Source: Intestinibaculum porci (lineage in GTDB: Bacteria > Bacillota_I > Bacilli_A > Erysipelotrichales > Coprobacillaceae). Taken from it: DNA of 64,000 nucleotides. The notes below the pieces were generated by a model. The model had not been told where the DNA came from. It saw only the letters and a list, made by a program, of their open reading frames with translations, and searched no databases. Each line of letters begins with the position of its first letter. Position 1 is the first letter of the stretch. This document shows, one piece after another, positions 1 through 64,000 of the stretch. Location of the stretch: NCBI RefSeq assembly GCF_003925875.1, contig NZ_AP019309.1:2356001-2420000 (forward strand), read 5' to 3'. A program made the translations under genes and the position numbers.

Positions 1-816
1 ATTGACTGATGCAGCCATTTTCTCAATTGTGCCACTATCTTTCTGATGCACAACTTTGAAATCCTGTCCATCTAAACTCTTGTTTAACGTCATACTAACA
101 TGAACGGCATTCGCATCCGCTGGCTGTAATTCCTTACCATCTTTAAAGAAAGAAATATCAGCCCCAATAGCATCAGTAATGACTTTGTCATCTTTCACTG
201 TCTTCTTTGCAATATTTTTAGCGACAGTTGAGCTAACGGGAGTCACTTTCATTTCCGTGCCATTTGGGAATACGTTTGCATCCACACTAGCTGTTACTTT
301 TAACTGACTCGTTGAACCAGTAAAAGTCTGTGCCGGCATCGCATTTTCTGCAGCTTTCTTTTCTGCCTCAGCTTTTTCCGCTGCTTCTTTCTCAGCTTTT
401 GCCTTTTCTTCAGCGGCTTTCTTTTCAGCTGCTGCTTTTTCCTGTGCAGCTTTCTTCTCTGCTTCAGCTTTTTCCGCCGCTTCTTTTTCGGCTTTAGCTT
501 TTTCTTCAGCGGCCTTTTGTGCTGCCGACGGGTCCTCACCACTTGACTTATTGGCATCTGTTTTTTCTTCAACTTTTGTTGATTCAGTTGCCTCATTCGA
601 AGCAGGAGGAGATTCTTCATTGGTTTGACTTGTATTTGCATTATTATTTTCTGTTTCTGCTGTTACTGAGTTTTGATCAGAAACAGCAGTTGTTGTAGGC
701 TCTGAAGATACTGTCTCGCCTTGTGCAAATACACTCATTTGCATCATGGAAAAGACCATTGTCATCGCTACAACGTAGGAAACAGTTTTACGAGCAAATC
801 GTTTCATCCTGTCCAT
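1..816 (-). CDS. Surface protein, N-terminal part (runs off window)
   Basis: The frame stays open from an ATG at 816 to the window edge, giving 272 residues of a longer protein. AAGGAGG precedes the start. Residues 1-31 look like a signal peptide (basic MDRMKRF start, hydrophobic core, ending near VFAQG). An acidic Ser/Thr/Asn-rich stretch follows to about residue 80. Next comes an Ala/Glu/Lys heptad-like repeat (AAEEKAKAEKEAAEKAEAEKK type) to about residue 155, probably a long helix or coiled coil. The last part resembles the repeat domains of large Firmicute surface proteins (VFPNGTEMKVTPV motif). The function is unknown; adhesin or cell-wall protein is inferred from architecture. The missing C-terminus would show whether it has a sortase signal. 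Confidence 0.75.
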   Translation of the reverse strand, partial: MDRMKRFARKTVSYVVAMTMVFSMMQMSVFAQGETVSSEPTTTAVSDQNSVTAETENNNANTSQTNEESPPASNEATESTKVEEKTDANKSSGEDPSAAQKAAEEKAKAEKEAAEKAEAEKKAAQEKAAAEKKAAEEKAKAEKEAAEKAEAEKKAAENAMPAQTFTGSTSQLKVTASVDANVFPNGTEMKVTPVSSTVAKNIAKKTVKDDKVITDAIGADISFFKDGKELQPADANAVHVSMTLNKSLDGQDFKVVHQKDSGTIEKMAASVN

Positions 817-1237
817 AAATTTTCCTCCTTCTTATTGTCCCAGGTGAATGTATACGCTTTCACCCTATTACAACTTAAAGTATAGTAACACGCAGTCACA
901 TAGCAGTCACAAAGTGAGGAAATATTTATTTTTTTAGAGCTTTTGGCATTTAAGATGAAACATCTTTTATCATCTATATCGTTATTGTTCTATTTTCTTA
1001 TTTTTATTGTTATAATAGCTATATTTAGTTAATATCCAAGTAAACCGATAGGCTTTATATATTTCATTTCACTTACGTTTCTATTTCTAAAGATACTAGT
1101 ATAGTTAATATCGTGTGACTCATCTTTTTGGGTGATACTCCAGTATGCGATATTTTTATACAAAGTCGTAGAAATTGTTAAAACGGTTACAAAAAGGTGT
1201 ATAATAGTCACATGGATTTAAAGAAAGAAGGAATATT
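817..1237. other. Intergenic, AT-rich
   Basis: No convincing gene is seen. It separates two divergent genes. A TATAAT at 1200-1205 with TTGTTA at 1175-1180 (19-bp spacing, longer than ideal) may be the promoter of the plus-strand gene that starts at 1238. A 60-codon minus-strand frame at 1029-1211 has no ribosome-binding site or recognisable content. Confidence 0.4.
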
Positions 1238-2030
1238 ATGAAATTTATGACTTTAGGAATGGGAGTACTTTCCGCTGCAATGATCTTTACAACCATTGCA
1301 CCAGTACATGCAGCTACAAAAACTATGTACTTAGTAGATCACTATAAAGGATAGAAGCAATTTTCCGGATAAAAAAATCTCTTATAATAAAAACGGATTA
1401 ATCGCAACTATAAAAGAAACAGGTGATGAAGGAACAGATGAAGCTTATAATGTCAGCTATGTCCAAAATTTAACTTATAAAAATAACCGTATTATAAAAT
1501 CATTTATTAAAGCCACTGAAAACGTAACAAAAGTGGCTACCCCTACTTATAAGGGATCAAAATTAAACAAGCTTACTTATATTTATAAGGGATATGGTAT
1601 AACCACAAAAGGAACTGTAACATATAAGTATAAAGGAAGAAATATTGTAAAAAGAACGGAAATCTCGAAAGATTCAGATTCAAAGAAAGCAGAAAAAGAA
1701 GTTGAAAAGAACACTTATAAAAACGGTTTACTTGTAAAAAGTGGCTACTTTACTTTTAAATATGATGCAAAAGGTAATATCATTTATAAATATCCAGTGT
1801 ATATCGGTGATGATTCTGCTAGTATTACTCTTAAAAACAAATACAGCAATGGATTATTAAAATCTTCCACTGCTGTAAAATATAACAACTACGATAGTGA
1901 AAATAAAACGCCCGTATTAACTGTTACCTATAAGAAGGTTAGAGTCAATGCTTCCCTTGCCAAAAAAGTGAAAGCTCAGCAAGCTTGGATCCTAAGAGGG
2001 CATGGTGATGATTCAATCTATAATTGCTAA
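1238..2030 (+). pseudogene. Secreted YD-repeat-like protein, frameshifted
   Basis: An ATG at 1238 with AAGAAGGA upstream starts a clear signal peptide (cleavage near VHAATK). The frame stops at TAG 1352-1354 after 38 codons. The next frame is open from 1353 to 2030 and continues with the same kind of sequence: short repeated units such as YNKNGL, YKGRNI, YKNGLL and YDAKGNI, resembling YD/RHS-like repeats of Firmicute lipoproteins. Removing one G from the GG at about 1349-1350 fuses the two frames into one protein of about 263 residues (YKDRSNF across the join). I therefore read it as a gene broken by a single-base insertion, or a sequencing error. The function of the intact protein is unknown. 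Confidence 0.7.
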
Positions 2031-2060
2031 AAATAGATCGGCTGCTGTGCCGATCTATTT
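2031..2060. terminator. Perfect 12-bp stem hairpin
   Basis: AAATAGATCGGC pairs perfectly with GCCGATCTATTT around a 6-nt loop. It starts directly after the stop codon of the upstream secreted-protein gene. There is no long T-run, but position and symmetry suggest an end-of-transcript hairpin. Confidence 0.6.
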
Positions 2061-2231
2061 GCCTTTTAGAAAAGGTAATTCTTATAAACGTTTAGTATGA
2101 TCAGAAAGAGCTTTGCTAAAGAAATACTCATGGCTTTTGATTCTTCATTCAAAGTCTTGCGAGCACTTTATAATACACTCTCCAATCGCGTTTTTAAATT
2201 CTAACATACATCCATAAATGAACTCATACGC

Positions 2232-2255
2232 AAAAAATGGAGTCATGTGACTCCA
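2232..2255 (-). terminator. Rho-independent terminator of cupin gene
   Basis: On the minus strand TGGAGT and ACTCCA form a stem followed by six T residues, just after the cupin stop codon. Confidence 0.75.
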
Positions 2256-2894
2256 CTAATCAGCTAATTCAATGAGTAAGGCCATCTTGAATTGATGATC
2301 GGCTGTGACAGCGTGACGACCATTGTGATCGAACTTAAAGTTTTCACCCGCATGAATACGGTGTTCAACACCTTCATAAGTAATGATGGCTTCACCATCT
2401 AAGGCAAAGATTAAAGCATCGCCTGGGGCAGCGTGTTCGCTTAAACCAGTACCGGCATCAAAACTCATAATGACAAACTTCGTTGTTTCGTTATTGATGA
2501 TATCTCTGTTAATAATCTTTCCTTCCTGATAAGGTACTAAATCTTTTAAGGCCATTACCTGACCTGCGGTTACTGCATTCATGGTTTCTCCTCCTTCACA
2601 TTCGACATAAATGGCTTCTTCTTTGGCGACCACGCCAATTGGTGTATGAAGCGGTACAGAGTATAAATCTCCTTCATGAAGTGTCGCAATCACTTCATGA
2701 TGATTGGTCACTTCCATGATGCCTTTCATCATCAGCCATAATTTAGGACGGGCATAGGTTTCTTCACTGATGCTTGTCTCTGGGGCTAATGAGAATGTAT
2801 ATAACTGATCATTTTCCTTGCTGGAAATGGTACATCCGGGAACACTCGGATTATTCTCTGCAATGGAAAAGACTTTTCCTGCTTGACTTTTCAT
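2256..2894 (-). CDS. Two-domain cupin protein
   Basis: This 212-residue soluble protein has two cupin-like halves. The first (about residues 30-110) includes LHEGDLYSVPLHTPIGV; the second (about 135-210) includes GDALIFALDGEAIITYEG and IHAGENFKFDHNGRHAV. Each half has the GD...G and P/H-type turns of the double-stranded beta-helix. I chose the ATG at 2894 because GGAGGAG lies 5-6 nt upstream; an ATG 13 codons earlier has no such site. Cupins bind metals, sugars or small ligands, and this one could be a sensor or isomerase; the substrate cannot be told. It is monocistronic with its own terminator. Confidence 0.8.
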   Translation of the reverse strand: MKSQAGKVFSIAENNPSVPGCTISSKENDQLYTFSLAPETSISEETYARPKLWLMMKGIMEVTNHHEVIATLHEGDLYSVPLHTPIGVVAKEEAIYVECEGGETMNAVTAGQVMALKDLVPYQEGKIINRDIINNETTKFVIMSFDAGTGLSEHAAPGDALIFALDGEAIITYEGVEHRIHAGENFKFDHNGRHAVTADHQFKMALLIELAD

Positions 2895-2965
2895 AGGTAT
2901 CTCCTCCTTGGTTCCAAGATTATCACATTTCATATAAAGAAAATGTTCTTAGGACCACAAATCTG

Positions 2966-4057
2966 CTAAGAAACCGTTATTAGACATTTTTGCGAAGCCG
3001 TATAACCGTTATAAAAAGCGGTAATTTCTGCCGTGCCTTTACCTACTGTTGTTGCTAAGCCATTGCCATCAACGGTTACGACATTCGGATTTGATGATGT
3101 ATACGTCCACTTAATATCACTATGGGCATACTGGACAAAACACTGCACTGTTTTTCCGATTTTTGAGGTTGTTATCGTACCTGGCTGCATGAGCGGCTGC
3201 TGGGTTGTAAAATCATAAGCGCGCACGGCTGATAAATTGTCTTCATTTGTTGCGGTTAATGTAATGGTATAATGAGCGACCTGATTGACTTTAAAAGTGA
3301 TATTGTGCGCATTGTTTTGGGCAATGATCGTGCCATCATCTAAAGTGACTTTCATGCTATAAGCAGTCTTATCGTTAGCATGATCAACTTTGCCCTGCAC
3401 TGTCACTTCATCACCTAATAAGATGTTTTTCTTACTTGCTGTCATGGCTGTAATATCTGGTGACTGCATTGTGCGAGAAGCCGTATCAGACGTTGTCGCT
3501 GCTGGCGCTGTTGATGTATTTTGACTGGTGACTTGCAAAGTGGCTTTTTTCACCGTCTTCTTATTGTGCTGATCTTTGGCCGTAACTTCTAAAGTATAGT
3601 TCCCGCTGCCTTTGATTGAAAAGGATGCTGATTTTGCTTTCGTATACTTTGTCAACGTTACTTTCTTGCCCTGATAGTGATAAGCATACTGATACTTTGT
3701 GCGACCAAAGCCGCCTTTTGCGGTTGTCTTGATGACAATCTTCTGTTCAACCACTGAAGCGGTAAAATTGAGCTTTAAAGGACGCACTACCTGAACAAGG
3801 CAGCGATAAGTTTTCTTGCCGGCTTTCGCTGTAATCGTCGCTTTCCCGGCCTTATGCGCTTGAACAACGCCTTTTTTCACTGAGATCGCTTTATTTGTCG
3901 ATGACCATTTGATCTTCTTTGCACCTTTCACTTTTAAAGTTGCTTTCTCACCAGTATAAAGATACAGTTTGGTCTTATTTAATCCGCTTTTGGCGTAAAC
4001 GTTACTCATAGAAAGGACCATACCGGCAGTGATAACCATTTGTAATATTTTTTTCAT
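2966..4057 (-). CDS. Secreted BIG_2 domain protein, candidate GtfAB substrate
   Basis: The 363-residue product has a signal peptide (1-22, ending SNVYA). A Lys-rich bacterial Ig-like (BIG_2) domain follows at about 25-90 (WSSTNKAISVKKGVVQAHKAGKATITAKAG). Then come a beta-rich domain to about 178, a Ser/Thr/Ala-rich linker at about 180-205 (SQNTSTAPAATTSDTASRTM), another Ig-like region, and a C-terminal BIG_2-type repeat ending NGYTASQKCLITVS. There is no membrane anchor or sortase signal. It starts 2 nt after the gtfB stop, so the pair is probably translationally coupled. That placement and the Ser/Thr linker make it a candidate for O-glycosylation by GtfA/GtfB; this is inference. Confidence 0.8.
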   Translation of the reverse strand: MKKILQMVITAGMVLSMSNVYAKSGLNKTKLYLYTGEKATLKVKGAKKIKWSSTNKAISVKKGVVQAHKAGKATITAKAGKKTYRCLVQVVRPLKLNFTASVVEQKIVIKTTAKGGFGRTKYQYAYHYQGKKVTLTKYTKAKSASFSIKGSGNYTLEVTAKDQHNKKTVKKATLQVTSQNTSTAPAATTSDTASRTMQSPDITAMTASKKNILLGDEVTVQGKVDHANDKTAYSMKVTLDDGTIIAQNNAHNITFKVNQVAHYTITLTATNEDNLSAVRAYDFTTQQPLMQPGTITTSKIGKTVQCFVQYAHSDIKWTYTSSNPNVVTVDGNGLATTVGKGTAEITAFYNGYTASQKCLITVS

Positions 4058-4059
4058 AA

Positions 4060-5382
4060 TTATAATTCTCCTAACATATGTTGATAATCTTCTTTTATTG
4101 ACGCGAAAGCATTGCTTTCCTGTTTTTCTAATTCATGTTGATAAGTTGTTTCATCTATCTGATTTAAGAGATGAACAAGCTCATCAACCTGATCTTTCGT
4201 ATAGATATGTGATTTTTCAATATAAGTGTGATCATGTAAGGTTTCTTCAAAGCCATAAATGACCTGATGATGAACAAATGCTTCTCTGAGGCTATTAAGA
4301 ATTTCATTGGCATAGTTGATATCTAAATAAAGACCGCATGTTTCAAAGAGTTTTTTCACATTATGTTCTTTGATATTAGGATAGAGATGGACATGATCAT
4401 AAGCGCCTAATGATAAGAGCTTGCTTGACATTTCAGTAATAGCCCCAATATAAAACTGGATATGAGGGCATCCTTTGATGATTGTCTCAATACTTTCAAG
4501 CTGATCAGAATTGGTCATAATTAATGCTTTATTATAATCAGGTGATGTCTCACTAAAGTGATAGATAAAGCCTAATGGGTCAATTAATTCTGATGAAACC
4601 CCCATAGCTAATAATTTCTGATAAGCATCACGGCGTTGGACAATGATATGGGATGTCCGATTACTGCGGCCTTGAATAATAGCCTGCATATTCCCCGGAA
4701 TGGTCTCCTTGATCTCCTCCTGCCAGAATAACAGATCTGGTTTGGTATCTAACGTCAGCATTGATTCAGAGAGGAAGAATGGTAAGGATAATGAGTTATA
4801 AACAATGCGTTCATGATCTAAGCCTAAGTCATGAATCATTGCTTTCACAAAATCAATCTTATTTTTATAAATGTACATTTTCCCCTGCTTGTTTAAGATG
4901 ATATCTCCGGTCATGAAATTCTCTACAATGACTTCTGCACCATGGACATCATAATACGTTTTGACAGTGCGATGATTATGTGCATCAAAACTGGTCTGGG
5001 CAAAGCGATGACCATAGACATCATAATGATCACTAGCGATCACCTGACCATTTGGTGATAAGTGATCAATAATCTTGATATAACGTTTACGTTTGGGTGA
5101 AGCATAGAAAATGCGGCCACGTAAGATCGCTCCATCATAAATTTCACCAGAAGAAGCGGTGCCTCGCACTTCATAAAAAGGCGGTAAGGCGACTCTATTG
5201 AAATAAAGCGGTAAACGCTGCTTCGTGGTATCACGGGTATAAAGATTATAAGGGGAAAGCACATCTTCCGGTAAAAAGCCATCATCATGAAAAGCAATGG
5301 CGGTAAAATCATAGCCCGCTGCTTTTAAGGACTGATAGAGATCATGGGACGAAGTATCAAAGTCTTCAAATAAATAAATCAT
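4060..5382 (-). CDS. gtfB: Accessory-Sec type glycosyltransferase stabiliser GtfB
   Basis: The 440-residue product resembles GtfB of the SRR-adhesin O-glycosylation system. GtfB is a GT-B-fold partner without its own transfer activity that recognises the acceptor protein and activates GtfA. Seen here are the N-terminal extended beta-sheet region (MIYLFEDFDTSSHDLYQSLK, YDVYGHRFAQTSF, MYIYKNKIDFVK) and a degenerate GT-B C-terminal half (YNKALIMTNSDQLESIE, FYIGAITEMS, HLYPNI). The ATG at 5382 overlaps the gtfA stop as ATGA, with GGAGG 7 nt upstream, so an upstream in-frame ATG was rejected. It acts in the cytoplasm with GtfA. No secA2, secY2 or asp genes were seen nearby. Confidence 0.82.
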   Translation of the reverse strand: MIYLFEDFDTSSHDLYQSLKAAGYDFTAIAFHDDGFLPEDVLSPYNLYTRDTTKQRLPLYFNRVALPPFYEVRGTASSGEIYDGAILRGRIFYASPKRKRYIKIIDHLSPNGQVIASDHYDVYGHRFAQTSFDAHNHRTVKTYYDVHGAEVIVENFMTGDIILNKQGKMYIYKNKIDFVKAMIHDLGLDHERIVYNSLSLPFFLSESMLTLDTKPDLLFWQEEIKETIPGNMQAIIQGRSNRTSHIIVQRRDAYQKLLAMGVSSELIDPLGFIYHFSETSPDYNKALIMTNSDQLESIETIIKGCPHIQFYIGAITEMSSKLLSLGAYDHVHLYPNIKEHNVKKLFETCGLYLDINYANEILNSLREAFVHHQVIYGFEETLHDHTYIEKSHIYTKDQVDELVHLLNQIDETTYQHELEKQESNAFASIKEDYQHMLGEL

Positions 5383-6875
5383 TGTACATCCTCCAATAGT
5401 TCTGCCCACATTTTCTGGACGTTTTCATCAAGATAGTCTTTCGCAATGGCATAGGAAACATCAGCCATCGCCGCAAAATCATCACGTTTGGCTAAGGCTA
5501 TAATGGCCTCTGACAGCTTTAAGACAAGACTGTGTTTGTCTTCATCATCGCCTTTTTCAATCAGGTAGCCGTTTTGTCCTTCTTTCACAAAAGTGGTATT
5601 GCCATAAGTGACATCAAAGCCAATAATCGGTAAGCCGGAACCGACCGCTTCTAAGAGCGTTAAGCCGAATCCTTCGGAGCCTGAGGCCGATAAATAGCCT
5701 TCATAGTTTTTGAAAACTTCATCTAATTTCTGATGACCTTTCATGGTGATATACGATGAGGCATTGTGCTCCTTGATCGTCTTTTCAATAAGCTCCACTT
5801 CTCCGCCACGACCATATATATCAAAGGTGATATCTGTAATAACTTCATGCGCTAAAGCGACGGCTTCAACGAGATAATCGACATGTTTTTCACTTGCTAA
5901 ACGAGAAGCGGTCATATAGGCATGATGCCGACGTTCAGGATTATGTTTGAGTTCACTGATTGAACCAACCGGAATCGTGACGATCCGCGGTGTCGCCTGA
6001 TAGTAATGGGCAAACTGCTCTCTGAGGGTCTTAGCTTGAAGACGCGTTGAGGCAATATAGAAGTCGACATATTGATACTGATCAAAACTGTATTCATAAT
6101 AATTATTCCAGAGGATATTATATTCATCCATCAGGTCTTCATTAAAGTGTTCCGCATGAATGACTACGCCTACTTTCGCCTGACCACGATTTTTGAGTAA
6201 GGCCCCTTCCATGCCGGTGGAACGATCAATAATCATGACATCGCCCTTTTGAAAATTAAGACAGGAAAGGAAATAGCCAATGAAATCTTCTTTATTGAAG
6301 AAAAACTGTGGTCCTACACGATAAGTAACATTCTCGCCATCGATCATTTCTTCTAAGGCAATGGTGCCATTTTTATTCAACCAGCAGCGACGATACAGAT
6401 AAGCTTTATTATCTTTAGGCGCATAATACTCGGTAAAGAGACGATCATATGTGAAATAATCTTTACGAATGAGTTTCCCGCGAGAAACGTATTCCACGCG
6501 ATGAATAAAGTGAGAATGGGGTCTTACTAAATACGCGGTATAGAAGCGTTCATCGGGAAAGGTATAGACGATCCGATCTTCTCTTTCCTCCTTTTGATAA
6601 TCACTGCGATCAAAAGTGCTTTCTAACACTTGCGCAGTATATGTGGTAGGCGCAATTTCCTGATCGGTAAAGTACTGATAAAGCCAAATGACTTCGTCAT
6701 CACGTAATCCGATATTACGCGTCATATGTTCAATATTTTCATACTGGAACATATCCATAAAGATAAACTTAGCGTTCTGATGAATTTTTCTTAAGACTTT
6801 GGCCCGGTAAGCCTGGGCGTATTCAACGCCGCTAGAAGCCCAGCCAATGCCTAAATTAATATTGTATATTGTCAT
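5379..6875 (-). CDS. gtfA: O-GlcNAc-type protein glycosyltransferase GtfA
   Basis: The 498-residue GT4-family enzyme matches GtfA, which transfers GlcNAc from UDP-GlcNAc to Ser/Thr of serine-rich surface proteins. The N-terminus (MTIYNINLGIGWASSGVEYAQAYR) is characteristic, followed by the extended beta-sheet domain and a GT-B catalytic half. The donor-binding motif GSEGFGLTLLEA (E-x7-E) lies near residue 400, with GRGGEVELIE before it. AGGAGG lies 5 nt upstream of the ATG. It is the first gene of the gtfA-gtfB-BIG_2 operon. In streptococci these genes sit in an accessory Sec locus; here the pair stands without visible accSec genes or an SRR adhesin. Confidence 0.87.
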   Translation of the reverse strand: MTIYNINLGIGWASSGVEYAQAYRAKVLRKIHQNAKFIFMDMFQYENIEHMTRNIGLRDDEVIWLYQYFTDQEIAPTTYTAQVLESTFDRSDYQKEEREDRIVYTFPDERFYTAYLVRPHSHFIHRVEYVSRGKLIRKDYFTYDRLFTEYYAPKDNKAYLYRRCWLNKNGTIALEEMIDGENVTYRVGPQFFFNKEDFIGYFLSCLNFQKGDVMIIDRSTGMEGALLKNRGQAKVGVVIHAEHFNEDLMDEYNILWNNYYEYSFDQYQYVDFYIASTRLQAKTLREQFAHYYQATPRIVTIPVGSISELKHNPERRHHAYMTASRLASEKHVDYLVEAVALAHEVITDITFDIYGRGGEVELIEKTIKEHNASSYITMKGHQKLDEVFKNYEGYLSASGSEGFGLTLLEAVGSGLPIIGFDVTYGNTTFVKEGQNGYLIEKGDDEDKHSLVLKLSEAIIALAKRDDFAAMADVSYAIAKDYLDENVQKMWAELLEDVQ

Positions 6876-7263
6876 AGCTCCTCCTAAGGTAATAATACAC
6901 GAAATGAATCACCACGCCTAAAATGACTTATGTTCATGATCACTGCAAAATCATCAAATACTTACATATTTAAAAAACCCTATTCTGCATATCCGATTTT
7001 ATATTCATCGATACTCATTGATTATTAGATATTTTATCGTTACACTCTTTTCATCAGTATTTAATAATGCCAATCAATATAATCAATGAGATCGTTTATA
7101 TTCTTTCCAGCAATAAGATTATTTTCCTCATTAACAGAATGTCTAGTACAGCTGACTATAAGTGAAAAAACAATTATTGTAATCATTAGATTCCAATGTT
7201 ACTTCCATTTTACGCTTAATCTTGATCTTATTCCAAAACAAAATACTTCACTCAATAAAAAAA
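6876..7263. other. Intergenic, AT-rich
   Basis: Very AT-rich spacer upstream of gtfA. It must hold the gtfA promoter, but no clear -35/-10 pair stands out. The small plus-strand frame at 7086-7283 lacks a ribosome-binding site and coding character. Confidence 0.35.
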
Positions 7264-7281
7264 GACATCCGAAGATGCCTT
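7253..7281 (-). terminator. UUCG-loop terminator
   Basis: On the minus strand AGGCATC-TTCG-GATGTCT forms a stem with a stable UUCG tetraloop, followed by seven T residues. It ends the zinc-ribbon protein gene and overlaps its last codons. Confidence 0.85.
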
Positions 7282-8431
7282 AAGCGAAACTGACTTCTGA
7301 GAGGCAGGTATCATGATAACTGCTGCCGCGATATACAGAGACGATTTTGATGGTAATCTTTTTCGTCTTATGGACCTTATAGAAGGTCAGTTTCTGTTGA
7401 CGATTATAATAATCATTTAAAGTACGGAATTCTTTGCCATCATCGAAGATGAAGTAACAAGATTTCACGCGGTTATTGCGATAGTAAATGGAATAGCTCT
7501 TATCATAGCCATTGTAGATGCTCGTTGAAGTGACCTTAGACTTTTGTTTAAGGGTAAAAGTAACGGTTTCCCCAATCCCATCACCATCAGCGCCTTCGTT
7601 CCAGGCAGTTGTCGGATCCCCATCGGTTAAGACAGAGGGACTATAGTTAAAACGGCTGCTCTGGAGTGTTGAAGAAGCTGCAACTGAAGCGATCGTTGGC
7701 GTTGAAGAAATTGTCTTCTTCGCTTTATTCGTCGTTGTTTTGGTAGACGTTTCGGTTGTAGTTGTCGAAGTACTTTTCTTCTTTGACATAAGAATACCGC
7801 CAAAGATCAATGCCACGACTAAGACTAAGCCTAAGACTTTAAACGGAATGAGACGAATGCTGCGACGTGGCTTCACCTCGATGGGATCGCCAGGATGATA
7901 GATTTTCGTGGCTTCTTTATCCTGATCATAATCTTCTTCATCACGATCCATAACAAAGCTTTTGACCTTATGTTTGAGGCCCTGCCGATTTTCTCGCGTT
8001 TCCTGATCCTCTTCTTCATGCTCATCTTTAGGCGGGAAGAGGTAATCTTTTAAACGCGCAAAATAAACTTTGAAACCGTGTTCTCTCGGTTCTTCAATAT
8101 CTTCGTAAGGTTCTTCTTCATCGAATGCGAAGCCCTGTTTGTTTTCCTGAGGCTCATCCTCTTCAAGATGAAAAGCTGTTTCTGGGGTTGTTTCCCGGTT
8201 ATAGAAATCCGTATGTTCTTGTGTATCAAAAGTTTCGGATTGCTCACTTTCGGGCTCTTCGTTTATATCTTCATGATAAATGTTCTTTTCAAAGAAGTCA
8301 TCGCTGCTTTCTTCTTCCTCACGCTGCAGTTTTTCAACGTATTCACGTTTACTGCGCTTAAGGGGCTGTCCACAATGTTCACAGACAAACGCTGAATCAG
8401 GATTATCTTCTCCACAATAAGGACATCTCAT
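7280..8431 (-). CDS. Zinc-ribbon membrane protein with C-terminal discoidin-like domain
   Basis: The 383-residue protein begins MRCPYCG with a zinc ribbon (Cys 3, 6, 17, 20). A long, strongly acidic, probably disordered segment runs to about residue 190. One membrane helix lies at about 195-216 (IPFKVLGLVLVVALIFGGIL), then a Thr/Ser/Lys linker. The C-terminal beta domain (about 245-383) has the pattern PSVLTDGDPTTAWNEGADGDGIGE seen in the discoidin-like domain that PGAP calls NADase-type glycan-binding. The zinc ribbon should be cytoplasmic and the beta domain outside. I chose ATG 8431 (AGGTGG upstream, typical zinc-ribbon start); an ATG at 8455 also has GGGAGG. The function is unknown; a wall-glycan sensor is a guess. 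Confidence 0.8.
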   Translation of the reverse strand: MRCPYCGEDNPDSAFVCEHCGQPLKRSKREYVEKLQREEEESSDDFFEKNIYHEDINEEPESEQSETFDTQEHTDFYNRETTPETAFHLEEDEPQENKQGFAFDEEEPYEDIEEPREHGFKVYFARLKDYLFPPKDEHEEEDQETRENRQGLKHKVKSFVMDRDEEDYDQDKEATKIYHPGDPIEVKPRRSIRLIPFKVLGLVLVVALIFGGILMSKKKSTSTTTTETSTKTTTNKAKKTISSTPTIASVAASSTLQSSRFNYSPSVLTDGDPTTAWNEGADGDGIGETVTFTLKQKSKVTSTSIYNGYDKSYSIYYRNNRVKSCYFIFDDGKEFRTLNDYYNRQQKLTFYKVHKTKKITIKIVSVYRGSSYHDTCLSEVSFA

Positions 8432-8576
8432 AGTTCCACCTGCTTTCTTGATCATTATCCTCCCTGATCTTGTAGAGATCATGGATTGGTCATGTGAAAT
8501 CACATGCACATGCCAATTATAATCAAATTCACAATGAATGATAGGATATGTAATTTATTTATCACATGAATAAGTT

Positions 8577-9590
8577 TTATTCATAGCCATTAGGGTTATG
8601 TTTTTGCCAGTTCCAAGAGTCACGGCACATATCTTCGAGGCTGCGTTTCGCTTCCCAGCCTAATACTTTTTTTGCTTTATCAGCATTTGAGTAACAAATG
8701 GCTAAATCGCCGGCACGTCTTGGACCAATTTCATATTTCACTTTTAAGTCATTGGCTTTTTCAAAAGCATGAACGATATCTAAGACAGAATAAGGATGAC
8801 CCGTTCCTAAGTTGATAATATCCGTGCCTTTACGAGACATCGCATATTCAACCGCTTTGACATGACCATCAGCTAAGTCCATAACATGGATGTAGTCACG
8901 TAAGCATGTGCCATCAGGCGTTGGATAATCATTACCAAAGATGGTTAAATGATCACGTTTGCCAATGGCTGTCTGCGAAATATAAGGCATTAAGTTATTT
9001 GGTACTCCTTTTGGATCTTCGCCAATCATGCCGCTTGGATGTGCCCCAATTGGGTTGAAATAACGTAAAATAACAACGGATAATTCAGGATCCGCTTTGG
9101 CGGTATCTAATAAGATCTGTTCAATCATCCATTTGGTCCAGCCATAAGGGTTTGTACATGTCCCCTTCTTGTTGGTTTCATATAATGGTGATTCATTTTC
9201 AGCGCCATAAACAGTCGCACTTGATGAGAAGACAATATGTTTAACATTATGTGCTCTCATGACTTCTAAAAGTGTTAAGGTTGTATCTAAATCAACACGA
9301 TAGTAAAGTAATGGTTTGGCAACGGATTCCCCAACGGATTTTAATCCAGTAAAGTGAATTACACAGTCAATATCATTTTCATCAAAGATGGCAGATAATT
9401 TATCATGATCACGCACATCCGCTTCGTAGTGTTTAATTTTTGTGTCAGTAAGCTGTTCCACGCGACGAATCGATTCCTCGCTTGAGTTAGCATAGTTATC
9501 CACGATGATAACTTCATGCCCTGCTTTCGTTAATGTATAGGCGGTATGAGAGCCAATATAGCCTGCTCCCCCTGCTAATAGTACCTTCAT
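8577..9590 (-). CDS. galE: UDP-glucose 4-epimerase
   Basis: The 337-residue short-chain dehydrogenase family enzyme interconverts UDP-glucose and UDP-galactose using bound NAD. The NAD-binding motif GGAGYIG lies at residues 7-13, SSSATVYG carries the catalytic Ser region, and YGWTK is the YxxxK catalytic pair. Further hallmarks are FNPIGAHPSGMIGEDP, NNLMPYI and CLRDYIHVMDLADGH. The length is normal. GGAGG precedes the start, and a promoter lies upstream. It probably supplies UDP-galactose for the surface polysaccharide and may also serve the Leloir pathway. Confidence 0.97.
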   Translation of the reverse strand: MKVLLAGGAGYIGSHTAYTLTKAGHEVIIVDNYANSSEESIRRVEQLTDTKIKHYEADVRDHDKLSAIFDENDIDCVIHFTGLKSVGESVAKPLLYYRVDLDTTLTLLEVMRAHNVKHIVFSSSATVYGAENESPLYETNKKGTCTNPYGWTKWMIEQILLDTAKADPELSVVILRYFNPIGAHPSGMIGEDPKGVPNNLMPYISQTAIGKRDHLTIFGNDYPTPDGTCLRDYIHVMDLADGHVKAVEYAMSRKGTDIINLGTGHPYSVLDIVHAFEKANDLKVKYEIGPRRAGDLAICYSNADKAKKVLGWEAKRSLEDMCRDSWNWQKHNPNGYE

Positions 9591-9616
9591 ACGTTGATCC
9601 TCCTTTATTTATCCCC

Positions 9617-9644
9617 ATTATAAAGCACTTTTTCAAACATGCAA
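9617..9644 (-). promoter_or_regulatory. Promoter of galE
   Basis: On the minus strand TTGCAT and TATAAT are separated by 16 bp, with the -10 about 27 nt upstream of the galE start and GGAGG between. This fits a sigma-A promoter. Confidence 0.7.
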
Positions 9645-9947
9645 TACCTTTAACGTCAAATTGCGACCTGTTACGCAGGTTGTCACAAAAGTAAGCGCAA
9701 ACAGTGGTAAAGTAGACTTATCAAGAAAGAAAACTTCTTGATTCTGGCAGTGAAAAAAATAATAGATGAGCTTTCCCAAATTACATGCCTTATTGCAACG
9801 TTTTTTGTTGGATTCCCGTTTTTCCATTCCCTTTTTAATGGTTTTTTTACGGAATATCTTCCGTGTTTTCTATCATTTACCTCCTCACCGGGAAAGATTT
9901 TTCATCCACGACTTCTTCCAATGTTTACAATACACACTGTCAGACAC
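9645..9947. other. Divergent intergenic region
   Basis: No gene supported. An imperfect inverted repeat CGACCTG-TTACG-CAGGTTG at about 9663-9681 lies just upstream of the galE promoter and could be an operator. Small overlapping plus-strand frames here have no ribosome-binding sites. Confidence 0.35.
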
Positions 9948-9971
9948 ATACACCGTGTTTACGCGGTGTAT
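9948..9971 (+). promoter_or_regulatory. Hairpin in leader of unknown gene
   Basis: ATACACCGTG-TTTA-CGCGGTGTAT forms a 10-bp stem (one G-T wobble), followed by TTATTTG, 26 nt before the start codon at 9998. It may be an attenuator or the terminator of an upstream transcript. Confidence 0.5.
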
Positions 9972-9997
9972 TTATTTGTCTAGAAAGAAGGTTACCT

Positions 9998-10639
9998 ATG
10001 TCACTTATAAAATTACCAATGGTTCATGATTATCATCTCAATATTCCAGAAAATCTGACAATGAAATATTTAAGCAGTCGCGCCTTACGTAAAGATGTGG
10101 CGTATTCTATTAAGGAGCTTTCAGATCAGGCTTTGACATATTATGATTTACTCATTAAAGAATCCTGTCTTAATGACTGTGATGATACTAAGGCTTTTGT
10201 GGCTCATACCATTCATGAAACAATTGCCCATGAGATTACTATGCGTTATTTACGGAAACATGCTTGCCCTAAAGAAAAATACCCCGAAACCGTACGTTAC
10301 AGCTTAGAAACGTATGATTATATTCGTAATCGCTATGGTGAAGATGAAAGTAATATCTATTTAATGGTAGCAGTTGAACGTTTTACCAATGAATGTTTCT
10401 TTGAAACATCAATAGATGACTTATGTGCCTATCATCATACCTTAATGACTAAAATTAAAAAGATGGACTTTGTTTTATGGGAGTTTCTTTCTTGCATTGA
10501 GGATGCGATCACTTCGAAAGTGAATTACCAATACATCAAACAGGATCATCTCTATGATACCGATCTTCCCATCACTATTCATTTACAAAACTGTTTAGAA
10601 GACTTATTAGTGGATTCGGTGATCCCTCATCAGGACTAA
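9998..10639 (+). CDS. Unknown helical protein, 213 aa
   Basis: I do not recognise this protein. The ATG at 9998 is chosen because AAGAAGG lies 7 nt upstream; longer in-frame extensions run through the leader hairpin and look non-coding. The product has no signal peptide or membrane segment. It is rich in charged residues and predicted helices, with a histidine-rich motif HTIHETIAHEITMRYLRKH at about residues 68-86 that could bind metal but is not a standard HExxH. It would lie directly before the 12250-13041 gene if the IscB element were removed, so the two may form one transcription unit. Cytoplasmic location is inferred. Confidence 0.7.
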   Translation: MSLIKLPMVHDYHLNIPENLTMKYLSSRALRKDVAYSIKELSDQALTYYDLLIKESCLNDCDDTKAFVAHTIHETIAHEITMRYLRKHACPKEKYPETVRYSLETYDYIRNRYGEDESNIYLMVAVERFTNECFFETSIDDLCAYHHTLMTKIKKMDFVLWEFLSCIEDAITSKVNYQYIKQDHLYDTDLPITIHLQNCLEDLLVDSVIPHQD

Positions 10640-10945
10640 TTGTTAAGCAATCAAAAACATAGAAATATGTACGTAAACATAGATAAGAGAGGACACATTA
10701 AGTCTCTTGTCTATGGCTTAACAATAGGTTTCGAGCCTAAGTGACTGCTACTATCGAAAGATATGTTGCAGATATGAACTATATTAAGCAGTAAGGCAAA
10801 GACACACCTTTAGATGTAATCTTCAGTCTAAAGCTCTGTGAGTGCGAACCAAGAAACAATGCTAATGTCCTGCATTGATAACAGGGAAACACATGTCCTC
10901 TGCTCGATATTGGCACGAAGAGAAATGCTCCGAAAGGAAGGTGTC
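10640..10945 (+). ncRNA. omegaRNA (HEARO-type) of IscB element
   Basis: This 300-nt non-coding stretch precedes iscB and folds extensively. TTGTTAAGC (10640-10648) pairs with GCTTAACAA (10716-10724). Stacked inside it, CATAGATAAGAGA (10678-10690) pairs with TCTCTTGTCTATG (10703-10715) with one G-T. A small ACATA-GAAA-TATGT hairpin (10657-10670) sits in the junction. A further hairpin TAGGTT-TCG-AGCCTA follows at 10725-10739. IscB proteins use an RNA encoded just upstream as guide scaffold, first noted as HEARO RNA. The position and paired structure support this; the exact ends and the guide segment cannot be fixed by eye. The 3' end may overlap the iscB start. Confidence 0.72.
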
Positions 10946-10949
10946 AGAA

Positions 10950-12191
10950 ATGACATGTTATGCTTTTGTATTGGATGCTAATAATAAACAATTAGCACCA
11001 ACTAAAGAACAGAAGGCTTGGTTTCTTATTCGTAAGAAACGAGCAACATTGGTCAGCAAATATCCAATGGTGATACAACTTAAAAAGAAAATTCCAGATC
11101 AAGAAATCTGCAAAGATGAAATTCGTTGTGGAATAGATGACGGCGGTCTTCATGTTGGTGTCGCATTAGTACAGAAATGTCAGACGCGAAACAAAGTCAT
11201 TTTTAAAGGAACTATTGAACAGCGTAATGATGTAAAACATCTTATGGACGTTAGACGTGGATTTAGGCGTTATCACCGTGATCATAAAAGATATAGACCA
11301 GCGAGATTTGACAACAGAAAATCCTCTAAACGAAAAGTGAGAATTGCACCAAGTATTTTGCAAAAACGTCAAGCAACAATAAGAGTTATCAATCAACTTA
11401 ACAAATGGATAAATATAACGAATTATTGGTTAGAAGATGTTGCTATTGATATAAGAGCATTGACAGATGGCTATAAACCATATCGGTGGCAATATCAAAA
11501 ATCAAACAGACTGGACGAGAATATCCGTAAAGCTGTCATTTTACGAGACGGCTGCAAATGTATGGAATGTGGAAAATCTAATTGTAGATTAGAGGTTCAT
11601 CACATTAAGCCAAGAAGACTGAAAGGTTCAAATACGCTTGGTAATCTTATTACGTTATGTACAGGATGTCACCAGAAAACAGAAGGAGTAGAAGAATTAT
11701 ATATGAACAGATACTTCGCTTTGTTAAATTCTTCTGACAATAAGAACCTGAATTACGCACAGCATGTAATGATAGGTAAAAAATGGCTGAGAGAACAGTT
11801 ATCAAAATTAGGAATGTTACATTTAACCAACGGAGGTGATACAGCCAATAAGCGTATTGACTGGGGTATTGCAAAATCACATTCTAATGATGCCATATGT
11901 ATCACAGACCTGCGACCAGACACATGTGAAATCAAAGAATGGGTAATAAAACCTATGCGAAGACAAAGTAAGGCTAAGACAGATAATGTTCTTGGAATTA
12001 AACAAAGGGATTTGGTTGAGTACACTTTTATGAACGGTGAAACACATAGAGGGTATGTAACAGCTTTATATCCAGAACAAAACGCTCTTAATTTTCAAAG
12101 TCCAACAAAAAATTGCAAGAAAGTTAACGCAAGAAAATGCAAAGTGCTTTGGAAATATTCTAAGATTTATTGGTTAGATAATGTGAGTTAG
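10950..12191 (+). CDS. iscB: IscB RNA-guided HNH/RuvC endonuclease
   Basis: The 413-residue protein has the full IscB layout. The N-terminal PLMP-like segment ([15 protein letters not shown]) is followed by RuvC-I (GIDDGG, Asp63), an Arg-rich bridge helix (about 100-140, [20 protein letters not shown]) and RuvC-II (LEDVAID, Glu162). The HNH domain (about 195-245) has Cys204/Cys207, the HHIKP motif (His217/218), Asn232 and Cys237/Cys240. RuvC-III is HSNDA (His311, Asp314). A C-terminal PAM/TAM-interacting region ends the protein. All catalytic positions I can identify are present, so it should be active. The ATG at 10950 has AGGAAGG 8 nt upstream. IscB, an ancestor of Cas9, cuts double-stranded DNA guided by the omegaRNA encoded upstream. 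Confidence 0.92.
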
Positions 12192-12204
12192 ACACATTTG
12201 TCTA
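12189..12204 (+). repeat. Right-end hairpin of IscB element
   Basis: TAGACA-CATT-TGTCTA is a perfect 6-bp stem that begins in the iscB stop codon. IS200/IS605-type elements carry subterminal hairpins of this kind at their right end. Confidence 0.5.
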
Positions 12205-12249
12205 TACATAAACACAAATAATAATGATTTAATAAGGAGGATGCCTGTC

Positions 12250-13041
12250 ATGAATACACCTTATAAAAAACTCATCTTAGCCCCCTTACATCAGGTCTAT
12301 CGTGATCATCTCTATGCCATTCACTCACGTGATGATCAGTTCTTTCTCATTAAAAGCAAAGATATTAAAAGACGTCGTTATATCGAAGAATATCTCCCGC
12401 TTTATCAGTCTTTTCCAGACGCGAAAGAAGCAGATAGCTTTATTCAAAAAGATCTCGAACACTTCGTCAAAGATATCCTGATTGACTCCCTGGCAGCCTA
12501 TACAGTGCTTTTAGAAGAAGATAAACCACATCATAAAGGCTTATCCTTACATATCTTAAAGATGATGATGAACGCTTCACAAAAGGAAATTATGCATCGT
12601 TTCATCATTCAAAAACATATCTCCCCCTTATCCATTGACCTCCTCGATTATCCCTTTCTCTCACGCATCAGCAGCTATGAAACTTTTATTAAACAAAAAG
12701 ATCAGCCCGGGGCGACGCAGTATTTAAAGCGCTGTCTGCATGATTTTAAACGCACTGTTACAAGTGATGAAACAGCATATCTGACCATCTATGCTTCCCT
12801 TATGCAATACACCACAACTCACAGCTTAACTCCGGAATGCGTGCATTTCATCACTGCTTTTGAAGATTTCCTCTCTTCATTCATGATTGATTCCTTGCCC
12901 CCGATTCATGAGATCATCCATAATCCCGTCTTCACGAAAGAAGAAAAGCAGGCAAAATTAGAACGTATTATTCACATAACATATAATTTAAAATGTGAAG
13001 CTGATGGCCCAACATTAACACGATTATTGCATATCAGGTAA
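12250..13041 (+). CDS. Unknown soluble protein, 263 aa
   Basis: I do not recognise this protein. The second ATG (12250) is preferred: AAGGAGG ends 9 nt before it, whereas the first ATG (12241) abuts the Shine-Dalgarno. There is no signal peptide or membrane helix. The N-terminus (KKLILAPLHQVYRDHLYAIHSRDDQFFLI) may be a small beta domain; the rest is helical. Its N-terminal third mentions a KSKDIKRRRYIEEYLPLYQSF motif without known match. It is the immediate neighbour of the 9998-10639 gene apart from the IscB element, so the two may act together. Confidence 0.7.
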   Translation: MNTPYKKLILAPLHQVYRDHLYAIHSRDDQFFLIKSKDIKRRRYIEEYLPLYQSFPDAKEADSFIQKDLEHFVKDILIDSLAAYTVLLEEDKPHHKGLSLHILKMMMNASQKEIMHRFIIQKHISPLSIDLLDYPFLSRISSYETFIKQKDQPGATQYLKRCLHDFKRTVTSDETAYLTIYASLMQYTTTHSLTPECVHFITAFEDFLSSFMIDSLPPIHEIIHNPVFTKEEKQAKLERIIHITYNLKCEADGPTLTRLLHIR

Positions 13042-13084
13042 AATTATGAATGCATTAATAAAAAACAAGAAAGCAGGTTTAGAT

Positions 13085-13330
13085 ATGAAGAATATAAAAA
13101 AATGCGAATAGAAGACAAAACTTGTCCATGCGATAATTGATCGTCGTCATGAATTAGGTTTATCACAGCGTGATTTAGCGAAACTTTGCCATTTACCACA
13201 ATCTTCTATTGCCCGTCTTGAAGCTAATATAACCTCTCCCCGCTTAGATACTCTTGAAAAAAACTTATATCCTTTAGGCCTAACAATTGAATTAAAAAAA
13301 GAACCCCAGATGAAACAGGGTTCCTCATGA
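13085..13330 (+). pseudogene. XRE/HigA-like regulator with early stop
   Basis: An ATG at 13085 reads MKNIKKCE and then meets TAG at 13109-13111. The same frame continues open to TGA at 13328 with a clear XRE helix-turn-helix: HELGLSQRDLAKLCHLPQSSIARLEANITSPRLDTLEKNL. The downstream part has no start codon with a ribosome-binding site. HigA-type antitoxins have this C-terminal layout; no HigB toxin is recognisable nearby. It is most simply a decayed antitoxin or regulator gene. One nonsense change is enough to explain it. Confidence 0.6.
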
Positions 13331-13353
13331 GATCCACTACACGTGGATCTCAT
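13293..13353 (-). terminator. Terminator region of ATPase gene
   Basis: Two hairpins follow the minus-strand ATPase gene: a perfect 11-bp stem (ATGAGATCCAC/GTGGATCTCAT, 13327-13353), then GAACCC/GGGTTC (13301-13322) followed by seven T residues. The second is a standard terminator; the first is extra structure. Confidence 0.75.
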
Positions 13354-14594
13354 TGTGCTTCCAGAAAAGCAATGGCGATGTCAAAGTTTGGGATATAGTC
13401 ATAAAGTGTTTCTTTCTGTTCATCGATCAGGATATTTCGGATGTAATATTGACGCAGATTTTCATTTTTTCTAACATGTGTTAAATAAACATAACGATTT
13501 TCATTATTGGTTGTTGTAAAGATTACCTGGCTTTGATCAAGGACTTCTAAGACTCTTAAATTATGAGCTGTGAATAAAAACTGTCCCTTCCCCTGCCTCA
13601 TCATGATCCGTAATACTTCTCCTAATAAATATTCAAAAATGCAAGTATCTAAATCATCAATGACAATCATGCTAGAAGGATGATGAAAGCTTTGCAAAAA
13701 TAACGATGTGATCGAGAGAAGTTTCTTAATACCGACTGATTCCTTTGATAAAGGTATGTTTTCCTCGTTTTTGTGTGATACCAATTCACATTCAGCCACT
13801 ACTTCATTCTTTCTATTTAAGTGACTCCCAATCACCTGTAATCCTAAAGTGAGATGAGGAATCAAATTGGGTAAAACGATGTTAAGTTTGTCAATAGCCG
13901 ACTGAGCATCCATTAAAAAATTTTCAGGGATTGATGTTACACCATCAAGGGCAAACGATACATGGAAGTTGTTTTTCCCAAATAATTGTAGCGTATCGTC
14001 ATTTTGCATAATGGGATCATCGACAATAAGTTCATTTCGTCCATAATCTTCTAAACGCTTTAAGATACAGACAATCTCACTTTTCTTTAAAGCTGAGCGC
14101 AGTTTTGAGGAAAACAGATAAGATTGTCCCCTCTTGTGACATAAGCCTTTGGCGACAAGCTGATCAATCCGCTTTTGTGGATCATCAAATGAAAAGGGCT
14201 TATCTTGCAGGATAAAAGGTTCTTCTGTGTCTGTATCAATCACAACTTTATCATAAGTAAGTCTTTCATGAGAAATTGTGAGTCTTTTCTTTTCACCTTC
14301 CTGATTCATAGCACGAAGAGAAAATGTATAGGTCACATGATGCTCTCCGACCATTAATTTAAAACTTAAGGTTGTCTGATCAGCTTTTAAAGCAATACAT
14401 GAGCTATAAACATCGGCGATCGGTTTACTAATAAGGGCATATTTTAAAATATTGAAGACATGAATGACTACACTTTTCCCAGAACCATTTTGTCCAAAAA
14501 TACCAAGGATATGATCTTTCATATGAATAGATCCATTTTTCACGTTCATAAAGTTATTAATTTGCATACTTATCATCTTTACATCACTATGCAT
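13350..14594 (-). CDS. SMC-like AAA ATPase (AAA_15/OLD-related)
   Basis: The 414-residue cytoplasmic ATPase has a Walker A motif GQNGSGKS near residue 34 and Walker B MIVIDDLD near residue 310, followed by a conserved histidine segment (FTAHNLRVLE). A signature-like LSKESVGIKKLLSI lies before Walker B. This arrangement matches ABC/SMC-type ATPases of the AAA_15 group, many of which act in phage defence or DNA repair. No TOPRIM domain or nuclease partner is encoded next to it, so a role in defence is only possible. GAGGTGAT precedes the ATG. It is monocistronic, with a terminator downstream. Confidence 0.8.
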   Translation of the reverse strand: MHSDVKMISMQINNFMNVKNGSIHMKDHILGIFGQNGSGKSVVIHVFNILKYALISKPIADVYSSCIALKADQTTLSFKLMVGEHHVTYTFSLRAMNQEGEKKRLTISHERLTYDKVVIDTDTEEPFILQDKPFSFDDPQKRIDQLVAKGLCHKRGQSYLFSSKLRSALKKSEIVCILKRLEDYGRNELIVDDPIMQNDDTLQLFGKNNFHVSFALDGVTSIPENFLMDAQSAIDKLNIVLPNLIPHLTLGLQVIGSHLNRKNEVVAECELVSHKNEENIPLSKESVGIKKLLSITSLFLQSFHHPSSMIVIDDLDTCIFEYLLGEVLRIMMRQGKGQFLFTAHNLRVLEVLDQSQVIFTTTNNENRYVYLTHVRKNENLRQYYIRNILIDEQKETLYDYIPNFDIAIAFLEAQ

Positions 14595-14643
14595 AATTCA
14601 TCACCTCATAACTGTATCCTAGCACGACTGAAGGCATAAAGAA

Positions 14644-14665
14644 ATCCTTTCCGCAAGGAAAGGAT
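14644..14665 (-). terminator. 9-bp stem terminator
   Basis: ATCCTTTCC and GGAAAGGAT form a perfect stem with a 4-nt loop, followed on the minus strand by TTCTTT. It ends the membrane glycosyltransferase gene. Confidence 0.75.
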
Positions 14666-16227
14666 TAAGATAATAAGAAAGCTTGGGAATAATAACTATA
14701 AACAGCTTGATAATGCTTTTTATGAGTTGACTGACAAATAACCTTCATGGTTTGTTTAACCTGTGATTTGGTAAAGGAATCAGGTAAGAGAACGACAATC
14801 TGATCTTTTGATTGACGTTTAGCAAGGATCTTTGATAAGGATGGGATCTCCTGGCTTGTGAAGAAATAAGATTCATCATAATTGAATTTTAATGGCATCG
14901 CCGTATAGAAATCAGTCCAGCCTGGATTCTGATAAATCAGACAGTCGGCTCCTTTTACTCTTTTGGCTTTCGCTTCTATAGCGGGATAATCACTATATAG
15001 ACAGTCAACATTGTACTGATAAATGGATAAGCCAGCGATGAATAAGGTTAAGACGGATAGAATGAAACCTTTGGTATGGGTATTAACTTTAAACATTTGA
15101 ACAATGAGTGAAAGCATACCGACAATAAGTAGTGCCAGCCATGGATAGAGGGCATAGATATAGCGTGGCTGAGCCATTTGTGAGCCTTTGATAATAACGA
15201 TTCCACTCATGATTGTGGTAAAGCTATAAAGGGTAAATAAGGGACTGATATGATCTTTGACTTTGATGTCCTTCTGTCTTAAATAGATCACTAAACAAAC
15301 AATAAAGAAGATCGCAAATACATAAAGCATCAGGCCGCCAAACATGGAGTTATTGATCCAGCCCAAGTAATACTTGGTAAAGACATTTTCTGTGCGTCCC
15401 TGTAAGTTAGTGACGACCTGGGTGCCGCGATAACCGCCAAAGACATGGGTCAAGGTGGCGGGGAAGATCATTAAATTGCAGGCAAAGCCAGCAAGTAATG
15501 AGGTCATATAAGCTAATAAAGCTCCTCTATTCTTAACTAATAAATAAACGCATACCGACGCTGCCATAAAGAAGGCAAAGGGATAAAAATAATAATGAGT
15601 AAGACCACCTAACATGACGCTAAAGAATAACAATAAGAAGTTTTTTACAGTATAGGAATGGTCTTTAAAGATCTTAATATGCATCTGTAAAAAGACTAAG
15701 TAAGCAAGGGTTAAAAGCAGGTACATTCTTATCAGAATGATATCAGATAACCCAGCTGCTGAGCAGGACCATAAAGCGACTGTTAATAAGCTTTTGAGTT
15801 CACTTTTAAGAAAATACTTAGCGATGTGATAAAGCAGTAAATCAATAATGATGAGGATCCCGATATTAAGGCCTAAGCCATACCATTTACTAAAGGAATT
15901 AGGGAATAATGAGCAAATGGTATGTAATAAGACATAATAAAGCGGCGGATGCACATCATTGACCTGATTACGATAAGGCGCATCATAGGTAAAAGCATCT
16001 TTCTTTTGAACGGTGACATAATCTTTAAAATAACTTTGATCAACCCAGCCATGATTGTGAGAAACCTGAGTGGCTGACTGTTTCCCTAAAAATGAATAGT
16101 TTTCGCTATTGGCTAAGCCATAAGAGAAGATTTCATCCCCAAAGAAAGACTTCTTCTGACTGCCGGTATAAACAGCTAAGACCAGCTGTAAAATGATGAG
16201 TGTGAGATAGAATGTTTTCTTTTTCAT
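14665..16227 (-). CDS. GT-C membrane glycosyltransferase (GT39/ArnT-like)
   Basis: The 520-residue integral membrane protein has about ten to twelve hydrophobic helices. The first extracytoplasmic loop carries GDEIFSYGLAN, the Asp-Glu motif of the PMT/ArnT GT-C superfamily, and DVHPPLYY further on. Such enzymes transfer a sugar from a polyprenyl-phosphate donor to protein, lipid or wall polymer on the outside of the membrane. The C-terminal soluble part (from about 400) is small. It lies downstream of the rhamnose operon but is separated by a terminator-like hairpin, so it may be transcribed alone. The acceptor is unknown. Confidence 0.82.
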   Translation of the reverse strand: MKKKTFYLTLIILQLVLAVYTGSQKKSFFGDEIFSYGLANSENYSFLGKQSATQVSHNHGWVDQSYFKDYVTVQKKDAFTYDAPYRNQVNDVHPPLYYVLLHTICSLFPNSFSKWYGLGLNIGILIIIDLLLYHIAKYFLKSELKSLLTVALWSCSAAGLSDIILIRMYLLLTLAYLVFLQMHIKIFKDHSYTVKNFLLLFFSVMLGGLTHYYFYPFAFFMAASVCVYLLVKNRGALLAYMTSLLAGFACNLMIFPATLTHVFGGYRGTQVVTNLQGRTENVFTKYYLGWINNSMFGGLMLYVFAIFFIVCLVIYLRQKDIKVKDHISPLFTLYSFTTIMSGIVIIKGSQMAQPRYIYALYPWLALLIVGMLSLIVQMFKVNTHTKGFILSVLTLFIAGLSIYQYNVDCLYSDYPAIEAKAKRVKGADCLIYQNPGWTDFYTAMPLKFNYDESYFFTSQEIPSLSKILAKRQSKDQIVVLLPDSFTKSQVKQTMKVICQSTHKKHYQAVYSYYSQAFLLS

Positions 16228-16275
16228 AAAGACCTCCGTTTCTCATCTTATAATTTTTTGAAAGTTTTGTAAATG

Positions 16276-16299
16276 AAAAGCCGGCCTGTTAAGACCGAC
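16276..16299 (-). terminator. Hairpin after rfbC
   Basis: On the minus strand GTCGGTC-TTAACA-GGCCGGC pairs (two G-T) and is followed by TTTTC, directly after the rfbC stop. Likely end of the rhamnose operon. Confidence 0.65.
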
Positions 16300-16305
16300 A
16301 TAAAA

Positions 16306-16914
16306 TTAGAATTTGAATGTTTCCTTGAGAGGTAACCATAACTTATCTTTATCTGAGAAGTTTAATGGTGTGCCATCATCTAAATGATAGCTATCTGGGT
16401 TGGCTGTGCCTTTATATTCCCCTTCAAGATGTGGCCAAACGATACCGATTTCAGGATCGTTCCACGCTAATCCGCCTTCATCTCCTGGATGCCAGAAATC
16501 TGTTACTTTATAACAGAATTTTGCTTCATCAGATAAAACTAAGAAGCCATGGGCAAAACCTTCTGAGATATAGAACTGTTTATGGTTGTCTTCAGTTAAT
16601 TCAACCCCAAACCACTTTCCATAAGTTGGAGAATTAGCACGTAAGTCTACCGCTACGTCAAAGACTGCACCTTTAATACAACGTACTAATTTTCCCTGTG
16701 GGAACTGTTTCTGGAAATGTAAGCCACGTAATACGCCTTTTGTACTTGAGGATTCGTTATCCTGTACAAAAACCATATCTAAGCCTGCTTCATGCATATC
16801 TTTCTGGTTATAAGTTTCTGTGAAATAACCACGGTTATCGCCATGGACGGCTGGGGTAATGATATGTAAGCCTTCAATGCCGCCGACATTTTTTTCTACT
16901 TGAATCTGTCCCAT
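16306..16914 (-). CDS. rfbC: dTDP-4-dehydrorhamnose 3,5-epimerase
   Basis: The 202-residue cupin-fold enzyme converts dTDP-4-keto-6-deoxyglucose to its L-lyxo epimer, the third step of dTDP-L-rhamnose synthesis. Diagnostic motifs are DNRGYFTETYN, QDNESSSTKGVLRGLHFQ (active-site His), KLVRCIKGAVFDVAVDLR and ISEGFAHGFLVLSDEA. The length is slightly above the usual 180-190 because of a C-terminal extension. It is the last gene of the rfbA-rfbB-rfbD-rfbC operon and starts 2 nt after the rfbD stop. Confidence 0.96.
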   Translation of the reverse strand: MGQIQVEKNVGGIEGLHIITPAVHGDNRGYFTETYNQKDMHEAGLDMVFVQDNESSSTKGVLRGLHFQKQFPQGKLVRCIKGAVFDVAVDLRANSPTYGKWFGVELTEDNHKQFYISEGFAHGFLVLSDEAKFCYKVTDFWHPGDEGGLAWNDPEIGIVWPHLEGEYKGTANPDSYHLDDGTPLNFSDKDKLWLPLKETFKF

Positions 16915-16916
16915 AA

Positions 16917-17834
16917 TTATAACTCCTCAATATTGATTTCTTTTAAGTATCTCGCAAGCGCATCTTTCCAGTCTGGTAATGGTGTAAAGCCATGTTTAAC
17001 AAGTTTAGACTTATCTAAACGTGAGTTAAATGGACGTGCTGCTTTAGAAATACCATATTCCGCTGTTGTGACTGGTAAAACATTGGTTGTATAACCAGCC
17101 TGTTTATAGATTTCTTTGGTGAAGTCATACCATGAAATATAGCCGCCTTCGTTTGTGGCATGATAGTAACCATATTCCTCTGTTTCAATCATATCCACTA
17201 ATAAACGGGCTAAATCCAAGGTATAAGTTGGGGTACCAATCTGGTCATTAACGACTTTGACGGTATCATGGGTTTTCCCCACCTTTAACATTGTCTTAAT
17301 GAAGTTATTGCCATTCAGGCCAAATACCCAGGCAATACGAACAATAAAGTATTTATCTAAGGTTTTAGAAACCGCTAATTCGCCGCCTAATTTCGATTCA
17401 CCATAAACTGATAATGGTGCATAGTCTTTACAGTCCGGATCCCAAGGGGTTGTCCCCTGTCCATTGAAAACGTAGTCTGTTGAGATGTAAACCATCTTGG
17501 CATCAATAGCTTTAGCCGCGTTGGCGATATTCTGGGTTCCGTCAACGTTGATCTTCATGACAAGATCTTTTTTCTCTTCAGCGGCGTCAACAGCTGTCCA
17601 GGCTGCACAGTGTACAATCACATCAGGATGTAATTCGGTGATCGTTTTTTCTACTGCCTCTGCATTAGTGATATCTAATGAAACGTAAGGCGCAGTTGTG
17701 ACATAAGAGCCATCCTGAATCCCGCTGTAAGTTTCTTTTAAGTCAGTCCCAATGCCTTCATAGCCACGTTTAGCGCATTCATTCATGACATCATGACCGA
17801 GCTGTCCAGCAACGCCAGTTACGAATACGCGCAT
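16917..17834 (-). CDS. rfbD: dTDP-4-dehydrorhamnose reductase
   Basis: The 305-residue NADPH-dependent reductase makes dTDP-L-rhamnose, the last step of the pathway. It shows GVAGQLGHDVM (nucleotide binding), STDYVFNGQG, and YGESKLGGE (the catalytic YxxxK), followed by RIAWVFG and NDQIGTPTYT. Its start overlaps the rfbB stop by one base, so translation is probably coupled. Confidence 0.97.
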   Translation of the reverse strand: MRVFVTGVAGQLGHDVMNECAKRGYEGIGTDLKETYSGIQDGSYVTTAPYVSLDITNAEAVEKTITELHPDVIVHCAAWTAVDAAEEKKDLVMKINVDGTQNIANAAKAIDAKMVYISTDYVFNGQGTTPWDPDCKDYAPLSVYGESKLGGELAVSKTLDKYFIVRIAWVFGLNGNNFIKTMLKVGKTHDTVKVVNDQIGTPTYTLDLARLLVDMIETEEYGYYHATNEGGYISWYDFTKEIYKQAGYTTNVLPVTTAEYGISKAARPFNSRLDKSKLVKHGFTPLPDWKDALARYLKEINIEEL

Positions 17835-18868
17835 TATTCGTTAACCTCTTTTCGATCGCCATACATGTCCTGGTAATAGTTCTGATAATCACCAGAGATG
17901 ATGTTTTCCCACCATGATTTATTATCTAAATACCACTGAATCGTTTTCTTAATACCATCTTCGAATTTAGTTTCTGGTAACCAGCCTAATTCATTATGGA
18001 TCTTAGTAGGATCGATGGCATAACGACGGTCATGACCTTTACGATCTTCTACGTGTTTGATTAATGATTCAGGTTTATCTAAAGCTTTACAGATGATCTT
18101 AACGATATCGATGTTCTTCATTTCGTTATGACCGCCGACGTTGTAAACTTCACCGACTTTACCATTGTGGATAATTAAATCAATGGCACGGCAATGATCT
18201 TCCACATATAACCAGTCACGCACGTTATCACCTTTACCATAAACTGGTAATGGTTTGTCATGTAAAGCGTTGATAATCATTAATGGGATTAATTTTTCTG
18301 GGAAGTGATATGGACCATAGTTGTTAGAGCATCTTGAGATGGTTACTGGTAAACCATAAGTACGATGATAAGCTAACACTAATAAGTCAGCAGCAGCCTT
18401 AGATGATGAATAAGGGCTTGAAGTATGGATTGGTGTCTCTTCTGTGAAGAATAAATCTGGACGATCTAATGGTAAATCACCATAAACTTCATCAGTAGAT
18501 ACCTGATGATATCTCTTAATACCATATTTACGGCAAGCATCCATTAATGTAGATGTACCGATGATATTTGTCTGTAAGAAGATTTCAGGGTTTTCAATAG
18601 AACGGTCAACATGTGATTCCGCTGCGAAGTTCACAACCATATCTGGATGTTCTTCTTCAAATAACTTGTAGACACCTTCACGATCACAGATATCTAATTT
18701 CACAAAACGGAAGTTAGGGTTGTCCATAACGGGTTCAAGTGTTGATAAGTTGCCGGCATATGTTAATTTATCTAAGCAGATAATTCTGTAATCTGGATGC
18801 GCCTTTAACATATGGAATACGAAGTTTGAGCCGATGAAACCAGCTCCGCCTGTAACGATAATGTTCAT
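17834..18868 (-). CDS. rfbB: dTDP-glucose 4,6-dehydratase
   Basis: The 344-residue NAD-binding dehydratase makes dTDP-4-keto-6-deoxyglucose. GGAGFIGSNFV binds NAD, STDEVYGDL carries the Thr-Asp-Glu catalytic set, and YSSSKAAAD is YxxxK. NNYGPYHFPEKLIPL and VRDWLYVEDHCRAI are family hallmarks. The length is standard. It lies 12 nt downstream of rfbA in the same operon. Confidence 0.97.
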   Translation of the reverse strand: MNIIVTGGAGFIGSNFVFHMLKAHPDYRIICLDKLTYAGNLSTLEPVMDNPNFRFVKLDICDREGVYKLFEEEHPDMVVNFAAESHVDRSIENPEIFLQTNIIGTSTLMDACRKYGIKRYHQVSTDEVYGDLPLDRPDLFFTEETPIHTSSPYSSSKAAADLLVLAYHRTYGLPVTISRCSNNYGPYHFPEKLIPLMIINALHDKPLPVYGKGDNVRDWLYVEDHCRAIDLIIHNGKVGEVYNVGGHNEMKNIDIVKIICKALDKPESLIKHVEDRKGHDRRYAIDPTKIHNELGWLPETKFEDGIKKTIQWYLDNKSWWENIISGDYQNYYQDMYGDRKEVNE

Positions 18869-18880
18869 GTTTGTTTCTCC

Positions 18881-19759
18881 TTAGTCAATATATTTACCAT
18901 TAATAATATCCATTAAATAAGCACCATACTGGTTTTTCTTTAATGGTTCATAAGCTTCTAATAAGTCGTCTCTAGAAATCCAGCCATTCTTATAAGCGAT
19001 TTCTTCAAGACAGGCAATCTTACGATGCTGATGCGTTTCAATTGTTTTCACAAAGTTGGTCGCATCAACAAGGGATTCATGTGTCCCCGTATCAAGCCAA
19101 GTGAAGCCTTGCCCTAATAATTCTACATTGAGCTGACCTTTTGTCAAATAGATGTTATTCAAGTCGGTGATTTCTAATTCACCACGGGCACTTGGTTTAA
19201 TTGTTTTGGCATATTCTACGACGTTTTTGTCATAGAAATATAAACCAGTCACGGCATAGTTAGATTTAGGCTGCTGTGGTTTTTCTTCAATCGAAATAGC
19301 TTTGCCCTGATCATCAAACTCGACGATCCCGAATCTTTCTGGATCATCGACATAATAGCCAAAGACTGTTGCCCCTTCTTCGCGGCTAGCAGCATTTTGT
19401 AAACGTTTCGTTAACCCATGGCCATGGAAGATGTTGTCCCCTAATACTAAGGCACAGCTATCACCATTGATAAAGTCTTCCCCTAAGATGAAGGCCTGAG
19501 CTAATCCATCAGGTGATGGCTGAACCACATAGCTTAATTCAATACCAAACTGATGTCCATCGCCTAATAATTCTTCAAAACGAGGTAAATCACTTGGTGT
19601 AGAAATAATTAAGATTTCACGAATACCCGCCTGCATTAAGATACTTAATGGATAGTAGATCATTGGTTTGTCATAGATTGGTAATAATTGTTTGCTTGTT
19701 ACACGTGTCAGTGGATATAATCTTGTACCACTGCCACCGGCTAAAATAATGCCCTTCAT
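18881..19759 (-). CDS. rfbA: Glucose-1-phosphate thymidylyltransferase
   Basis: The 293-residue nucleotidyltransferase makes dTDP-glucose from dTTP and glucose-1-phosphate, the first step to dTDP-rhamnose. It starts [18 protein letters not shown], with [27 protein letters not shown] and the [10 protein letters not shown] segment all present. The start at 19759 gives the standard length. The open frame continues 41 codons further upstream to 19882, but the extension has no family counterpart. AAAGGAG lies about 13 nt before 19759, which is a loose spacing. Confidence 0.95.
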
Positions 19760-19985
19760 GTCTGTGTTTTCACTCCTTTTATTCTTTCCATACCTATATT
19801 TAAACCATGACGTTACGTAAGGGTCAATATTTTTCGCTATTCTTTTAAAAAAAGTCTCAATTTTATAAAAAATGCCCATCATTACGTAACAATTATCCCC
19901 ATCAGTAATATTTGTTTCTCATCTCACTGACATTTTCTTTGCCATCTTCAACATAAGTCATATATTAAAGAGAGAAAAGAGGCGA

Positions 19986-21226
19986 ATGGATCATATGAAA
20001 CGAGAAATGAAAGAAAAAATGACAAATAACTTTCTAAAAACAGTATCGGCTTATGCTAATTATAATAATGGACAAATTATTTTTGGTATTGATGATGAGG
20101 GACATACCATTGGCATTGATAATCCTCAACAGTTTTGCCTCAATATTGCAAATAGTATCAACGATAACATTAAACCTGTCCCTGATTATGATTTGCAGGT
20201 CACTCCTCAAAATACAATTATTCTTGATGTTTATAAAGGTGATGAACCCCCTATTTTTATAATGGAAAAGCGTATAAGCGTCATGACTCTTCATCTATTC
20301 CTGTCAGTTCTTTAGAATTGCGACGCCTTTCATTAGAAGGCATGCACAAAGATTTTGAAGATTTACCTGCACGTAGCCAGGATCTAACATTTCACTTTTT
20401 AGAAACCCAGCTATGTCGTCATATCAATATTGAACATCTCAGCGAAGACGTTTTGAAAACACTAGGCCTTTATAATGGCACGACTTATAATATTGCGGCG
20501 GAATTATTATCAGATCAAAATAGTTTTCCAGGTGTTGATTGAATTAGATTTGGTGATTCTATTGATCAAATAGCATTCAGAAAGGCTTTTTCTCATACTT
20601 CTATTTTAAAGATTTTGGAAGATACAATTGAAGTTTTTAAAGAATACTATACTTATGATATTATTTCTGGCATGACCCGTAACTATATTGAACAAATTCC
20701 TGAAAAAGCATTTCGTGAAGCACTTGCAAATGCGATTGTACATAGAGAATGGGATCTTCCCTCTTCTGTACAGGTTGCCATGTATAAAGATCGTATAGAA
20801 ATCACCTCACCGGGCGGACTTCCAGCGGTTCTTAGTCAATATGAATATTTAAATACGATGATTTCGAATCTAAGGAATCCCAAAATTGCAGACGTATTTT
20901 TAAAAATCGACTTGATTGAGAAATTGGACACAGGCGTTACACGTATTAAAGAAGCCTATAAACATTTTCAGCGTAAACCTCTATTCCAAGTCAATGAAAA
21001 TTCAATTACAGTCACCTTACCACTCATCACACAAGCAAGCCATCAACGTGAATATCTGGTTATGAAGGAGCTTGAAAATAAAGACTTATGTTCAAGAAAA
21101 GAATGAGAACAAGTTACCGGTATGAAAACAGATCGCCTGATACGTCTGTTAAACAAAATGATTGATGATCATATCGTTGAAAAAGTAGGCAAAGGACGGG
21201 CCACAAAATATAAATTGAATAATTAA
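19986..21226 (+). pseudogene. AlbA_2-domain ATP-binding (Schlafen-like) regulator, decayed
   Basis: Several fragments together make one gene of the AlbA_2 / ATP-binding HATPase_c_4 type. The first (19986-20315) has FLKTVSAYANYNNGQIIFGIDD. The frame then shifts near 20255 (GDEPPI to ELRRLSLEGM). A TGA at 20540-20542 interrupts PGVD/IRFGDS. The next piece carries IPEKAFREALANAIVHREW and ITSPGGLP, and another TGA at 21104-21106 splits it from a winged-helix end (GMKTDRLIRLLNKMIDDHIVEK) that closes at 21226. One frameshift plus two nonsense codons mean it is not functional. Intact relatives are predicted DNA-binding regulators. The N-terminus is also shorter than usual. Confidence 0.8.
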
Positions 21227-21247
21227 TCCGAACTGAATCAGCTTTGT

Positions 21248-22423
21248 TTAATCATTTCTACAAATAAAGAGGCCCGCTTCTTTGGTGACATAGAAGAACT
21301 TATGGTTCTTCATTTTACTTTCTAAGAGTTTTCTAAAACCTTCATAATCTTTGGCTAAGTATTCTAACTGATTGCCATGACAGGAAATAATATAATTTGC
21401 AATCTCATTCATATCGGTGACTTCTAAGTGATCATCATAACGCTGTAAAGTTATATCATGAAAATAAGGTGCTAATATCTCTTCCCCGTTTTCAAGGCCA
21501 AAAAGATCATAAAGATTAACGGATGATAATGTAACTTTAGGATTGAATTCCTTGGTTAAATCACGGATTTCTTTCATATGATGACGCCCATAGGTCGAGA
21601 CATAAAACAAGCCGCCCTTCTTTAAAGCACGTTTGATTTCCCGTAAAGCCTGAGGGATATCTTTAAGATAAAACATCACATGATTAGCGATGACAACATC
21701 AAAACTATGGTCTTTATAAGGAATATGGTGAGCATCAAACTGATGATAGGTAAACTGGGACAATCCTTTGAGATTCTCTTTTGCATCGTGAATCATCCCA
21801 CTTGAGACATCGTTTAAGGTAATATCTAAGTCTTTACTTAAGTACTGTTCATTCATTTTCCATAAAGAGCCATTACCACAGCCAATTTCTAAAATCTTTT
21901 CCTGTCCTTGTAAGTGATATTCCTGATATAACCAGTTAAACCAATGGACTGGATTGACAGAATACTTCTCATGAAGACGGATTCTGATTTCTACATTCGT
22001 AGAATTCTTATACTGGTCTACAAGATCGTTTTCCATGGTTGATAAGTGAATCAGATTAAGAATAGCTTTCCAGTCGATTTCTTCTTTCGAGTCTAAAAGA
22101 CTTTCAGTTTCTTTTAAAGATGTCTGCACCGCTTTGAGATGACTGATCTTCTGGGTGATTAATTTATTTTGGAGGGATAGGGATTCTTTTAAAGAATCCC
22201 TATCGGTTTTAATGGTCATAGAGAAGATTTCTTCCAGTGAAAAACCTAGATATTTTAAGGATAAAATTTGCTGGAGTTTGACAAAGTCATCATCACTATA
22301 AAGGCGATAACCTTTTGGTGTCATAGCTGATGGTTTGAGTAATCCCTTTTGATCATAATACCTGATCGTACGAATAGAGACATTGGCCATCTTCGCAAAT
22401 TCTCCTGTTTTATAGTAACGCAT
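21248..22423 (-). CDS. MerR-family regulator fused to SAM-dependent methyltransferase
   Basis: The 391-residue fusion starts with a MerR winged helix (residues 1-70: YKTGEFAKMANVSIRTIRYYDQKGLLKPS, GYRLYSDDD), then a coiled-coil dimerisation helix to about 130. A class I methyltransferase follows (about 150-290) with LEIGCGNGSLW (motif I), FDAHHIPYKDHSFDVVIANHVMFYL and LKKGGLFYVSTYG. The C-terminal part is family-specific. Such fusions are known in Firmicutes; the methyl acceptor is not known, and the MerR half may sense a ligand or drug. It has an ATG with GGAGAAGG upstream. No partner gene is next to it. Confidence 0.9.
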   Translation of the reverse strand: MRYYKTGEFAKMANVSIRTIRYYDQKGLLKPSAMTPKGYRLYSDDDFVKLQQILSLKYLGFSLEEIFSMTIKTDRDSLKESLSLQNKLITQKISHLKAVQTSLKETESLLDSKEEIDWKAILNLIHLSTMENDLVDQYKNSTNVEIRIRLHEKYSVNPVHWFNWLYQEYHLQGQEKILEIGCGNGSLWKMNEQYLSKDLDITLNDVSSGMIHDAKENLKGLSQFTYHQFDAHHIPYKDHSFDVVIANHVMFYLKDIPQALREIKRALKKGGLFYVSTYGRHHMKEIRDLTKEFNPKVTLSSVNLYDLFGLENGEEILAPYFHDITLQRYDDHLEVTDMNEIANYIISCHGNQLEYLAKDYEGFRKLLESKMKNHKFFYVTKEAGLFICRND

Positions 22424-22472
22424 ACCCCTTCTCCTTTCTTATGCACATTTCCTGTTTTTGTATATAACCTTA

Positions 22473-23483
22473 CTAACCGTTTTCATTTAAGGGAAAGGTA
22501 TAATACGTTTTTTTGCCATTACCTTGTCTGATAATCTCCCCTGATGCAACGCAATGACGCAGTCCCCCTTCTATTGAACTCACACTTAAGGTTGGACATA
22601 AATCACGAATATCCTGTTTAGTGAACTGTTTTTCTTGTTTAGAAATAGCCTCTTTGACCATTTCTAATGCTGATGGCTTACTGCTCATAAAGGCTAAGGC
22701 ATGTTCTAAATCCTGATAGGCTGACAAAATAATGCCTAACATATACTTTACAAAGGCCCATACATCTTCTTTTGCATCTTTTAAGGCTTGATCATAATCA
22801 TCTAACTGGTTATAGACCTTATCCTCCAAAGAAATATAGTCCCCGATCATAAAGCCATTTTCTCTTAATAATAATGAGAGCAATAAAAAGCTCATACGGA
22901 AGTTCCCATCATTAAAAGGATAAATACATAAAAAGTCATAAATAAAGATTAACACTCTTAGTAAGGGATCATGAAGATCCTCACGATAATCTTTACATAA
23001 AGCCTCTAACATTGGTCCTGTTTCAAAGGGAGCACTTGGCATATCAATAGTTTCCCCCTGGTGATCACAAAGGGGATCATGCATAATCTTTGTTAAACCG
23101 GCAAAAGGGTTCTTCGTATAACGATAAAGCTGACGATGAATCTTTAAGATGGCCTTAGGAGTAATCTCAATATCTTTTCCCTGATCATGAATATAACGAT
23201 ACGCATCAATATACCCAAGCACTTCATGTTCATCCATATTATGAGTGACTTCCCCACCCATTAATATTTTCAGCTTAGGTTTACTGACTTTGATCTTTTC
23301 CATCAGATGCATACTTCTGATATTTTGCATCATCGTCCTCTCTTTCATTTTTTCTAGTTCCTCACTGCCCTGTTTCAAATACACTTCTAATCTTCCGACT
23401 TCACGATATATTTGGGTCAGTAAGCTTACTAACTCACGATCCCATAACATTTTGTCTATTTGTTTATAATCTATTAATTCCAT
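22473..23483 (-). CDS. Fic-domain protein with degenerate active site
   Basis: The 336-residue protein has a Fic/DOC core and a C-terminal winged helix (about 285-336, KQDIRDLCPTLSVSSIEGGLRHCVASGEI). Fic enzymes usually transfer AMP to a hydroxyl of a target protein using HPFxxGNGR. Here the motif is YPFNDGNFR at residues 188-196: the catalytic His is Tyr and the GNGR glycine is Phe. Classical AMP transfer is therefore unlikely. ATG 23483 has GAGGAAA upstream; a 41-codon in-frame extension was rejected. It is divergent from a second Fic gene with an intact motif, across a 229-bp region containing direct repeats. Confidence 0.82.
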   Translation of the reverse strand: MELIDYKQIDKMLWDRELVSLLTQIYREVGRLEVYLKQGSEELEKMKERTMMQNIRSMHLMEKIKVSKPKLKILMGGEVTHNMDEHEVLGYIDAYRYIHDQGKDIEITPKAILKIHRQLYRYTKNPFAGLTKIMHDPLCDHQGETIDMPSAPFETGPMLEALCKDYREDLHDPLLRVLIFIYDFLCIYPFNDGNFRMSFLLLSLLLRENGFMIGDYISLEDKVYNQLDDYDQALKDAKEDVWAFVKYMLGIILSAYQDLEHALAFMSSKPSALEMVKEAISKQEKQFTKQDIRDLCPTLSVSSIEGGLRHCVASGEIIRQGNGKKTYYTFPLNENG

Positions 23484-23560
23484 ACAATTTCCTCTTTCCC
23501 TTAAATTATAATATTTTTCAAGGCGATAGTCACTTTTAAATATCATAAAATGAATTATTA

Positions 23561-23652
23561 CAAAATACGCAATGTTAGAAACAGTCAAAACATACAAAAT
23601 ACGCAAAGTTAGAAATGGTTAAATCATACGAAATACGCAAGGTTAGAAAAAG
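23561..23652. repeat. 34-bp direct repeats between divergent Fic genes
   Basis: Copies of CRAAATACGCAANGTTAGAAA start at 23561, 23595 and 23629, exactly 34 bp apart; two are full length and the third is partial. The spacers also match partly (TCAAAACATA / TTAAATCATA). Spaced at just over three helical turns, they look like a multi-site operator or iteron set upstream of both Fic genes. Not CRISPR: there are no unique spacers. Confidence 0.75.
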
Positions 23653-23712
23653 ACGATAAGTATGCCTTGCTATGAAGGGAATAAACACACATAATAAAAT
23701 TGAGGTGGTATT

Positions 23713-24501
23713 ATGAGCTATCATTCGTTATATAAACTGTATTTTACTTTACCTGATGAAGGTAAAGACATCTATTCGCAGCGTTATCATAGTAATCAAA
23801 CGATTCATATTCCTATCCAGATTGATCACTTTCCAGCATTTATATATCTAGATCCAGAAATTAATGACTCTATTCAACACATAACATCAACGAATATACA
23901 AGATGATGACTATAAAAAGGAAATCATGGCGAGTCACCTTATTGAAGGTATATTATGTCATGAAGATGATTTCTCACAAAAACGTTTTAATGGGTTTGTA
24001 AAACACTATAAGAATTTACAAGAAGGAAAAGCTATGAAAATCACCAATGTCTATGCATTAAGAAGATTATATGATGACTTGATTGTACCTGATCCGCATG
24101 ACCTTCCTGATGGCAAGCTCTTCCGTAAAGAAGCAGTCACCATTTATAGTGGGAGTCAGGGTATTCATCAGGGATCTTACCCAGAATCACAAATCATTAA
24201 AGATCTCTCTCATGCCTTAACGATTCTTAATGATGAAAGTCTGCCGATACTTATGAGAGTGAGTCTCTTTCATTACTTACTAGGCTATATTCATCCCTTT
24301 TACGATGGTAATGGTCGTTTATCACGTTTTCTGACAAGCAATTACTTATGTGATGATAATCCCTCTCTTGCCTTATCCTTATCGCAACGTATTTACGCTC
24401 ATAAAGAAGCATATTATAAAGCCTTTACGATTACGAACGATCCTCGTAATCGTGGTGATTTGACTTATTTTGTTTTATCATTTCTAAAACTGTTAAGCTA
24501 A
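23713..24501 (+). CDS. Fic family AMP-transferase (class II-like)
   Basis: The 262-residue Fic protein has the full catalytic motif HPFYDGNGRLSRF at residues 194-206. An N-terminal inhibitory motif (S/T)xxxE(G/N) is visible as S74-HLI-E78-G79. In class II Fic enzymes this Glu blocks ATP until inhibition is released. It should therefore be an auto-inhibited AMPylator of an unknown target. GAGGTGG lies 5-6 nt before the ATG. It is divergent from the degenerate Fic gene, sharing the 34-bp repeat region, and ends at a bidirectional terminator with the exopolysaccharide operon. Confidence 0.88.
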   Translation: MSYHSLYKLYFTLPDEGKDIYSQRYHSNQTIHIPIQIDHFPAFIYLDPEINDSIQHITSTNIQDDDYKKEIMASHLIEGILCHEDDFSQKRFNGFVKHYKNLQEGKAMKITNVYALRRLYDDLIVPDPHDLPDGKLFRKEAVTIYSGSQGIHQGSYPESQIIKDLSHALTILNDESLPILMRVSLFHYLLGYIHPFYDGNGRLSRFLTSNYLCDDNPSLALSLSQRIYAHKEAYYKAFTITNDPRNRGDLTYFVLSFLKLLS

Positions 24502-24502
24502 A

Positions 24503-24523
24503 AAGGACTCGCTATGAGTCCTT
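24503..24523. terminator. Bidirectional terminator
   Basis: AAGGACTC-GCTAT-GAGTCCTT is a perfect 8-bp stem. The minus strand continues with TTTT and the plus strand follows a run of five A. It serves the convergent Fic gene and the exopolysaccharide operon. Confidence 0.8.
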
Positions 24524-27013
24524 GTGATAGCCATGTTGAGAAAGGAACCACTCAAGTTCATTTTCATCAGGATTGGCTTTAAGATGATAATCATTTTTAT
24601 AAACAAGACTTAAGTTAGGGTTATAAGCAGGATCACCATTCATAATGAAATCGCCCCATTTATTTAATAAATAAGTGACTTCGCTATTAAAACGTTTGAC
24701 CTTTTCTGGATTGTTTTCTTCACCACGTGATTTGGATTCAAAGTGATAGAGTCTAGCATATGGTGTATAAACAATACGGTAAGAGGCATGAATAATGCGT
24801 AAACAGAATTCAATATCGTTAAAAGCGACTTGTAAGTCTTCGGATAAACCGCCAACTTCATCATAGACTGATTTCTTAACGAGCATGCAGGCAGCGGTAA
24901 CTGCAGAATAATCGCGAACACTTTGGATATAACCAAAGTATCCTAAATCATCCTGTGGATGATTGAGGAAGACATGACCTGCCATGCCTTCGATTCCTAA
25001 GACAACCCCAGCATGCTGGATGGTATGATCTGGATAGATTAATTGTGCCCCAACCGCGCCAACATCTTCACGCTGACAAATGCCCAACATTTCTTCTAAG
25101 AAGTTCGGTGTGATCACTTGCGTATCATTGTTTAATAAGAGAATGTAATCCCCTTGTGCAAAGGATTCGCCATAGTTATTAATAGCCGAATAATTGAATG
25201 GCTTTTCCCAGGTCACCACTTTGATAAATTCATATTGACTGGTTAATGTTTCATAATAATCAAAGACTTCTGGAGACGTTGAGTTATTTTCCACAATGAT
25301 GATTTCAATGGCTTTATAAGTTGCAGAAAGCAAAGAATCAATACAGCGTTTTAAATCTTCTAAGTGATCCTTATTAGGAATAATAATAGAGACTAATGGC
25401 TGACCTTCTACTTCATAATGGGTGCGATACAGGCCCATTGCTCTTCCCATTTCTACTGTTGCTTTGATGCCTTTAGAAGCGTAAAAGTTTTCTAAAGCGC
25501 GTTTGCCGGCATCAAAAGCCCAGGTTTTGCTTTCCGCATTGGCGGCTGTGGACTGTTCATGGAAACGCCAATGATAGAGGATTTTAGGGATATGATAGAT
25601 TTCTTCTGGTTTTAAATGAGCGACACAGCGTAAGACAAAGTCATAATCCTGAGCACCATCATAATTATGATCAAAAGCACCAATGGTATCAATGACCGTT
25701 TTCTTGACGACTAAGAAATGACAGATATAGTTAACACTCGTTAATAAGTCAAAGTTAAAGTCTGGTTTGAAGTTTGGATTGAAGAAATGTGTGCCTTCTT
25801 CATCGACTTTATCTTCATCAGAATAGATCATTTGTGCATCGGGATGTTTATTAATAAGATTCACCATTTCATATAAAGCATTTGGTGTTAAGAGATCATC
25901 ATGATCAAAGAAGCCAATATAATCACCCGTTGCTAACTTCATGGCCGCATTCATGTTTTCGGAAATGCCTTGATTACCATTTAAATAAGTATATTTGATT
26001 TTTTCATAGTGATGACTTTCGATATAATCTTTCACATCTTTATTGTCACTGCCATCCGCAATACATAATTCAAAGTTTTGGTATGTCTGATTTTCTACTG
26101 ACTCAATCATATCTTTTAAGAATGTCAGCGGTGTATTATAAGTGGCCACAATCAAAGAAATCTTAGGGGAATTGTCAAAGACATGTTCTCTTTGTTTTTC
26201 TAATGTCTCTTCATCTGGTAAATGACCTTTAAGCCAGGTATCATAATTGACGTCATCACGATCTTTTAAAAACTTTTTAATGGCATGTTTTAAGCCTCTT
26301 TCTTTGATATAGACAAAAGGTTTTGCAATCCCATACGTTTGAATATATTTATAGACACGCATAATACTTGCTGGGGCTAAGATCTTAATGGTCTTCGGTT
26401 TGATTTCTTTTTTAATAGTAACTTCTTTAGTGGAAACACCATCATCAAATACTAAGGTATATTTCTTATTTTTCTCTCCTTTGAAGGTTAAGAAGAAGCC
26501 GCTATCCATTTGTTTTGATGAGACAATATGATTATTAACTAAGTCAACACGTGGTGTTCGCTTAAGTGATGAAGATATTTCGGTTGCGCCATCTAAGACT
26601 TTAACAGAAATATTATGACCTCTTGTCGAATAAGCATAACCACTTGCCTGGTTTTCATCGTTATAAACATATTTTTCTAGATGGATAAAGATATCTTCGT
26701 GAATCGTCATTTTATCGATTTCTTTTTGATGAATGTCTAAGATTTGTTCCATGTAATGATCATTTTTCACGATCACTTTTAAGTCGTGAGGATCACGACT
26801 TAAAGGAATGGTAATAGCGAAGCTATAGGCATTCTCTAAATCAATCTTGGGTTCAATGGTGGCATCAAAACCAACATAAACATGATTGACGTAGATTTCA
26901 AATTGAATATCTTCCGGAGAAACGACATAACCATAAAGTTCTATTGATTTTTCTTTCAGATCTTTATAGACCACATGGTCAAATGACCATGTAAAATGGG
27001 AATCCTGTTTCAT
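24512..27013 (-). CDS. Large glycosyltransferase with two GT2 domains
   Basis: The protein of 833 residues begins with a beta-rich region of about 270 residues. Two GT-A family 2 domains follow. The first starts near residue 285 (ISLIVATYNTPLTFLKDMIESV) and has the DxD-like DHDD; the second starts near 545 (VSIIIPNKDHLEDLKRCIDSL) and has LLNNDTQVI. Both should use nucleotide sugars, so it may add two successive sugars or polymerise a segment. I prefer ATG 27013 because AAGAGG lies 9 nt upstream; an ATG three codons earlier abuts it. It is the last gene of the operon begun at 31343. Confidence 0.88.
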   Translation of the reverse strand: MKQDSHFTWSFDHVVYKDLKEKSIELYGYVVSPEDIQFEIYVNHVYVGFDATIEPKIDLENAYSFAITIPLSRDPHDLKVIVKNDHYMEQILDIHQKEIDKMTIHEDIFIHLEKYVYNDENQASGYAYSTRGHNISVKVLDGATEISSSLKRTPRVDLVNNHIVSSKQMDSGFFLTFKGEKNKKYTLVFDDGVSTKEVTIKKEIKPKTIKILAPASIMRVYKYIQTYGIAKPFVYIKERGLKHAIKKFLKDRDDVNYDTWLKGHLPDEETLEKQREHVFDNSPKISLIVATYNTPLTFLKDMIESVENQTYQNFELCIADGSDNKDVKDYIESHHYEKIKYTYLNGNQGISENMNAAMKLATGDYIGFFDHDDLLTPNALYEMVNLINKHPDAQMIYSDEDKVDEEGTHFFNPNFKPDFNFDLLTSVNYICHFLVVKKTVIDTIGAFDHNYDGAQDYDFVLRCVAHLKPEEIYHIPKILYHWRFHEQSTAANAESKTWAFDAGKRALENFYASKGIKATVEMGRAMGLYRTHYEVEGQPLVSIIIPNKDHLEDLKRCIDSLLSATYKAIEIIIVENNSTSPEVFDYYETLTSQYEFIKVVTWEKPFNYSAINNYGESFAQGDYILLLNNDTQVITPNFLEEMLGICQREDVGAVGAQLIYPDHTIQHAGVVLGIEGMAGHVFLNHPQDDLGYFGYIQSVRDYSAVTAACMLVKKSVYDEVGGLSEDLQVAFNDIEFCLRIIHASYRIVYTPYARLYHFESKSRGEENNPEKVKRFNSEVTYLLNKWGDFIMNGDPAYNPNLSLVYKNDYHLKANPDENELEWFLSQHGYHKDS

Positions 27014-27026
27014 AATAATCATCCTC

Positions 27027-27818
27027 TTATTTCAATAATATACATATATGTTTATACATTTTGAGATACTTGCACTTACGTCTAAGCATCAGATAATGAT
27101 AAACAATGTGATTCATCAAACCTTTTCTATAATAATTGTAAATATCTTTCTTGGAGATTTCAAATCTTTTCATGGCGGACTGATAGTCTTGTCCTTCTAA
27201 GGAGTAATCCTGCTTTAAGATGGTAGATACATAAATAATCTTTTTATGTTTGGCTTTCATGTCTCTAATAAAGGCATGATCCACATAATCTAAGAAGTAA
27301 GATTCATCATAACGATAATCATTGAAGATCTCCCCTTTGATCATCATCCCCGTATTAATACCATTGATATGATCAGCTGTAATATCTTCTAAAGAAGAGG
27401 CTAAGACGCAGCGGTATTTGGTCATAATACTAGGTGATAACAAAGCTTGATTTTGATCATAAATAATAGGCAAGTAAATATCCGCATCACCATAAGCTTT
27501 TTCCATCGCCGCAAAATAGCTGTTATCAAAGGTTGTATCATCATCAAATAAAACAACGGCCTGTCCTTCTAATTGTCCCTTAAAGAGATCGATACCCGCA
27601 TTATAAGCTTTTGATAAGCCCTGATTGCCATGCATCGATAAATAATGACAATGATCATGGATGCTAAATGATGCATTATGATAATCACGCGTACTGTTAT
27701 CAATGAGAACTGCATGAATCTTTCCCTGTTTATAAGCATCCGTCGCAAACAGACTCTTGATGCTTGAAGAATCCTGATAATGTTTATTATAAATGACAAT
27801 CAGCGTGTAAAATTGCAT
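27027..27818 (-). CDS. Family 2 glycosyltransferase
   Basis: The 263-residue cytoplasmic GT2 enzyme is shorter than most. It shows YTLIVIYNKHYQDSSSI at the N-terminus, LSMHGNQGLSKAYNAGID, and a metal-binding motif FDDDTTFDNSYF. An acceptor-side motif IDHAFIRDM is seen later as YVDHAFIRDMK. It probably adds one sugar to the lipid-linked repeat unit. It lies 9 nt downstream of the preceding GT gene. Donor and acceptor cannot be told from sequence. Confidence 0.87.
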   Translation of the reverse strand: MQFYTLIVIYNKHYQDSSSIKSLFATDAYKQGKIHAVLIDNSTRDYHNASFSIHDHCHYLSMHGNQGLSKAYNAGIDLFKGQLEGQAVVLFDDDTTFDNSYFAAMEKAYGDADIYLPIIYDQNQALLSPSIMTKYRCVLASSLEDITADHINGINTGMMIKGEIFNDYRYDESYFLDYVDHAFIRDMKAKHKKIIYVSTILKQDYSLEGQDYQSAMKRFEISKKDIYNYYRKGLMNHIVYHYLMLRRKCKYLKMYKHICILLK

Positions 27819-27827
27819 AGTATCTCC

Positions 27828-28721
27828 TTAAAATTTGTTTAAGCGAATGGCTAAACGAATGCGTTTATTGATATTACTGTAAGGGGTCTTTAATAAGGGA
27901 TCATGTAATAAATACCTCTTAGAAGCTTTATTGGTGGGATAATCACTGAAGGCTTTGATTAAAGGCATCGCTTCAGGCGTGATCAGATCACTGTAACCCT
28001 GTAATAATTCTAACGCAATGTTTTGTCTGATGCGCACATGATCACCAAAAGCTTCTTTTAACTGGCCCAATAGTTTTTTGAGTTTTGGCTCTTTATAGCC
28101 TAAAACATTATCGCCATGCTGGCGATAATTAATATAAGCATGATCATCTATATAGACAAAGCCGCCAATGGCATAAGTAACACGAGTGATCCAGGAATCA
28201 TGCATTTTAATAAAGGATGGAGTATAGCGCTGCATCACCTTTAAAAGGGCATCATTAAAGACCTGGGTACAGCCGGTCGCTTCATTTTTGATCATCGCAT
28301 TTTCTAAAGTATGATACGTATTGACCGGTTTGGTTTCTATATAATGAAGATTTTCATCGACTATTTTTGTGGCGGACATATAAAGAGCTGGTTCTTTATG
28401 ATCTTTTAAGGCGTTGATAGCCATCATGAGTTTATCATCATCCCAGACATCATCCTGATCACAGAAAGCATAATAATCAGCCTCTCCGGCTTGGCTGATC
28501 AAATGCATGAAGGAGCGGGCTGGTTTAAGGTTTTCACCCTGGTAATAGGTTAAATCATGGGATAAGCTCCATGCATGTAAAATGTCGATGGTGGCATCTG
28601 TGCTGCCATCATCACGCACTAATACGCACACATCGACATCTTTCTGATTGAAAAGACTTTTGAGCTGTGGCTCTAAATAACGTTCCCCATTATAGGTCGA
28701 CATTAAGACTTGTACTTTCAT
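27828..28721 (-). CDS. Family 2 glycosyltransferase (rhamnosyltransferase-like)
   Basis: The 297-residue GT2 enzyme begins KVQVLMSTYNGERYLEPQLKS and has VRDDGSTDAT and YAFCDQDDVWDDDKL (DxD-type). This set is typical of RgpB/RfbF-like rhamnosyltransferases, which fits the dTDP-rhamnose genes at 16.3-19.8 kb. A role in adding rhamnose is inference from motif style. The next gene upstream ends 1 nt before its start, so expression is coupled. Confidence 0.87.
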   Translation of the reverse strand: MKVQVLMSTYNGERYLEPQLKSLFNQKDVDVCVLVRDDGSTDATIDILHAWSLSHDLTYYQGENLKPARSFMHLISQAGEADYYAFCDQDDVWDDDKLMMAINALKDHKEPALYMSATKIVDENLHYIETKPVNTYHTLENAMIKNEATGCTQVFNDALLKVMQRYTPSFIKMHDSWITRVTYAIGGFVYIDDHAYINYRQHGDNVLGYKEPKLKKLLGQLKEAFGDHVRIRQNIALELLQGYSDLITPEAMPLIKAFSDYPTNKASKRYLLHDPLLKTPYSNINKRIRLAIRLNKF

Positions 28722-28722
28722 A

Positions 28723-29946
28723 TTACTCCTTTAGAAATAGCTTTTCATATTCAGTGACAATATAATCCCAGCTATAAGCTATGTTGATCCGCTGCTTTGC
28801 TTTTTGGCCTAACGTTTCAATTTGCGTTGGGGTTAGCTTCTCTGCTTCATCAATCAGATGCGCTAAGTTACCATCCTCTAAGTTCCAGTATAAAGCGGCT
28901 TCTTCAGCGACTTCTTTATTGAAACCAACATCTAATAAAAGATTGACTTTGGTGGAGCCTAAAGCTTCTAACAGACTTGGGTTCGTACCGCCAACACTAT
29001 GACCATGGAAATAACCATAGGCATTTTCACGAATCTTTTTGAGTAATTCTGAGTTATAGACCGTCCCGACAAATTTGATACGGGGATCGGTTTCAAAGTG
29101 TAAACGATTCTCTAAGTCTCTTAAGAACTTATCATTGGCAGTCGTAATAATCGCGAGGGAACGTGTTGAATGAGACTTCATGAATTCTCTAATAATCGTT
29201 TCAAAGTTGTTTTCTGGGACAAAACGGCCAACGATCAAATAATAATCATTCACTCTTAAATGACGTTCTTCTAACCATTTATGGAAGTTAGGATCATCAT
29301 CCGCTAAGGTTGATGGCGAAGTTTCTGAACCATAGGCAATGAATGTGGTCTTAGGATGAAACTCACTATATTCTTCATGAATATAGCTTTCAATGTTTTT
29401 AGAATCGCAGACAAGTAAATCGGCATGTTTCACCATCAGCTTCTCAGAATACTTCCAGTATTTACGAATAGCTTTATTCCATTTAGCGCGCATCCATTCA
29501 TGGCCATCAGGATTGACGTATAATTCACCGCCTAATGCTTCAATCTGTTTTTTGTAGTGATGAATAAATGGTCCAATACGGCAGGCTAAGATATAAATAA
29601 TAGGATGTTCGATATCGCGTTCTTTAATGTATTGAATACATCTTTTTAACGCCGCAATATCATAATATACCGCTTTAGCGGGACCGATTTGTGGCACAAA
29701 GACGTTAAAACATTTGGCATCGTTATACATAAAACGACCATTACGGTTACTCAAACAGGCCACGTGATAGGTAATATCCTGACTTTTACGATAAGCGGTC
29801 AGCTTTTCTACAAAGGTTTCAAAACCGCCATAAGAAGCAGGGATACCCTTGGAACCGATAATAAAAACCTGTCTTTTCTTTGTACTATAATCAGGGTTAC
29901 TTTTATGCAGTTGTAATTCTTCTACGTTTTTATTATTAATAATCAT
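28723..29946 (-). CDS. DUF1972-type glycosyltransferase (Cps2T/WchF-like)
   Basis: The 407-residue GT-B enzyme has an N-terminal DUF1972 domain (VFIIGSKGIPASYGGFETFVEKLT), followed by a GT4 C-terminal half with YLIVGRFVPENNFETIIREF and GHSVGGTNPSLLEALGS. Proteins of this type in streptococcal capsule loci are rhamnosyltransferases acting on the lipid-linked first sugar. It follows the initiating transferase gene by 14 nt, the usual place for the second enzyme of repeat-unit assembly. Confidence 0.9.
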   Translation of the reverse strand: MIINNKNVEELQLHKSNPDYSTKKRQVFIIGSKGIPASYGGFETFVEKLTAYRKSQDITYHVACLSNRNGRFMYNDAKCFNVFVPQIGPAKAVYYDIAALKRCIQYIKERDIEHPIIYILACRIGPFIHHYKKQIEALGGELYVNPDGHEWMRAKWNKAIRKYWKYSEKLMVKHADLLVCDSKNIESYIHEEYSEFHPKTTFIAYGSETSPSTLADDDPNFHKWLEERHLRVNDYYLIVGRFVPENNFETIIREFMKSHSTRSLAIITTANDKFLRDLENRLHFETDPRIKFVGTVYNSELLKKIRENAYGYFHGHSVGGTNPSLLEALGSTKVNLLLDVGFNKEVAEEAALYWNLEDGNLAHLIDEAEKLTPTQIETLGQKAKQRINIAYSWDYIVTEYEKLFLKE

Positions 29947-29960
29947 AAGAATATCCTTTA

Positions 29961-31343
29961 TTAACGAGCACCTTTTTTAGTAAAAGTGGCCTGAAACGTT
30001 TTAAATATCACAATAATGTCAAGCCAAAGGTTCCAGTTTTTATAATAGTAAACATCTAACTTCATACGTTCTTTAAAGCCGAGATCACTGCGGCCATTGG
30101 CCTGCCACATGCCAGTTATACCTGGTTTAGAGCGGATAATAACATCATAGTCATCACCCATTTCTGCTTTTTCACCTGGTAAATACGGACGTGGACCAAC
30201 TAGGCTCATTTCTCCTTTTAAAACATTAAAGAACTGAGGAAATTCATCGATCGAACTGCGTCGTAATGATTTCCCCGTTGGGGTGACGCGAGGATCATAA
30301 CGTAATTTTTTATGTTTATGATACTCTTCCCTAATGTCTTTATTGACTTTCATCATTTCCTCTAGCTTTTCTTCTGCATGTGGGATCATTGTTCTAAACT
30401 TATAAATGGTAATCGTTTTCCCACGAAAACCAATACGTTTCTGTTTAAAGATAATCGGATCATGATCACCATGTCTGATATAAGAGATCTTCACAAAGAT
30501 CGCCATAATGGCGGTTATAAGGCAGCCAATTAAAGAAATCAGAATATCGAAGAAACGCTTCCAGAAACGATCAAAAACACTTGGGGTATCTTTTGAGGTA
30601 CTGATTAAGAGAATCCCATCAAAATCCTGTACTTCCGAAGAGAAGTTGACTAAGTTATAGTCTTCCGGCATATATTTGACAGAATCCACTAATTTAGCGG
30701 AACGCTCTAAGATCGTATTGAGATCTTTCCCTGAGAGTTCAGGTTCCCCGATGACGATCTGATCGATATCATTTTCTTTGATGACCACATCAAAGTTCTT
30801 ATAGTCAAAGACATGATGGGCATCACGGTTATAAAATAACTCTTCAGACATTTCATACTGTTCTTGGAAATAGTGGGGATCATTGAGATCAATGAAACCT
30901 ACGACTTCGGTTATAGCGAATTTATTATCATTGACAATACAGCCATAACGATAAGCTGTTTCACTGGTACCCACTACTAAAGTCTTCTTACTTAAGACAC
31001 TTCTAAAGACCACGCGTAAGAAGTAAGAAACAAACAAATCGACAAAGAACATAATCGTTGATAAGAAGATTAAATAACGTCTTGGCACCCCTTCAAATGT
31101 GGAAGGCATAATAATCGCAAAGGTGATCATATAAAGAATCGTTGCGAGAAAAACTTTACGAATTTCATCCCAAATAAGGGAATCTTTGATACTGTAATGT
31201 CCCATGACGAATAAGTAGATAATATAAAGACCTAAGTCCTGTCTAAACATTGGCGGATTTAAATGCCATGCTGTATAAATTAAATAAAATACCAAACACT
31301 CGATAATCACGAGGATCAACGAGAGGATTTTTTTACTTCTCAT
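29961..31343 (-). CDS. Initiating polyprenyl-phosphate sugar phosphotransferase
   Basis: The 460-residue membrane enzyme has four to five N-terminal helices, a cytoplasmic NAD-fold-like middle part (VVGTSETAYRYGCIVND), another helix at about 270-295, and the catalytic bacterial sugar transferase domain. Motifs are FKQKRIGFRGKTITIYKFRTM, RRSSIDEFPQFFNVLKGEMS and LVGPRPYLPGE, then PGITGMWQANGRSD. It transfers sugar-1-phosphate to undecaprenyl phosphate, the first step of exopolysaccharide assembly. It is the first gene of the five-gene operon; GGAGG precedes the start. Confidence 0.94.
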   Translation of the reverse strand: MRSKKILSLILVIIECLVFYLIYTAWHLNPPMFRQDLGLYIIYLFVMGHYSIKDSLIWDEIRKVFLATILYMITFAIIMPSTFEGVPRRYLIFLSTIMFFVDLFVSYFLRVVFRSVLSKKTLVVGTSETAYRYGCIVNDNKFAITEVVGFIDLNDPHYFQEQYEMSEELFYNRDAHHVFDYKNFDVVIKENDIDQIVIGEPELSGKDLNTILERSAKLVDSVKYMPEDYNLVNFSSEVQDFDGILLISTSKDTPSVFDRFWKRFFDILISLIGCLITAIMAIFVKISYIRHGDHDPIIFKQKRIGFRGKTITIYKFRTMIPHAEEKLEEMMKVNKDIREEYHKHKKLRYDPRVTPTGKSLRRSSIDEFPQFFNVLKGEMSLVGPRPYLPGEKAEMGDDYDVIIRSKPGITGMWQANGRSDLGFKERMKLDVYYYKNWNLWLDIIVIFKTFQATFTKKGAR

Positions 31344-31367
31344 ATAAGAACCTCCGTTTGCCTTTTT

Positions 31368-31396
31368 ATTATAACCTTGCCTATCGTTATTTACAA
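31368..31396 (-). promoter_or_regulatory. Promoter of exopolysaccharide operon
   Basis: On the minus strand TTGTAA and TATAAT are separated by exactly 17 bp. The -10 lies about 25 nt upstream of the start of the first operon gene, with GGAGG between. Confidence 0.8.
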
Positions 31397-31406
31397 ATAT
31401 ATTTCA

Positions 31407-33170
31407 TTAATGGCTCATATAAGGCGCTGACTTCTTATATTTTTTTGGCCAGTTATAGGAAGAAGTGTAGACCCACATGGCATCCTGCCATGAATGAAGC
31501 GTGCCGGCTGCGACACTGATTTCCTTTTGACCATCACGTTTATAATGAATATAAGTGAGATACGGATCACTGTGATCATAAGTCGCCGGCGTATCAATAT
31601 ATTTATAGACATCATAAACGGGTTTAGGCTGGTTCTTTTCATCTAAGAGACCACATGATAAGCCAACTTTCGTTTCATCCTGATGATCTTTAAGGCGATA
31701 AAAGTTAAAACTCTTAATAAAGGATAACTGTGAGGCTTTATAGTAAGCCTGAGCAACGCTAGCTGCCTGCTGGTTTTGGCTTTCTTTTGTATTTGAACCT
31801 GATGAAGGTCCCCCTTCGGTTAAGTAAACAGAGCGCATCTGCCCTTTATACTTGAGGCTGTTTTGATCTAAATATTCACCTAATACCTCTAAGTTAGAGA
31901 AGGTAATAATCTTTGAAGTATTATAATCTCCCGTCAAATTGCCCGTCTCCACATCACTGCCGGCATAATTGCTTTTGGTATTAATGGCACTATATAAATG
32001 CGGCGCAATAGCCCAGTCGTAGGCCCCACGAGCATTGGTATAATGCGCTAACCAATCGAGCATTTCTTTAGGTTTGAGACAATAGCCATAAGCCGCTGCA
32101 TCTACTTCACTCTGTGCAGCATTCCACATATGGGTAAAAGGCACAACAACCTGTGCATTCGCTGCATATTTTTTCACTGCTAAGTTGCTTAAACGTAAGG
32201 TTCTTTCATATTCTTCCATATAGGTATTGAGATCATGACAGTTATAGAAATAATAAGTGGAATCAATCTCATTTGAGATGACATAATTGGAAATATAGCC
32301 CTGCTGAGCATTTTGCGAATAACGCTTGGCAAGAAATTCCATCGTCGCAATAAGGTACTCACGTCCTAGATCATTAGCTGTATTTGTCCCCATCAGAGTA
32401 TTGCTGACAGGGGAATCATACTTAAGGGCGTCAGGATAAGTGGTATAATAGCCGCCGCTTTTCCAGGCCGCGATAATAGCAATGACATTCATATGACGTT
32501 TGGAAGCTTCCTGAACATACTTATCATATTCACTTACTGCGTCTTTATGGAAATAGTACATTTTTCCATTCACTTTCATCGATATAGCATCATTAGGAAT
32601 CATCATCGTTTTTCCATTGACTGGTTCGTTAGAATAAATGAGCTCTGAAATCGCAATATTAATAGTAATGGACTTCACGTTTAAGTCGTCAGCATATTTG
32701 AATTCATTTTCCCGATCTGCATCCGCAAACATCCCTTTGATCGTACTTTGTTTAAAACGAACATTCTGATTTTCTGATAAGATGTCTGTAGCATAGACCG
32801 GGCCATAAAGAATAGTGTTTTCATAAATAACATAATATTTATAATATAACGCATCATAGCCGTTTGTATAACGATCAATCGTAAAGGTTCTATTTGTCCC
32901 ACAGCGATAACGACCAATGAAGGTTCCCTGACTTTTCACACTACTGCTTATACCCCTTATTGTATCAGTAGAATAATAGTCATTGGCATGATAGGCATAT
33001 ACATAGGCATGACCGCTCACACCTAACCGATGAAGGGAAATCACTACCTGATTTTTTGTGACTGATACGATCATTGGATGATTAGAACCCTGAGATTTAT
33101 TCTGATAAAGATAAAGACTTGAGAAAACAAGTGTAATCATGAGTAATACAATTGCTAATTTTTTCTTCAT
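31407..33170 (-). CDS. DUF5722-like secreted predicted glycosidase (copy 1)
   Basis: The 587-residue protein has a signal peptide (about 1-26, or an uncleaved anchor), an N-terminal beta domain with repeats like YAYHANDYYSTDTIRGISS, and a catalytic-looking domain from about 155. Glu pairs expected of a clan GH-A TIM barrel are seen: SNEIDST (acid/base position after strand 4) and YLTEGGPSSG (nucleophile position after strand 7), with NVIAIIAAW between. DUF5722 is a family of unknown function; glycosidase action on polysaccharide is inferred from these motifs and from its place next to the exopolysaccharide operon. Confidence 0.78.
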   Translation of the reverse strand: MKKKLAIVLLMITLVFSSLYLYQNKSQGSNHPMIVSVTKNQVVISLHRLGVSGHAYVYAYHANDYYSTDTIRGISSSVKSQGTFIGRYRCGTNRTFTIDRYTNGYDALYYKYYVIYENTILYGPVYATDILSENQNVRFKQSTIKGMFADADRENEFKYADDLNVKSITINIAISELIYSNEPVNGKTMMIPNDAISMKVNGKMYYFHKDAVSEYDKYVQEASKRHMNVIAIIAAWKSGGYYTTYPDALKYDSPVSNTLMGTNTANDLGREYLIATMEFLAKRYSQNAQQGYISNYVISNEIDSTYYFYNCHDLNTYMEEYERTLRLSNLAVKKYAANAQVVVPFTHMWNAAQSEVDAAAYGYCLKPKEMLDWLAHYTNARGAYDWAIAPHLYSAINTKSNYAGSDVETGNLTGDYNTSKIITFSNLEVLGEYLDQNSLKYKGQMRSVYLTEGGPSSGSNTKESQNQQAASVAQAYYKASQLSFIKSFNFYRLKDHQDETKVGLSCGLLDEKNQPKPVYDVYKYIDTPATYDHSDPYLTYIHYKRDGQKEISVAAGTLHSWQDAMWVYTSSYNWPKKYKKSAPYMSH

Positions 33171-33610
33171 AATAGCACTCCTTTCTTCCCATCATCTCAT
33201 AGGGACTGCAAATAAACCCAAACATTTTTCCTTTTCTTGACGCTATTCTACGCAAAAAAGCAGAAATCGTCAAATCAGCAATTCTGCCTTTCATTCTGAT
33301 TATAAACATAGAAATTATTGCAAATGCAATGGCCTTTACAAAAAATAATATTAGCAATATCTTCCCACTTAGCTGTTACGTTGACCGATGGATTTACCTT
33401 CTTATTTAACGAAAGAAGTTTTTTGTCGGTTACCGACCGGATGATTTTTTTAGCGATTGTTTTTAAGGTAAAGTGTATAACTTTGCTCTTTTGTAATCTT
33501 CTTTGATTTTACCGACAATAGTAGCGATGCAGCAGATACTGGATTTGTGAAAAGCAGAGATAACCCTGTGATTGATAATTGAATAGAATGTGCATCTTTA
33601 CAAATATCCA
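33171..33610. other. Intergenic, AT-rich
   Basis: No supported gene. A short palindrome GTCGGT-T-ACCGAC at 33425-33437 lies about 255 bp upstream of the copy-1 DUF5722-like gene, with further GACCGAT and ACCGAC-type sequences around it. It could be an operator; the promoter for the secreted gene must lie here but is not obvious. Confidence 0.35.
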
Positions 33611-33642
33611 AAATAATATAAAACAGGACGATCAGGTCCTGT
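33611..33642 (-). terminator. Terminator of beta-helix gene
   Basis: On the minus strand ACAGGAC-CTGATC-GTCCTGT forms a perfect 7-bp stem followed by TTTATATTATT. It overlaps the second stop codon of the beta-helix frame (33642-33644), not the premature stop, which supports the longer original gene. Confidence 0.75.
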
Positions 33643-34589
33643 TACTGCAGTTCATATTTTCCATTTACATAGTTCCAATTATTAGAAATATTCTCGTTGG
33701 TATTGTCACCATAATTCACAAGATATCTTGCAATGTTTTTGCCTTTATTGTTTTGACATGTGACACCATTGATATTCAAGAGTTCAATGGCATCGCCTCG
33801 TACTTTGTTGAAGGTATTATTTTTGATTGTAAAGTTCTTATGTTTGTATTTTAAGTATTGTGGTTCATTATAATGGGTGCCGATGCCTGATAATACATTG
33901 GTTAATTAACAGTTGGTAACGGTAATATTCTCGCAGGTCGTATGGTCATAGGGAATGGTCGTCCCCTGCCCTTTAATGGCTGAATCAAATGCGATGGCTA
34001 GACCGCCAATGAGGTTTTGTTTTCTCTTTGTCCCTTTATAGAAGTAATGATGAGAGATATTGACATGATCAATCTTTGCATTCTTGACAGCATTGACTTC
34101 AATCATATGCATTCCCGAAAAGTTCTTCCAGGTCATATTTTTGATTGTCAGATTATGTCCATGATCAATTTCAATGCCTTTATGATAGTTGGTCGCATTA
34201 TCCTTATGAATTTGACCATCCCAAATACCGCCTTCGATGACGACCTTACTAAAGCCGGTATAGCCCTTCTTTAAGGGATGGAAGACAATAAAGGCATTTT
34301 CAGGATGCTTCGCAAAGAATTTCTTTTTCATAACGGTTTTGGCACTGGCTTTTAAAGTGATGTTACGGCGCAGATAGATCTGTTGGGAATAGAAGGTTCC
34401 TTTCGGAATCGTCACCGTAGCCCCGCTTGGTGCACTATCAATTGCTCTTTGAATGGCATAGGTGTCATCTTTCTTGTCATTTGCTTTAGCGCCAAAGCTT
34501 GTAACGGAAATGTTTTTGGCACTTACCGGCATACTCATCATTGCCGAAACAAGTAGTGAAGCCGTTATTACTGGTATATATTTCTTCAT
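33642..34589 (-). pseudogene. Secreted right-handed beta-helix (pectate-lyase fold) protein, one in-frame TAA
   Basis: The ATG at 34589 (GGAGG upstream) starts a signal peptide (to about PVSAK), then the GAKANDKKDDTYAIQRAIDSA motif of pectate-lyase/GH28-like beta-helix proteins. Repeats such as FSKVVIEGGIWDGQ, NLTIKNMTWKNF and NAKIDHVNISHH are beta-helix rungs. The frame meets TAA at 33906-33908 after ENITVTNC. The same frame then runs open for 87 further codons with more rungs (FTIKNNTFNKVRGDAIELLNI) to TAA 33642, where the terminator begins. The truncated product would lack the last rungs. Intact relatives act on polysaccharides. Confidence 0.8.
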
Positions 34590-34631
34590 AAATATATCCT
34601 CCATCTTTGTTTGTTTTATCACTACACGCGT

Positions 34632-34661
34632 AAAAAAGGAATGCCATGTAAATGACATTCC
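34632..34661 (-). terminator. Terminator, near-identical to that at 35383
   Basis: On the minus strand GGAATGTCAT-TTAC-ATGGCATTCC is followed by six T residues. It ends the 34678-35289 gene. The same stem occurs at 35383-35406. Confidence 0.85.
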
Positions 34662-34677
34662 CAGTATTATTCTCTTA

Positions 34678-35289
34678 TTATTTAGATTGATGTGTTAAGC
34701 CTCTAGAATTTGGGCGTTTATATGATTTGAAAGCATAAATTGATTTAGTATTTTTGTAATATTTATTCCTCAGCTTATTATAGTTTCCCTTTGTACCTTT
34801 CAAACGATAACCATTTTCTCTTAATTCGTAGTCCCCAGGTGCGTTATCAAAATAGGCTTTTTCATAAAGCTTTTTATTTTTAATGCCTAGTGCCTGAATT
34901 TCTTGATATCCACCGCTACCCCATAAGTGACCTTCTGAAATCCAGCAATTCCTTGCTTTATTAATTCTCGTAGGAACGGTAAATTGAGAATTAAGAATCA
35001 CAGCTTTTCCATTCCTATACGTTGCCACAAAGTTAAAACCTTTCCAATTGCCTTTTCCAAGTAAGAAAAGTTCTGGAGTGCCATCTTTATTTAAATCATA
35101 AGTGAAATAGCGTCCAACATTAATCTTTTCTTCCATGTATTTCTCATAATAGCTGATTTGATTCTTTAAAGCACCATGGGGATTGTTGATAACCTTGGCA
35201 TAAGCGCTAGTATAACCACTCGCATAAACAGGTGATGTTCCCACAAATAATAAAGATGATGTCATTAAGGCAGATAATAATTTCTTCAT
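34678..35289 (-). CDS. Secreted protein, 203 aa, unknown
   Basis: A signal peptide (1-23, ending PVYASG) leads a small domain with YDLNKDGTPELFLLGKGNWKG. The DLNKDGxPEL loop is like calcium-binding FG-GAP or dockerin-like loops seen in Firmicute secreted proteins. The rest has no match I can name. It has no anchor and is probably secreted. GGAGG lies about 8 nt upstream of the ATG. It lies between two other secreted-protein genes with its own terminator. The function is unknown. Confidence 0.75.
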   Translation of the reverse strand: MKKLLSALMTSSLLFVGTSPVYASGYTSAYAKVINNPHGALKNQISYYEKYMEEKINVGRYFTYDLNKDGTPELFLLGKGNWKGFNFVATYRNGKAVILNSQFTVPTRINKARNCWISEGHLWGSGGYQEIQALGIKNKKLYEKAYFDNAPGDYELRENGYRLKGTKGNYNKLRNKYYKNTKSIYAFKSYKRPNSRGLTHQSK

Positions 35290-35374
35290 AGTTAATCCTC
35301 CTCTTCTTTCTTATCTCCTTATACCATCATTATAGCACCGCTTTTTTCAATCTCGCCAAAAACGACATATCCTT

Positions 35375-35406
35375 GCAAAAAAGGAATGCCATATAAATGA
35401 CATTCC
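35375..35406 (-). terminator. Terminator of DUF5722-like copy 2
   Basis: On the minus strand GGAATGTCAT-TTAT-ATGGCATTCC followed by six T residues. Twin of the terminator at 34638-34661 (one loop base differs). Confidence 0.87.
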
Positions 35407-35415
35407 CTCGAATCA

Positions 35416-37134
35416 TTAACGTTTAGTGATCTTTTTCCAAGACCATTTCTTATTCCAGTTAAATGAAGTACTATAAACATTCATAGCTGACTTCCAAGAC
35501 GTTGCTTTTTTAGCTGAACCTTTTCCATTGCGCTTATAAGAAATGTATTTCAGATAACCTTTTGTCCAGGCTGAAGAACTCTTTGTATCAATGTGCTTAT
35601 AGACCTTGTAAGCTGGTTTCTGAGAACCATTTGATTTAAGTAAGCCAACTGATAAACCATTCTTTGCTTCTGAAGCCTCATCTTTTAAACGATAGTAGTT
35701 GAATGATTTAATGAATGGTAAATGAGCGACTTTATAATATTCATAAGCGACTGTCGCCGCCTGATATTTAAGATTCTTTGTCGAGATCTTACCAGAAGAA
35801 GCACCTGATTCTGTTAAGTATACACTTCTCTGTTTACCATTATACTTAATTGTATTTAAGTAACTGCTTAAGACTTCTAAATTAGTAAATGTTAATTCTT
35901 TCGTTGTCTTATAGTTACCTGTTAATACACCCATTGAACTATCAGATAATGTCTGCTGTGCTTTTGTATTGACAACGCCGTAGCAGTGTGGTGCTAAAGC
36001 CCAGTCATAGTTCCCCTGTGCTTTTGATGTTTTAGCTAACCAGTTGGTCATCTTTAATGGTGCGAAAGATGGACCAGGACATTCTTTGAAGACCTGACCG
36101 GCACTCTTTGCCCAGTAATGTGTATATGGTACAGCAACTTTCACATTACCTGCATATTTCTTAATAGCTAAGTTAGATAAACGTAAAGCTCTTGAATATT
36201 CTTCCATGAACTTATTGAAGTTGCTTGTATTATACCAATAATGTGTAAAGTCAATTTCATTACCTAATACATAAGTACTGATATAACCATTGGCTTTAGA
36301 CTGAGAATAACGATGAGCTAAGAATTCGATCATCGCAATAAAGTCATCACGACCAGTAGCATTAGATGTGTTCTGACCCATTGTGATCGTACTCTTAGGT
36401 GAGTTATATCGTAATGCTTTCGCATAAGTATTGTAGTTTTTATTTGTCCAGGCAATTAAAATACCAATGACATTCATCTTTGCGGCTGAAGCTTTCTGGA
36501 TCACAGAATCATAATAGTTAACAGCACTGGTATTAAAATAATACGTCTGTCCATTCACCTGATATGGTGTTGCATCAGCCGGAGCAACGCTCTTAGAAGC
36601 ATACATCAATGTGCCTAAATCAATGTTTAATGTAATTGATGAAACACCTAAATCTTTGGCATATTTGATATTAGATGCATCACCTTCTGTATAGAGACCT
36701 TTCACTGATTTCTGAGTGAAACCGATGCTCTTTTTAGCAGAGGCAATAGAAGTCGCATAGATTGGTCCTTTCACAATCGTATTACCATTTAATAAATAAT
36801 ACTTGTTATATAAACCATCACGACCATTGGCATCATAACGATTCACTGTAATCGTTTTAGACTGACCTTTGCTTACTTTTCCTAAAGCTGTTCCTTTTGT
36901 TTTTACTGATTTGGATACACCTCTAGTGGTATCCTTTTTCGCATATTCATTGGCAGAATAAGCATAAAGTGTCCCACTTTTTTTAGCTTTGGTGATCTTA
37001 ATCTTGATCTTACTTGCGGTAACGCTGACACTCATAGTGTTACTTGCAGCGGAAACATTCTTCACTGGATTAGCGAAGACAACAGATAAGATCATTGAAA
37101 AAGCAATCACAAAAAATAGATTTTTCTTTTTCAT
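35416..37134 (-). CDS. DUF5722-like secreted predicted glycosidase (copy 2)
   Basis: The 572-residue protein has a clean signal peptide (1-30, ending NVSAAS). Residues 33-140 form a beta domain (SGTLYAYSANEYAKKDTTRGVSKS). The probable TIM-barrel part runs from about 150 to 500. The predicted catalytic pair is Glu293 (GNEID) and Glu442 (YLTESG), both matched in copies 1 and 3. The end (WKSAMNVYSTSFNWNKKWSWKK) is also shared. It lacks a wall-binding or anchor domain. The enzyme would act outside the cell; its sugar substrate is unknown. AGGAGAACG-type sequence precedes the start. Confidence 0.8.
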   Translation of the reverse strand: MKKKNLFFVIAFSMILSVVFANPVKNVSAASNTMSVSVTASKIKIKITKAKKSGTLYAYSANEYAKKDTTRGVSKSVKTKGTALGKVSKGQSKTITVNRYDANGRDGLYNKYYLLNGNTIVKGPIYATSIASAKKSIGFTQKSVKGLYTEGDASNIKYAKDLGVSSITLNIDLGTLMYASKSVAPADATPYQVNGQTYYFNTSAVNYYDSVIQKASAAKMNVIGILIAWTNKNYNTYAKALRYNSPKSTITMGQNTSNATGRDDFIAMIEFLAHRYSQSKANGYISTYVLGNEIDFTHYWYNTSNFNKFMEEYSRALRLSNLAIKKYAGNVKVAVPYTHYWAKSAGQVFKECPGPSFAPLKMTNWLAKTSKAQGNYDWALAPHCYGVVNTKAQQTLSDSSMGVLTGNYKTTKELTFTNLEVLSSYLNTIKYNGKQRSVYLTESGASSGKISTKNLKYQAATVAYEYYKVAHLPFIKSFNYYRLKDEASEAKNGLSVGLLKSNGSQKPAYKVYKHIDTKSSSAWTKGYLKYISYKRNGKGSAKKATSWKSAMNVYSTSFNWNKKWSWKKITKR

Positions 37135-37235
37135 AAACGTTCTCCTTCTTTCATTAATCTATCCGCCTCAAGTATACCTCGAGAACAAACCGCATTCAAG
37201 TTTCATTCCTGATCCTTTGAGGTTGACTTAAGTCA

Positions 37236-39011
37236 TCACTGCATAGTACTTTTCACTGCCACATAACTTTCAGTCCCATCATTCGCACTTCTGAAAGTGG
37301 AAACGATAAAGTTTTTATAGACTAGTAAGCCATCATCCCCTGTTCCAAAACAGCTACTATGATAACTTGTCGATAAAGGCTCGCCAATCAGTCGCTTAAG
37401 GGTTGCAATTGGCGTTGCAGACGTTGCGGCCTTTCTTAACAGATTTGTTAAAACACCGTCATAATGACCTTGACCATCAAATGCATAGAACATATTATTA
37501 TAAGCCGCAATACCCGTTACAGCCATGCCATTGTCATAATAGAGTTTCTTCTTTTTCTCATCCCATTTGACAATACGAGTCGGCTTTTTGGTTTTGACCG
37601 CCTTCATCTGGGGAGCTTTCATTAGTTTCAGCTTTTTCACCTTGTCTTTAAGTTTGATGGCAAAGCCATCGGCTTTATTAGGCTGATAAAAAGTCTTGCC
37701 AATCACAACATAGTTGGTCTTTTTGTGTAAAGCAATGGTAATTTTCTTTTGTCCAAGAGCATAAGCAAGATACGCAAATGCACAAACTTTTGCATCTCGA
37801 CTATTCTTACCATTAAAGAAATCAACGGCCACTAATGCCGGATTCGTTTTATTAAATGTATAGGTTCGCGCTTTCTTTTTACTTTTATATTTCACTATCT
37901 GATCGAAATAATGCTGGAGACGTTTTTTACCTTTATAAGGATGCTTTTTAAGATATTCTTTAGCATAGAAAAGAGCTACCATCTTTTCTCCTTCTTTTGT
38001 GGCAATCAGCTGGGTATCCTGATTATAATAGCGACCATTAAGCTTATACATAATCAGTTTGCCTTTTTGATCTGCATAATAAGTATATTTATTTTTCTTA
38101 TAGATTCCCTTTCGCAAAGCCCCGGTATCTTTATCAAAGCAGTAATAAACATTGCCAATCTGATAGAGACCCTTCACGATAATCCCATTGACATAATAGT
38201 AACGATGTTTCTTCTCATTAATCCAGCCATTTTTGGGGGCAACGGAAGGATTTGATAAATCCGCAAAGCTATCGCCCACATCCATAGTAATATCGGCCTG
38301 CTCTAAAACTTTATAAGCAATGTATTTCATCCCCTGATCATTAGGATGCAAAGCCACATCCTTACGCGTAATTGTATAAGAGTTGCCATCCTTATCATAA
38401 AGGATACCACCAATTTTATTCATATAATTGGGATTTTTCGTGATTTGATGTAATGAAGCAATATGACAATTCATATCTCTTGCCACATTGTTTAAGATCG
38501 TTGTACTCTTTTCAGGAATACTCATATCACGATAATGGAAATCGGCTAAGAAATCCATTACCAGAACCACTGTCGCCTGAGGATTATACTGTTTCACCAC
38601 ACTGACAAAATGACGTAAGTTTTCCTCATACACATCGAGGAGTTTTTTATTTCCGATCTGATCTGTATTTTCAATAACCACTAAATTATATGGATGGTTT
38701 TGACTCAGCTCTTTAACCTCTGTTTCATCCACTTGTAACATGCCTGTATTGGTTTGCCAGTAGATGTTCTTAACGTCATAGTTAACCTCATCATAGTGTT
38801 TCTTAAGTTCATTTTGAACCTGATGGACCCAGTCCATCTCTGCCGTAGAAGCCCCCATACCACAGTTATTGTACCAGACTAGCGGAGTATAAGGCGTTTA
38901 GGTGATACTATCCCCTAATGCTAAAAAACGATATGTGCTTTGGGCATGCACAACCTGTAATGTGCTTACGCACATCAGCAGACTGACCATGAACGATATT
39001 AATTTCTTCAT
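37236..39011 (-). pseudogene. Secreted SGNH/GDSL hydrolase with wall-binding repeats, one in-frame TAA
   Basis: The ATG at 39011 (AAAGGAAG upstream) starts a signal peptide (ending VVHAQS) and the SGNH block I FLALGDSIT. Codon 38 is TAA (38898-38900). The same frame then continues unbroken to 37236 for over 550 codons with the rest of the SGNH domain (NLVVIENTDQ; VVLVMDFLADF; DVALHPNDQGMKYIA, block V with Asp and His). YYVNGIIVKGLYQIGNVYYCFD-type repeats of cell-wall-binding kind follow. The later part is a Lys-rich beta region. As it stands only 37 residues would be made from the proper start. Confidence 0.82.
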
Positions 39012-39087
39012 AAGTTTCTTCCTTTCATTATAAATTCAAAGCGTTTACATAAAAAGATCAAGAGAACGGCTACCTTAAAGATAACCT

Positions 39088-41400
39088 TTATTTAACGATA
39101 ATCGTTACTTTTCTCGTAATATGGTGAGCTGTTGCATAAACAGTTGTCCGTCCTTTTTTCAAGGCATGGATTTTCCCCTTCTTAATCCGCACGATCTTTT
39201 TATTTTTAACCTTCCATTTAATCTTTGTCTTCGGTTTATTCACCTTCACTTTGATTTTTGCTGTTTTGTGTTTCCGTAAAACAATCTTTTTCTTGGTGAG
39301 TTTAAACCGTGGTTTCTTGACCAAATAATATAACGTATACTTCTTTTTCTTAGAAACAGCTTTAATCGTCACTTTTCCAGTTTTCTTAAAGGTGATGATA
39401 CCTTTTTTACTCACTTTCGCAATCTTTTTATTGCTGGTTTTATACTTATATTTTCCCTTATAGCGCAGTTTTACCTTTTGTCCTATATAAACTGTTTTCC
39501 GTTTGACTTTCTTCTTTTTCTTTTTTGTCTTCTTCTTTGCTACTTTTAAGACGGGGAGCGTTTCATCTTTGATCCAGGCCCGACAGTGAATACAGCGATA
39601 ACGCTTAATCCCTATCATTGTCGTGGTTGGGGCGACCACGACTTCTCCCGCATCGCTATCATGAGCAGCATCGGAAGCCGCATTATAAAGTGTTGTATTA
39701 ATAGCAGACTGCTGAGACTTTTTCACAATATTGAAGAAGTTCCACTGTTTACTCCAATCCATAGCATTATCATAAACAGTCATAACATCCTTCCAGCCTT
39801 CAACAGAGAACTTTTCGGTATTCATCTGTTTTGTCCCGTTTTTATAATAATTGATTTCTTTGAGATAAGGATCCGCCACTTCTAGTGTTGAAGGGGTATC
39901 AATAGCTTTAAAGACATCATAAATAGGTTTCTTAACGCCCTGATCATTGATTAAGCCAACACATAAATGTTTCTTCGTCTCATCCGCATGATCATAAAGA
40001 CGATAATAATTATAGCTTTTCACAAATGGCAGCATTGCACATTTATAATAAGTCTGAATAAAGGAAGCAGCCTGTTTATTCAAATTCTCCGTGGAATTAT
40101 CATCTGAAGAAACACCTGATTCAGTTAAATAAATCGAACGCATATGCCCCTGATATTTTAATAAATCCTGAGATAAATAATCCTGTAAAAGTTCCATATT
40201 GCTGTAGGTAAGATGCTCAGTGCTATGAATATCCCCATTAATGGCGCCATAGCGGACATCCGTATAGGCAATATTACTTTTAGCATTCATCGAACCATAC
40301 ACATGGGGGGCTAAGTTCCAGTTAAAATCTCCCTGTTCTTTTGATACTTTAGCAAGCCAATTGATCATATCATAAGGTTTTAAACTTGCCCCGCTGTTTT
40401 CTTTTCCAAGCTTCTTTTCATCACCACACCAGTAATGCGTAAAAGGGACAACAACATCCGTATCGGAGGCATATTTACCTATGGCTAAGGAAGCTAGACG
40501 AAGAGCTCGGCTATATTCTTCCATAAAGGTATTTAAGTTATCGCAGTTATAGAAATAAGGCGTAAAGTCTATTTCATTGCCAATTATGTAACTTTGAATC
40601 AAACCATGAGATTCATCCTGAGAGTAGCGCTGAGCAAGAAATTCCATCATAGCCAGATAATCATCTAATCCTTCGGTATTGGATGTATTTGTGCCAATAA
40701 CTGCAGCTTTATGACCATTATAAATGAGTTCATCTGGATAACGTGTACCATTTTGATTCCAGGCAGCAATGACAGCCATCACATTCATGTGATTGGTGCT
40801 AGCGGGAACAATACGGCGATCTAACTTATTCACATAGGTAGTATCAAAATAATAGGTCTTCCCTTGACTTTGAAAAGAAATGGCACCTTCATGAGAAGCA
40901 GCGAATAACTCTGCTAAGTCAATATTAACCGTAATCGAGGAAACACCTAAATCTTTTGCAGCATCAACATTTTCAAGATCTTCATTAAAGAGACCTTTAA
41001 TAGAATCCTGAGCAAAGGCAATATTATGAGAAGGATCCTGTCCATTCACATAAATAGGGCCGGCAAGAATAGTGCCATTATTCATCAGATAGTATTTATC
41101 ATAAAGGTGATCCTTTCCCGCTTGTGTACGTTCTCGATAGAAATGCGCATCGCCACCCGTATAGTCACCTACTTTTGCGCAGCCATCATCTTTCTTACTG
41201 ATGCCTTTCATAGCATCACCAGAGGGATAACTATTAGCAGGATACGCATACAGTGTACCTGGTAACTCATTAGTGATATGTATATCAATCTGTGACACAT
41301 TAGCATAAGCGCTCATAGCAGGTGCTAGAGCAGATGCTTTATTTGTAAATAATGTAAGCAAGAGACATATTAAGACTCCCATAACCCCAAAACGTTTCAT
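39088..41400 (-). CDS. DUF5722-like predicted glycosidase with Lys-rich BIG_2 tail (copy 3)
   Basis: The 770-residue protein starts at ATG 41400 (GGAGGAAAC upstream); a frame extension of 14 codons was rejected. A signal peptide ends near NKASA. The N-terminal beta domain and barrel match copies 1 and 2, with GNEIDFT and YLTESGVSSD supplying the predicted catalytic Glu pair. A CIHC motif near residue 585 precedes a very Lys-rich region (KKKTKKKKKKVKRKT) and two BIG_2-like repeats (VYIGQKVKLRYKGKYKYKTSN; KTKIKWKVKNKKIVRIKKGK). The basic tail may bind anionic wall polymers. The substrate is unknown. Confidence 0.8.
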   Translation of the reverse strand: MKRFGVMGVLICLLLTLFTNKASALAPAMSAYANVSQIDIHITNELPGTLYAYPANSYPSGDAMKGISKKDDGCAKVGDYTGGDAHFYRERTQAGKDHLYDKYYLMNNGTILAGPIYVNGQDPSHNIAFAQDSIKGLFNEDLENVDAAKDLGVSSITVNIDLAELFAASHEGAISFQSQGKTYYFDTTYVNKLDRRIVPASTNHMNVMAVIAAWNQNGTRYPDELIYNGHKAAVIGTNTSNTEGLDDYLAMMEFLAQRYSQDESHGLIQSYIIGNEIDFTPYFYNCDNLNTFMEEYSRALRLASLAIGKYASDTDVVVPFTHYWCGDEKKLGKENSGASLKPYDMINWLAKVSKEQGDFNWNLAPHVYGSMNAKSNIAYTDVRYGAINGDIHSTEHLTYSNMELLQDYLSQDLLKYQGHMRSIYLTESGVSSDDNSTENLNKQAASFIQTYYKCAMLPFVKSYNYYRLYDHADETKKHLCVGLINDQGVKKPIYDVFKAIDTPSTLEVADPYLKEINYYKNGTKQMNTEKFSVEGWKDVMTVYDNAMDWSKQWNFFNIVKKSQQSAINTTLYNAASDAAHDSDAGEVVVAPTTTMIGIKRYRCIHCRAWIKDETLPVLKVAKKKTKKKKKKVKRKTVYIGQKVKLRYKGKYKYKTSNKKIAKVSKKGIITFKKTGKVTIKAVSKKKKYTLYYLVKKPRFKLTKKKIVLRKHKTAKIKVKVNKPKTKIKWKVKNKKIVRIKKGKIHALKKGRTTVYATAHHITRKVTIIVK

Positions 41401-41414
41401 AAGTTTCCTCCAAA

Positions 41415-41444
41415 AAATAAAAATGGCCTTATGAAAGACCATTT
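41415..41444 (-). terminator. Terminator after BIG_2 gene
   Basis: On the minus strand AAATGGTCTT-TCAT-AAGGCCATTT forms a 10-bp stem (one G-T) followed by TTATTTTTT. It separates the 41454-42044 gene from the next one. Confidence 0.8.
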
Positions 41445-41453
41445 CTTAACCAA

Positions 41454-42044
41454 CTATTTGACAGTGACTTTAACACTCTTTGTTAAACCATTGGCTTTAG
41501 CATAAACATAAGTTGTGCCTTTTTTCTTACCAGTGATAGTACCATTTTTCACAGTCGCTACCTTGGCATTTTTTGAAGACCATTTTACTGTATTAGCTGG
41601 CTTAACAGTCTTGGCTTTTACAGTATAAGATTTCTTTACTTTAACAGTGACCTTAGATTTGCTTAAAGTTAATGTTGCCGCTTTCACTGTAAAAGTAACA
41701 GTGTATTTCTTAGAGCCTTTCTTGAAAGTGATATTGACTTTTCCTGCTTTTTTAAACTTCACAACACCTTTGCTTGTAACTGTCGCAACTTTCTTATTGC
41801 TTGACTTAAAACTTTTAGCTCCCGATAACTGAATTGTCACCTTTTGGAAAACATAAACTGTTTTAGCTGTCTTTGTCTTTGTAACTTTGACTTTAAGACT
41901 TGATGGTGTTGTTGCAGATGTAATTGTAGCCAACTGATCAGCTGTATCGCCAGCAGCATTTACAACACTCATAGGTAATGCTGGTGTCGCCCCTAACACG
42001 GCAGCAGCAGTTAATACTGATGCAAATTGTTTTTTAAGATTCAT
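41454..42044 (-). CDS. Secreted Lys-rich BIG_2 protein
   Basis: The 196-residue protein has a signal peptide (about 1-31, LPMSVVNAAG). Two tandem BIG_2 domains follow (about 60-125 and 128-196), with the pattern KSSNKKVATVTSKGVVKFKKAGKVNITFKKG and WSSKNAKVATVKNGTITGKKKGTTYVYAKA. It is strongly basic. There is no anchor. BIG_2 domains occur in bacterial adhesins and wall-associated enzymes; this one is only BIG_2, so it may coat the wall or bind polymer. GGAGGTAAG precedes the start. Confidence 0.82.
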   Translation of the reverse strand: MNLKKQFASVLTAAAVLGATPALPMSVVNAAGDTADQLATITSATTPSSLKVKVTKTKTAKTVYVFQKVTIQLSGAKSFKSSNKKVATVTSKGVVKFKKAGKVNITFKKGSKKYTVTFTVKAATLTLSKSKVTVKVKKSYTVKAKTVKPANTVKWSSKNAKVATVKNGTITGKKKGTTYVYAKANGLTKSVKVTVK

Positions 42045-42143
42045 AATCTTACCTCCATATTCATCATTGATAATTTCATCGTACTCCCTGAAATATTGAA
42101 AGTCAATGAATCCCCTTTTAATTTAAAGCCTTTTCAGATTTTC

Positions 42144-43625
42144 TTAAGCTTCACTTAAAGCTTCTTTTGAAGCTAATGCAAGTAATGTAAATAAAGTGAC
42201 AGTATTAAGGAAGGAAGGTCCTACCACTAATGAAATACCAGCATACCCAACCAAACCTGCTAAATAAGCTAATGCATAAGGTTTATAGCTGTTTTTTATG
42301 AGGGATCTTATTAATAATACCCAAAAAGATAAATAAGTAACAAAGCCTAAAATTCCTGTCGATAAGAAATATTCTAACAATTCATTATGAGCAGTCGTAC
42401 GTGAAACGCCTTGATAAACTGCATATTTATCTAACATTGCAGAGACACAATTCGGACCTACACCGAAGAATTTTTCTCTGATTGACATATGCTGGAAGCT
42501 AATAAAAGAACCACGCCAGATATTAATACGGTTATTAAAGATTGGTAACTGTAAGTTATTCACTACACAGTAAATAGAGAAGATCAGCCAACCGCATAAT
42601 GCAATTACAAACAGAGTTAAAATCACTTTCTGCATAACTTTATAAACTTTCTTTAATGTATCATCCGAAGCCTTATGCTCAATAACTAATAGTATTCCTA
42701 ATATCACAGCTATAACCAGATAAAGTTTATTGCTTAAATGAGAGGATAAGGCATCTAACTCTAACTGTTTATAGGGAATGATATAAAGATGGTTAATAAG
42801 ATCTGTAATCAATGCCGCAAAGACAAATAAGAAATACTGAAGCAGATATACCTTCATATATTTACTATGAGACAGGCAGTAAATACCAATCACAAATAAC
42901 CCAAAAACACATCCTAAAATCATCCCATTGGCCCTTACAAGCAATGAAGATAAATACCCCAAAAATACTATAATCCCATAGAGGATCTGATCTTTCTTTT
43001 TGTCACTGCGAATAAGCATTGCCACAAAGAAAGGAATAAAAAGGCAAAAATATTCTGATAAATAGTCTATATGACCGATCGTAGAAATAAAATACACACG
43101 ATCAGATAAAGTCATTTGCGGTAAAGCCATATGTAATGGATCAATCGTTAATGAATTAAGAATAGCTGTGATTTCCAAAAAGAGAACAGGTGCTGCCCAA
43201 ATATAGTGAATAGGCAGCGGTGCTTCAATTTTAGAAATCATGAAGTACATAAAGATGACTGCTAAAAGCAGAAAACCACCCACCTTAAATGTTAGATCAC
43301 CTGTAAAAGCATGCATCCCAAAACGAGATGTTAAGGAAGAAATTAACACCACTACGCCAAAACCTAATAATGCATAATCCATTGGCTTAACACTTTCTAA
43401 AAACAACTTTTTTAACCCATCCAAACCTTTTTCTTTAACAAGCATAACTAAATCATTAATAATACTGATTCCAAGCAATATTCCTATCACTGCAAAGGCC
43501 CGCCAAAAGACCGCAACCTTAAAGTCACGTATGTCAATATAGGAATTGTGATAGATCACCGGTAATATTACTAGCGTAAAAATTATATAACATTGAATAA
43601 GATATTTTTTCATTGTCTTTATCAT
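42144..43625 (-). CDS. O-antigen ligase/Wzy-type polysaccharide polymerase
   Basis: The 493-residue protein is almost entirely membrane helices (about 12). The large loop near residues 385-430 carries GVGPNCVSAMLDKYAVYQGVSRTTAHNELLEYFLSTGILGF, which matches the Wzy_C (PF04932) pattern with GxGxN and AHNExLE. Such proteins polymerise or ligate lipid-linked repeat units on the outer membrane face. It is the only polymerase candidate in this window, so it may serve the operon at 24.5-31.3 kb, although it is 11 kb away. AGGG precedes the start. Confidence 0.88.
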   Translation of the reverse strand: MIKTMKKYLIQCYIIFTLVILPVIYHNSYIDIRDFKVAVFWRAFAVIGILLGISIINDLVMLVKEKGLDGLKKLFLESVKPMDYALLGFGVVVLISSLTSRFGMHAFTGDLTFKVGGFLLLAVIFMYFMISKIEAPLPIHYIWAAPVLFLEITAILNSLTIDPLHMALPQMTLSDRVYFISTIGHIDYLSEYFCLFIPFFVAMLIRSDKKKDQILYGIIVFLGYLSSLLVRANGMILGCVFGLFVIGIYCLSHSKYMKVYLLQYFLFVFAALITDLINHLYIIPYKQLELDALSSHLSNKLYLVIAVILGILLVIEHKASDDTLKKVYKVMQKVILTLFVIALCGWLIFSIYCVVNNLQLPIFNNRINIWRGSFISFQHMSIREKFFGVGPNCVSAMLDKYAVYQGVSRTTAHNELLEYFLSTGILGFVTYLSFWVLLIRSLIKNSYKPYALAYLAGLVGYAGISLVVGPSFLNTVTLFTLLALASKEALSEA

Positions 43626-44044
43626 TATTTTTCCCTACAACTTTCTATAACAGCAACATTGCTCCTCTAAAAAAGGCCCTAGATATAAACATATTTGTAA
43701 TATTTAAAACATTTTATTACACATTGTCTATAGATTGGCTTTGTCTTCATTATATCCTGACCATTTCCAATCAGATTGTCCGTATAATGATGAAAATGCA
43801 CAATATCACCTTTATGAATTAGAAAACGCTAATCTTGTTTAAACACATTTTTATATTTAGTGATAACATAGTGAGTCATCCTATGAAGAAAATAATTAGC
43901 TTATGTCTACACTTCTATTGATCACAGCAAATATCAAAAAAACAAATATTTTCTTTCCCATAGAATTCCCCTTTTATAATGTAATATTATACAACATATT
44001 TTTGAGAACTTCTCTATCAGGTCTAAAATATTCGAAATATATTA
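43626..44044. other. Intergenic, AT-rich
   Basis: No supported gene. Two small plus-strand frames (43613-43822, 43903-44109) lack ribosome-binding sites. The region should hold the promoter of the polymerase gene, but I see no strong -35/-10 pair. Confidence 0.35.
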
Positions 44045-44416
44045 TTATGCAGTTCTTCGACTCATTCGTATTGTTTGAATTATGCGTAAAACAATCAAAC
44101 TACCCGTAAACAAAAAATAAAAGAATTGCGCATTTGGATAATGACCATAAATTTTTATATTAAAATAAACATATTCAACAAGGATAATCACTTTAAAGAA
44201 AAAATAAAAAGGCACAACTCTTGCTAAACGATAAGGCAGATACATAAAAAGCATACATTTACAAACCGATATAATTATTGCCCACGTAATAGCATCACCT
44301 TGCAGCTTATGAAAGAGTAGCATTCCCATTACTGATAAGGTTATAATAATAAAATCTAGTAACAGTTCCTGCATTGTATACATAGAATCAAATATCCTAA
44401 GTTTTTTCTTTTCCAT
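44045..44416 (-). CDS. Small integral membrane protein, 123 aa
   Basis: The product has four hydrophobic helices (about 16-37, 45-60, 67-85, 96-112) and basic ends. GGGAGATG lies 6-7 nt upstream of the ATG, so I regard it as a real gene. It resembles no family I can name. The helix pattern and lack of conserved charged residues within membranes suggest a structural or accessory membrane protein. It is divergent from mobile DNA and downstream of nothing obvious. Confidence 0.62.
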   Translation of the reverse strand: MEKKKLRIFDSMYTMQELLLDFIIITLSVMGMLLFHKLQGDAITWAIIISVCKCMLFMYLPYRLARVVPFYFFFKVIILVEYVYFNIKIYGHYPNAQFFYFLFTGSLIVLRIIQTIRMSRRTA

Positions 44417-44740
44417 ACAATCATCTCCCTTAATAATACTATATCATTTCTCATCTTTTACTTTACAAGGGGGGTACAAAGAATGATTTCCCATTATCCG
44501 CACTTAAAGCAAAAGATACAAAAAATAATATCATTTTCAGTCTATCAAGAGGTTCATGAAAGGCTTTACAATCATGTATTTACGCAACATTTGTCAATGT
44601 TAGCTATATTGGCAGACTGAGGCAATCAGTTGATATAGCACTTAATCGGTGCCACCATAACGCACAGGATACCATTCTAAGCTTTAATATACTCATTTTA
44701 GCTGATGCAATAAGCTTCATATAATAAGCTTAAAAGAACC

Positions 44741-44891
44741 GTTCATGCATACGACTGGACACATGTACGTAGAAAATTCGAAGATGTAGTGAATGAATAC
44801 AATAAATGCAGACAAACATTGCTATATATATTCTATACTAAGAACAACTGTGATGACTCATTTGGATACCGGAAAGGTATATGACTCACCT
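44741..44891 (+). pseudogene. IS66-like transposase fragment (tentative)
   Basis: The translation VHAYDWTHVRRKFEDVVNEY resembles the WAHVRRKF block of IS66 Orf C transposases (Trp, His and RRKF kept). The frame closes at TGA after about 50 codons, and nothing upstream is open. It is a short decayed remnant if the identification is right. Confidence 0.35.
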
Positions 44892-45072
44892 CATCAGTAA
44901 GCTTCCTCTTATTAATATTGATGATGAAAATCAGATAGAAGAACTAATGCTCAAGTCAGGAGGATCACTGCCAAAGAATCTGAAAAAATGACCCTAAAAG
45001 ATGTTTTCATAATGTAACAAAATAAAGATATACAAGAGAACAAATATAGGTAGTAATTGCGACAAATAAAAT

Positions 45073-45099
45073 GGAGATGTATAAATAGTATACATCTCC
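45073..45099. repeat. Perfect 11-bp inverted repeat
   Basis: GGAGATGTATA-AATAG-TATACATCTCC. No T-run follows on either strand. It lies just left of the ISL3-associated genes and could be a terminator or an element end. Confidence 0.6.
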
Positions 45100-45261
45100 G
45101 ATAATCTAAAGTTTGGTGGGGTCTGAGCAGGCTCCACCATTTTGTGTGGTTTTTGGTTTTTAAATATTTCTTGTTCTTTTCACTTTCGTGGGGTTCTGAT
45201 ACGTTCTAAACTATGTTATTATCCATATACAGAACTTAAAAATCTACAGAAAGAAAAAAAG

Positions 45262-45864
45262 ATGAAGAACTCTCCGACCAAAGTTTGTTCTTCATCTGTC
45301 CAACAAGACAAGAAGATAATATCGCATTACAAGCAAGAAATCAATACGATTGATGAAGAAACTTTCCTAAATGACTTTAATAAATACTATGACACTGACC
45401 AGATCCTTGATCAGCTTAGAAGCAAGTGGCGCAATTACAAGTGCTACGTTCATGGCTATGTCCATCGCAGTGTTATTATTAATGGTGCTAAATACACCCT
45501 AAAACTTTTACGCGTCAAGAAAATCAACAGAGATAATCCTGATGATCATGAGACGCACGTTGTCCTTCCAAGCTTCCTGTTACCTTATATGCAGAACTGT
45601 GTCCAGGATATCATTCATGTCTGCATAGAACTTAATATCCTCAATAATGATGAAGTCAGTGATCAGTCTGACAATACGGCTAATGAGTCTCTGGCGAGCA
45701 GAATCATCAACTATGTGCCGCCCTGCAGTTCATCCTTTTTCAGCTACATCAAAGCAAAGCTCAAGGGCCGCATCATCTGCTCAGTAAAAGATCTCTTTAG
45801 GATTTTCAGTCGAGTGCCTTTAAATGTAAGCCTTTCCATTAAGAGGCTGATTTTTTTGATATAA
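45262..45864 (+). CDS. DUF6431-like protein, ISL3-associated
   Basis: The 200-residue product starts at ATG 45262 (weak AGAAAG upstream). Its middle reads YVHGYVHRSVIINGAKYTL ... ETHVVLPSFLLPY, the block typical of DUF6431-type proteins that accompany transposases and recombinases. The usual zinc cysteines are mostly missing. It lies 83 nt upstream of the ISL3 transposase frame and on the same strand, so it is probably part of that element. Its role is unknown; a DNA-binding accessory is inferred. The RIT element inserted downstream carries a related gene. Confidence 0.6.
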   Translation: MKNSPTKVCSSSVQQDKKIISHYKQEINTIDEETFLNDFNKYYDTDQILDQLRSKWRNYKCYVHGYVHRSVIINGAKYTLKLLRVKKINRDNPDDHETHVVLPSFLLPYMQNCVQDIIHVCIELNILNNDEVSDQSDNTANESLASRIINYVPPCSSSFFSYIKAKLKGRIICSVKDLFRIFSRVPLNVSLSIKRLIFLI

Positions 45865-46525
45865 CTTTCCACACGAGCTATGTATTTTGTGCCCTTCGTT
45901 CTTTCCTATAATGAAGCTGCATTGATGAAAGGAGTGCATAATTTACAATGCCTAAAGATAAAAACTTAATAATCAGTAACAAGAACGCCGGGAGCAGCTC
46001 TGATGCTGTTTCCGATAGCACCGTTAAAGCTTTTTCATTCAATGATGATGTGCTAAAGCTTTTCAACATCAAGGAATCCCAGGTTGAAGAGTTTAAAATA
46101 TCCAGTGAAAAAGATGAGCTTCATGTTCAGATAACGCTCAACAGAGGCGACTGCAGCTGTCCTATGTGCCGATCCGAAGAGATCAGGGTTAAGGGATACA
46201 AAATCAAGAAGGTCCGCCATTCCGTCCTCGCTCATGCGCCATGCATAATTGATTACAAACAGCGAAGATTCGAATGCAAGAACTGCGGTAAGACGTTCAA
46301 TGAGGAAAACCCCTTCATCTTTCCTGGTGAAAAAGTCTCTGTCACGACCGTGTTTCTGGTTTTGAAGGACTTGCGTGATCCCAACGAAACGTTCACATCG
46401 GTCGCCAACAGATATTTTCTAAGCCCCACCACCGTTCAGAGAATCTTTGATGCGCATGTCAACATTCCCAGAAAAAAACTTACTAAATATTTGGTAATGG
46501 ATGAGTTATGGGAAGCTAGACATAA

Positions 46526-46612
46526 CTCATCTTATGGAGAAAAAGTATTATGGGAAGTCGTTTTTAATTATGACCAAGTGCTAGTCTTTTTTCATTCCGG
46601 ACTTCCCATAAT
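46526..46612 (+). repeat. Left terminal inverted repeat of RIT element
   Basis: 87 bp, matching the reverse complement of 50561-50647 with a single A/G difference. It contains its own hairpin arms ATTATGGGAAGTC (46547-46559) and GACTTCCCATAAT (46600-46612). A further palindrome ATGAGTTATG/CATAACTCAT (46501-46530) spans the host junction. Confidence 0.93.
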
Positions 46613-46621
46613 TATTTAAGC

Positions 46622-47641
46622 TTATCGAATCATTTTATTAAGCCATTCTTCCAAGTTGTCTTTTTCGTCTTCATTGAATTCCTCTTCTTCAATAAGATTT
46701 TGTGCAGCTTCTTCAAGGTGCTTTCTTTTGATTTCTGGATTTGTTTTAGAATAGATCTCAGTTGTAGTAACTGATGCATGACCAAGAAGATCTCTTATAT
46801 AAATTAAGTTGACGCCATTTTCAAGTAGATGTGTTGCTTTAGAATGGCGAAGTGAATGTGGTGAAATCCTTTCAGGGAAAAGGCTCGGATTCATTTGCTT
46901 AGCTCTCTGAAAGCATTTATTGACAATATAAGCGACACCTTTGCGTGAAAGCTGTTCTCCATGTATATTCATAAATAAAAAATCTTCTGCATCAATTCCA
47001 TATAGATCAGTATATCTTTTAATAATCCTGACTACGCTTGCATCGATGGGAACTATTCTTGATTTATTTCCCTTGCCGTGTAATATTAATGTATGTGGTG
47101 CTTTAAGCTTGATTTCACTTCTTCTGATGGCAGTCAGTTCTGAAACTCTTGCACCACTTTCGTATAAAAGAAGAATAATGCATAGGTCCCTTAAATCACC
47201 GGGATCATTTTGATCAAATGTAGAGAATAAGAATTCAGTTGCTTCAACTGTTAAATAGTTCATTGGCTTGCTTTCAAATTTCTTCATTTTGATTTTTGAG
47301 ACTGTACTGCATGTATTAACATATTCAGGCGCTTCATAGCTTACGTAAGCCATAAATGATTTGATAGCTGCCAGCCTGTTGTTTCTGGTGTTCGCTGAAA
47401 CACCTTTTTCATTTTCAAGATAATCAAGGAAACTGATGATACTGGCATATCCGAGCATTTCTATCGTTATTTTAGAAGGATTTATATTTTCTTTTTCCTT
47501 CATGTAATCAAACAATTCCTTAAAAGCATAACTATAGTTAGTGACCGTATTACTGCTGAAGCCCCTCTGCTTAGGCAGATAAACCATCAGAAACTTGCTT
47601 AACAGTTTTGGAAAGTCATTCTTAAATGTCTTTTTCTTCAT
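46622..47641 (-). CDS. Tyrosine recombinase, third of trio
   Basis: The 339-residue recombinase has a SAM-like N-terminal domain (about 15-105) and a C-terminal catalytic domain with Arg165, His262-x-x-Arg265, His288 and nucleophile Tyr297 (ESGARVSEL, PHSLRH, LLGHASVTTTEIYSK). All catalytic residues are present. The C-terminus is acidic. ATG 47641 has AGGAA 6 nt upstream; an ATG two codons earlier abuts it. Its start overlaps the end of the second recombinase gene, so the trio is translationally coupled. In RIT elements the three proteins are thought to act together in integration. Confidence 0.92.
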   Translation of the reverse strand: MKKKTFKNDFPKLLSKFLMVYLPKQRGFSSNTVTNYSYAFKELFDYMKEKENINPSKITIEMLGYASIISFLDYLENEKGVSANTRNNRLAAIKSFMAYVSYEAPEYVNTCSTVSKIKMKKFESKPMNYLTVEATEFLFSTFDQNDPGDLRDLCIILLLYESGARVSELTAIRRSEIKLKAPHTLILHGKGNKSRIVPIDASVVRIIKRYTDLYGIDAEDFLFMNIHGEQLSRKGVAYIVNKCFQRAKQMNPSLFPERISPHSLRHSKATHLLENGVNLIYIRDLLGHASVTTTEIYSKTNPEIKRKHLEEAAQNLIEEEEFNEDEKDNLEEWLNKMIR

Positions 47642-48611
47642 TGTCATTTCCTAACCCCTTTTCATAAATATAGTGACCGGCATTAACGATTTCATCATAA
47701 TGCTCTTTGGTTAACCTTAAATATTTCTCAGTGCTTTCAATTCCCTTATGTCCAAGCATGGTGCTAAGATAAGGAAGCGCACAGTAGGGATCCCAGCCAA
47801 GCTCAATCATATGGCTAAGCATAGCGCATGCAGAACTATGACGAATGTCATGAATACGTATTTTGTACTTTCCATTCCATATATTTATGCCTGCCTTTGG
47901 CAGTATGGTTCTTTGAAATAGTATGCAAACTTGCTGTGATCTTTTCCTTTTCCCTGTTTTTCCTGCTCTTGGAGCTGGAAAGAAATAATCATCTGGATCG
48001 CCATCTATATTTCCACCTTTAAGAAGCCATTTTCTAAGTGATTCATTAAAAGGAATTAGTCGAGTAACGTTGTTCTTAGCATTATTTACTTTGATAACGT
48101 TACTTGTAAAATCTACATCCTTCACCTTAAGATCAAGCGTTTCTCCAACCCTCATCGCTGTAGCATACAGGAGTCTGAGCTCTGTTTGATAGAAATGATA
48201 CATCATATTTTCTGAAGCGAGGATATCGATAGCCTTGAAAATACTTTGCATTTCCTGTTTTGAGAATATATATGGAACGAAATCTGTAGTATTTTTAATA
48301 TGCTTTTCAGGATAGACATAAACATTTTCATATCCCATATTCTTCATATATAGACCGACCTGTCGTATACGTGATTCACAGTTATGGATAGTGGACGGGG
48401 CCTTGCCTTCGTTTTGATGAATATATCCCTTAGCCATTTCACGTGTGAGTATGGGCGCATTAAGATCGTATGTTTCAAGATAATTATTCAGTTTTAATAG
48501 TCCTGCAATAATGGTGTAATCGAACGCAAATCCGAGTGACCTTTTATATTCTACATAGCCAACAAATACCTCTCGGAAAACGCCATGAAAGTTTTCAATC
48601 GTGATACTCAT
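47622..48611 (-). CDS. Tyrosine recombinase, second of trio
   Basis: The 329-residue recombinase shows Arg154 (TAMRVGE), His254-x-x-Arg257 (HDIRH), His288 (LGHKG) and Tyr297 (STEKYLRL). The start at 48611 has GGAGG upstream and lies within the 3' end of the first recombinase gene (17-nt overlap). An upstream in-frame ATG at 48653 was rejected for lack of a ribosome-binding site. This member has a Cys-containing insert near residue 265 not seen in the other two. Confidence 0.92.
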   Translation of the reverse strand: MSITIENFHGVFREVFVGYVEYKRSLGFAFDYTIIAGLLKLNNYLETYDLNAPILTREMAKGYIHQNEGKAPSTIHNCESRIRQVGLYMKNMGYENVYVYPEKHIKNTTDFVPYIFSKQEMQSIFKAIDILASENMMYHFYQTELRLLYATAMRVGETLDLKVKDVDFTSNVIKVNNAKNNVTRLIPFNESLRKWLLKGGNIDGDPDDYFFPAPRAGKTGKRKRSQQVCILFQRTILPKAGINIWNGKYKIRIHDIRHSSACAMLSHMIELGWDPYCALPYLSTMLGHKGIESTEKYLRLTKEHYDEIVNAGHYIYEKGLGNDNEEKDI

Positions 48612-49509
48612 TGGGAACCTCCAGGCAGAGACAGCGCAGTGTTTCCACATCAATAGAAAGATATCTGCTTGTTGTATTAAGATTTTTATGGCCTAGAATA
48701 CCTGTGATAACAGGCATTGGTGTGTTTTTATTTAGTAAATTGGTTGCAAGTGAATGGCGCAGGGCATGCGCTCCATTCTTTCTCTCGCCAATCTCCACAT
48801 CAGATTTTTTAAAGTAATACTTAACAAGGGCTGTAAGTTCTGAACGGCAATATGTGGTCCCGGTGTCTGGGTTAATAAATACATACTCATTATAATCTTT
48901 CAGGCTCTTTGGTCTTATATCTCTTAGGTATGCAATTAGCAGATATCGAACTTCTTTTGATATGGGAACGCTGACTCTGCAGGCTGTCTTTATCTGTGGC
49001 TTTTCAATAAGATTCTTATCCCATTTAATGTCACTTAGCTTCAGCTGAAGAATATCGCTAGCTCTTAGACCTGTCTGAGCAGCCAGCATAATCATAGTTT
49101 TTGTCCGTAAGTAGTTTTGACTATTCGGTTTGATTTCACTCAACATCATTTTGATTTCTTTTTCTGTATAATAGGAAGGGAGCGTCGATCGCCTATTCGT
49201 AAAGATAACTGGAAAAAGTCTACGTCCATCAACAGTTGCTAGATCATTTTTATGGAGAATATCGAAGAAATTTCTCAATGTAAAAGCAACCATACTTTTC
49301 GTTTGTGATCTGTAAGGAAGCTGATTAATAAATTTGAATACAATAGAAAGGTCAAAATCATGAAAATCATTTACATCATTATCAAATACATAGCTTAGAA
49401 AGGGTTGTACGTGATTACACTTATGTTTAATCGTAGCTTCTACCAAATCAGGCTTCTGATTATCTCTAAATATCTTCAGATAATAATTCACAAATTCACT
49501 TTTATCCAT
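48595..49509 (-). CDS. Tyrosine recombinase, first of trio
   Basis: The 304-residue recombinase shows Arg149 (TGLRASD), His248-x-x-Arg251 (HALRH), His274 (LGHKN) and Tyr283 (TTSRYLSI). The N-terminal core-binding domain covers about residues 1-105. GGGAGG lies upstream of ATG 49509, with about 220 nt of non-coding DNA before it that may contain the promoter of the trio. It is the shortest of the three. All active-site residues are present. Confidence 0.92.
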   Translation of the reverse strand: MDKSEFVNYYLKIFRDNQKPDLVEATIKHKCNHVQPFLSYVFDNDVNDFHDFDLSIVFKFINQLPYRSQTKSMVAFTLRNFFDILHKNDLATVDGRRLFPVIFTNRRSTLPSYYTEKEIKMMLSEIKPNSQNYLRTKTMIMLAAQTGLRASDILQLKLSDIKWDKNLIEKPQIKTACRVSVPISKEVRYLLIAYLRDIRPKSLKDYNEYVFINPDTGTTYCRSELTALVKYYFKKSDVEIGERKNGAHALRHSLATNLLNKNTPMPVITGILGHKNLNTTSRYLSIDVETLRCLCLEVPNEYHD

Positions 49510-49728
49510 TACTCATTACCTCCCACAAAAGGACATACTGCATCTTAATCTGTACTTTCAATTTAGCTGATGCAGTCATACTAATACTCGTCATTTTATA
49601 TACCTCCTCTCGCTTTAAATGACAAAATCATTATATAACAGACATAATCATGAATCGTGTCCTGTCTTATTTATAAAGCAAAATATGAAGCTATAATCGA
49701 ATATATTTGAAATGTATCCAAATAATAT

Positions 49729-50361
49729 TCATGTCACATATTCGTAGTGAATCATATGTTTTAAAGAAAATATTCGCTCTTTCAGGATATTGTAAATAAT
49801 GTTTATTGAATTGTTTGGATTACTAAAAAATGCACGAATAAAGTAGCTGAAGACAGATTCACCTAAATACTTTTTATAAAGTATCAGGTAACGTAAATAG
49901 TCTTTCTTCCATCTATACATGGTCGAACGTGGAATATTAAACTTAGTAGATATACTACAGGCTGTCTTATCATTCTTATGATTATCCCAGTATATCAAAA
50001 CAGATAAAATGAACTGAATGGAATACTGGTGTTTAAACATGATAAAAAAGGCAGGAAGAAGCGAATGATAGCTGTTTGTATTCACGCTGTACATGAGCGG
50101 TATTTCAATTGTACTTATATTCATTTGCCCGTTATAAAATGTGATAAGATATCTAAAATATTTTCTTTTTGTAAGTTTACATGGTATCTTTTTTGGCTTC
50201 TTTCTGCTCTTGTAAGAATGATGATCATAACAGCAGGACTGAGAGGATAATTCATTTATAAAACTGCAGAAATCTTCAAAATCGATATCAAAGATCGATC
50301 TTCCTTCATAAAGTCTTTTTCTCAAAAAGGTGTTGAAAAAAGCAAACACTGATAGTAACAT
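49729..50361 (-). CDS. DUF6431-like helix-turn-helix protein of RIT element
   Basis: The 210-residue product contains a central block (KYFRYLITFYNGQMNIST ... YHSLLPAFFIMFKHQYS) like the gene at 45262, and a C-terminal helix-turn-helix (TACSISTKFNIPRSTMYRWKKDYLRYL, about 130-155). The zinc-binding cysteines of the family are largely absent. The ribosome-binding site before 50361 is weak and the true start is uncertain. It is transcribed toward the recombinase genes. A DNA-binding helper for site recognition or regulation is inferred. Confidence 0.6.
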   Translation of the reverse strand: MLLSVFAFFNTFLRKRLYEGRSIFDIDFEDFCSFINELSSQSCCYDHHSYKSRKKPKKIPCKLTKRKYFRYLITFYNGQMNISTIEIPLMYSVNTNSYHSLLPAFFIMFKHQYSIQFILSVLIYWDNHKNDKTACSISTKFNIPRSTMYRWKKDYLRYLILYKKYLGESVFSYFIRAFFSNPNNSINIIYNILKERIFSLKHMIHYEYVT

Positions 50362-50560
50362 GGTGCACGTGGGGAATCTTCAAAGTAAGCGACCAAACTT
50401 ATAGCTTTGAAGATCCTTTCCTTTCTGTATCTTTGCATGAGATAATTTTATCATAATTACATCAGTCACGAAATATAAGTTATCTGAATGGTCACTTTTT
50501 GCCTCAGATAACTTTTTAATTTGAGTATACAGTACATAAATGTGATTCCAAAGATAAAAT

Positions 50561-50647
50561 ATTATGGGAAGTCCGGAATGAAAAAAGACCAGCACTTGGT
50601 CATAATTAAAAACGACTTCCCATAATACTTTTTCTCCATAAGATGAG
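50561..50647 (-). repeat. Right terminal inverted repeat of RIT element
   Basis: Reverse complement of 46526-46612 with one mismatch. It ends with CCATAAGATGAG at the junction to the transposase gene. The interval 50362-50560 between this repeat and the DUF6431-like gene has no gene. Confidence 0.93.
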
Positions 50648-51729
50648 ACCTATAGTTTTCACTCTTCTCAAGGGGATTATGTATATGTCCTTATGGATTT
50701 TGAGACACTAGCAATCATTGATATCCTTCCCACAAGAAAAAAGGATGATCTTCAGAACTACTTTTCTAAGATTCCTAAGGATGAAAGAGATCAGGTGCGC
50801 ATGACCAGCTCGGACATGTGGGAAACCTACCGTTCTGTATCAAAGCAGTTCTTCCCCAACAGCAAGCACGTAGTTGATACATTTCATCTTAAGGCTGAAC
50901 TTTCTAGAAAGCTGCAGGATGTACGTATCCGTGTTATGAAAGACAATTACGTCAAGAAAAAGAAGCCTGAGGAAATCAAAGCGATGTCGCCTCAGGAACA
51001 GGAAGAATATGAACAGAAGATCACTAACTACTATCTTCTGAAAAAATTCAAATGGATGTTCTACAAACGTCCTGATGACAAATGTTTTGATCCCAATAAC
51101 GAAAAGAAATACAACAAAGTATTTAAACGTTACCTTAATTACTATGAAATCTACTATATGATTCTCGATATAGATGATGAGTTAAGAGAAGCTGTCGCGC
51201 TGCAGGAATGCCTATATGCTTTTTTTAGAAAAAATGACCTGAAGACAGCCGCCAAGGCTCTTAAGGAGCTTATTACCAATTTCCACGCCTCACAGGTGAA
51301 GGAAATAAATGATTTCGCTAATACACTTGCCAACTGGAAGCAGGAAATTCTCAACTACTTTGAGCCTGTTCAGATCGGCGAAGAATTTATCATTGATGAC
51401 GATCTCAATAACGCTGAGACCGAACTGATTAAGAATTTTATCGCTAAGAACCGTCAGAAGAAAACCAGACGCATGAATTCGAGCGTAATAGAGAATCGTA
51501 ACCGCATTATACAATCGATAAAGTGCTGCGCTAATGGTTATTCCAACTGGTCAAGATTCCGCAACAGAGTTCTTTACTGTCTTGGCATGGATACATCTTT
51601 CTTCTTGGAGCCGCAGCCAATCAGCAGAGACAGAATTAACGACAAAGGTTCCAGAAGCAAGCGATAAAACCTTATATAAGTCTTATATAACGCCTATATA
51701 GCCATTATATATGAAAGGAAGCAAAGAAA

Positions 51730-51921
51730 ATGAAAAAGAAAAAAAGAAAAATGGTTTCCTTCTCTCTTGATCCCGAAGTCTACGAAAGACTTCACCAGTA
51801 TGCATTTGAACAGCACCAGTCGATGTCATCAGCACTGACATCCTGGATCATGAATGCGAAAGTCAAATATGACGTAAGCTGGAGGCAGGAATCACTATTC
51901 GATCATGAACCAGATGAATAA
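51730..51921 (+). CDS. Small ribbon-helix-helix-like protein, 63 aa
   Basis: The product (basic N-terminus KKKKRKMVSFSLDPEVYERLHQYAFEQHQSMSSALTSWI) has the short beta strand and two helices of a CopG/MetJ-type ribbon-helix-helix DNA-binding domain. GGAAGGA precedes the start. It follows the ISL3 transposase by 62 nt and precedes a 223-residue unknown gene by 66 nt, so the two are probably an operon carried by the element. It likely represses its own promoter or binds element DNA. No toxin-like partner is recognisable. Confidence 0.72.
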   Translation: MKKKKRKMVSFSLDPEVYERLHQYAFEQHQSMSSALTSWIMNAKVKYDVSWRQESLFDHEPDE

Positions 51922-51987
51922 CAGCCATCTGCGGAGAAGCTTTATGCCTCTCCGCTTTATTTTATAAACAGAAAGGACATAAATATT

Positions 51988-52659
51988 ATGAGCAAACACA
52001 CCTACTCAAAAGATCTTAAAAACTATGGAGAATACAGAAAGGAATATGATGCCTGCGATAGACTGGAACCCAGCTGTGCTCCTGATAATAATGTTTATTA
52101 CGACGACGAGGACACCCGTCATTATCTTGATGAACTCGATAGGTTTCTTGATAAGGAAACATCCATTGAGCTTATGAATGATGAGGAACAGCACTGTATT
52201 GACTGGATACGCAGCGGCCATAGCTTCTATGCCAATGAATTTAATATGAAAGACAACAACGGCCGTCCTATGAACATAGCTGAAGCCACATTCATGCAGA
52301 GACTCATCATTGAAGCCTATAAAAACGGCTTTAGAAATAACTACTTCGAAGCTGATTACACTAATATTCAAAAAAGAGATCCTCATACAGACGAACTGAC
52401 TGAAGAGGATCAAAGCTACATGGTTATTGATTTCTATGATTTCGAGAAGTACAAGAAGGATCACCCAGTCACTCCGCGTGAGGAAGGAGCATGCATTAAA
52501 TGGATTAATGATGGCCACTGGTTCTTTACCAATCCGCTTTATAAACTGGATGGCATGTTCTTCCTGTATTCAGCCAGCTTTCTGGAGGCCTACCGGTTTT
52601 ATAATCAGGCAGTTGAGCGATATAAAAAGCGCCTGGCTTATCACCAGGCACACCTGTAA
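51988..52659 (+). CDS. Unknown protein with two internal repeats, 223 aa
   Basis: I do not recognise this protein. AGAAAGGA lies upstream of the ATG. It is acidic, cytoplasmic, and contains two related segments: residues 66-110 (EEQHCIDWIRSGHSFYANEF) and 165-206 (EEGACIKWINDGHWFFTNPL), each with a Cys-Ile-x-Trp-Ile core followed by GHxF and an Ala-x-Phe helix. The repeat looks like a small duplicated domain. It is downstream of the ribbon-helix-helix gene and followed by a hairpin. The function is unknown. Confidence 0.7.
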   Translation: MSKHTYSKDLKNYGEYRKEYDACDRLEPSCAPDNNVYYDDEDTRHYLDELDRFLDKETSIELMNDEEQHCIDWIRSGHSFYANEFNMKDNNGRPMNIAEATFMQRLIIEAYKNGFRNNYFEADYTNIQKRDPHTDELTEEDQSYMVIDFYDFEKYKKDHPVTPREEGACIKWINDGHWFFTNPLYKLDGMFFLYSASFLEAYRFYNQAVERYKKRLAYHQAHL

Positions 52660-52666
52660 AAGTAAA

Positions 52667-52713
52667 TAGCGAAGACCCATCAGCCAGATTTCTCAGACTG
52701 TGAGTCTTCGCTA
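52667..52713 (+). terminator. Long stem-loop after passenger genes
   Basis: TAGCGAAGAC and GTCTTCGCTA form a perfect 10-bp stem around a 27-nt loop, directly after the stop of the 223-residue protein. No T-run follows, so termination is not certain. Confidence 0.55.
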
Positions 52714-52940
52714 ACAATACGCTCAGTATAGTGGGAGTTTTATTTACTCCAAAGGCCTATAAGTTTTCGTGGGGAGGTGCAAACCCTACGGTTTGAAAAA
52801 CCCCAAAAAACTGGATAGCCTACGCTACTTTAAAGCGCCACATCTCCAAATATGCTCCGCAGGATTATGGGGTTAAGCCAAATCAATCTTATAAATTTGG
52901 TTAGTTATGTCTCATCCTATCAAATCCTGTAGAACTAATT

Positions 52941-55484
52941 TTATTTTTTAGTGATTGTGACACTAGCAGCACCATTTGCGATTGTTAACGTACCACTTAC
53001 ATTGTCATCGTCTGAAACTAACGTTAATGTTGGCTTATCTGCAAAGATTGTTGCATTATGAGTATTAGTTGTATAATTATAATTATCATACAAGAAATAT
53101 CTATCATTTGTGTCGTTATCATAATAATTACCTGAAGCCGCTGTATTCAAACCGCTCTGATCATTTACTGCTACATTGTACTGAACACCATCAAGTTTAT
53201 AGTTCATTGTGTCAGCAGTTGTCTGAGATGCATAGAAGTTATCTGATGCATTTCTAGAAACAGTAACATCATAATTGTCACCATTGATTAATGCATAATC
53301 ATACTGACCATTAGTATTTGCATACGCGCTAATGCTTGAATCAAACTTCGTGTTATAATCATTATCAATTGCACTTACAATAGCGCCCTGAACCCCTTTA
53401 CCATTAGAATCAGTTACAGTCCCTTTTACAAGTTTTGCATCTGCAACATTGAATGAAACTGGAACATCAACACTAATTACATTGCCAGCTTTATCTTTCT
53501 TAGATACACGAACTGTTACTGTTCTTGAACCAGAAAGTTTACCTGAAATATAACCATCGTCAGATAATGTTAAACCTTCTGTATTGCTATTAACGAATTC
53601 ATAATGTGTTTCTTCATAAGATACCCATTTTTCTTCATCTTTTTCACCGTATACTCTATTATATGAATATTCTAAGTTAGAGTATTCGACTTTATAACCA
53701 TCATTTAATTCATATTCAGGTAACTGTTTACCATCCTCATCATAGATGTACTCACCAAATGCATCTTTTGCATAAATGATATTGCCACTTTCATCTTTTT
53801 TGACAATCTTATTACCCTGATCGTCTAATTTATACGCTTTGTCAGCTTCATCACCATAAACTACATCATAAGCATCTTCCTGTGTCTGATCAGATGTATC
53901 CTTCTGATCTGTTGTTGTCGTCTGATCAGATGTATCCTTTTGATCTGTTGTTGTAGTCTGATCAGATGTATCCTTCTGATCTTCTGTTGTATCTTTTGGA
54001 GCTTCTTTCTTCTTAGAAACAATAACATCTTCTTTATAGCCTAAGATGTTGCCATAATCAGTCACTTTGTTGCCAGTCTTTTCATAATGACCTTCTTCAT
54101 ATGTCTGACCGCCTGCCACATTAATTTTAGCATTTACATAAGTTACTAAACTATCATCAGCTAAGTTATCATATGTACCATTAGTATCTACTGTAGGTAC
54201 AAAATAGCCTGAATCAGAAGAGTAATTGAATGTTGCATATGCATTAACATGATCTTCATCATAGTATTTCAAATAGGTTACTTTAGTAAATGTATTACCA
54301 TAAACATCAGTTTCTCTAACTGTTACTTCCTGATCACTTTGAGTTGTTGGAACGCCATAAACGTAAACGCCATCTTTATTAGGATCCTGTTTTAAGCCTG
54401 CAGGTAAACCAACAATTGAATAAGTATCTGCCGGATCAGTTGATAAAGATGCCTGGAAATCAAGTCTTGTACCTCTCTTTACAAACATTGTATTTGTGTC
54501 AGTACGAGTAATTTTACCTTTTCTAAATAATGTTTCAATCGTTACAGGAGCTGAATTGTTTTCTAATCCAGTAACAGTTAAACGCACATTATGATCAGCA
54601 GCGTCATTACCAACGGCTGATTCTTTCTTCAATGTCACACTATAGTTTACATTATCAGTTGTTGTCATTGATTTAATCTTTAAAGTTTTACGATAATTTG
54701 CAGCTTCCGTTGTCTTTGCTTCTAATTTTACATTATCAGTTGTTAAAGCCTGAGCTTTTGTTAATGTAAAGGTTACAGTACGCGGATCTTTAACCTGTAG
54801 TGAAGCGACAGTTGTTGGAACAACAGCGGGTGCTGGAGTTGGAGTTGGTGTTGGTGTTACTGTTTTCTTCTTAGCAGCAGCCTTCACTGTGATCTTAGCA
54901 GTTGCTTTTTTACCTGAACCATCTGCAGCCGTAGCTGTGATCTTAGCTGTCCCTTTCTTCTTTGCAGTTACTTTACCTGCTGAAGAAACAGTAGCGATCT
55001 TCTTATTTGAAGTCTTCCATAATACTTTCTTATAAGAAGCTTTCTTAGGTGTAACAGTAGCTTTTAATTTTAATGTCTTCTTAACTGTTAATGTTGCTTT
55101 AGTCTTGTTTAATTTAATCTTAGTAACTGGTGTACCAACAATAACTTGAATTGCAACTTTCTTCTTCTTGTTAGCTTTTGCATATGCTGTAACGGTAGCT
55201 TTACCTTTTTTCTTAGCCTTTACAACACCTTTCTTAGAAACTGTTACAATTTTCTTATTGCTTGATTTGTAAGCTAAGGCTTTAGAAATTTTACCTTTCT
55301 TTGTAACTTTGAATTTTAATGTTTTCTTTTTACCTTTTTTCAAAGTTAATGTTGATGATGGCAGATTAGTTACAGCCACCTTTGTAATCGACCCTTTCTT
55401 AGCTTTAGCGCTTACAGGTACGCTCAATACCATAGCAGTCACTGCTGCTGATGCGAAAAATGTTTTGAAATTGTGTGTTTCCAT
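52941..55484 (-). CDS. Large secreted BIG_2 surface protein
   Basis: The 847-residue protein has a signal peptide (about 1-26, VLSVPVSAKA), then Lys-rich BIG_2 domains at about 45-115 and 118-200. A Pro-Thr linker (PTPTPTPAPA) follows near 215. Ig-like domains cover the middle. An Asp/Thr/Gln repeat (12 residues, three copies) lies near 515-550, a further Ig-like domain after it, and a carboxypeptidase-regulatory-like domain near 690-765 (VKGTVTDSNGKGVQGAIVSAIDND). There is no sortase motif. ATG 55484 has GGGAG 10 nt upstream; the ATG at 55493 abuts it. Likely an extracellular structural or adhesive protein; the function is unknown. Confidence 0.82.
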   Translation of the reverse strand: METHNFKTFFASAAVTAMVLSVPVSAKAKKGSITKVAVTNLPSSTLTLKKGKKKTLKFKVTKKGKISKALAYKSSNKKIVTVSKKGVVKAKKKGKATVTAYAKANKKKKVAIQVIVGTPVTKIKLNKTKATLTVKKTLKLKATVTPKKASYKKVLWKTSNKKIATVSSAGKVTAKKKGTAKITATAADGSGKKATAKITVKAAAKKKTVTPTPTPTPAPAVVPTTVASLQVKDPRTVTFTLTKAQALTTDNVKLEAKTTEAANYRKTLKIKSMTTTDNVNYSVTLKKESAVGNDAADHNVRLTVTGLENNSAPVTIETLFRKGKITRTDTNTMFVKRGTRLDFQASLSTDPADTYSIVGLPAGLKQDPNKDGVYVYGVPTTQSDQEVTVRETDVYGNTFTKVTYLKYYDEDHVNAYATFNYSSDSGYFVPTVDTNGTYDNLADDSLVTYVNAKINVAGGQTYEEGHYEKTGNKVTDYGNILGYKEDVIVSKKKEAPKDTTEDQKDTSDQTTTTDQKDTSDQTTTTDQKDTSDQTQEDAYDVVYGDEADKAYKLDDQGNKIVKKDESGNIIYAKDAFGEYIYDEDGKQLPEYELNDGYKVEYSNLEYSYNRVYGEKDEEKWVSYEETHYEFVNSNTEGLTLSDDGYISGKLSGSRTVTVRVSKKDKAGNVISVDVPVSFNVADAKLVKGTVTDSNGKGVQGAIVSAIDNDYNTKFDSSISAYANTNGQYDYALINGDNYDVTVSRNASDNFYASQTTADTMNYKLDGVQYNVAVNDQSGLNTAASGNYYDNDTNDRYFLYDNYNYTTNTHNATIFADKPTLTLVSDDDNVSGTLTIANGAASVTITKK
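53884..53991 (-). repeat. 36-bp tandem repeat coding for Thr/Asp/Gln linker
   Basis: Three copies at 53884, 53920 and 53956, exactly 36 bp apart, encode a TTTTDQKDTSDQ-type 12-residue unit. Copies differ by few bases, so slipped-strand length changes are likely. Confidence 0.85.
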
Positions 55485-55538
55485 AGTTTTCATACTCCCT
55501 TCTCACTTGAGAAATATTTCATTTCTTTTTTCTAATCT

Positions 55539-55630
55539 AATTTTACTCCCATATTTTCACACATTCAACCAAAATAACACATTTTCGAAAAAATAGCGGA
55601 TATTCTCCTAATCTACTCTTCTTTAAGCTC
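55539..55630. repeat. 92-bp direct repeat, left copy (target duplication)
   Basis: Identical to 57660-57751 over 92 bp. It flanks the IS1634-type element. IS1634 of Mycoplasma is known for unusually long target duplications. Confidence 0.92.
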
Positions 55631-57659
55631 GGGGATTTTACAGTTAGACAACCTAATATCTCAAATTATGCGCTTGAAAAAAGCGTTTTTTTGTCAACTT
55701 TTGTTAATTTTAGACTCGTAATATTCCGTAATGTATGTTATAATGATATGGGAGGGCTTCCATATGGCTAAACGTTTAAAATCAACCAAATCTAAAAACT
55801 CTGAATCATTCTATATTATCGACGACTTCTATGATCCTAACACTAGAAAAAAATCAACCTTCGTTGTTGAAAAACTGGGCAATATCAGGACTCTCATGGA
55901 CAAGTATCATACCGATTCCCGTGATGAGGTCATGAAGCAGCTTAAGCTTTATCTTGATGAACTCAGACAAAAAGACAGTGAGGACAAGGCAGATGTTAAG
56001 CTGATTCTTAGTCAGGATGACCTAATAGAAAAAGACAAGGAAAATCTCTTTAATATCGGCTATATGTACATCAGAAACATACTGTGTTCTTTGGGCATTA
56101 AGGATATCTGCAATGAGATATCAGACCAGTACAAGTTTCAGTATAATTTAGCGAGCATTATTAATGATCTTGTTTCTGCCAGGGTTATTTATCCCTCATC
56201 AAAGCTGTCTACGTATAAGTCATGCAGTAAGTTTTTTGATTTGTCTGATTATGAACTGGCGGATGTTTACCGTTCCCTCAAGGTTCTCTCTGAGCAAAGA
56301 TACTTCATTGAAAAAATGCTTTACAAAAACAGTTCACAGCTTTTCAAGAAGAACACAGCGGTTCTCTACTATGACTGCACAAATTTCTATTTTGAGATTG
56401 AAGAAGAGGATGACTACAGAAAATACGGAAAAAGCAAGGAAAACAGACCTAATCCTATTGTTCAGTATGGTCTGTTTATGGATGCTGATGGTCTCCCTTT
56501 AGCTGATTATGTCTTTCAGGGCAATATGAATGAGCAAAAATCCATGAGAGAGTTAGAGGCTATTGTTGAAAGGGACTTTGCAGTTTCAAAGTTTGTTGTC
56601 TGTGCTGATGCAGGTCTCAACGGCTGGGAAAACAAGGTATATAATGACATGAAGAAAAACGGTGCCTATATTGTCACCCAGCCAATCAAGAAAATGTCAA
56701 AAGTCATGAAGGAATGGGCAATATCTCCAGAAGGATGGAAGCTTGAGGGGTATGCCGGAACTTTTAATCTTAATGACCTGGCTGATAAGGAAACCATTGA
56801 AATTGAGGGTGTAAAAAGAAAAATAAAGGATCTTGTTTTCTACAAGAACCGATGGGAAAAAAGAACTAAGAAATCCGAGTCATCGGGCGGCAAGTACACC
56901 CTTGAAGAAAACTACATAGTTACTTATTCAAGAAAATTTGCCAGCTATCAGAAACACATCAGAGAAAAGAAACTGGAAAGAGCCAGAAAGCTCCTTAATA
57001 ACCCAGGAAAGCTCACAAAAACAAACCAGCGAGATCCCCGCTACTATATTTCTAAAGCATCAGTCACCAAGAATGGCGAGGTGGCTAATGAAACGGTTTA
57101 TATGATTGATGAGGAAAAAATCGCTGAGGAAGAAAAGTATGATGGCTTCTATGCCGTTACCACTGATCTTGAAGACGATGATCTTTCATTGATTATTAGC
57201 GCAAACAAGCAGCGCTGGGAGATTGAAGAAAACTTTGAAATAATGAAAAGCGAACTAAAAACAAGACCTATGTATGTCACAAAAGAACATTCAATCAACG
57301 GTCATCTCCTAATATGCTTTATTGCCCTGCTGGTTTATCGCCTGCTTGAGAAAAAGTATATGAATGAGAAATATACATGTGCAGAATTATTTGATACACT
57401 CCGTGATCTTAACCTAACCTATATAAATGGAACAAACTATATTCCGTCCTTTAAAAGGACAGAAATTGTGGATGACCTGGCTGAAGTTTTTGGCTTTCAG
57501 CCCTCACGAAAAATAATTACTCAAAAATATTTAAAAAAATTTCAAAGAGTCGTTAATTCTAAAAAAAGTACGAAACTGATTTAAATAAAAGGAAGGCAAA
57601 ATATGTTGAATACATCAATACATTTTGCCTTTATTAGCTTATTAACTGTAAAATATGGG
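55631..57659 (+). mobile_element. IS1634-family insertion sequence
   Basis: A 2.03-kb element between the two 92-bp repeats, carrying one transposase. Both ends carry ATTTTACAGTTA in inverted orientation, 4-5 bp inside the edge (left GGGG-ATTTTACAGTTA; right, reverse complement, CCCAT-ATTTTACAGTTA). Confidence 0.87.
55764..57584 (+). CDS. IS1634-family transposase
   Basis: The 606-residue DDE transposase (DDE_Tnp_1 fold) has VLYYDCTNFYFE (first Asp), VVCADAGLNG (second Asp) and the Glu in RWEIEENFEIMKSELKTRPM. The interdomain part includes SYQKHIREKKLERARKLL. GGGAGG lies 8 nt before ATG 55764; an earlier in-frame ATG at 55731 was rejected. It appears intact. The short 3' region before the right repeat includes a small inverted repeat. 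IS1634-family elements move by cut-and-paste or copying, with variable long target duplications. Confidence 0.93.
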   Translation: MAKRLKSTKSKNSESFYIIDDFYDPNTRKKSTFVVEKLGNIRTLMDKYHTDSRDEVMKQLKLYLDELRQKDSEDKADVKLILSQDDLIEKDKENLFNIGYMYIRNILCSLGIKDICNEISDQYKFQYNLASIINDLVSARVIYPSSKLSTYKSCSKFFDLSDYELADVYRSLKVLSEQRYFIEKMLYKNSSQLFKKNTAVLYYDCTNFYFEIEEEDDYRKYGKSKENRPNPIVQYGLFMDADGLPLADYVFQGNMNEQKSMRELEAIVERDFAVSKFVVCADAGLNGWENKVYNDMKKNGAYIVTQPIKKMSKVMKEWAISPEGWKLEGYAGTFNLNDLADKETIEIEGVKRKIKDLVFYKNRWEKRTKKSESSGGKYTLEENYIVTYSRKFASYQKHIREKKLERARKLLNNPGKLTKTNQRDPRYYISKASVTKNGEVANETVYMIDEEKIAEEEKYDGFYAVTTDLEDDDLSLIISANKQRWEIEENFEIMKSELKTRPMYVTKEHSINGHLLICFIALLVYRLLEKKYMNEKYTCAELFDTLRDLNLTYINGTNYIPSFKRTEIVDDLAEVFGFQPSRKIITQKYLKKFQRVVNSKKSTKLI

Positions 57660-57751
57660 AATTTTACTCCCATATTTTCACACATTCAACCAAAATAACA
57701 CATTTTCGAAAAAATAGCGGATATTCTCCTAATCTACTCTTCTTTAAGCTC
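57660..57751. repeat. 92-bp direct repeat, right copy (target duplication)
   Basis: Identical to 55539-55630. The last 18 bases lie in the small minus-strand frame 57734-57898, meaning the element landed near the 3' end of that frame and duplicated its last codons. Confidence 0.92.
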
Positions 57752-57898
57752 TACTTTTTGGTCAATAATAATCATCATCTCATGAGCGGAACGAAAATAT
57801 TCTATTTTACCATCACTTAGCCATTCCACATTTCCTGCCCACGGTGAAGACGCATGTTCAAAATGAATGTAAAACATGTTTTCAATTTTTTTATCCAT
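57734..57898 (-). CDS. Hypothetical small protein, 54 aa
   Basis: ATG 57898 to TAG 57734 encodes 54 residues, beginning MDKKIENMFYIHFEH and ending IDQKVELKEE. It has balanced composition with aromatic and charged residues that look like a folded domain (WAGNVEWLSDGKIEYF). The ribosome-binding site is weak, so it could be the remaining end of a longer gene cut by the second transposase element at 57928. The function is unknown. Confidence 0.45.
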   Translation of the reverse strand: MDKKIENMFYIHFEHASSPWAGNVEWLSDGKIEYFRSAHEMMIIIDQKVELKEE

Positions 57899-57927
57899 AA
57901 TCTTGAATTCCCGGGTATAGTTTATAA

Positions 57928-59487
57928 CTACACCTCATCTTCATGCCTTTTTAGGTGAAATTTTGGTACCCAATCACTGCCTCTTTTTGTGTATGAAAGT
58001 GGGCATGAAATATTAAACGCATTATAGATATCATTAGCTCTTTTTTGTGGCTCTTCAACTGAAGTGACTGTCTTGTAGACGAGGCACTTCTGATTTCTGA
58101 GTCCCATGAATATGCCTTCCTGGTTGGTTGCAGTTTTCTTTGTTTTCTTTTGGATATACACGTTAATGGTTGCCGCAATCATTGATAATAACAGGTGACC
58201 TCTTACTGCTTCTTCGCTATGAACGCGAAGTGGTGTCAGCTTAGATGATCCCTTGCTTAAATCAAAGTACTGCTCAACCAGCTGTCTAGTATAGTAGGCA
58301 GGAAGCACTTCTTCAATTGGGAATGGAAGACTTGAAATCAGTACAAAATATCCCATTGATTCAAGCTTTTTTTGGATCTGCATAGTTGACATTTCTTTGC
58401 TCTTATTCAGACACTTATGTATTTCATGATCTACCTGATCTAGATCATATCCTAGAAAAGCATAAGCCTTATGTCCATCACCAATGCTAACTTCGATCTG
58501 TTTGATATAGACGACTCTATCACTATATTTGACCATATTTCTTTCCTGCTTTAGTTCGGGACCGTATTTATTGATCAAATCACGATATAGTCTATATTTC
58601 TCAGGCAGTCTCATCAGGAAATCGATGTTAGCTCGATAAAGCTCATTAATATCCTCAAGGGTATAATAACCAGCATCACTAAGAATATAGTCTGTTTCAA
58701 TATTGCCTAAATTATCAAGTACATTTACTGATCTGATCAGTGTATTCATATCAACGATATTGCCTGGAATAATTCTAAACATTAGGGGATAGCCTGTATC
58801 TCTCTGAAGTGTTGTAATCATTCTAGCCTCATTGGAAACCTTCCCATTGTGGTTACTGATTGCAGTTAATGGCATATGAATACTGTTAGGAAGCCCTGTG
58901 CTGTCAATGATTATAGCTTTATCAGACGAAATGTTTTCTTTGATCCACTTCATATGATTTTCAAAGAATTTAAGGACATTTTCTGATTTGCCAATTGATC
59001 TCATAAAGTCACTTATTCTCTGAGATGTGAGATTAGCCTTTGGATAAAGAATGCTTTCAAAGCTCCCTTCATACCAGGTATTGGCATGACAGTTAGCAGC
59101 GTTGGAAATGACATAGTAGGCAACCATTGCATATAAGGTATCTTTGTTTTTATAGCTGATTTCATCAATGACTTTGTCATATCCCATATGATGAATAAGC
59201 TGATCTACGAAGTAGGCATCGCCATAATCAAGAATAGTACGCTGTCTTTTGCGCTTATCAGGCTGAACATCAGATACATAGGATTCATCAGCTTCACCGA
59301 ATTCACCAGTTTCAGGATCATAGGTAAACATGCCTCTTTCTTTATTGAAAAAGATATTGTTTTCCTTATCGATAACCTTGCCTAAATGTTTAGCACCTTG
59401 CTTAACGATCTTGCCGTTTTTGCGGACTGATTTGCCAGGGATTTTAGCATAAAGTGTTCCATTAATTGTCTGATAACTGAGCTTCAT
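57928..59487 (-). CDS. DDE transposase (IS4/IS1634-like)
   Basis: The 519-residue DDE_Tnp_1-type transposase has IIDSTGLPN (first Asp), ILSDAGYYTLEDI (second Asp) and LVEQYFDLSKGSSKLTPLRV (catalytic Glu with Tyr/Lys signature). The N-terminus (MKLSYQTINGTLYAKIPGKSVRKNGKIV) is typical of the group that marks genes with a wide-spread short SH3-like start. GAGGTGC precedes ATG 59487. It belongs to a different group from the element at 55631. The ends are not firmly resolved: TATAGTTTATAA-type sequence at about 57916-57927 and the reverse complement near 59540-59551 are candidates. Confidence 0.87.
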   Translation of the reverse strand: MKLSYQTINGTLYAKIPGKSVRKNGKIVKQGAKHLGKVIDKENNIFFNKERGMFTYDPETGEFGEADESYVSDVQPDKRKRQRTILDYGDAYFVDQLIHHMGYDKVIDEISYKNKDTLYAMVAYYVISNAANCHANTWYEGSFESILYPKANLTSQRISDFMRSIGKSENVLKFFENHMKWIKENISSDKAIIIDSTGLPNSIHMPLTAISNHNGKVSNEARMITTLQRDTGYPLMFRIIPGNIVDMNTLIRSVNVLDNLGNIETDYILSDAGYYTLEDINELYRANIDFLMRLPEKYRLYRDLINKYGPELKQERNMVKYSDRVVYIKQIEVSIGDGHKAYAFLGYDLDQVDHEIHKCLNKSKEMSTMQIQKKLESMGYFVLISSLPFPIEEVLPAYYTRQLVEQYFDLSKGSSKLTPLRVHSEEAVRGHLLLSMIAATINVYIQKKTKKTATNQEGIFMGLRNQKCLVYKTVTSVEEPQKRANDIYNAFNISCPLSYTKRGSDWVPKFHLKRHEDEV

Positions 59488-59508
59488 ATTAGCACCTCTT
59501 TTGCATGA

Positions 59509-59538
59509 GTAGTTATAAATCTAATTCTTTATAACTAC
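59509..59538. repeat. 11-bp inverted repeat upstream of transposase
   Basis: GTAGTTATAAA and TTTATAACTAC pair across an 8-nt loop, 22 nt upstream of the transposase start. The arm TTTATAACTAC occurs again at 57921-57931 at the 3' end of the gene. It may be a transposase binding site or block read-in transcription. Confidence 0.7.
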
Positions 59539-59695
59539 ATTATACTATATCGTGCTAATTATTTCAATGTAAAAATTCAATTTATAGTGATGTTAACAAC
59601 ATAATTCTATATATTAATCCATCTAGAAATCAGTGTAGTTAAAAACTGTTCTAGGGAATTCAAGATAATTGTCCTTTCTAAATATAACTCCAAAA

Positions 59696-59717
59696 AAGGA
59701 AAGAACATTCTTTCCTT
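59696..59717 (-). terminator. Terminator of membrane-anchored protein gene
   Basis: On the minus strand AAGGAAAG-AATGTT-CTTTCCTT is followed by TTTT. It sits at the distal stop codon (59716-59718), which supports the full-length frame rather than the truncated one. Confidence 0.8.
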
Positions 59718-60621
59718 ATTCAATCTTTGTAATTGTCCGCATGCTGCCAATTGTAGTGGCCTGCAGCTTAGGTAAAATTTGTGATTGATCAGAAACGAGC
59801 TTTCCTGAATCAATCAAGAATGTACCATAATCATAAACGTAATTGGCCAGAAGAGAAACTCTAATATTTCCAAGCCAGTAATGATTATTTTTCAGATAGT
59901 CCGTATCAACTTTTGAAGACGTATACGTGTAGAAATAATAGGAATGACTCACCCCCGTAGGGATATAAGTGAGTTTTGCTGAAGCAACGGCAATCACAGC
60001 ATCACTATTATAACTAGAACCAGTATAACGACCAAATTAAAGAGAATAAAGTTTCGCTGAAACCTTGAAACTAGACGTAGTAGCTGAAGAAGCCATCTGC
60101 GTGATTTTAGATGTCGCTTCAGCTTTCATTTCTGAAAGAATATCACCACTAATTTTAGAAGCATTCGTAAAGCGTTCAGCTAAGCCTTTGACTTTGACAG
60201 TTTTTGATGTCGTATCAATTTTAAGTTTGAGTTCATCAACTAATACAGTGTTGTACTTGACGGTCACTTTAATGGTATCGCCATTGCTTAAGCCCGAAGA
60301 CTTATCAAATGTATATGTAATTGATTTGTAAAAGAGATTTAAACGTGCATCACTTTCATCATATTGAAAATCATTACTGACCATTGAAGAGGCCGTATAA
60401 TCACTACCACTAGTGCCACTAAAGCGAACACTGATATTCTTGGTTAAATCGACATGTGTCTTTTTAAAAAAGTTGACATAGATGATATAACTGGCTGTCG
60501 CAATAATAATCGCAACCACAACACTCATAATAATCTTTTTTCTCTTTTTGTCTTCTTGAGTAGGCAGTTCTGGAAGCCTTTGTCCGGTTTGAGAATCAAA
60601 ACGAGGTGTATTTTGTTCCAT
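59716..60621 (-). pseudogene. Membrane-anchored extracellular protein, one in-frame TAA
   Basis: ATG 60621 (AAAGGAATT upstream) starts a short Pro/Gln-rich cytoplasmic part, then a membrane helix at about 30-50 (IIMSVVVAIIIATASYIIYVNFF). The outer part has tandem beta domains (VDLTKNISVRFSGTSGSDYT; SNGDTIKVTVKYNTVLVDELK). TAA at 60037-60039 follows AKLYSL. The same frame is then open for 106 codons (FGRYTGSSYNSD ... IGSMRTITKIE) to TAA 59716 and the terminator. The truncated product is 194 residues. It resembles YkuS-like zinc-ribbon/beta-repeat membrane proteins of Firmicutes without the zinc ribbon. The function is unknown. Confidence 0.8.
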
Positions 60622-60651
60622 AATAGAATTCCTTTCTAGGAAATCAGGTGC

Positions 60652-60780
60652 CTATAAAATTAAAGGCACCTTTTTCCATGAAATTGTTTTCTTACGTTTC
60701 ATGAAAAGCCAAATAAAGATAACAAGACCTGAAATCCCCGCAGCAAGAATATATTTCATATAATTTGTAGAATCACCAGT
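60652..60780 (-). other. Severed sortase-anchor region of Cna B-domain protein
   Basis: Directly after the TAA at 60781, the same frame continues open for 42 codons: TGDSTNYMKYILAAGI, SGLVIFIWLF, MKRKK, then stop at 60652. This is a Val-x-Thr-Gly-Asp sortase-type motif, a membrane helix and a basic tail. The TAA occupies the x position. Confidence 0.88.
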
Positions 60781-63486
60781 TTATACTTTGTTTTGTACTC
60801 TTGATACTGGCATATGTGAATTAATAATAATCATATTTCCATGGTTATTTTGATCAACAGATACCGTATATCCTTTTGGTACGCTTACTTCTTTAACGCT
60901 ATATGTAACCTTATTACCATTTTTCATCACTGGTAAATTTATCCATGTATATGTCCATTTTGATGTATCTGACAATTTGATAACATTTCCGTACTTTTGG
61001 CCATTAGCATAAAGCTGCACTTTCACTGTCACTGGTCTAAGACCATCCTGATTTTGCTGATCATCCCATTGTTTTGTTACTGTCGCACTTGTTGTTTTAG
61101 ATGTTCGCGTATTGATGATATTGTAGCCATCAATACTTGTTGAATAACCTAACACTGAATTTTCGGTAACACTATAAATAATCTTTTGTCCATTATTATA
61201 AACAGGTAAGTTATTAAAACTATACGACCAGTTTGTTTTAGCTGAAACAACTACACTGCTTTGAATAATACCATCAGCCAGCAGATTGACTGTAACTGCA
61301 TGAGGACGAACGCCGTCATGATTGTTTTGATTATCCCACTCTTTATGACCTTCAACACTTGTCGTTTCAGCTGCGTGTGTGTTAGTTATGACCACATTCC
61401 CCTGATTGCTTGTATCATAAGTTGCCGTATACCCTTCTGGAACATCTTCTTTAACAGTATCGGCAATGGTTTTACCATTCTTTTTAGCTGGCAAGTTTGT
61501 CCATGTATATGTCCACTTAGAATTCTGCGTAACATTGACAGCATCACCATACTTTTCATCATTAGCATAAAGCTGAACTTTTACCGAAGATGGACACTTT
61601 CCATCCTGATTATCGCTATCGTTCCATGTCTTAGTGACCGTTGCACTCGTTGTATCAGGTGTACGTTTATTAGTAATATTGTAACCATAAATTTCTGTTG
61701 TATAACCATTCACATTGTCTTCTGTTACTAGATAAGTATAAGGTTTACCATCAGCATCATACTTCTCTAAATTTGTGAAATTATATTTCCACTGTGTTTG
61801 TTCACTAACTTCCCTTAAGTCAATCTTCTCCCCATTACGCAATAAATTAACGGTGATTTTACTTGGACGAATACCATCCTGGTTATTAGCATCATTCCAT
61901 GTCTTTTCACCAGAAACACATGTTTTCTCAGAACGTACATTTGTAATGGTAAAGCCATTAGAAACATCTCCAGTAACCGATGACGTATAACCTTCCATTT
62001 TTTCTTCTTCAACACTGTAAGTATAGTCTTTTCCTGTGCTATCAGTTTTACGTAAATCTTTAAATGTACCATGCCATCCAGTATTTGCATTTAATGTAAT
62101 GTAGTCACCTGTGCGTGTTCCGTTTCTCAACAAATAAATTGTGGCTGATTTTCCAGTTTCACCTTTCCATATTTTCTTCACAGGAATACTCACTTTTTGT
62201 GGTGTATCCTCAATTGTAAGGGAAGTTTTACTATCTGCCACCACTGTAACAGTTTTTATAGTTGAATTCGGGGTATAACCTGCAGGTGCTTTTGTTTCTT
62301 TGACTTCATATTCCCCTGGACTTAACTTTTCTGAAATCGCTTGTCCTTCTGCATCAGTAGTAATCTCATATGTTTTCCCTGATGATTTATTGGTAATGAC
62401 AAAGGTCGCTCCAGCTAATTTTTTATCATTATTTTCACTATCAACTTTGGAAATGATAATCTTAGAATTCAAATCACCGTCACCCGTTCCTGATGAAGAT
62501 GCTTCTCTATAGGTTGCGTCATATTGCTTTTTCACATCATCCGCTTTGAGCGTCATTGTATTATCAATCGTCTTTCCTTTCACATATGTAGTTTCATATT
62601 GAAAGGTGTATTGTTTAGTTCCGACATTACCAAGTTTAATTGTCATGGTCCGATCATCATTTGAATATTCAACAGTATAAGCACTTTCTGGAACCGGCTT
62701 GTTTTTGAGTACATTTCCGCTTTCTCCAAATTCTACTTCTTCCAGCTTTAATGACCCTTTAATAAATCGGATTCCTGTTGTATCGCCATCTTTGGTGGTT
62801 AATGTATCTGTTATAACAGCATTTTGTAAATCTTTTTTCATCCAGTTAATACGTCCACTCCATAACGTTTCAGTATCACTTGATTCATTCATATCAGCCC
62901 ATTTACTTAATATTTCATCTCTAAGTCCAACAGATTCCTTAATTGGAACATTAATCGTCTTTGTTTCTCCTTCCACTGTAACTGTAAATGAATTTGTCTC
63001 ATTCTTTTTCACGTTATAAAAAGAGGCCGATAATTTTACTGTTCCCTTAATATTTGAACGATCATTTACATAATCTGTGAAGGTGACTTTAATTGTTCCC
63101 CCACCAGAAGTATTTGGTGAAACAACTGCCTTTGCCATAACACTTCCATTTGGGGCATAAAGATCAAAATTACAAGCTTCACTTGTTGTTGGAAATTTAA
63201 AATTGTTAGGCAGGGTTATTGTGAAATAATCCCCTTCTTTTAATGAATTACCATAAGCACTCGCATCCCAAGCGATTGCGAGCTGCACACGATTATAGCT
63301 ATAAAAGCCATCTTCTGGTGTTTTACCGTCAGTTGTTGTTAAATTAAAGTCTGTGACTTTAATGTTAGTAAGTTCAGTAGCATCTTCAGCTTTGACAAAT
63401 CCTGTATTGTCCATGAGAGCTAAGGCCAATACAAAAAGAATAGCTAAGCTATTAACGGAGATACGTTTTAAATTACTTCGCGTCAT
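60781..63486 (-). CDS. Cna B-type domain surface protein, anchor cut off by TAA
   Basis: The 901-residue product has a signal peptide (about 1-33). Residues 35-330 are an adhesin-like N-terminal region of Ig-like folds. A SpaA-like domain (about 340-430) has KIIISKVDSENNDKKLAGATF and PGEYEVKETKAPAGYTP. Five Cna B domains then follow, each with a motif like GEKTWNDANNQDGIRPSKI and YSVTEN; these often carry Lys-Asn isopeptide bonds. The frame stops at TAA 60781-60783, just before the anchor region. Without it the protein would be secreted, not wall-anchored. GGAGG precedes ATG 63486. The original gene probably ran to 60652. Confidence 0.87.
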   Translation of the reverse strand: MTRSNLKRISVNSLAILFVLALALMDNTGFVKAEDATELTNIKVTDFNLTTTDGKTPEDGFYSYNRVQLAIAWDASAYGNSLKEGDYFTITLPNNFKFPTTSEACNFDLYAPNGSVMAKAVVSPNTSGGGTIKVTFTDYVNDRSNIKGTVKLSASFYNVKKNETNSFTVTVEGETKTINVPIKESVGLRDEILSKWADMNESSDTETLWSGRINWMKKDLQNAVITDTLTTKDGDTTGIRFIKGSLKLEEVEFGESGNVLKNKPVPESAYTVEYSNDDRTMTIKLGNVGTKQYTFQYETTYVKGKTIDNTMTLKADDVKKQYDATYREASSSGTGDGDLNSKIIISKVDSENNDKKLAGATFVITNKSSGKTYEITTDAEGQAISEKLSPGEYEVKETKAPAGYTPNSTIKTVTVVADSKTSLTIEDTPQKVSIPVKKIWKGETGKSATIYLLRNGTRTGDYITLNANTGWHGTFKDLRKTDSTGKDYTYSVEEEKMEGYTSSVTGDVSNGFTITNVRSEKTCVSGEKTWNDANNQDGIRPSKITVNLLRNGEKIDLREVSEQTQWKYNFTNLEKYDADGKPYTYLVTEDNVNGYTTEIYGYNITNKRTPDTTSATVTKTWNDSDNQDGKCPSSVKVQLYANDEKYGDAVNVTQNSKWTYTWTNLPAKKNGKTIADTVKEDVPEGYTATYDTSNQGNVVITNTHAAETTSVEGHKEWDNQNNHDGVRPHAVTVNLLADGIIQSSVVVSAKTNWSYSFNNLPVYNNGQKIIYSVTENSVLGYSTSIDGYNIINTRTSKTTSATVTKQWDDQQNQDGLRPVTVKVQLYANGQKYGNVIKLSDTSKWTYTWINLPVMKNGNKVTYSVKEVSVPKGYTVSVDQNNHGNMIIINSHMPVSRVQNKV

Positions 63487-63802
63487 AAATATCCTCCATT
63501 TTCATGAAAGTTTCCACACAAAATTCATCTCCTTTCGAGTGTAAAAGGAAACTTTCATTATCACTTTCAGCTTATATCACATTATTAATGATCTCAAATT
63601 ATTTTTTTAATTTCAAATAGGAGCTTTAACATATTTTCATATTTTAAAATTATTTTTATACGATTTCATAGGATCTTTTGCAATATTCTTGAACTATTAT
63701 TGATTTTTCTATTATATTGTGACTCAAACTATTTATGGATATTTCTCCGCTTTTTTAAAATTGATATAACTTCTTATTCCTTTATTTAGTTCTTAAAAAC
63801 GC
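63487..63802. other. Intergenic, AT-rich
   Basis: Upstream region of the Cna B-domain gene. It contains an inverted repeat AAAGTTTCC / GGAAACTTT (63505-63513 and 63547-63555) close to the start codon, possibly a regulatory stem. No gene supported. Confidence 0.45.
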
Positions 63803-63831
63803 AAAAAAAGAAGTGCATCAGTTGCACTTCT
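63803..63831 (-). terminator. Terminator of the partial DUF5722-like gene
   Basis: On the minus strand AGAAGTGCA-ACTGA-TGCACTTCT is a perfect 9-bp stem followed by seven T residues. Confidence 0.87.
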
Positions 63832-63912
63832 CTGGTAGTAGTACGTAGAAGTATGATTTGTGACTACCGTAGATATTATACAATAAAAATTATATAAATT
63901 TAATATATTATA

Positions 63913-64000
63913 CTATTTTTTTAAATAAATCTTATTCAAATCCCATTGCTTATTCCAGTCAAAGCTACTGGTATAAACAGTCATAGTATCTTTCCAAGAT
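63913..64000 (-). CDS. DUF5722-like protein, C-terminal end (copy 4, runs off window)
   Basis: The last 28 codons read SWKDTMTVYTSSFDWNKQWD and end at TAG 63913. They match the C-termini of copies 2 and 3 (SWKSAMNVYSTSFNWNKKWS; GWKDVMTVYDNAMDWSKQWN). A fourth family member therefore lies to the right of the window. Confidence 0.85.
   Translation of the reverse strand, partial: SWKDTMTVYTSSFDWNKQWDLNKIYLKK

Follow-up and report, generated by a model that had tools for sequence, protein, structure and literature searches.

The gtfA and gtfB genes examined here form a glycosyltransferase pair of the accessory Sec type without its exporter. They are tightly coupled to a gene for a secreted Ig-like protein (hereafter the Big_2 protein), which suggests that the enzyme pair has been given a new job. 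GtfAB glycosylation of secreted proteins other than serine-rich-repeat (SRR) adhesins is already known from Acm2 of L. plantarum; what is new is an exporter-less pair of the accessory Sec class, operon-linked to an Ig-like secreted protein. The features discussed below all lie on the minus strand of the window, which is the whole 64,000-nucleotide stretch that was analysed.

7280..8431, minus strand: upstream neighbour with a zinc ribbon, a membrane segment, a Ser/Thr-rich linker and an NADase-type F5/8C domain (Pfam/NCBIfam)
7262..7281, minus strand: terminator-like hairpin 3′ of the upstream gene, upstream limit of the unit (-8.9 kcal/mol, z -5.1)
5379..6875, minus strand: gtfA, predicted O-GlcNAc-transferase subunit (498 aa; TIGR02918, GtfA_EBD and Glycos_transf_1)
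4060..5382, minus strand: gtfB, predicted acceptor-binding partner/chaperone of GtfA (440 aa; TIGR02919)
2966..4057, minus strand: secreted Ig-like Big_2 protein, candidate substrate (363 aa; Y_Y_Y, PKD and Big_2; Pfam)
3449..3529, minus strand: Ser/Thr/Ala-rich linker, residues 177-203 of the Big_2 protein, candidate glycosylation region (by composition)
2256..2894, minus strand: two-domain cupin protein, probably the last gene of the unit (Cupin_2)
2236..2257, minus strand: terminator-like hairpin 3′ of the cupin gene (-12.4 kcal/mol, z -5.4)

An intact gtfA–gtfB pair in a probable four-gene unit

Both proteins matched their NCBIfam equivalog models over the full length, GtfA with 660.5 bits against TIGR02918 (cut-off 574.6) and GtfB with 467.9 bits against TIGR02919 (cut-off 338.3). 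GtfA contained the Pfam domains GtfA_EBD and Glycos_transf_1, aligned over its full length with the solved GtfA of PDB entry 5e9t (524 bits) and retained the SEGFGLTLLE motif, and GtfB gave a nearly full-length alignment with the solved Gtf2 chain of 5e9u/5e9t (302 bits). The genes for GtfA, GtfB and the Big_2 protein are all intact. By identity and reading frames, gtfA and gtfB can thus be assigned as an intact glycosyltransferase pair of the accessory Sec class.

The gene junctions described in an earlier note on this DNA were borne out by the gene coordinates. The gtfB start (ATG at 5382) overlaps the gtfA stop as ATGA, and was taken instead of the longer GTG start at 5409 given by the ORF tool, which is unneeded. 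Only 2 nt separate the gtfB stop from the start of the Big_2 gene, whose ribosome-binding site, AGGAGA, sits within the gtfB tail. The overlap and the 2-nt junction with its internal ribosome-binding site therefore imply co-expression. The transcription unit is probably gtfA-gtfB-Big_2-cupin, because the hairpins at 7281-7262 and 2257-2236 bracket these genes and none lies between the last two, the 71-nt gap between the Big_2 and cupin genes showing no terminator-like site on the minus strand. The earlier note had ended the operon with the Big_2 gene; three genes do adjoin, but the cupin gene (2894-2256) probably also belongs to the unit. Cupin homologues occur in genomes without gtfAB, and the role of the cupin in the unit is probably incidental.

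No SecA2 or Asp2 detected in the source genome

The source genome, from a Firmicutes gut bacterium, is a single contig of 3.21 Mb with an estimated completeness of 98.9%. A SecA family search found one full-length SecA in it, which passed the housekeeping SecA model (1044 bits, cut-off 800) and fell below the cut-off of the SecA2 model (852 bits, cut-off 930); the same kind of search returned at least two SecA proteins in each of the nine comparison genomes. Asp2 had no match in the source genome even at E = 1, and within the 64-kb window, to which the searches for Asp1 and Asp3 apply, none of Asp1, Asp2 and Asp3 had a tblastn match. No secY2, asp1-3, secA2 or SRR gene was found near gtfAB, nor did any remnants of exporter genes adjoin the pair, and no KxYKxGKxW signal scored above cut-off anywhere in the genome.

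For the SRR adhesin, a Ser/Thr/Ala codon-run pattern that recovers the SRR genes of Holdemanella gave 32 hits in the source genome, in four clusters. The three clusters inspected (the two largest plus a third) were rejected as SRR genes, being antisense to coding sequence that included ribosomal protein and RNA polymerase regions, and the pattern thus revealed no SRR-like Ser/Thr/Ala tract among them; the fourth cluster (959438-959493) lay outside the inspected set. SRR genes with other codons or residues could escape the pattern, and this test is weaker than that for SecA2. The orphan status claimed earlier for the pair held up genome-wide, and the check then proposed, to look for secA2 and SRR adhesins in the rest of the genome, turned up neither, the adhesin as judged by the pattern. 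Judged from these searches, the source genome lacks SecA2 and Asp2.

Descent from an accessory Sec locus

Within Coprobacillaceae, gtfB was present in two of 43 genomes, the source genome and that of Kandleria vitulina (G026), whose complete accessory Sec locus reads secY2-asp1-asp2-asp3-secA2-gtfA-gtfB. Across the order Erysipelotrichales gtfB exceeded the cut-off in 5 of 316 genomes, and in all four of the remaining gtfB-bearing genomes the pair sits in an accessory Sec locus with SecA2 beside gtfAB. Accessory Sec genes lay within 10 kb of GtfA in 73 of its 80 best relatives from named genomes; the other seven loci had none within that distance, and their genomes all encode SecA2 elsewhere, SecA2 scoring above cut-off in these seven as well as in two check genomes. 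No other exporter-less pair was found among these 80 best relatives, and no further one in a class-wide sample of 395 genomes. On plasmids, in a survey that left out 16 staphylococcal/mammaliicoccal plasmid loci, the most divergent match sits in an accessory Sec locus.

The maximum-likelihood tree joined the window GtfA with the accessory Sec GtfA of Kandleria (support 100/100), and a quick tree grouped GtfB likewise (support 98). Identity to the Kandleria proteins was 61% for GtfA and 42% for GtfB, over the full length and with conserved motifs. Because most loci carry accessory Sec genes, the rest belong to genomes with SecA2 and the trees lead to Kandleria, the sequences point to accessory Sec descent of the pair, with the exporter lost or the pair moved without it. 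In a genome of the same genus (G019, 82% complete), no gtfB was detected and homologues of both flanking genes lie at contig ends.

The Big_2 protein as candidate substrate

The evidence suggests the Big_2 protein as the leading candidate substrate, since its gene follows gtfB so closely. Three points favour it, namely the operon coupling, the signal sequence and the Ser/Thr/Ala linker. Its N-terminus is a short, ordinary, hydrophobic signal sequence ending in ...NVYA-KS, which confirms the ordinary signal peptide of the earlier note, and the calculated pI without this sequence is 9.9. Some accessory Sec loci (Liquorilactobacillus, S. thoraltensis) encode their SRR adhesin downstream of gtfB, which is the position of the Big_2 gene; by a crude criterion, only 3 of the 68 loci compared in which an ORF follows downstream had one with a strongly hydrophobic N-terminus within 100 nt.

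The Big_2 protein itself lacks the long Ser-rich repeats of an SRR adhesin. Ser and Thr make up 47% of its single linker in a 30-residue span and 33% in a 60-residue span, compared with 67% over 60 residues in a Holdemanella SRR fragment. An AlphaFold model of the protein alone (pLDDT 46) was too weak for use, and the linker appears in it as a low-confidence, mostly strand-free stretch. Within the window the linker ranks third in Ser/Thr content over 30 residues, after the F5/8C neighbour (63%, the richest of the window ORFs) and another Big_2 protein; GH25 muramidases elsewhere in the genome reach 43-50%, and the value for a giant surface protein is 50%. The linker claimed earlier is present, but it is short and not exceptional for the source genome, where the linkers of the F5/8C neighbour and the GH25 muramidases are similar or richer. 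The F5/8C neighbour is an alternative candidate substrate. Homologues of it with similar linkers occur in a genome without detected gtfB, such as G019, so that Ser/Thr linkers alone say little.

No full-length homologue of the Big_2 protein was found among the 43 Coprobacillaceae genomes. The gtfAB-Big_2 arrangement was seen in no second genome in the comparisons made, and hence no conservation points to selection on the partnership; since single Big_2 modules are common in the source genome and the family, the adjacency could be due to chance. Of the O-glycosylation system with a different substrate that had been proposed, the separation from accessory Sec stood, while the linker is not exceptional and the partnership with the Big_2 protein is not conserved in any other genome seen; the proposal of this substrate is thus supported in part only.

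Proposed mode of action and alternatives

In the systems studied, GtfA moves GlcNAc onto Ser/Thr in the cytosol, with GtfB holding the acceptor (PMC5796085, PMC5207161). Fap1 glycosylation could be initiated by Gtf1/Gtf2 in E. coli (PMC5207161), so the reaction itself needs no accessory Sec protein. From this precedent and that of Acm2, light O-glycosylation of Sec-exported linker proteins appears the most likely function. We favour, with moderate confidence, a reading in which accessory-Sec-derived GtfAB, its exporter gone, modifies Ser/Thr-rich linkers of Sec-exported proteins, the Big_2 protein being the first candidate. GtfA would be the catalytic subunit and GtfB would hold the acceptor, the two forming a cytosolic priming O-glycosyltransferase complex that presumably adds N-acetylglucosamine to Ser/Thr. 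The pair would originally have served an accessory Sec/SRR adhesin locus whose exporter genes are now apparently absent, and its acceptors would now be unfolded Ser/Thr-rich linkers of proteins that presumably leave via general Sec. The outcome would be light O-glycosylation of one or more linker proteins, the Big_2 protein first among them, and the complex may also act on further proteins with Ser/Thr linkers in the same cell. It is also possible, as a more tentative reading, that GtfAB, re-purposed once exporter and adhesin had been lost, is a dedicated two-gene cassette for the one operon-linked Ig-like protein, exported by general Sec.

Rather unlikely is a general system acting on other Ser/Thr-linker proteins, such as the F5/8C neighbour and the GH25 muramidases, with the Big_2 protein as an operon passenger. 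The neighbour with its 63% Ser/Thr and the muramidases with up to 50% would suit it, and muramidases are among the known glycoproteins of L. plantarum and L. buchneri (PMC5796085); however, comparable linkers are also present in homologues where the genome has no detected gtfB (G019, for instance) and so do not require this enzyme, and the 2-nt coupling to the Big_2 gene would be left without explanation. We regard it as improbable that gtfA and gtfB are left over from an accessory Sec/SRR locus that has disappeared, still undamaged by chance or because the loss was recent, and now have no substrate. The missing accessory Sec genes, the complete locus around the nearest kin pair in Kandleria and the patchy distribution in the family (two of 43 genomes) are consistent with such a relic, but both frames are intact and full length and keep their motifs although identity to the Kandleria proteins is 61% and 42%, which indicates that the pair was kept functional across considerable divergence, and no exporter-gene remnants adjoin it.

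A non-protein acceptor, e.g. teichoic acid or a glycolipid, is very improbable. Among the PDB relatives of GtfA, the true GtfA entries are followed by TarM-type wall teichoic acid glycosyltransferases, and E. faecalis proteins called gtfAB are tied to diglucosyl-diacylglycerol synthesis (PMC5542707); against this stand the TIGR02918/TIGR02919 equivalog matches, the GtfA_EBD domain, the presence of the GtfB partner and the scores themselves (~87 bits for TarM versus 524 bits for GtfA). It is scarcely credible, and for SecA2 nearly refuted already, that the searches overlooked an accessory Sec system or SRR adhesin of divergent sequence: the estimated completeness (98.9%) and the codons and residues outside the pattern leave some room for it, but the genome has only one full-length SecA, against at least two in all nine comparison genomes, and no Asp2 even at E = 1.

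The ordinary Sec route is reportedly closed to SRR adhesins once they are glycosylated (PMC5796085), and GtfAB and SecA2 are for this reason regarded as a unit. GtfAB of this class without SecA2 provides a simple system for what GtfAB recognises beyond Ser-rich repeats, and the same case is useful for asking what degree of glycosylation is compatible with export by general Sec. Two enzymes and one small acceptor are also a candidate minimal cassette for making O-GlcNAc-type proteins.

Comparison with known systems

Both subunits are orthologous to GtfA/GtfB of accessory Sec loci, of which the Kandleria vitulina pair is the nearest and streptococcal Gtf1/Gtf2 (5e9t/5e9u) the type, as indicated by equivalog models and the trees, and the gene order and overlap are alike. 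Unlike in accessory Sec loci, no secY2, asp1-3, secA2 or SRR gene is nearby here, and SecA2 and Asp2 are missing genome-wide. GtfE/GtfF of Streptococcus salivarius are likewise a GtfA/GtfB-like pair encoded apart from the accessory Sec locus, but they differ in having SRR protein substrates, accessory Sec export and the system present in the genome (PMC6973325). E. faecalis gtfAB was rejected as a precedent, as the paper states that direct AtlA glycosylation requires other enzymes (PMC5542707). Staphylococcal SdgA/SdgB act on SD-repeat proteins (ClfA, Pls), that is, on surface proteins other than the SraP-type SRR adhesin, and their genes often adjoin that of their substrate (PMC5230774); they are of a different family from the window GtfA, which scored 131 and 106 bits on their models (cut-offs 800).

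GtfA/GtfB of L. plantarum (Gtf1/Gtf2, TagE5/TagE6) add HexNAc, likely GlcNAc, to the Ala/Ser/Thr-rich domain of secreted Acm2, which is glycosylated intracellularly before export and is still secreted (PMC5796085). The likeness, drawn by described function with orthology of the two pairs outside the comparison, lies in the two-protein enzyme and, in our case, in a candidate signal-peptide protein with an Ala/Ser/Thr-rich region and the missing accessory Sec. The L. plantarum enzymes form a general system whose genes have separate locus numbers, lp_1299 and lp_1311 (PMC4919987), whereas the pair described here shares an operon with its candidate substrate.

Surface and secreted proteins in the window and elsewhere

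Outside the window in the same genome, two GH25 muramidases are possible candidate substrates for glycosylation; they are listed here with other surface and secreted proteins and an HNH protein.

1-816, extending leftwards beyond the window (5410-18816 in L007, a locus extracted from the window's own genome), minus strand: surface protein, 4468 residues
10875-12191, plus strand: RRXRR and HNH protein, 438 aa
31407-42044, minus strand: run of three DUF5722 proteins and another Big_2 protein
52941-55493, minus strand: secreted Big_2 protein, 850 aa
2029-5777 in L166 (same genome, ~125 kb from the window), minus strand: the two GH25 muramidases, side by side
339-2201 in L165 (Kandleria vitulina, G026), minus strand: LytR-CpsA-Psr protein

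The giant surface protein features an Ala/Glu/Lys-rich repeat in its N-terminal region and numerous tandem repeats, and ends in a VKTGD-like motif followed by a C-terminal membrane anchor. Tandem TSDQTTTTDQKD repeats were present in the 850-aa protein, and the DUF5722/Big_2 run adjoins polysaccharide glycosyltransferase and rhamnose (rml-type) genes. A search of the entire window against Rfam returned zero matches, and thus no guide RNA was recognised for the 438-aa protein, whose architecture is IscB-like.

Both muramidases contained Big_2 repeats and Ser/Thr-rich linkers. The Kandleria LytR-CpsA-Psr protein carries a C-terminal poly-Ser tail (Ser/Thr up to 90% in a 30-residue stretch), and its host genome encodes accessory Sec together with gtfAB.
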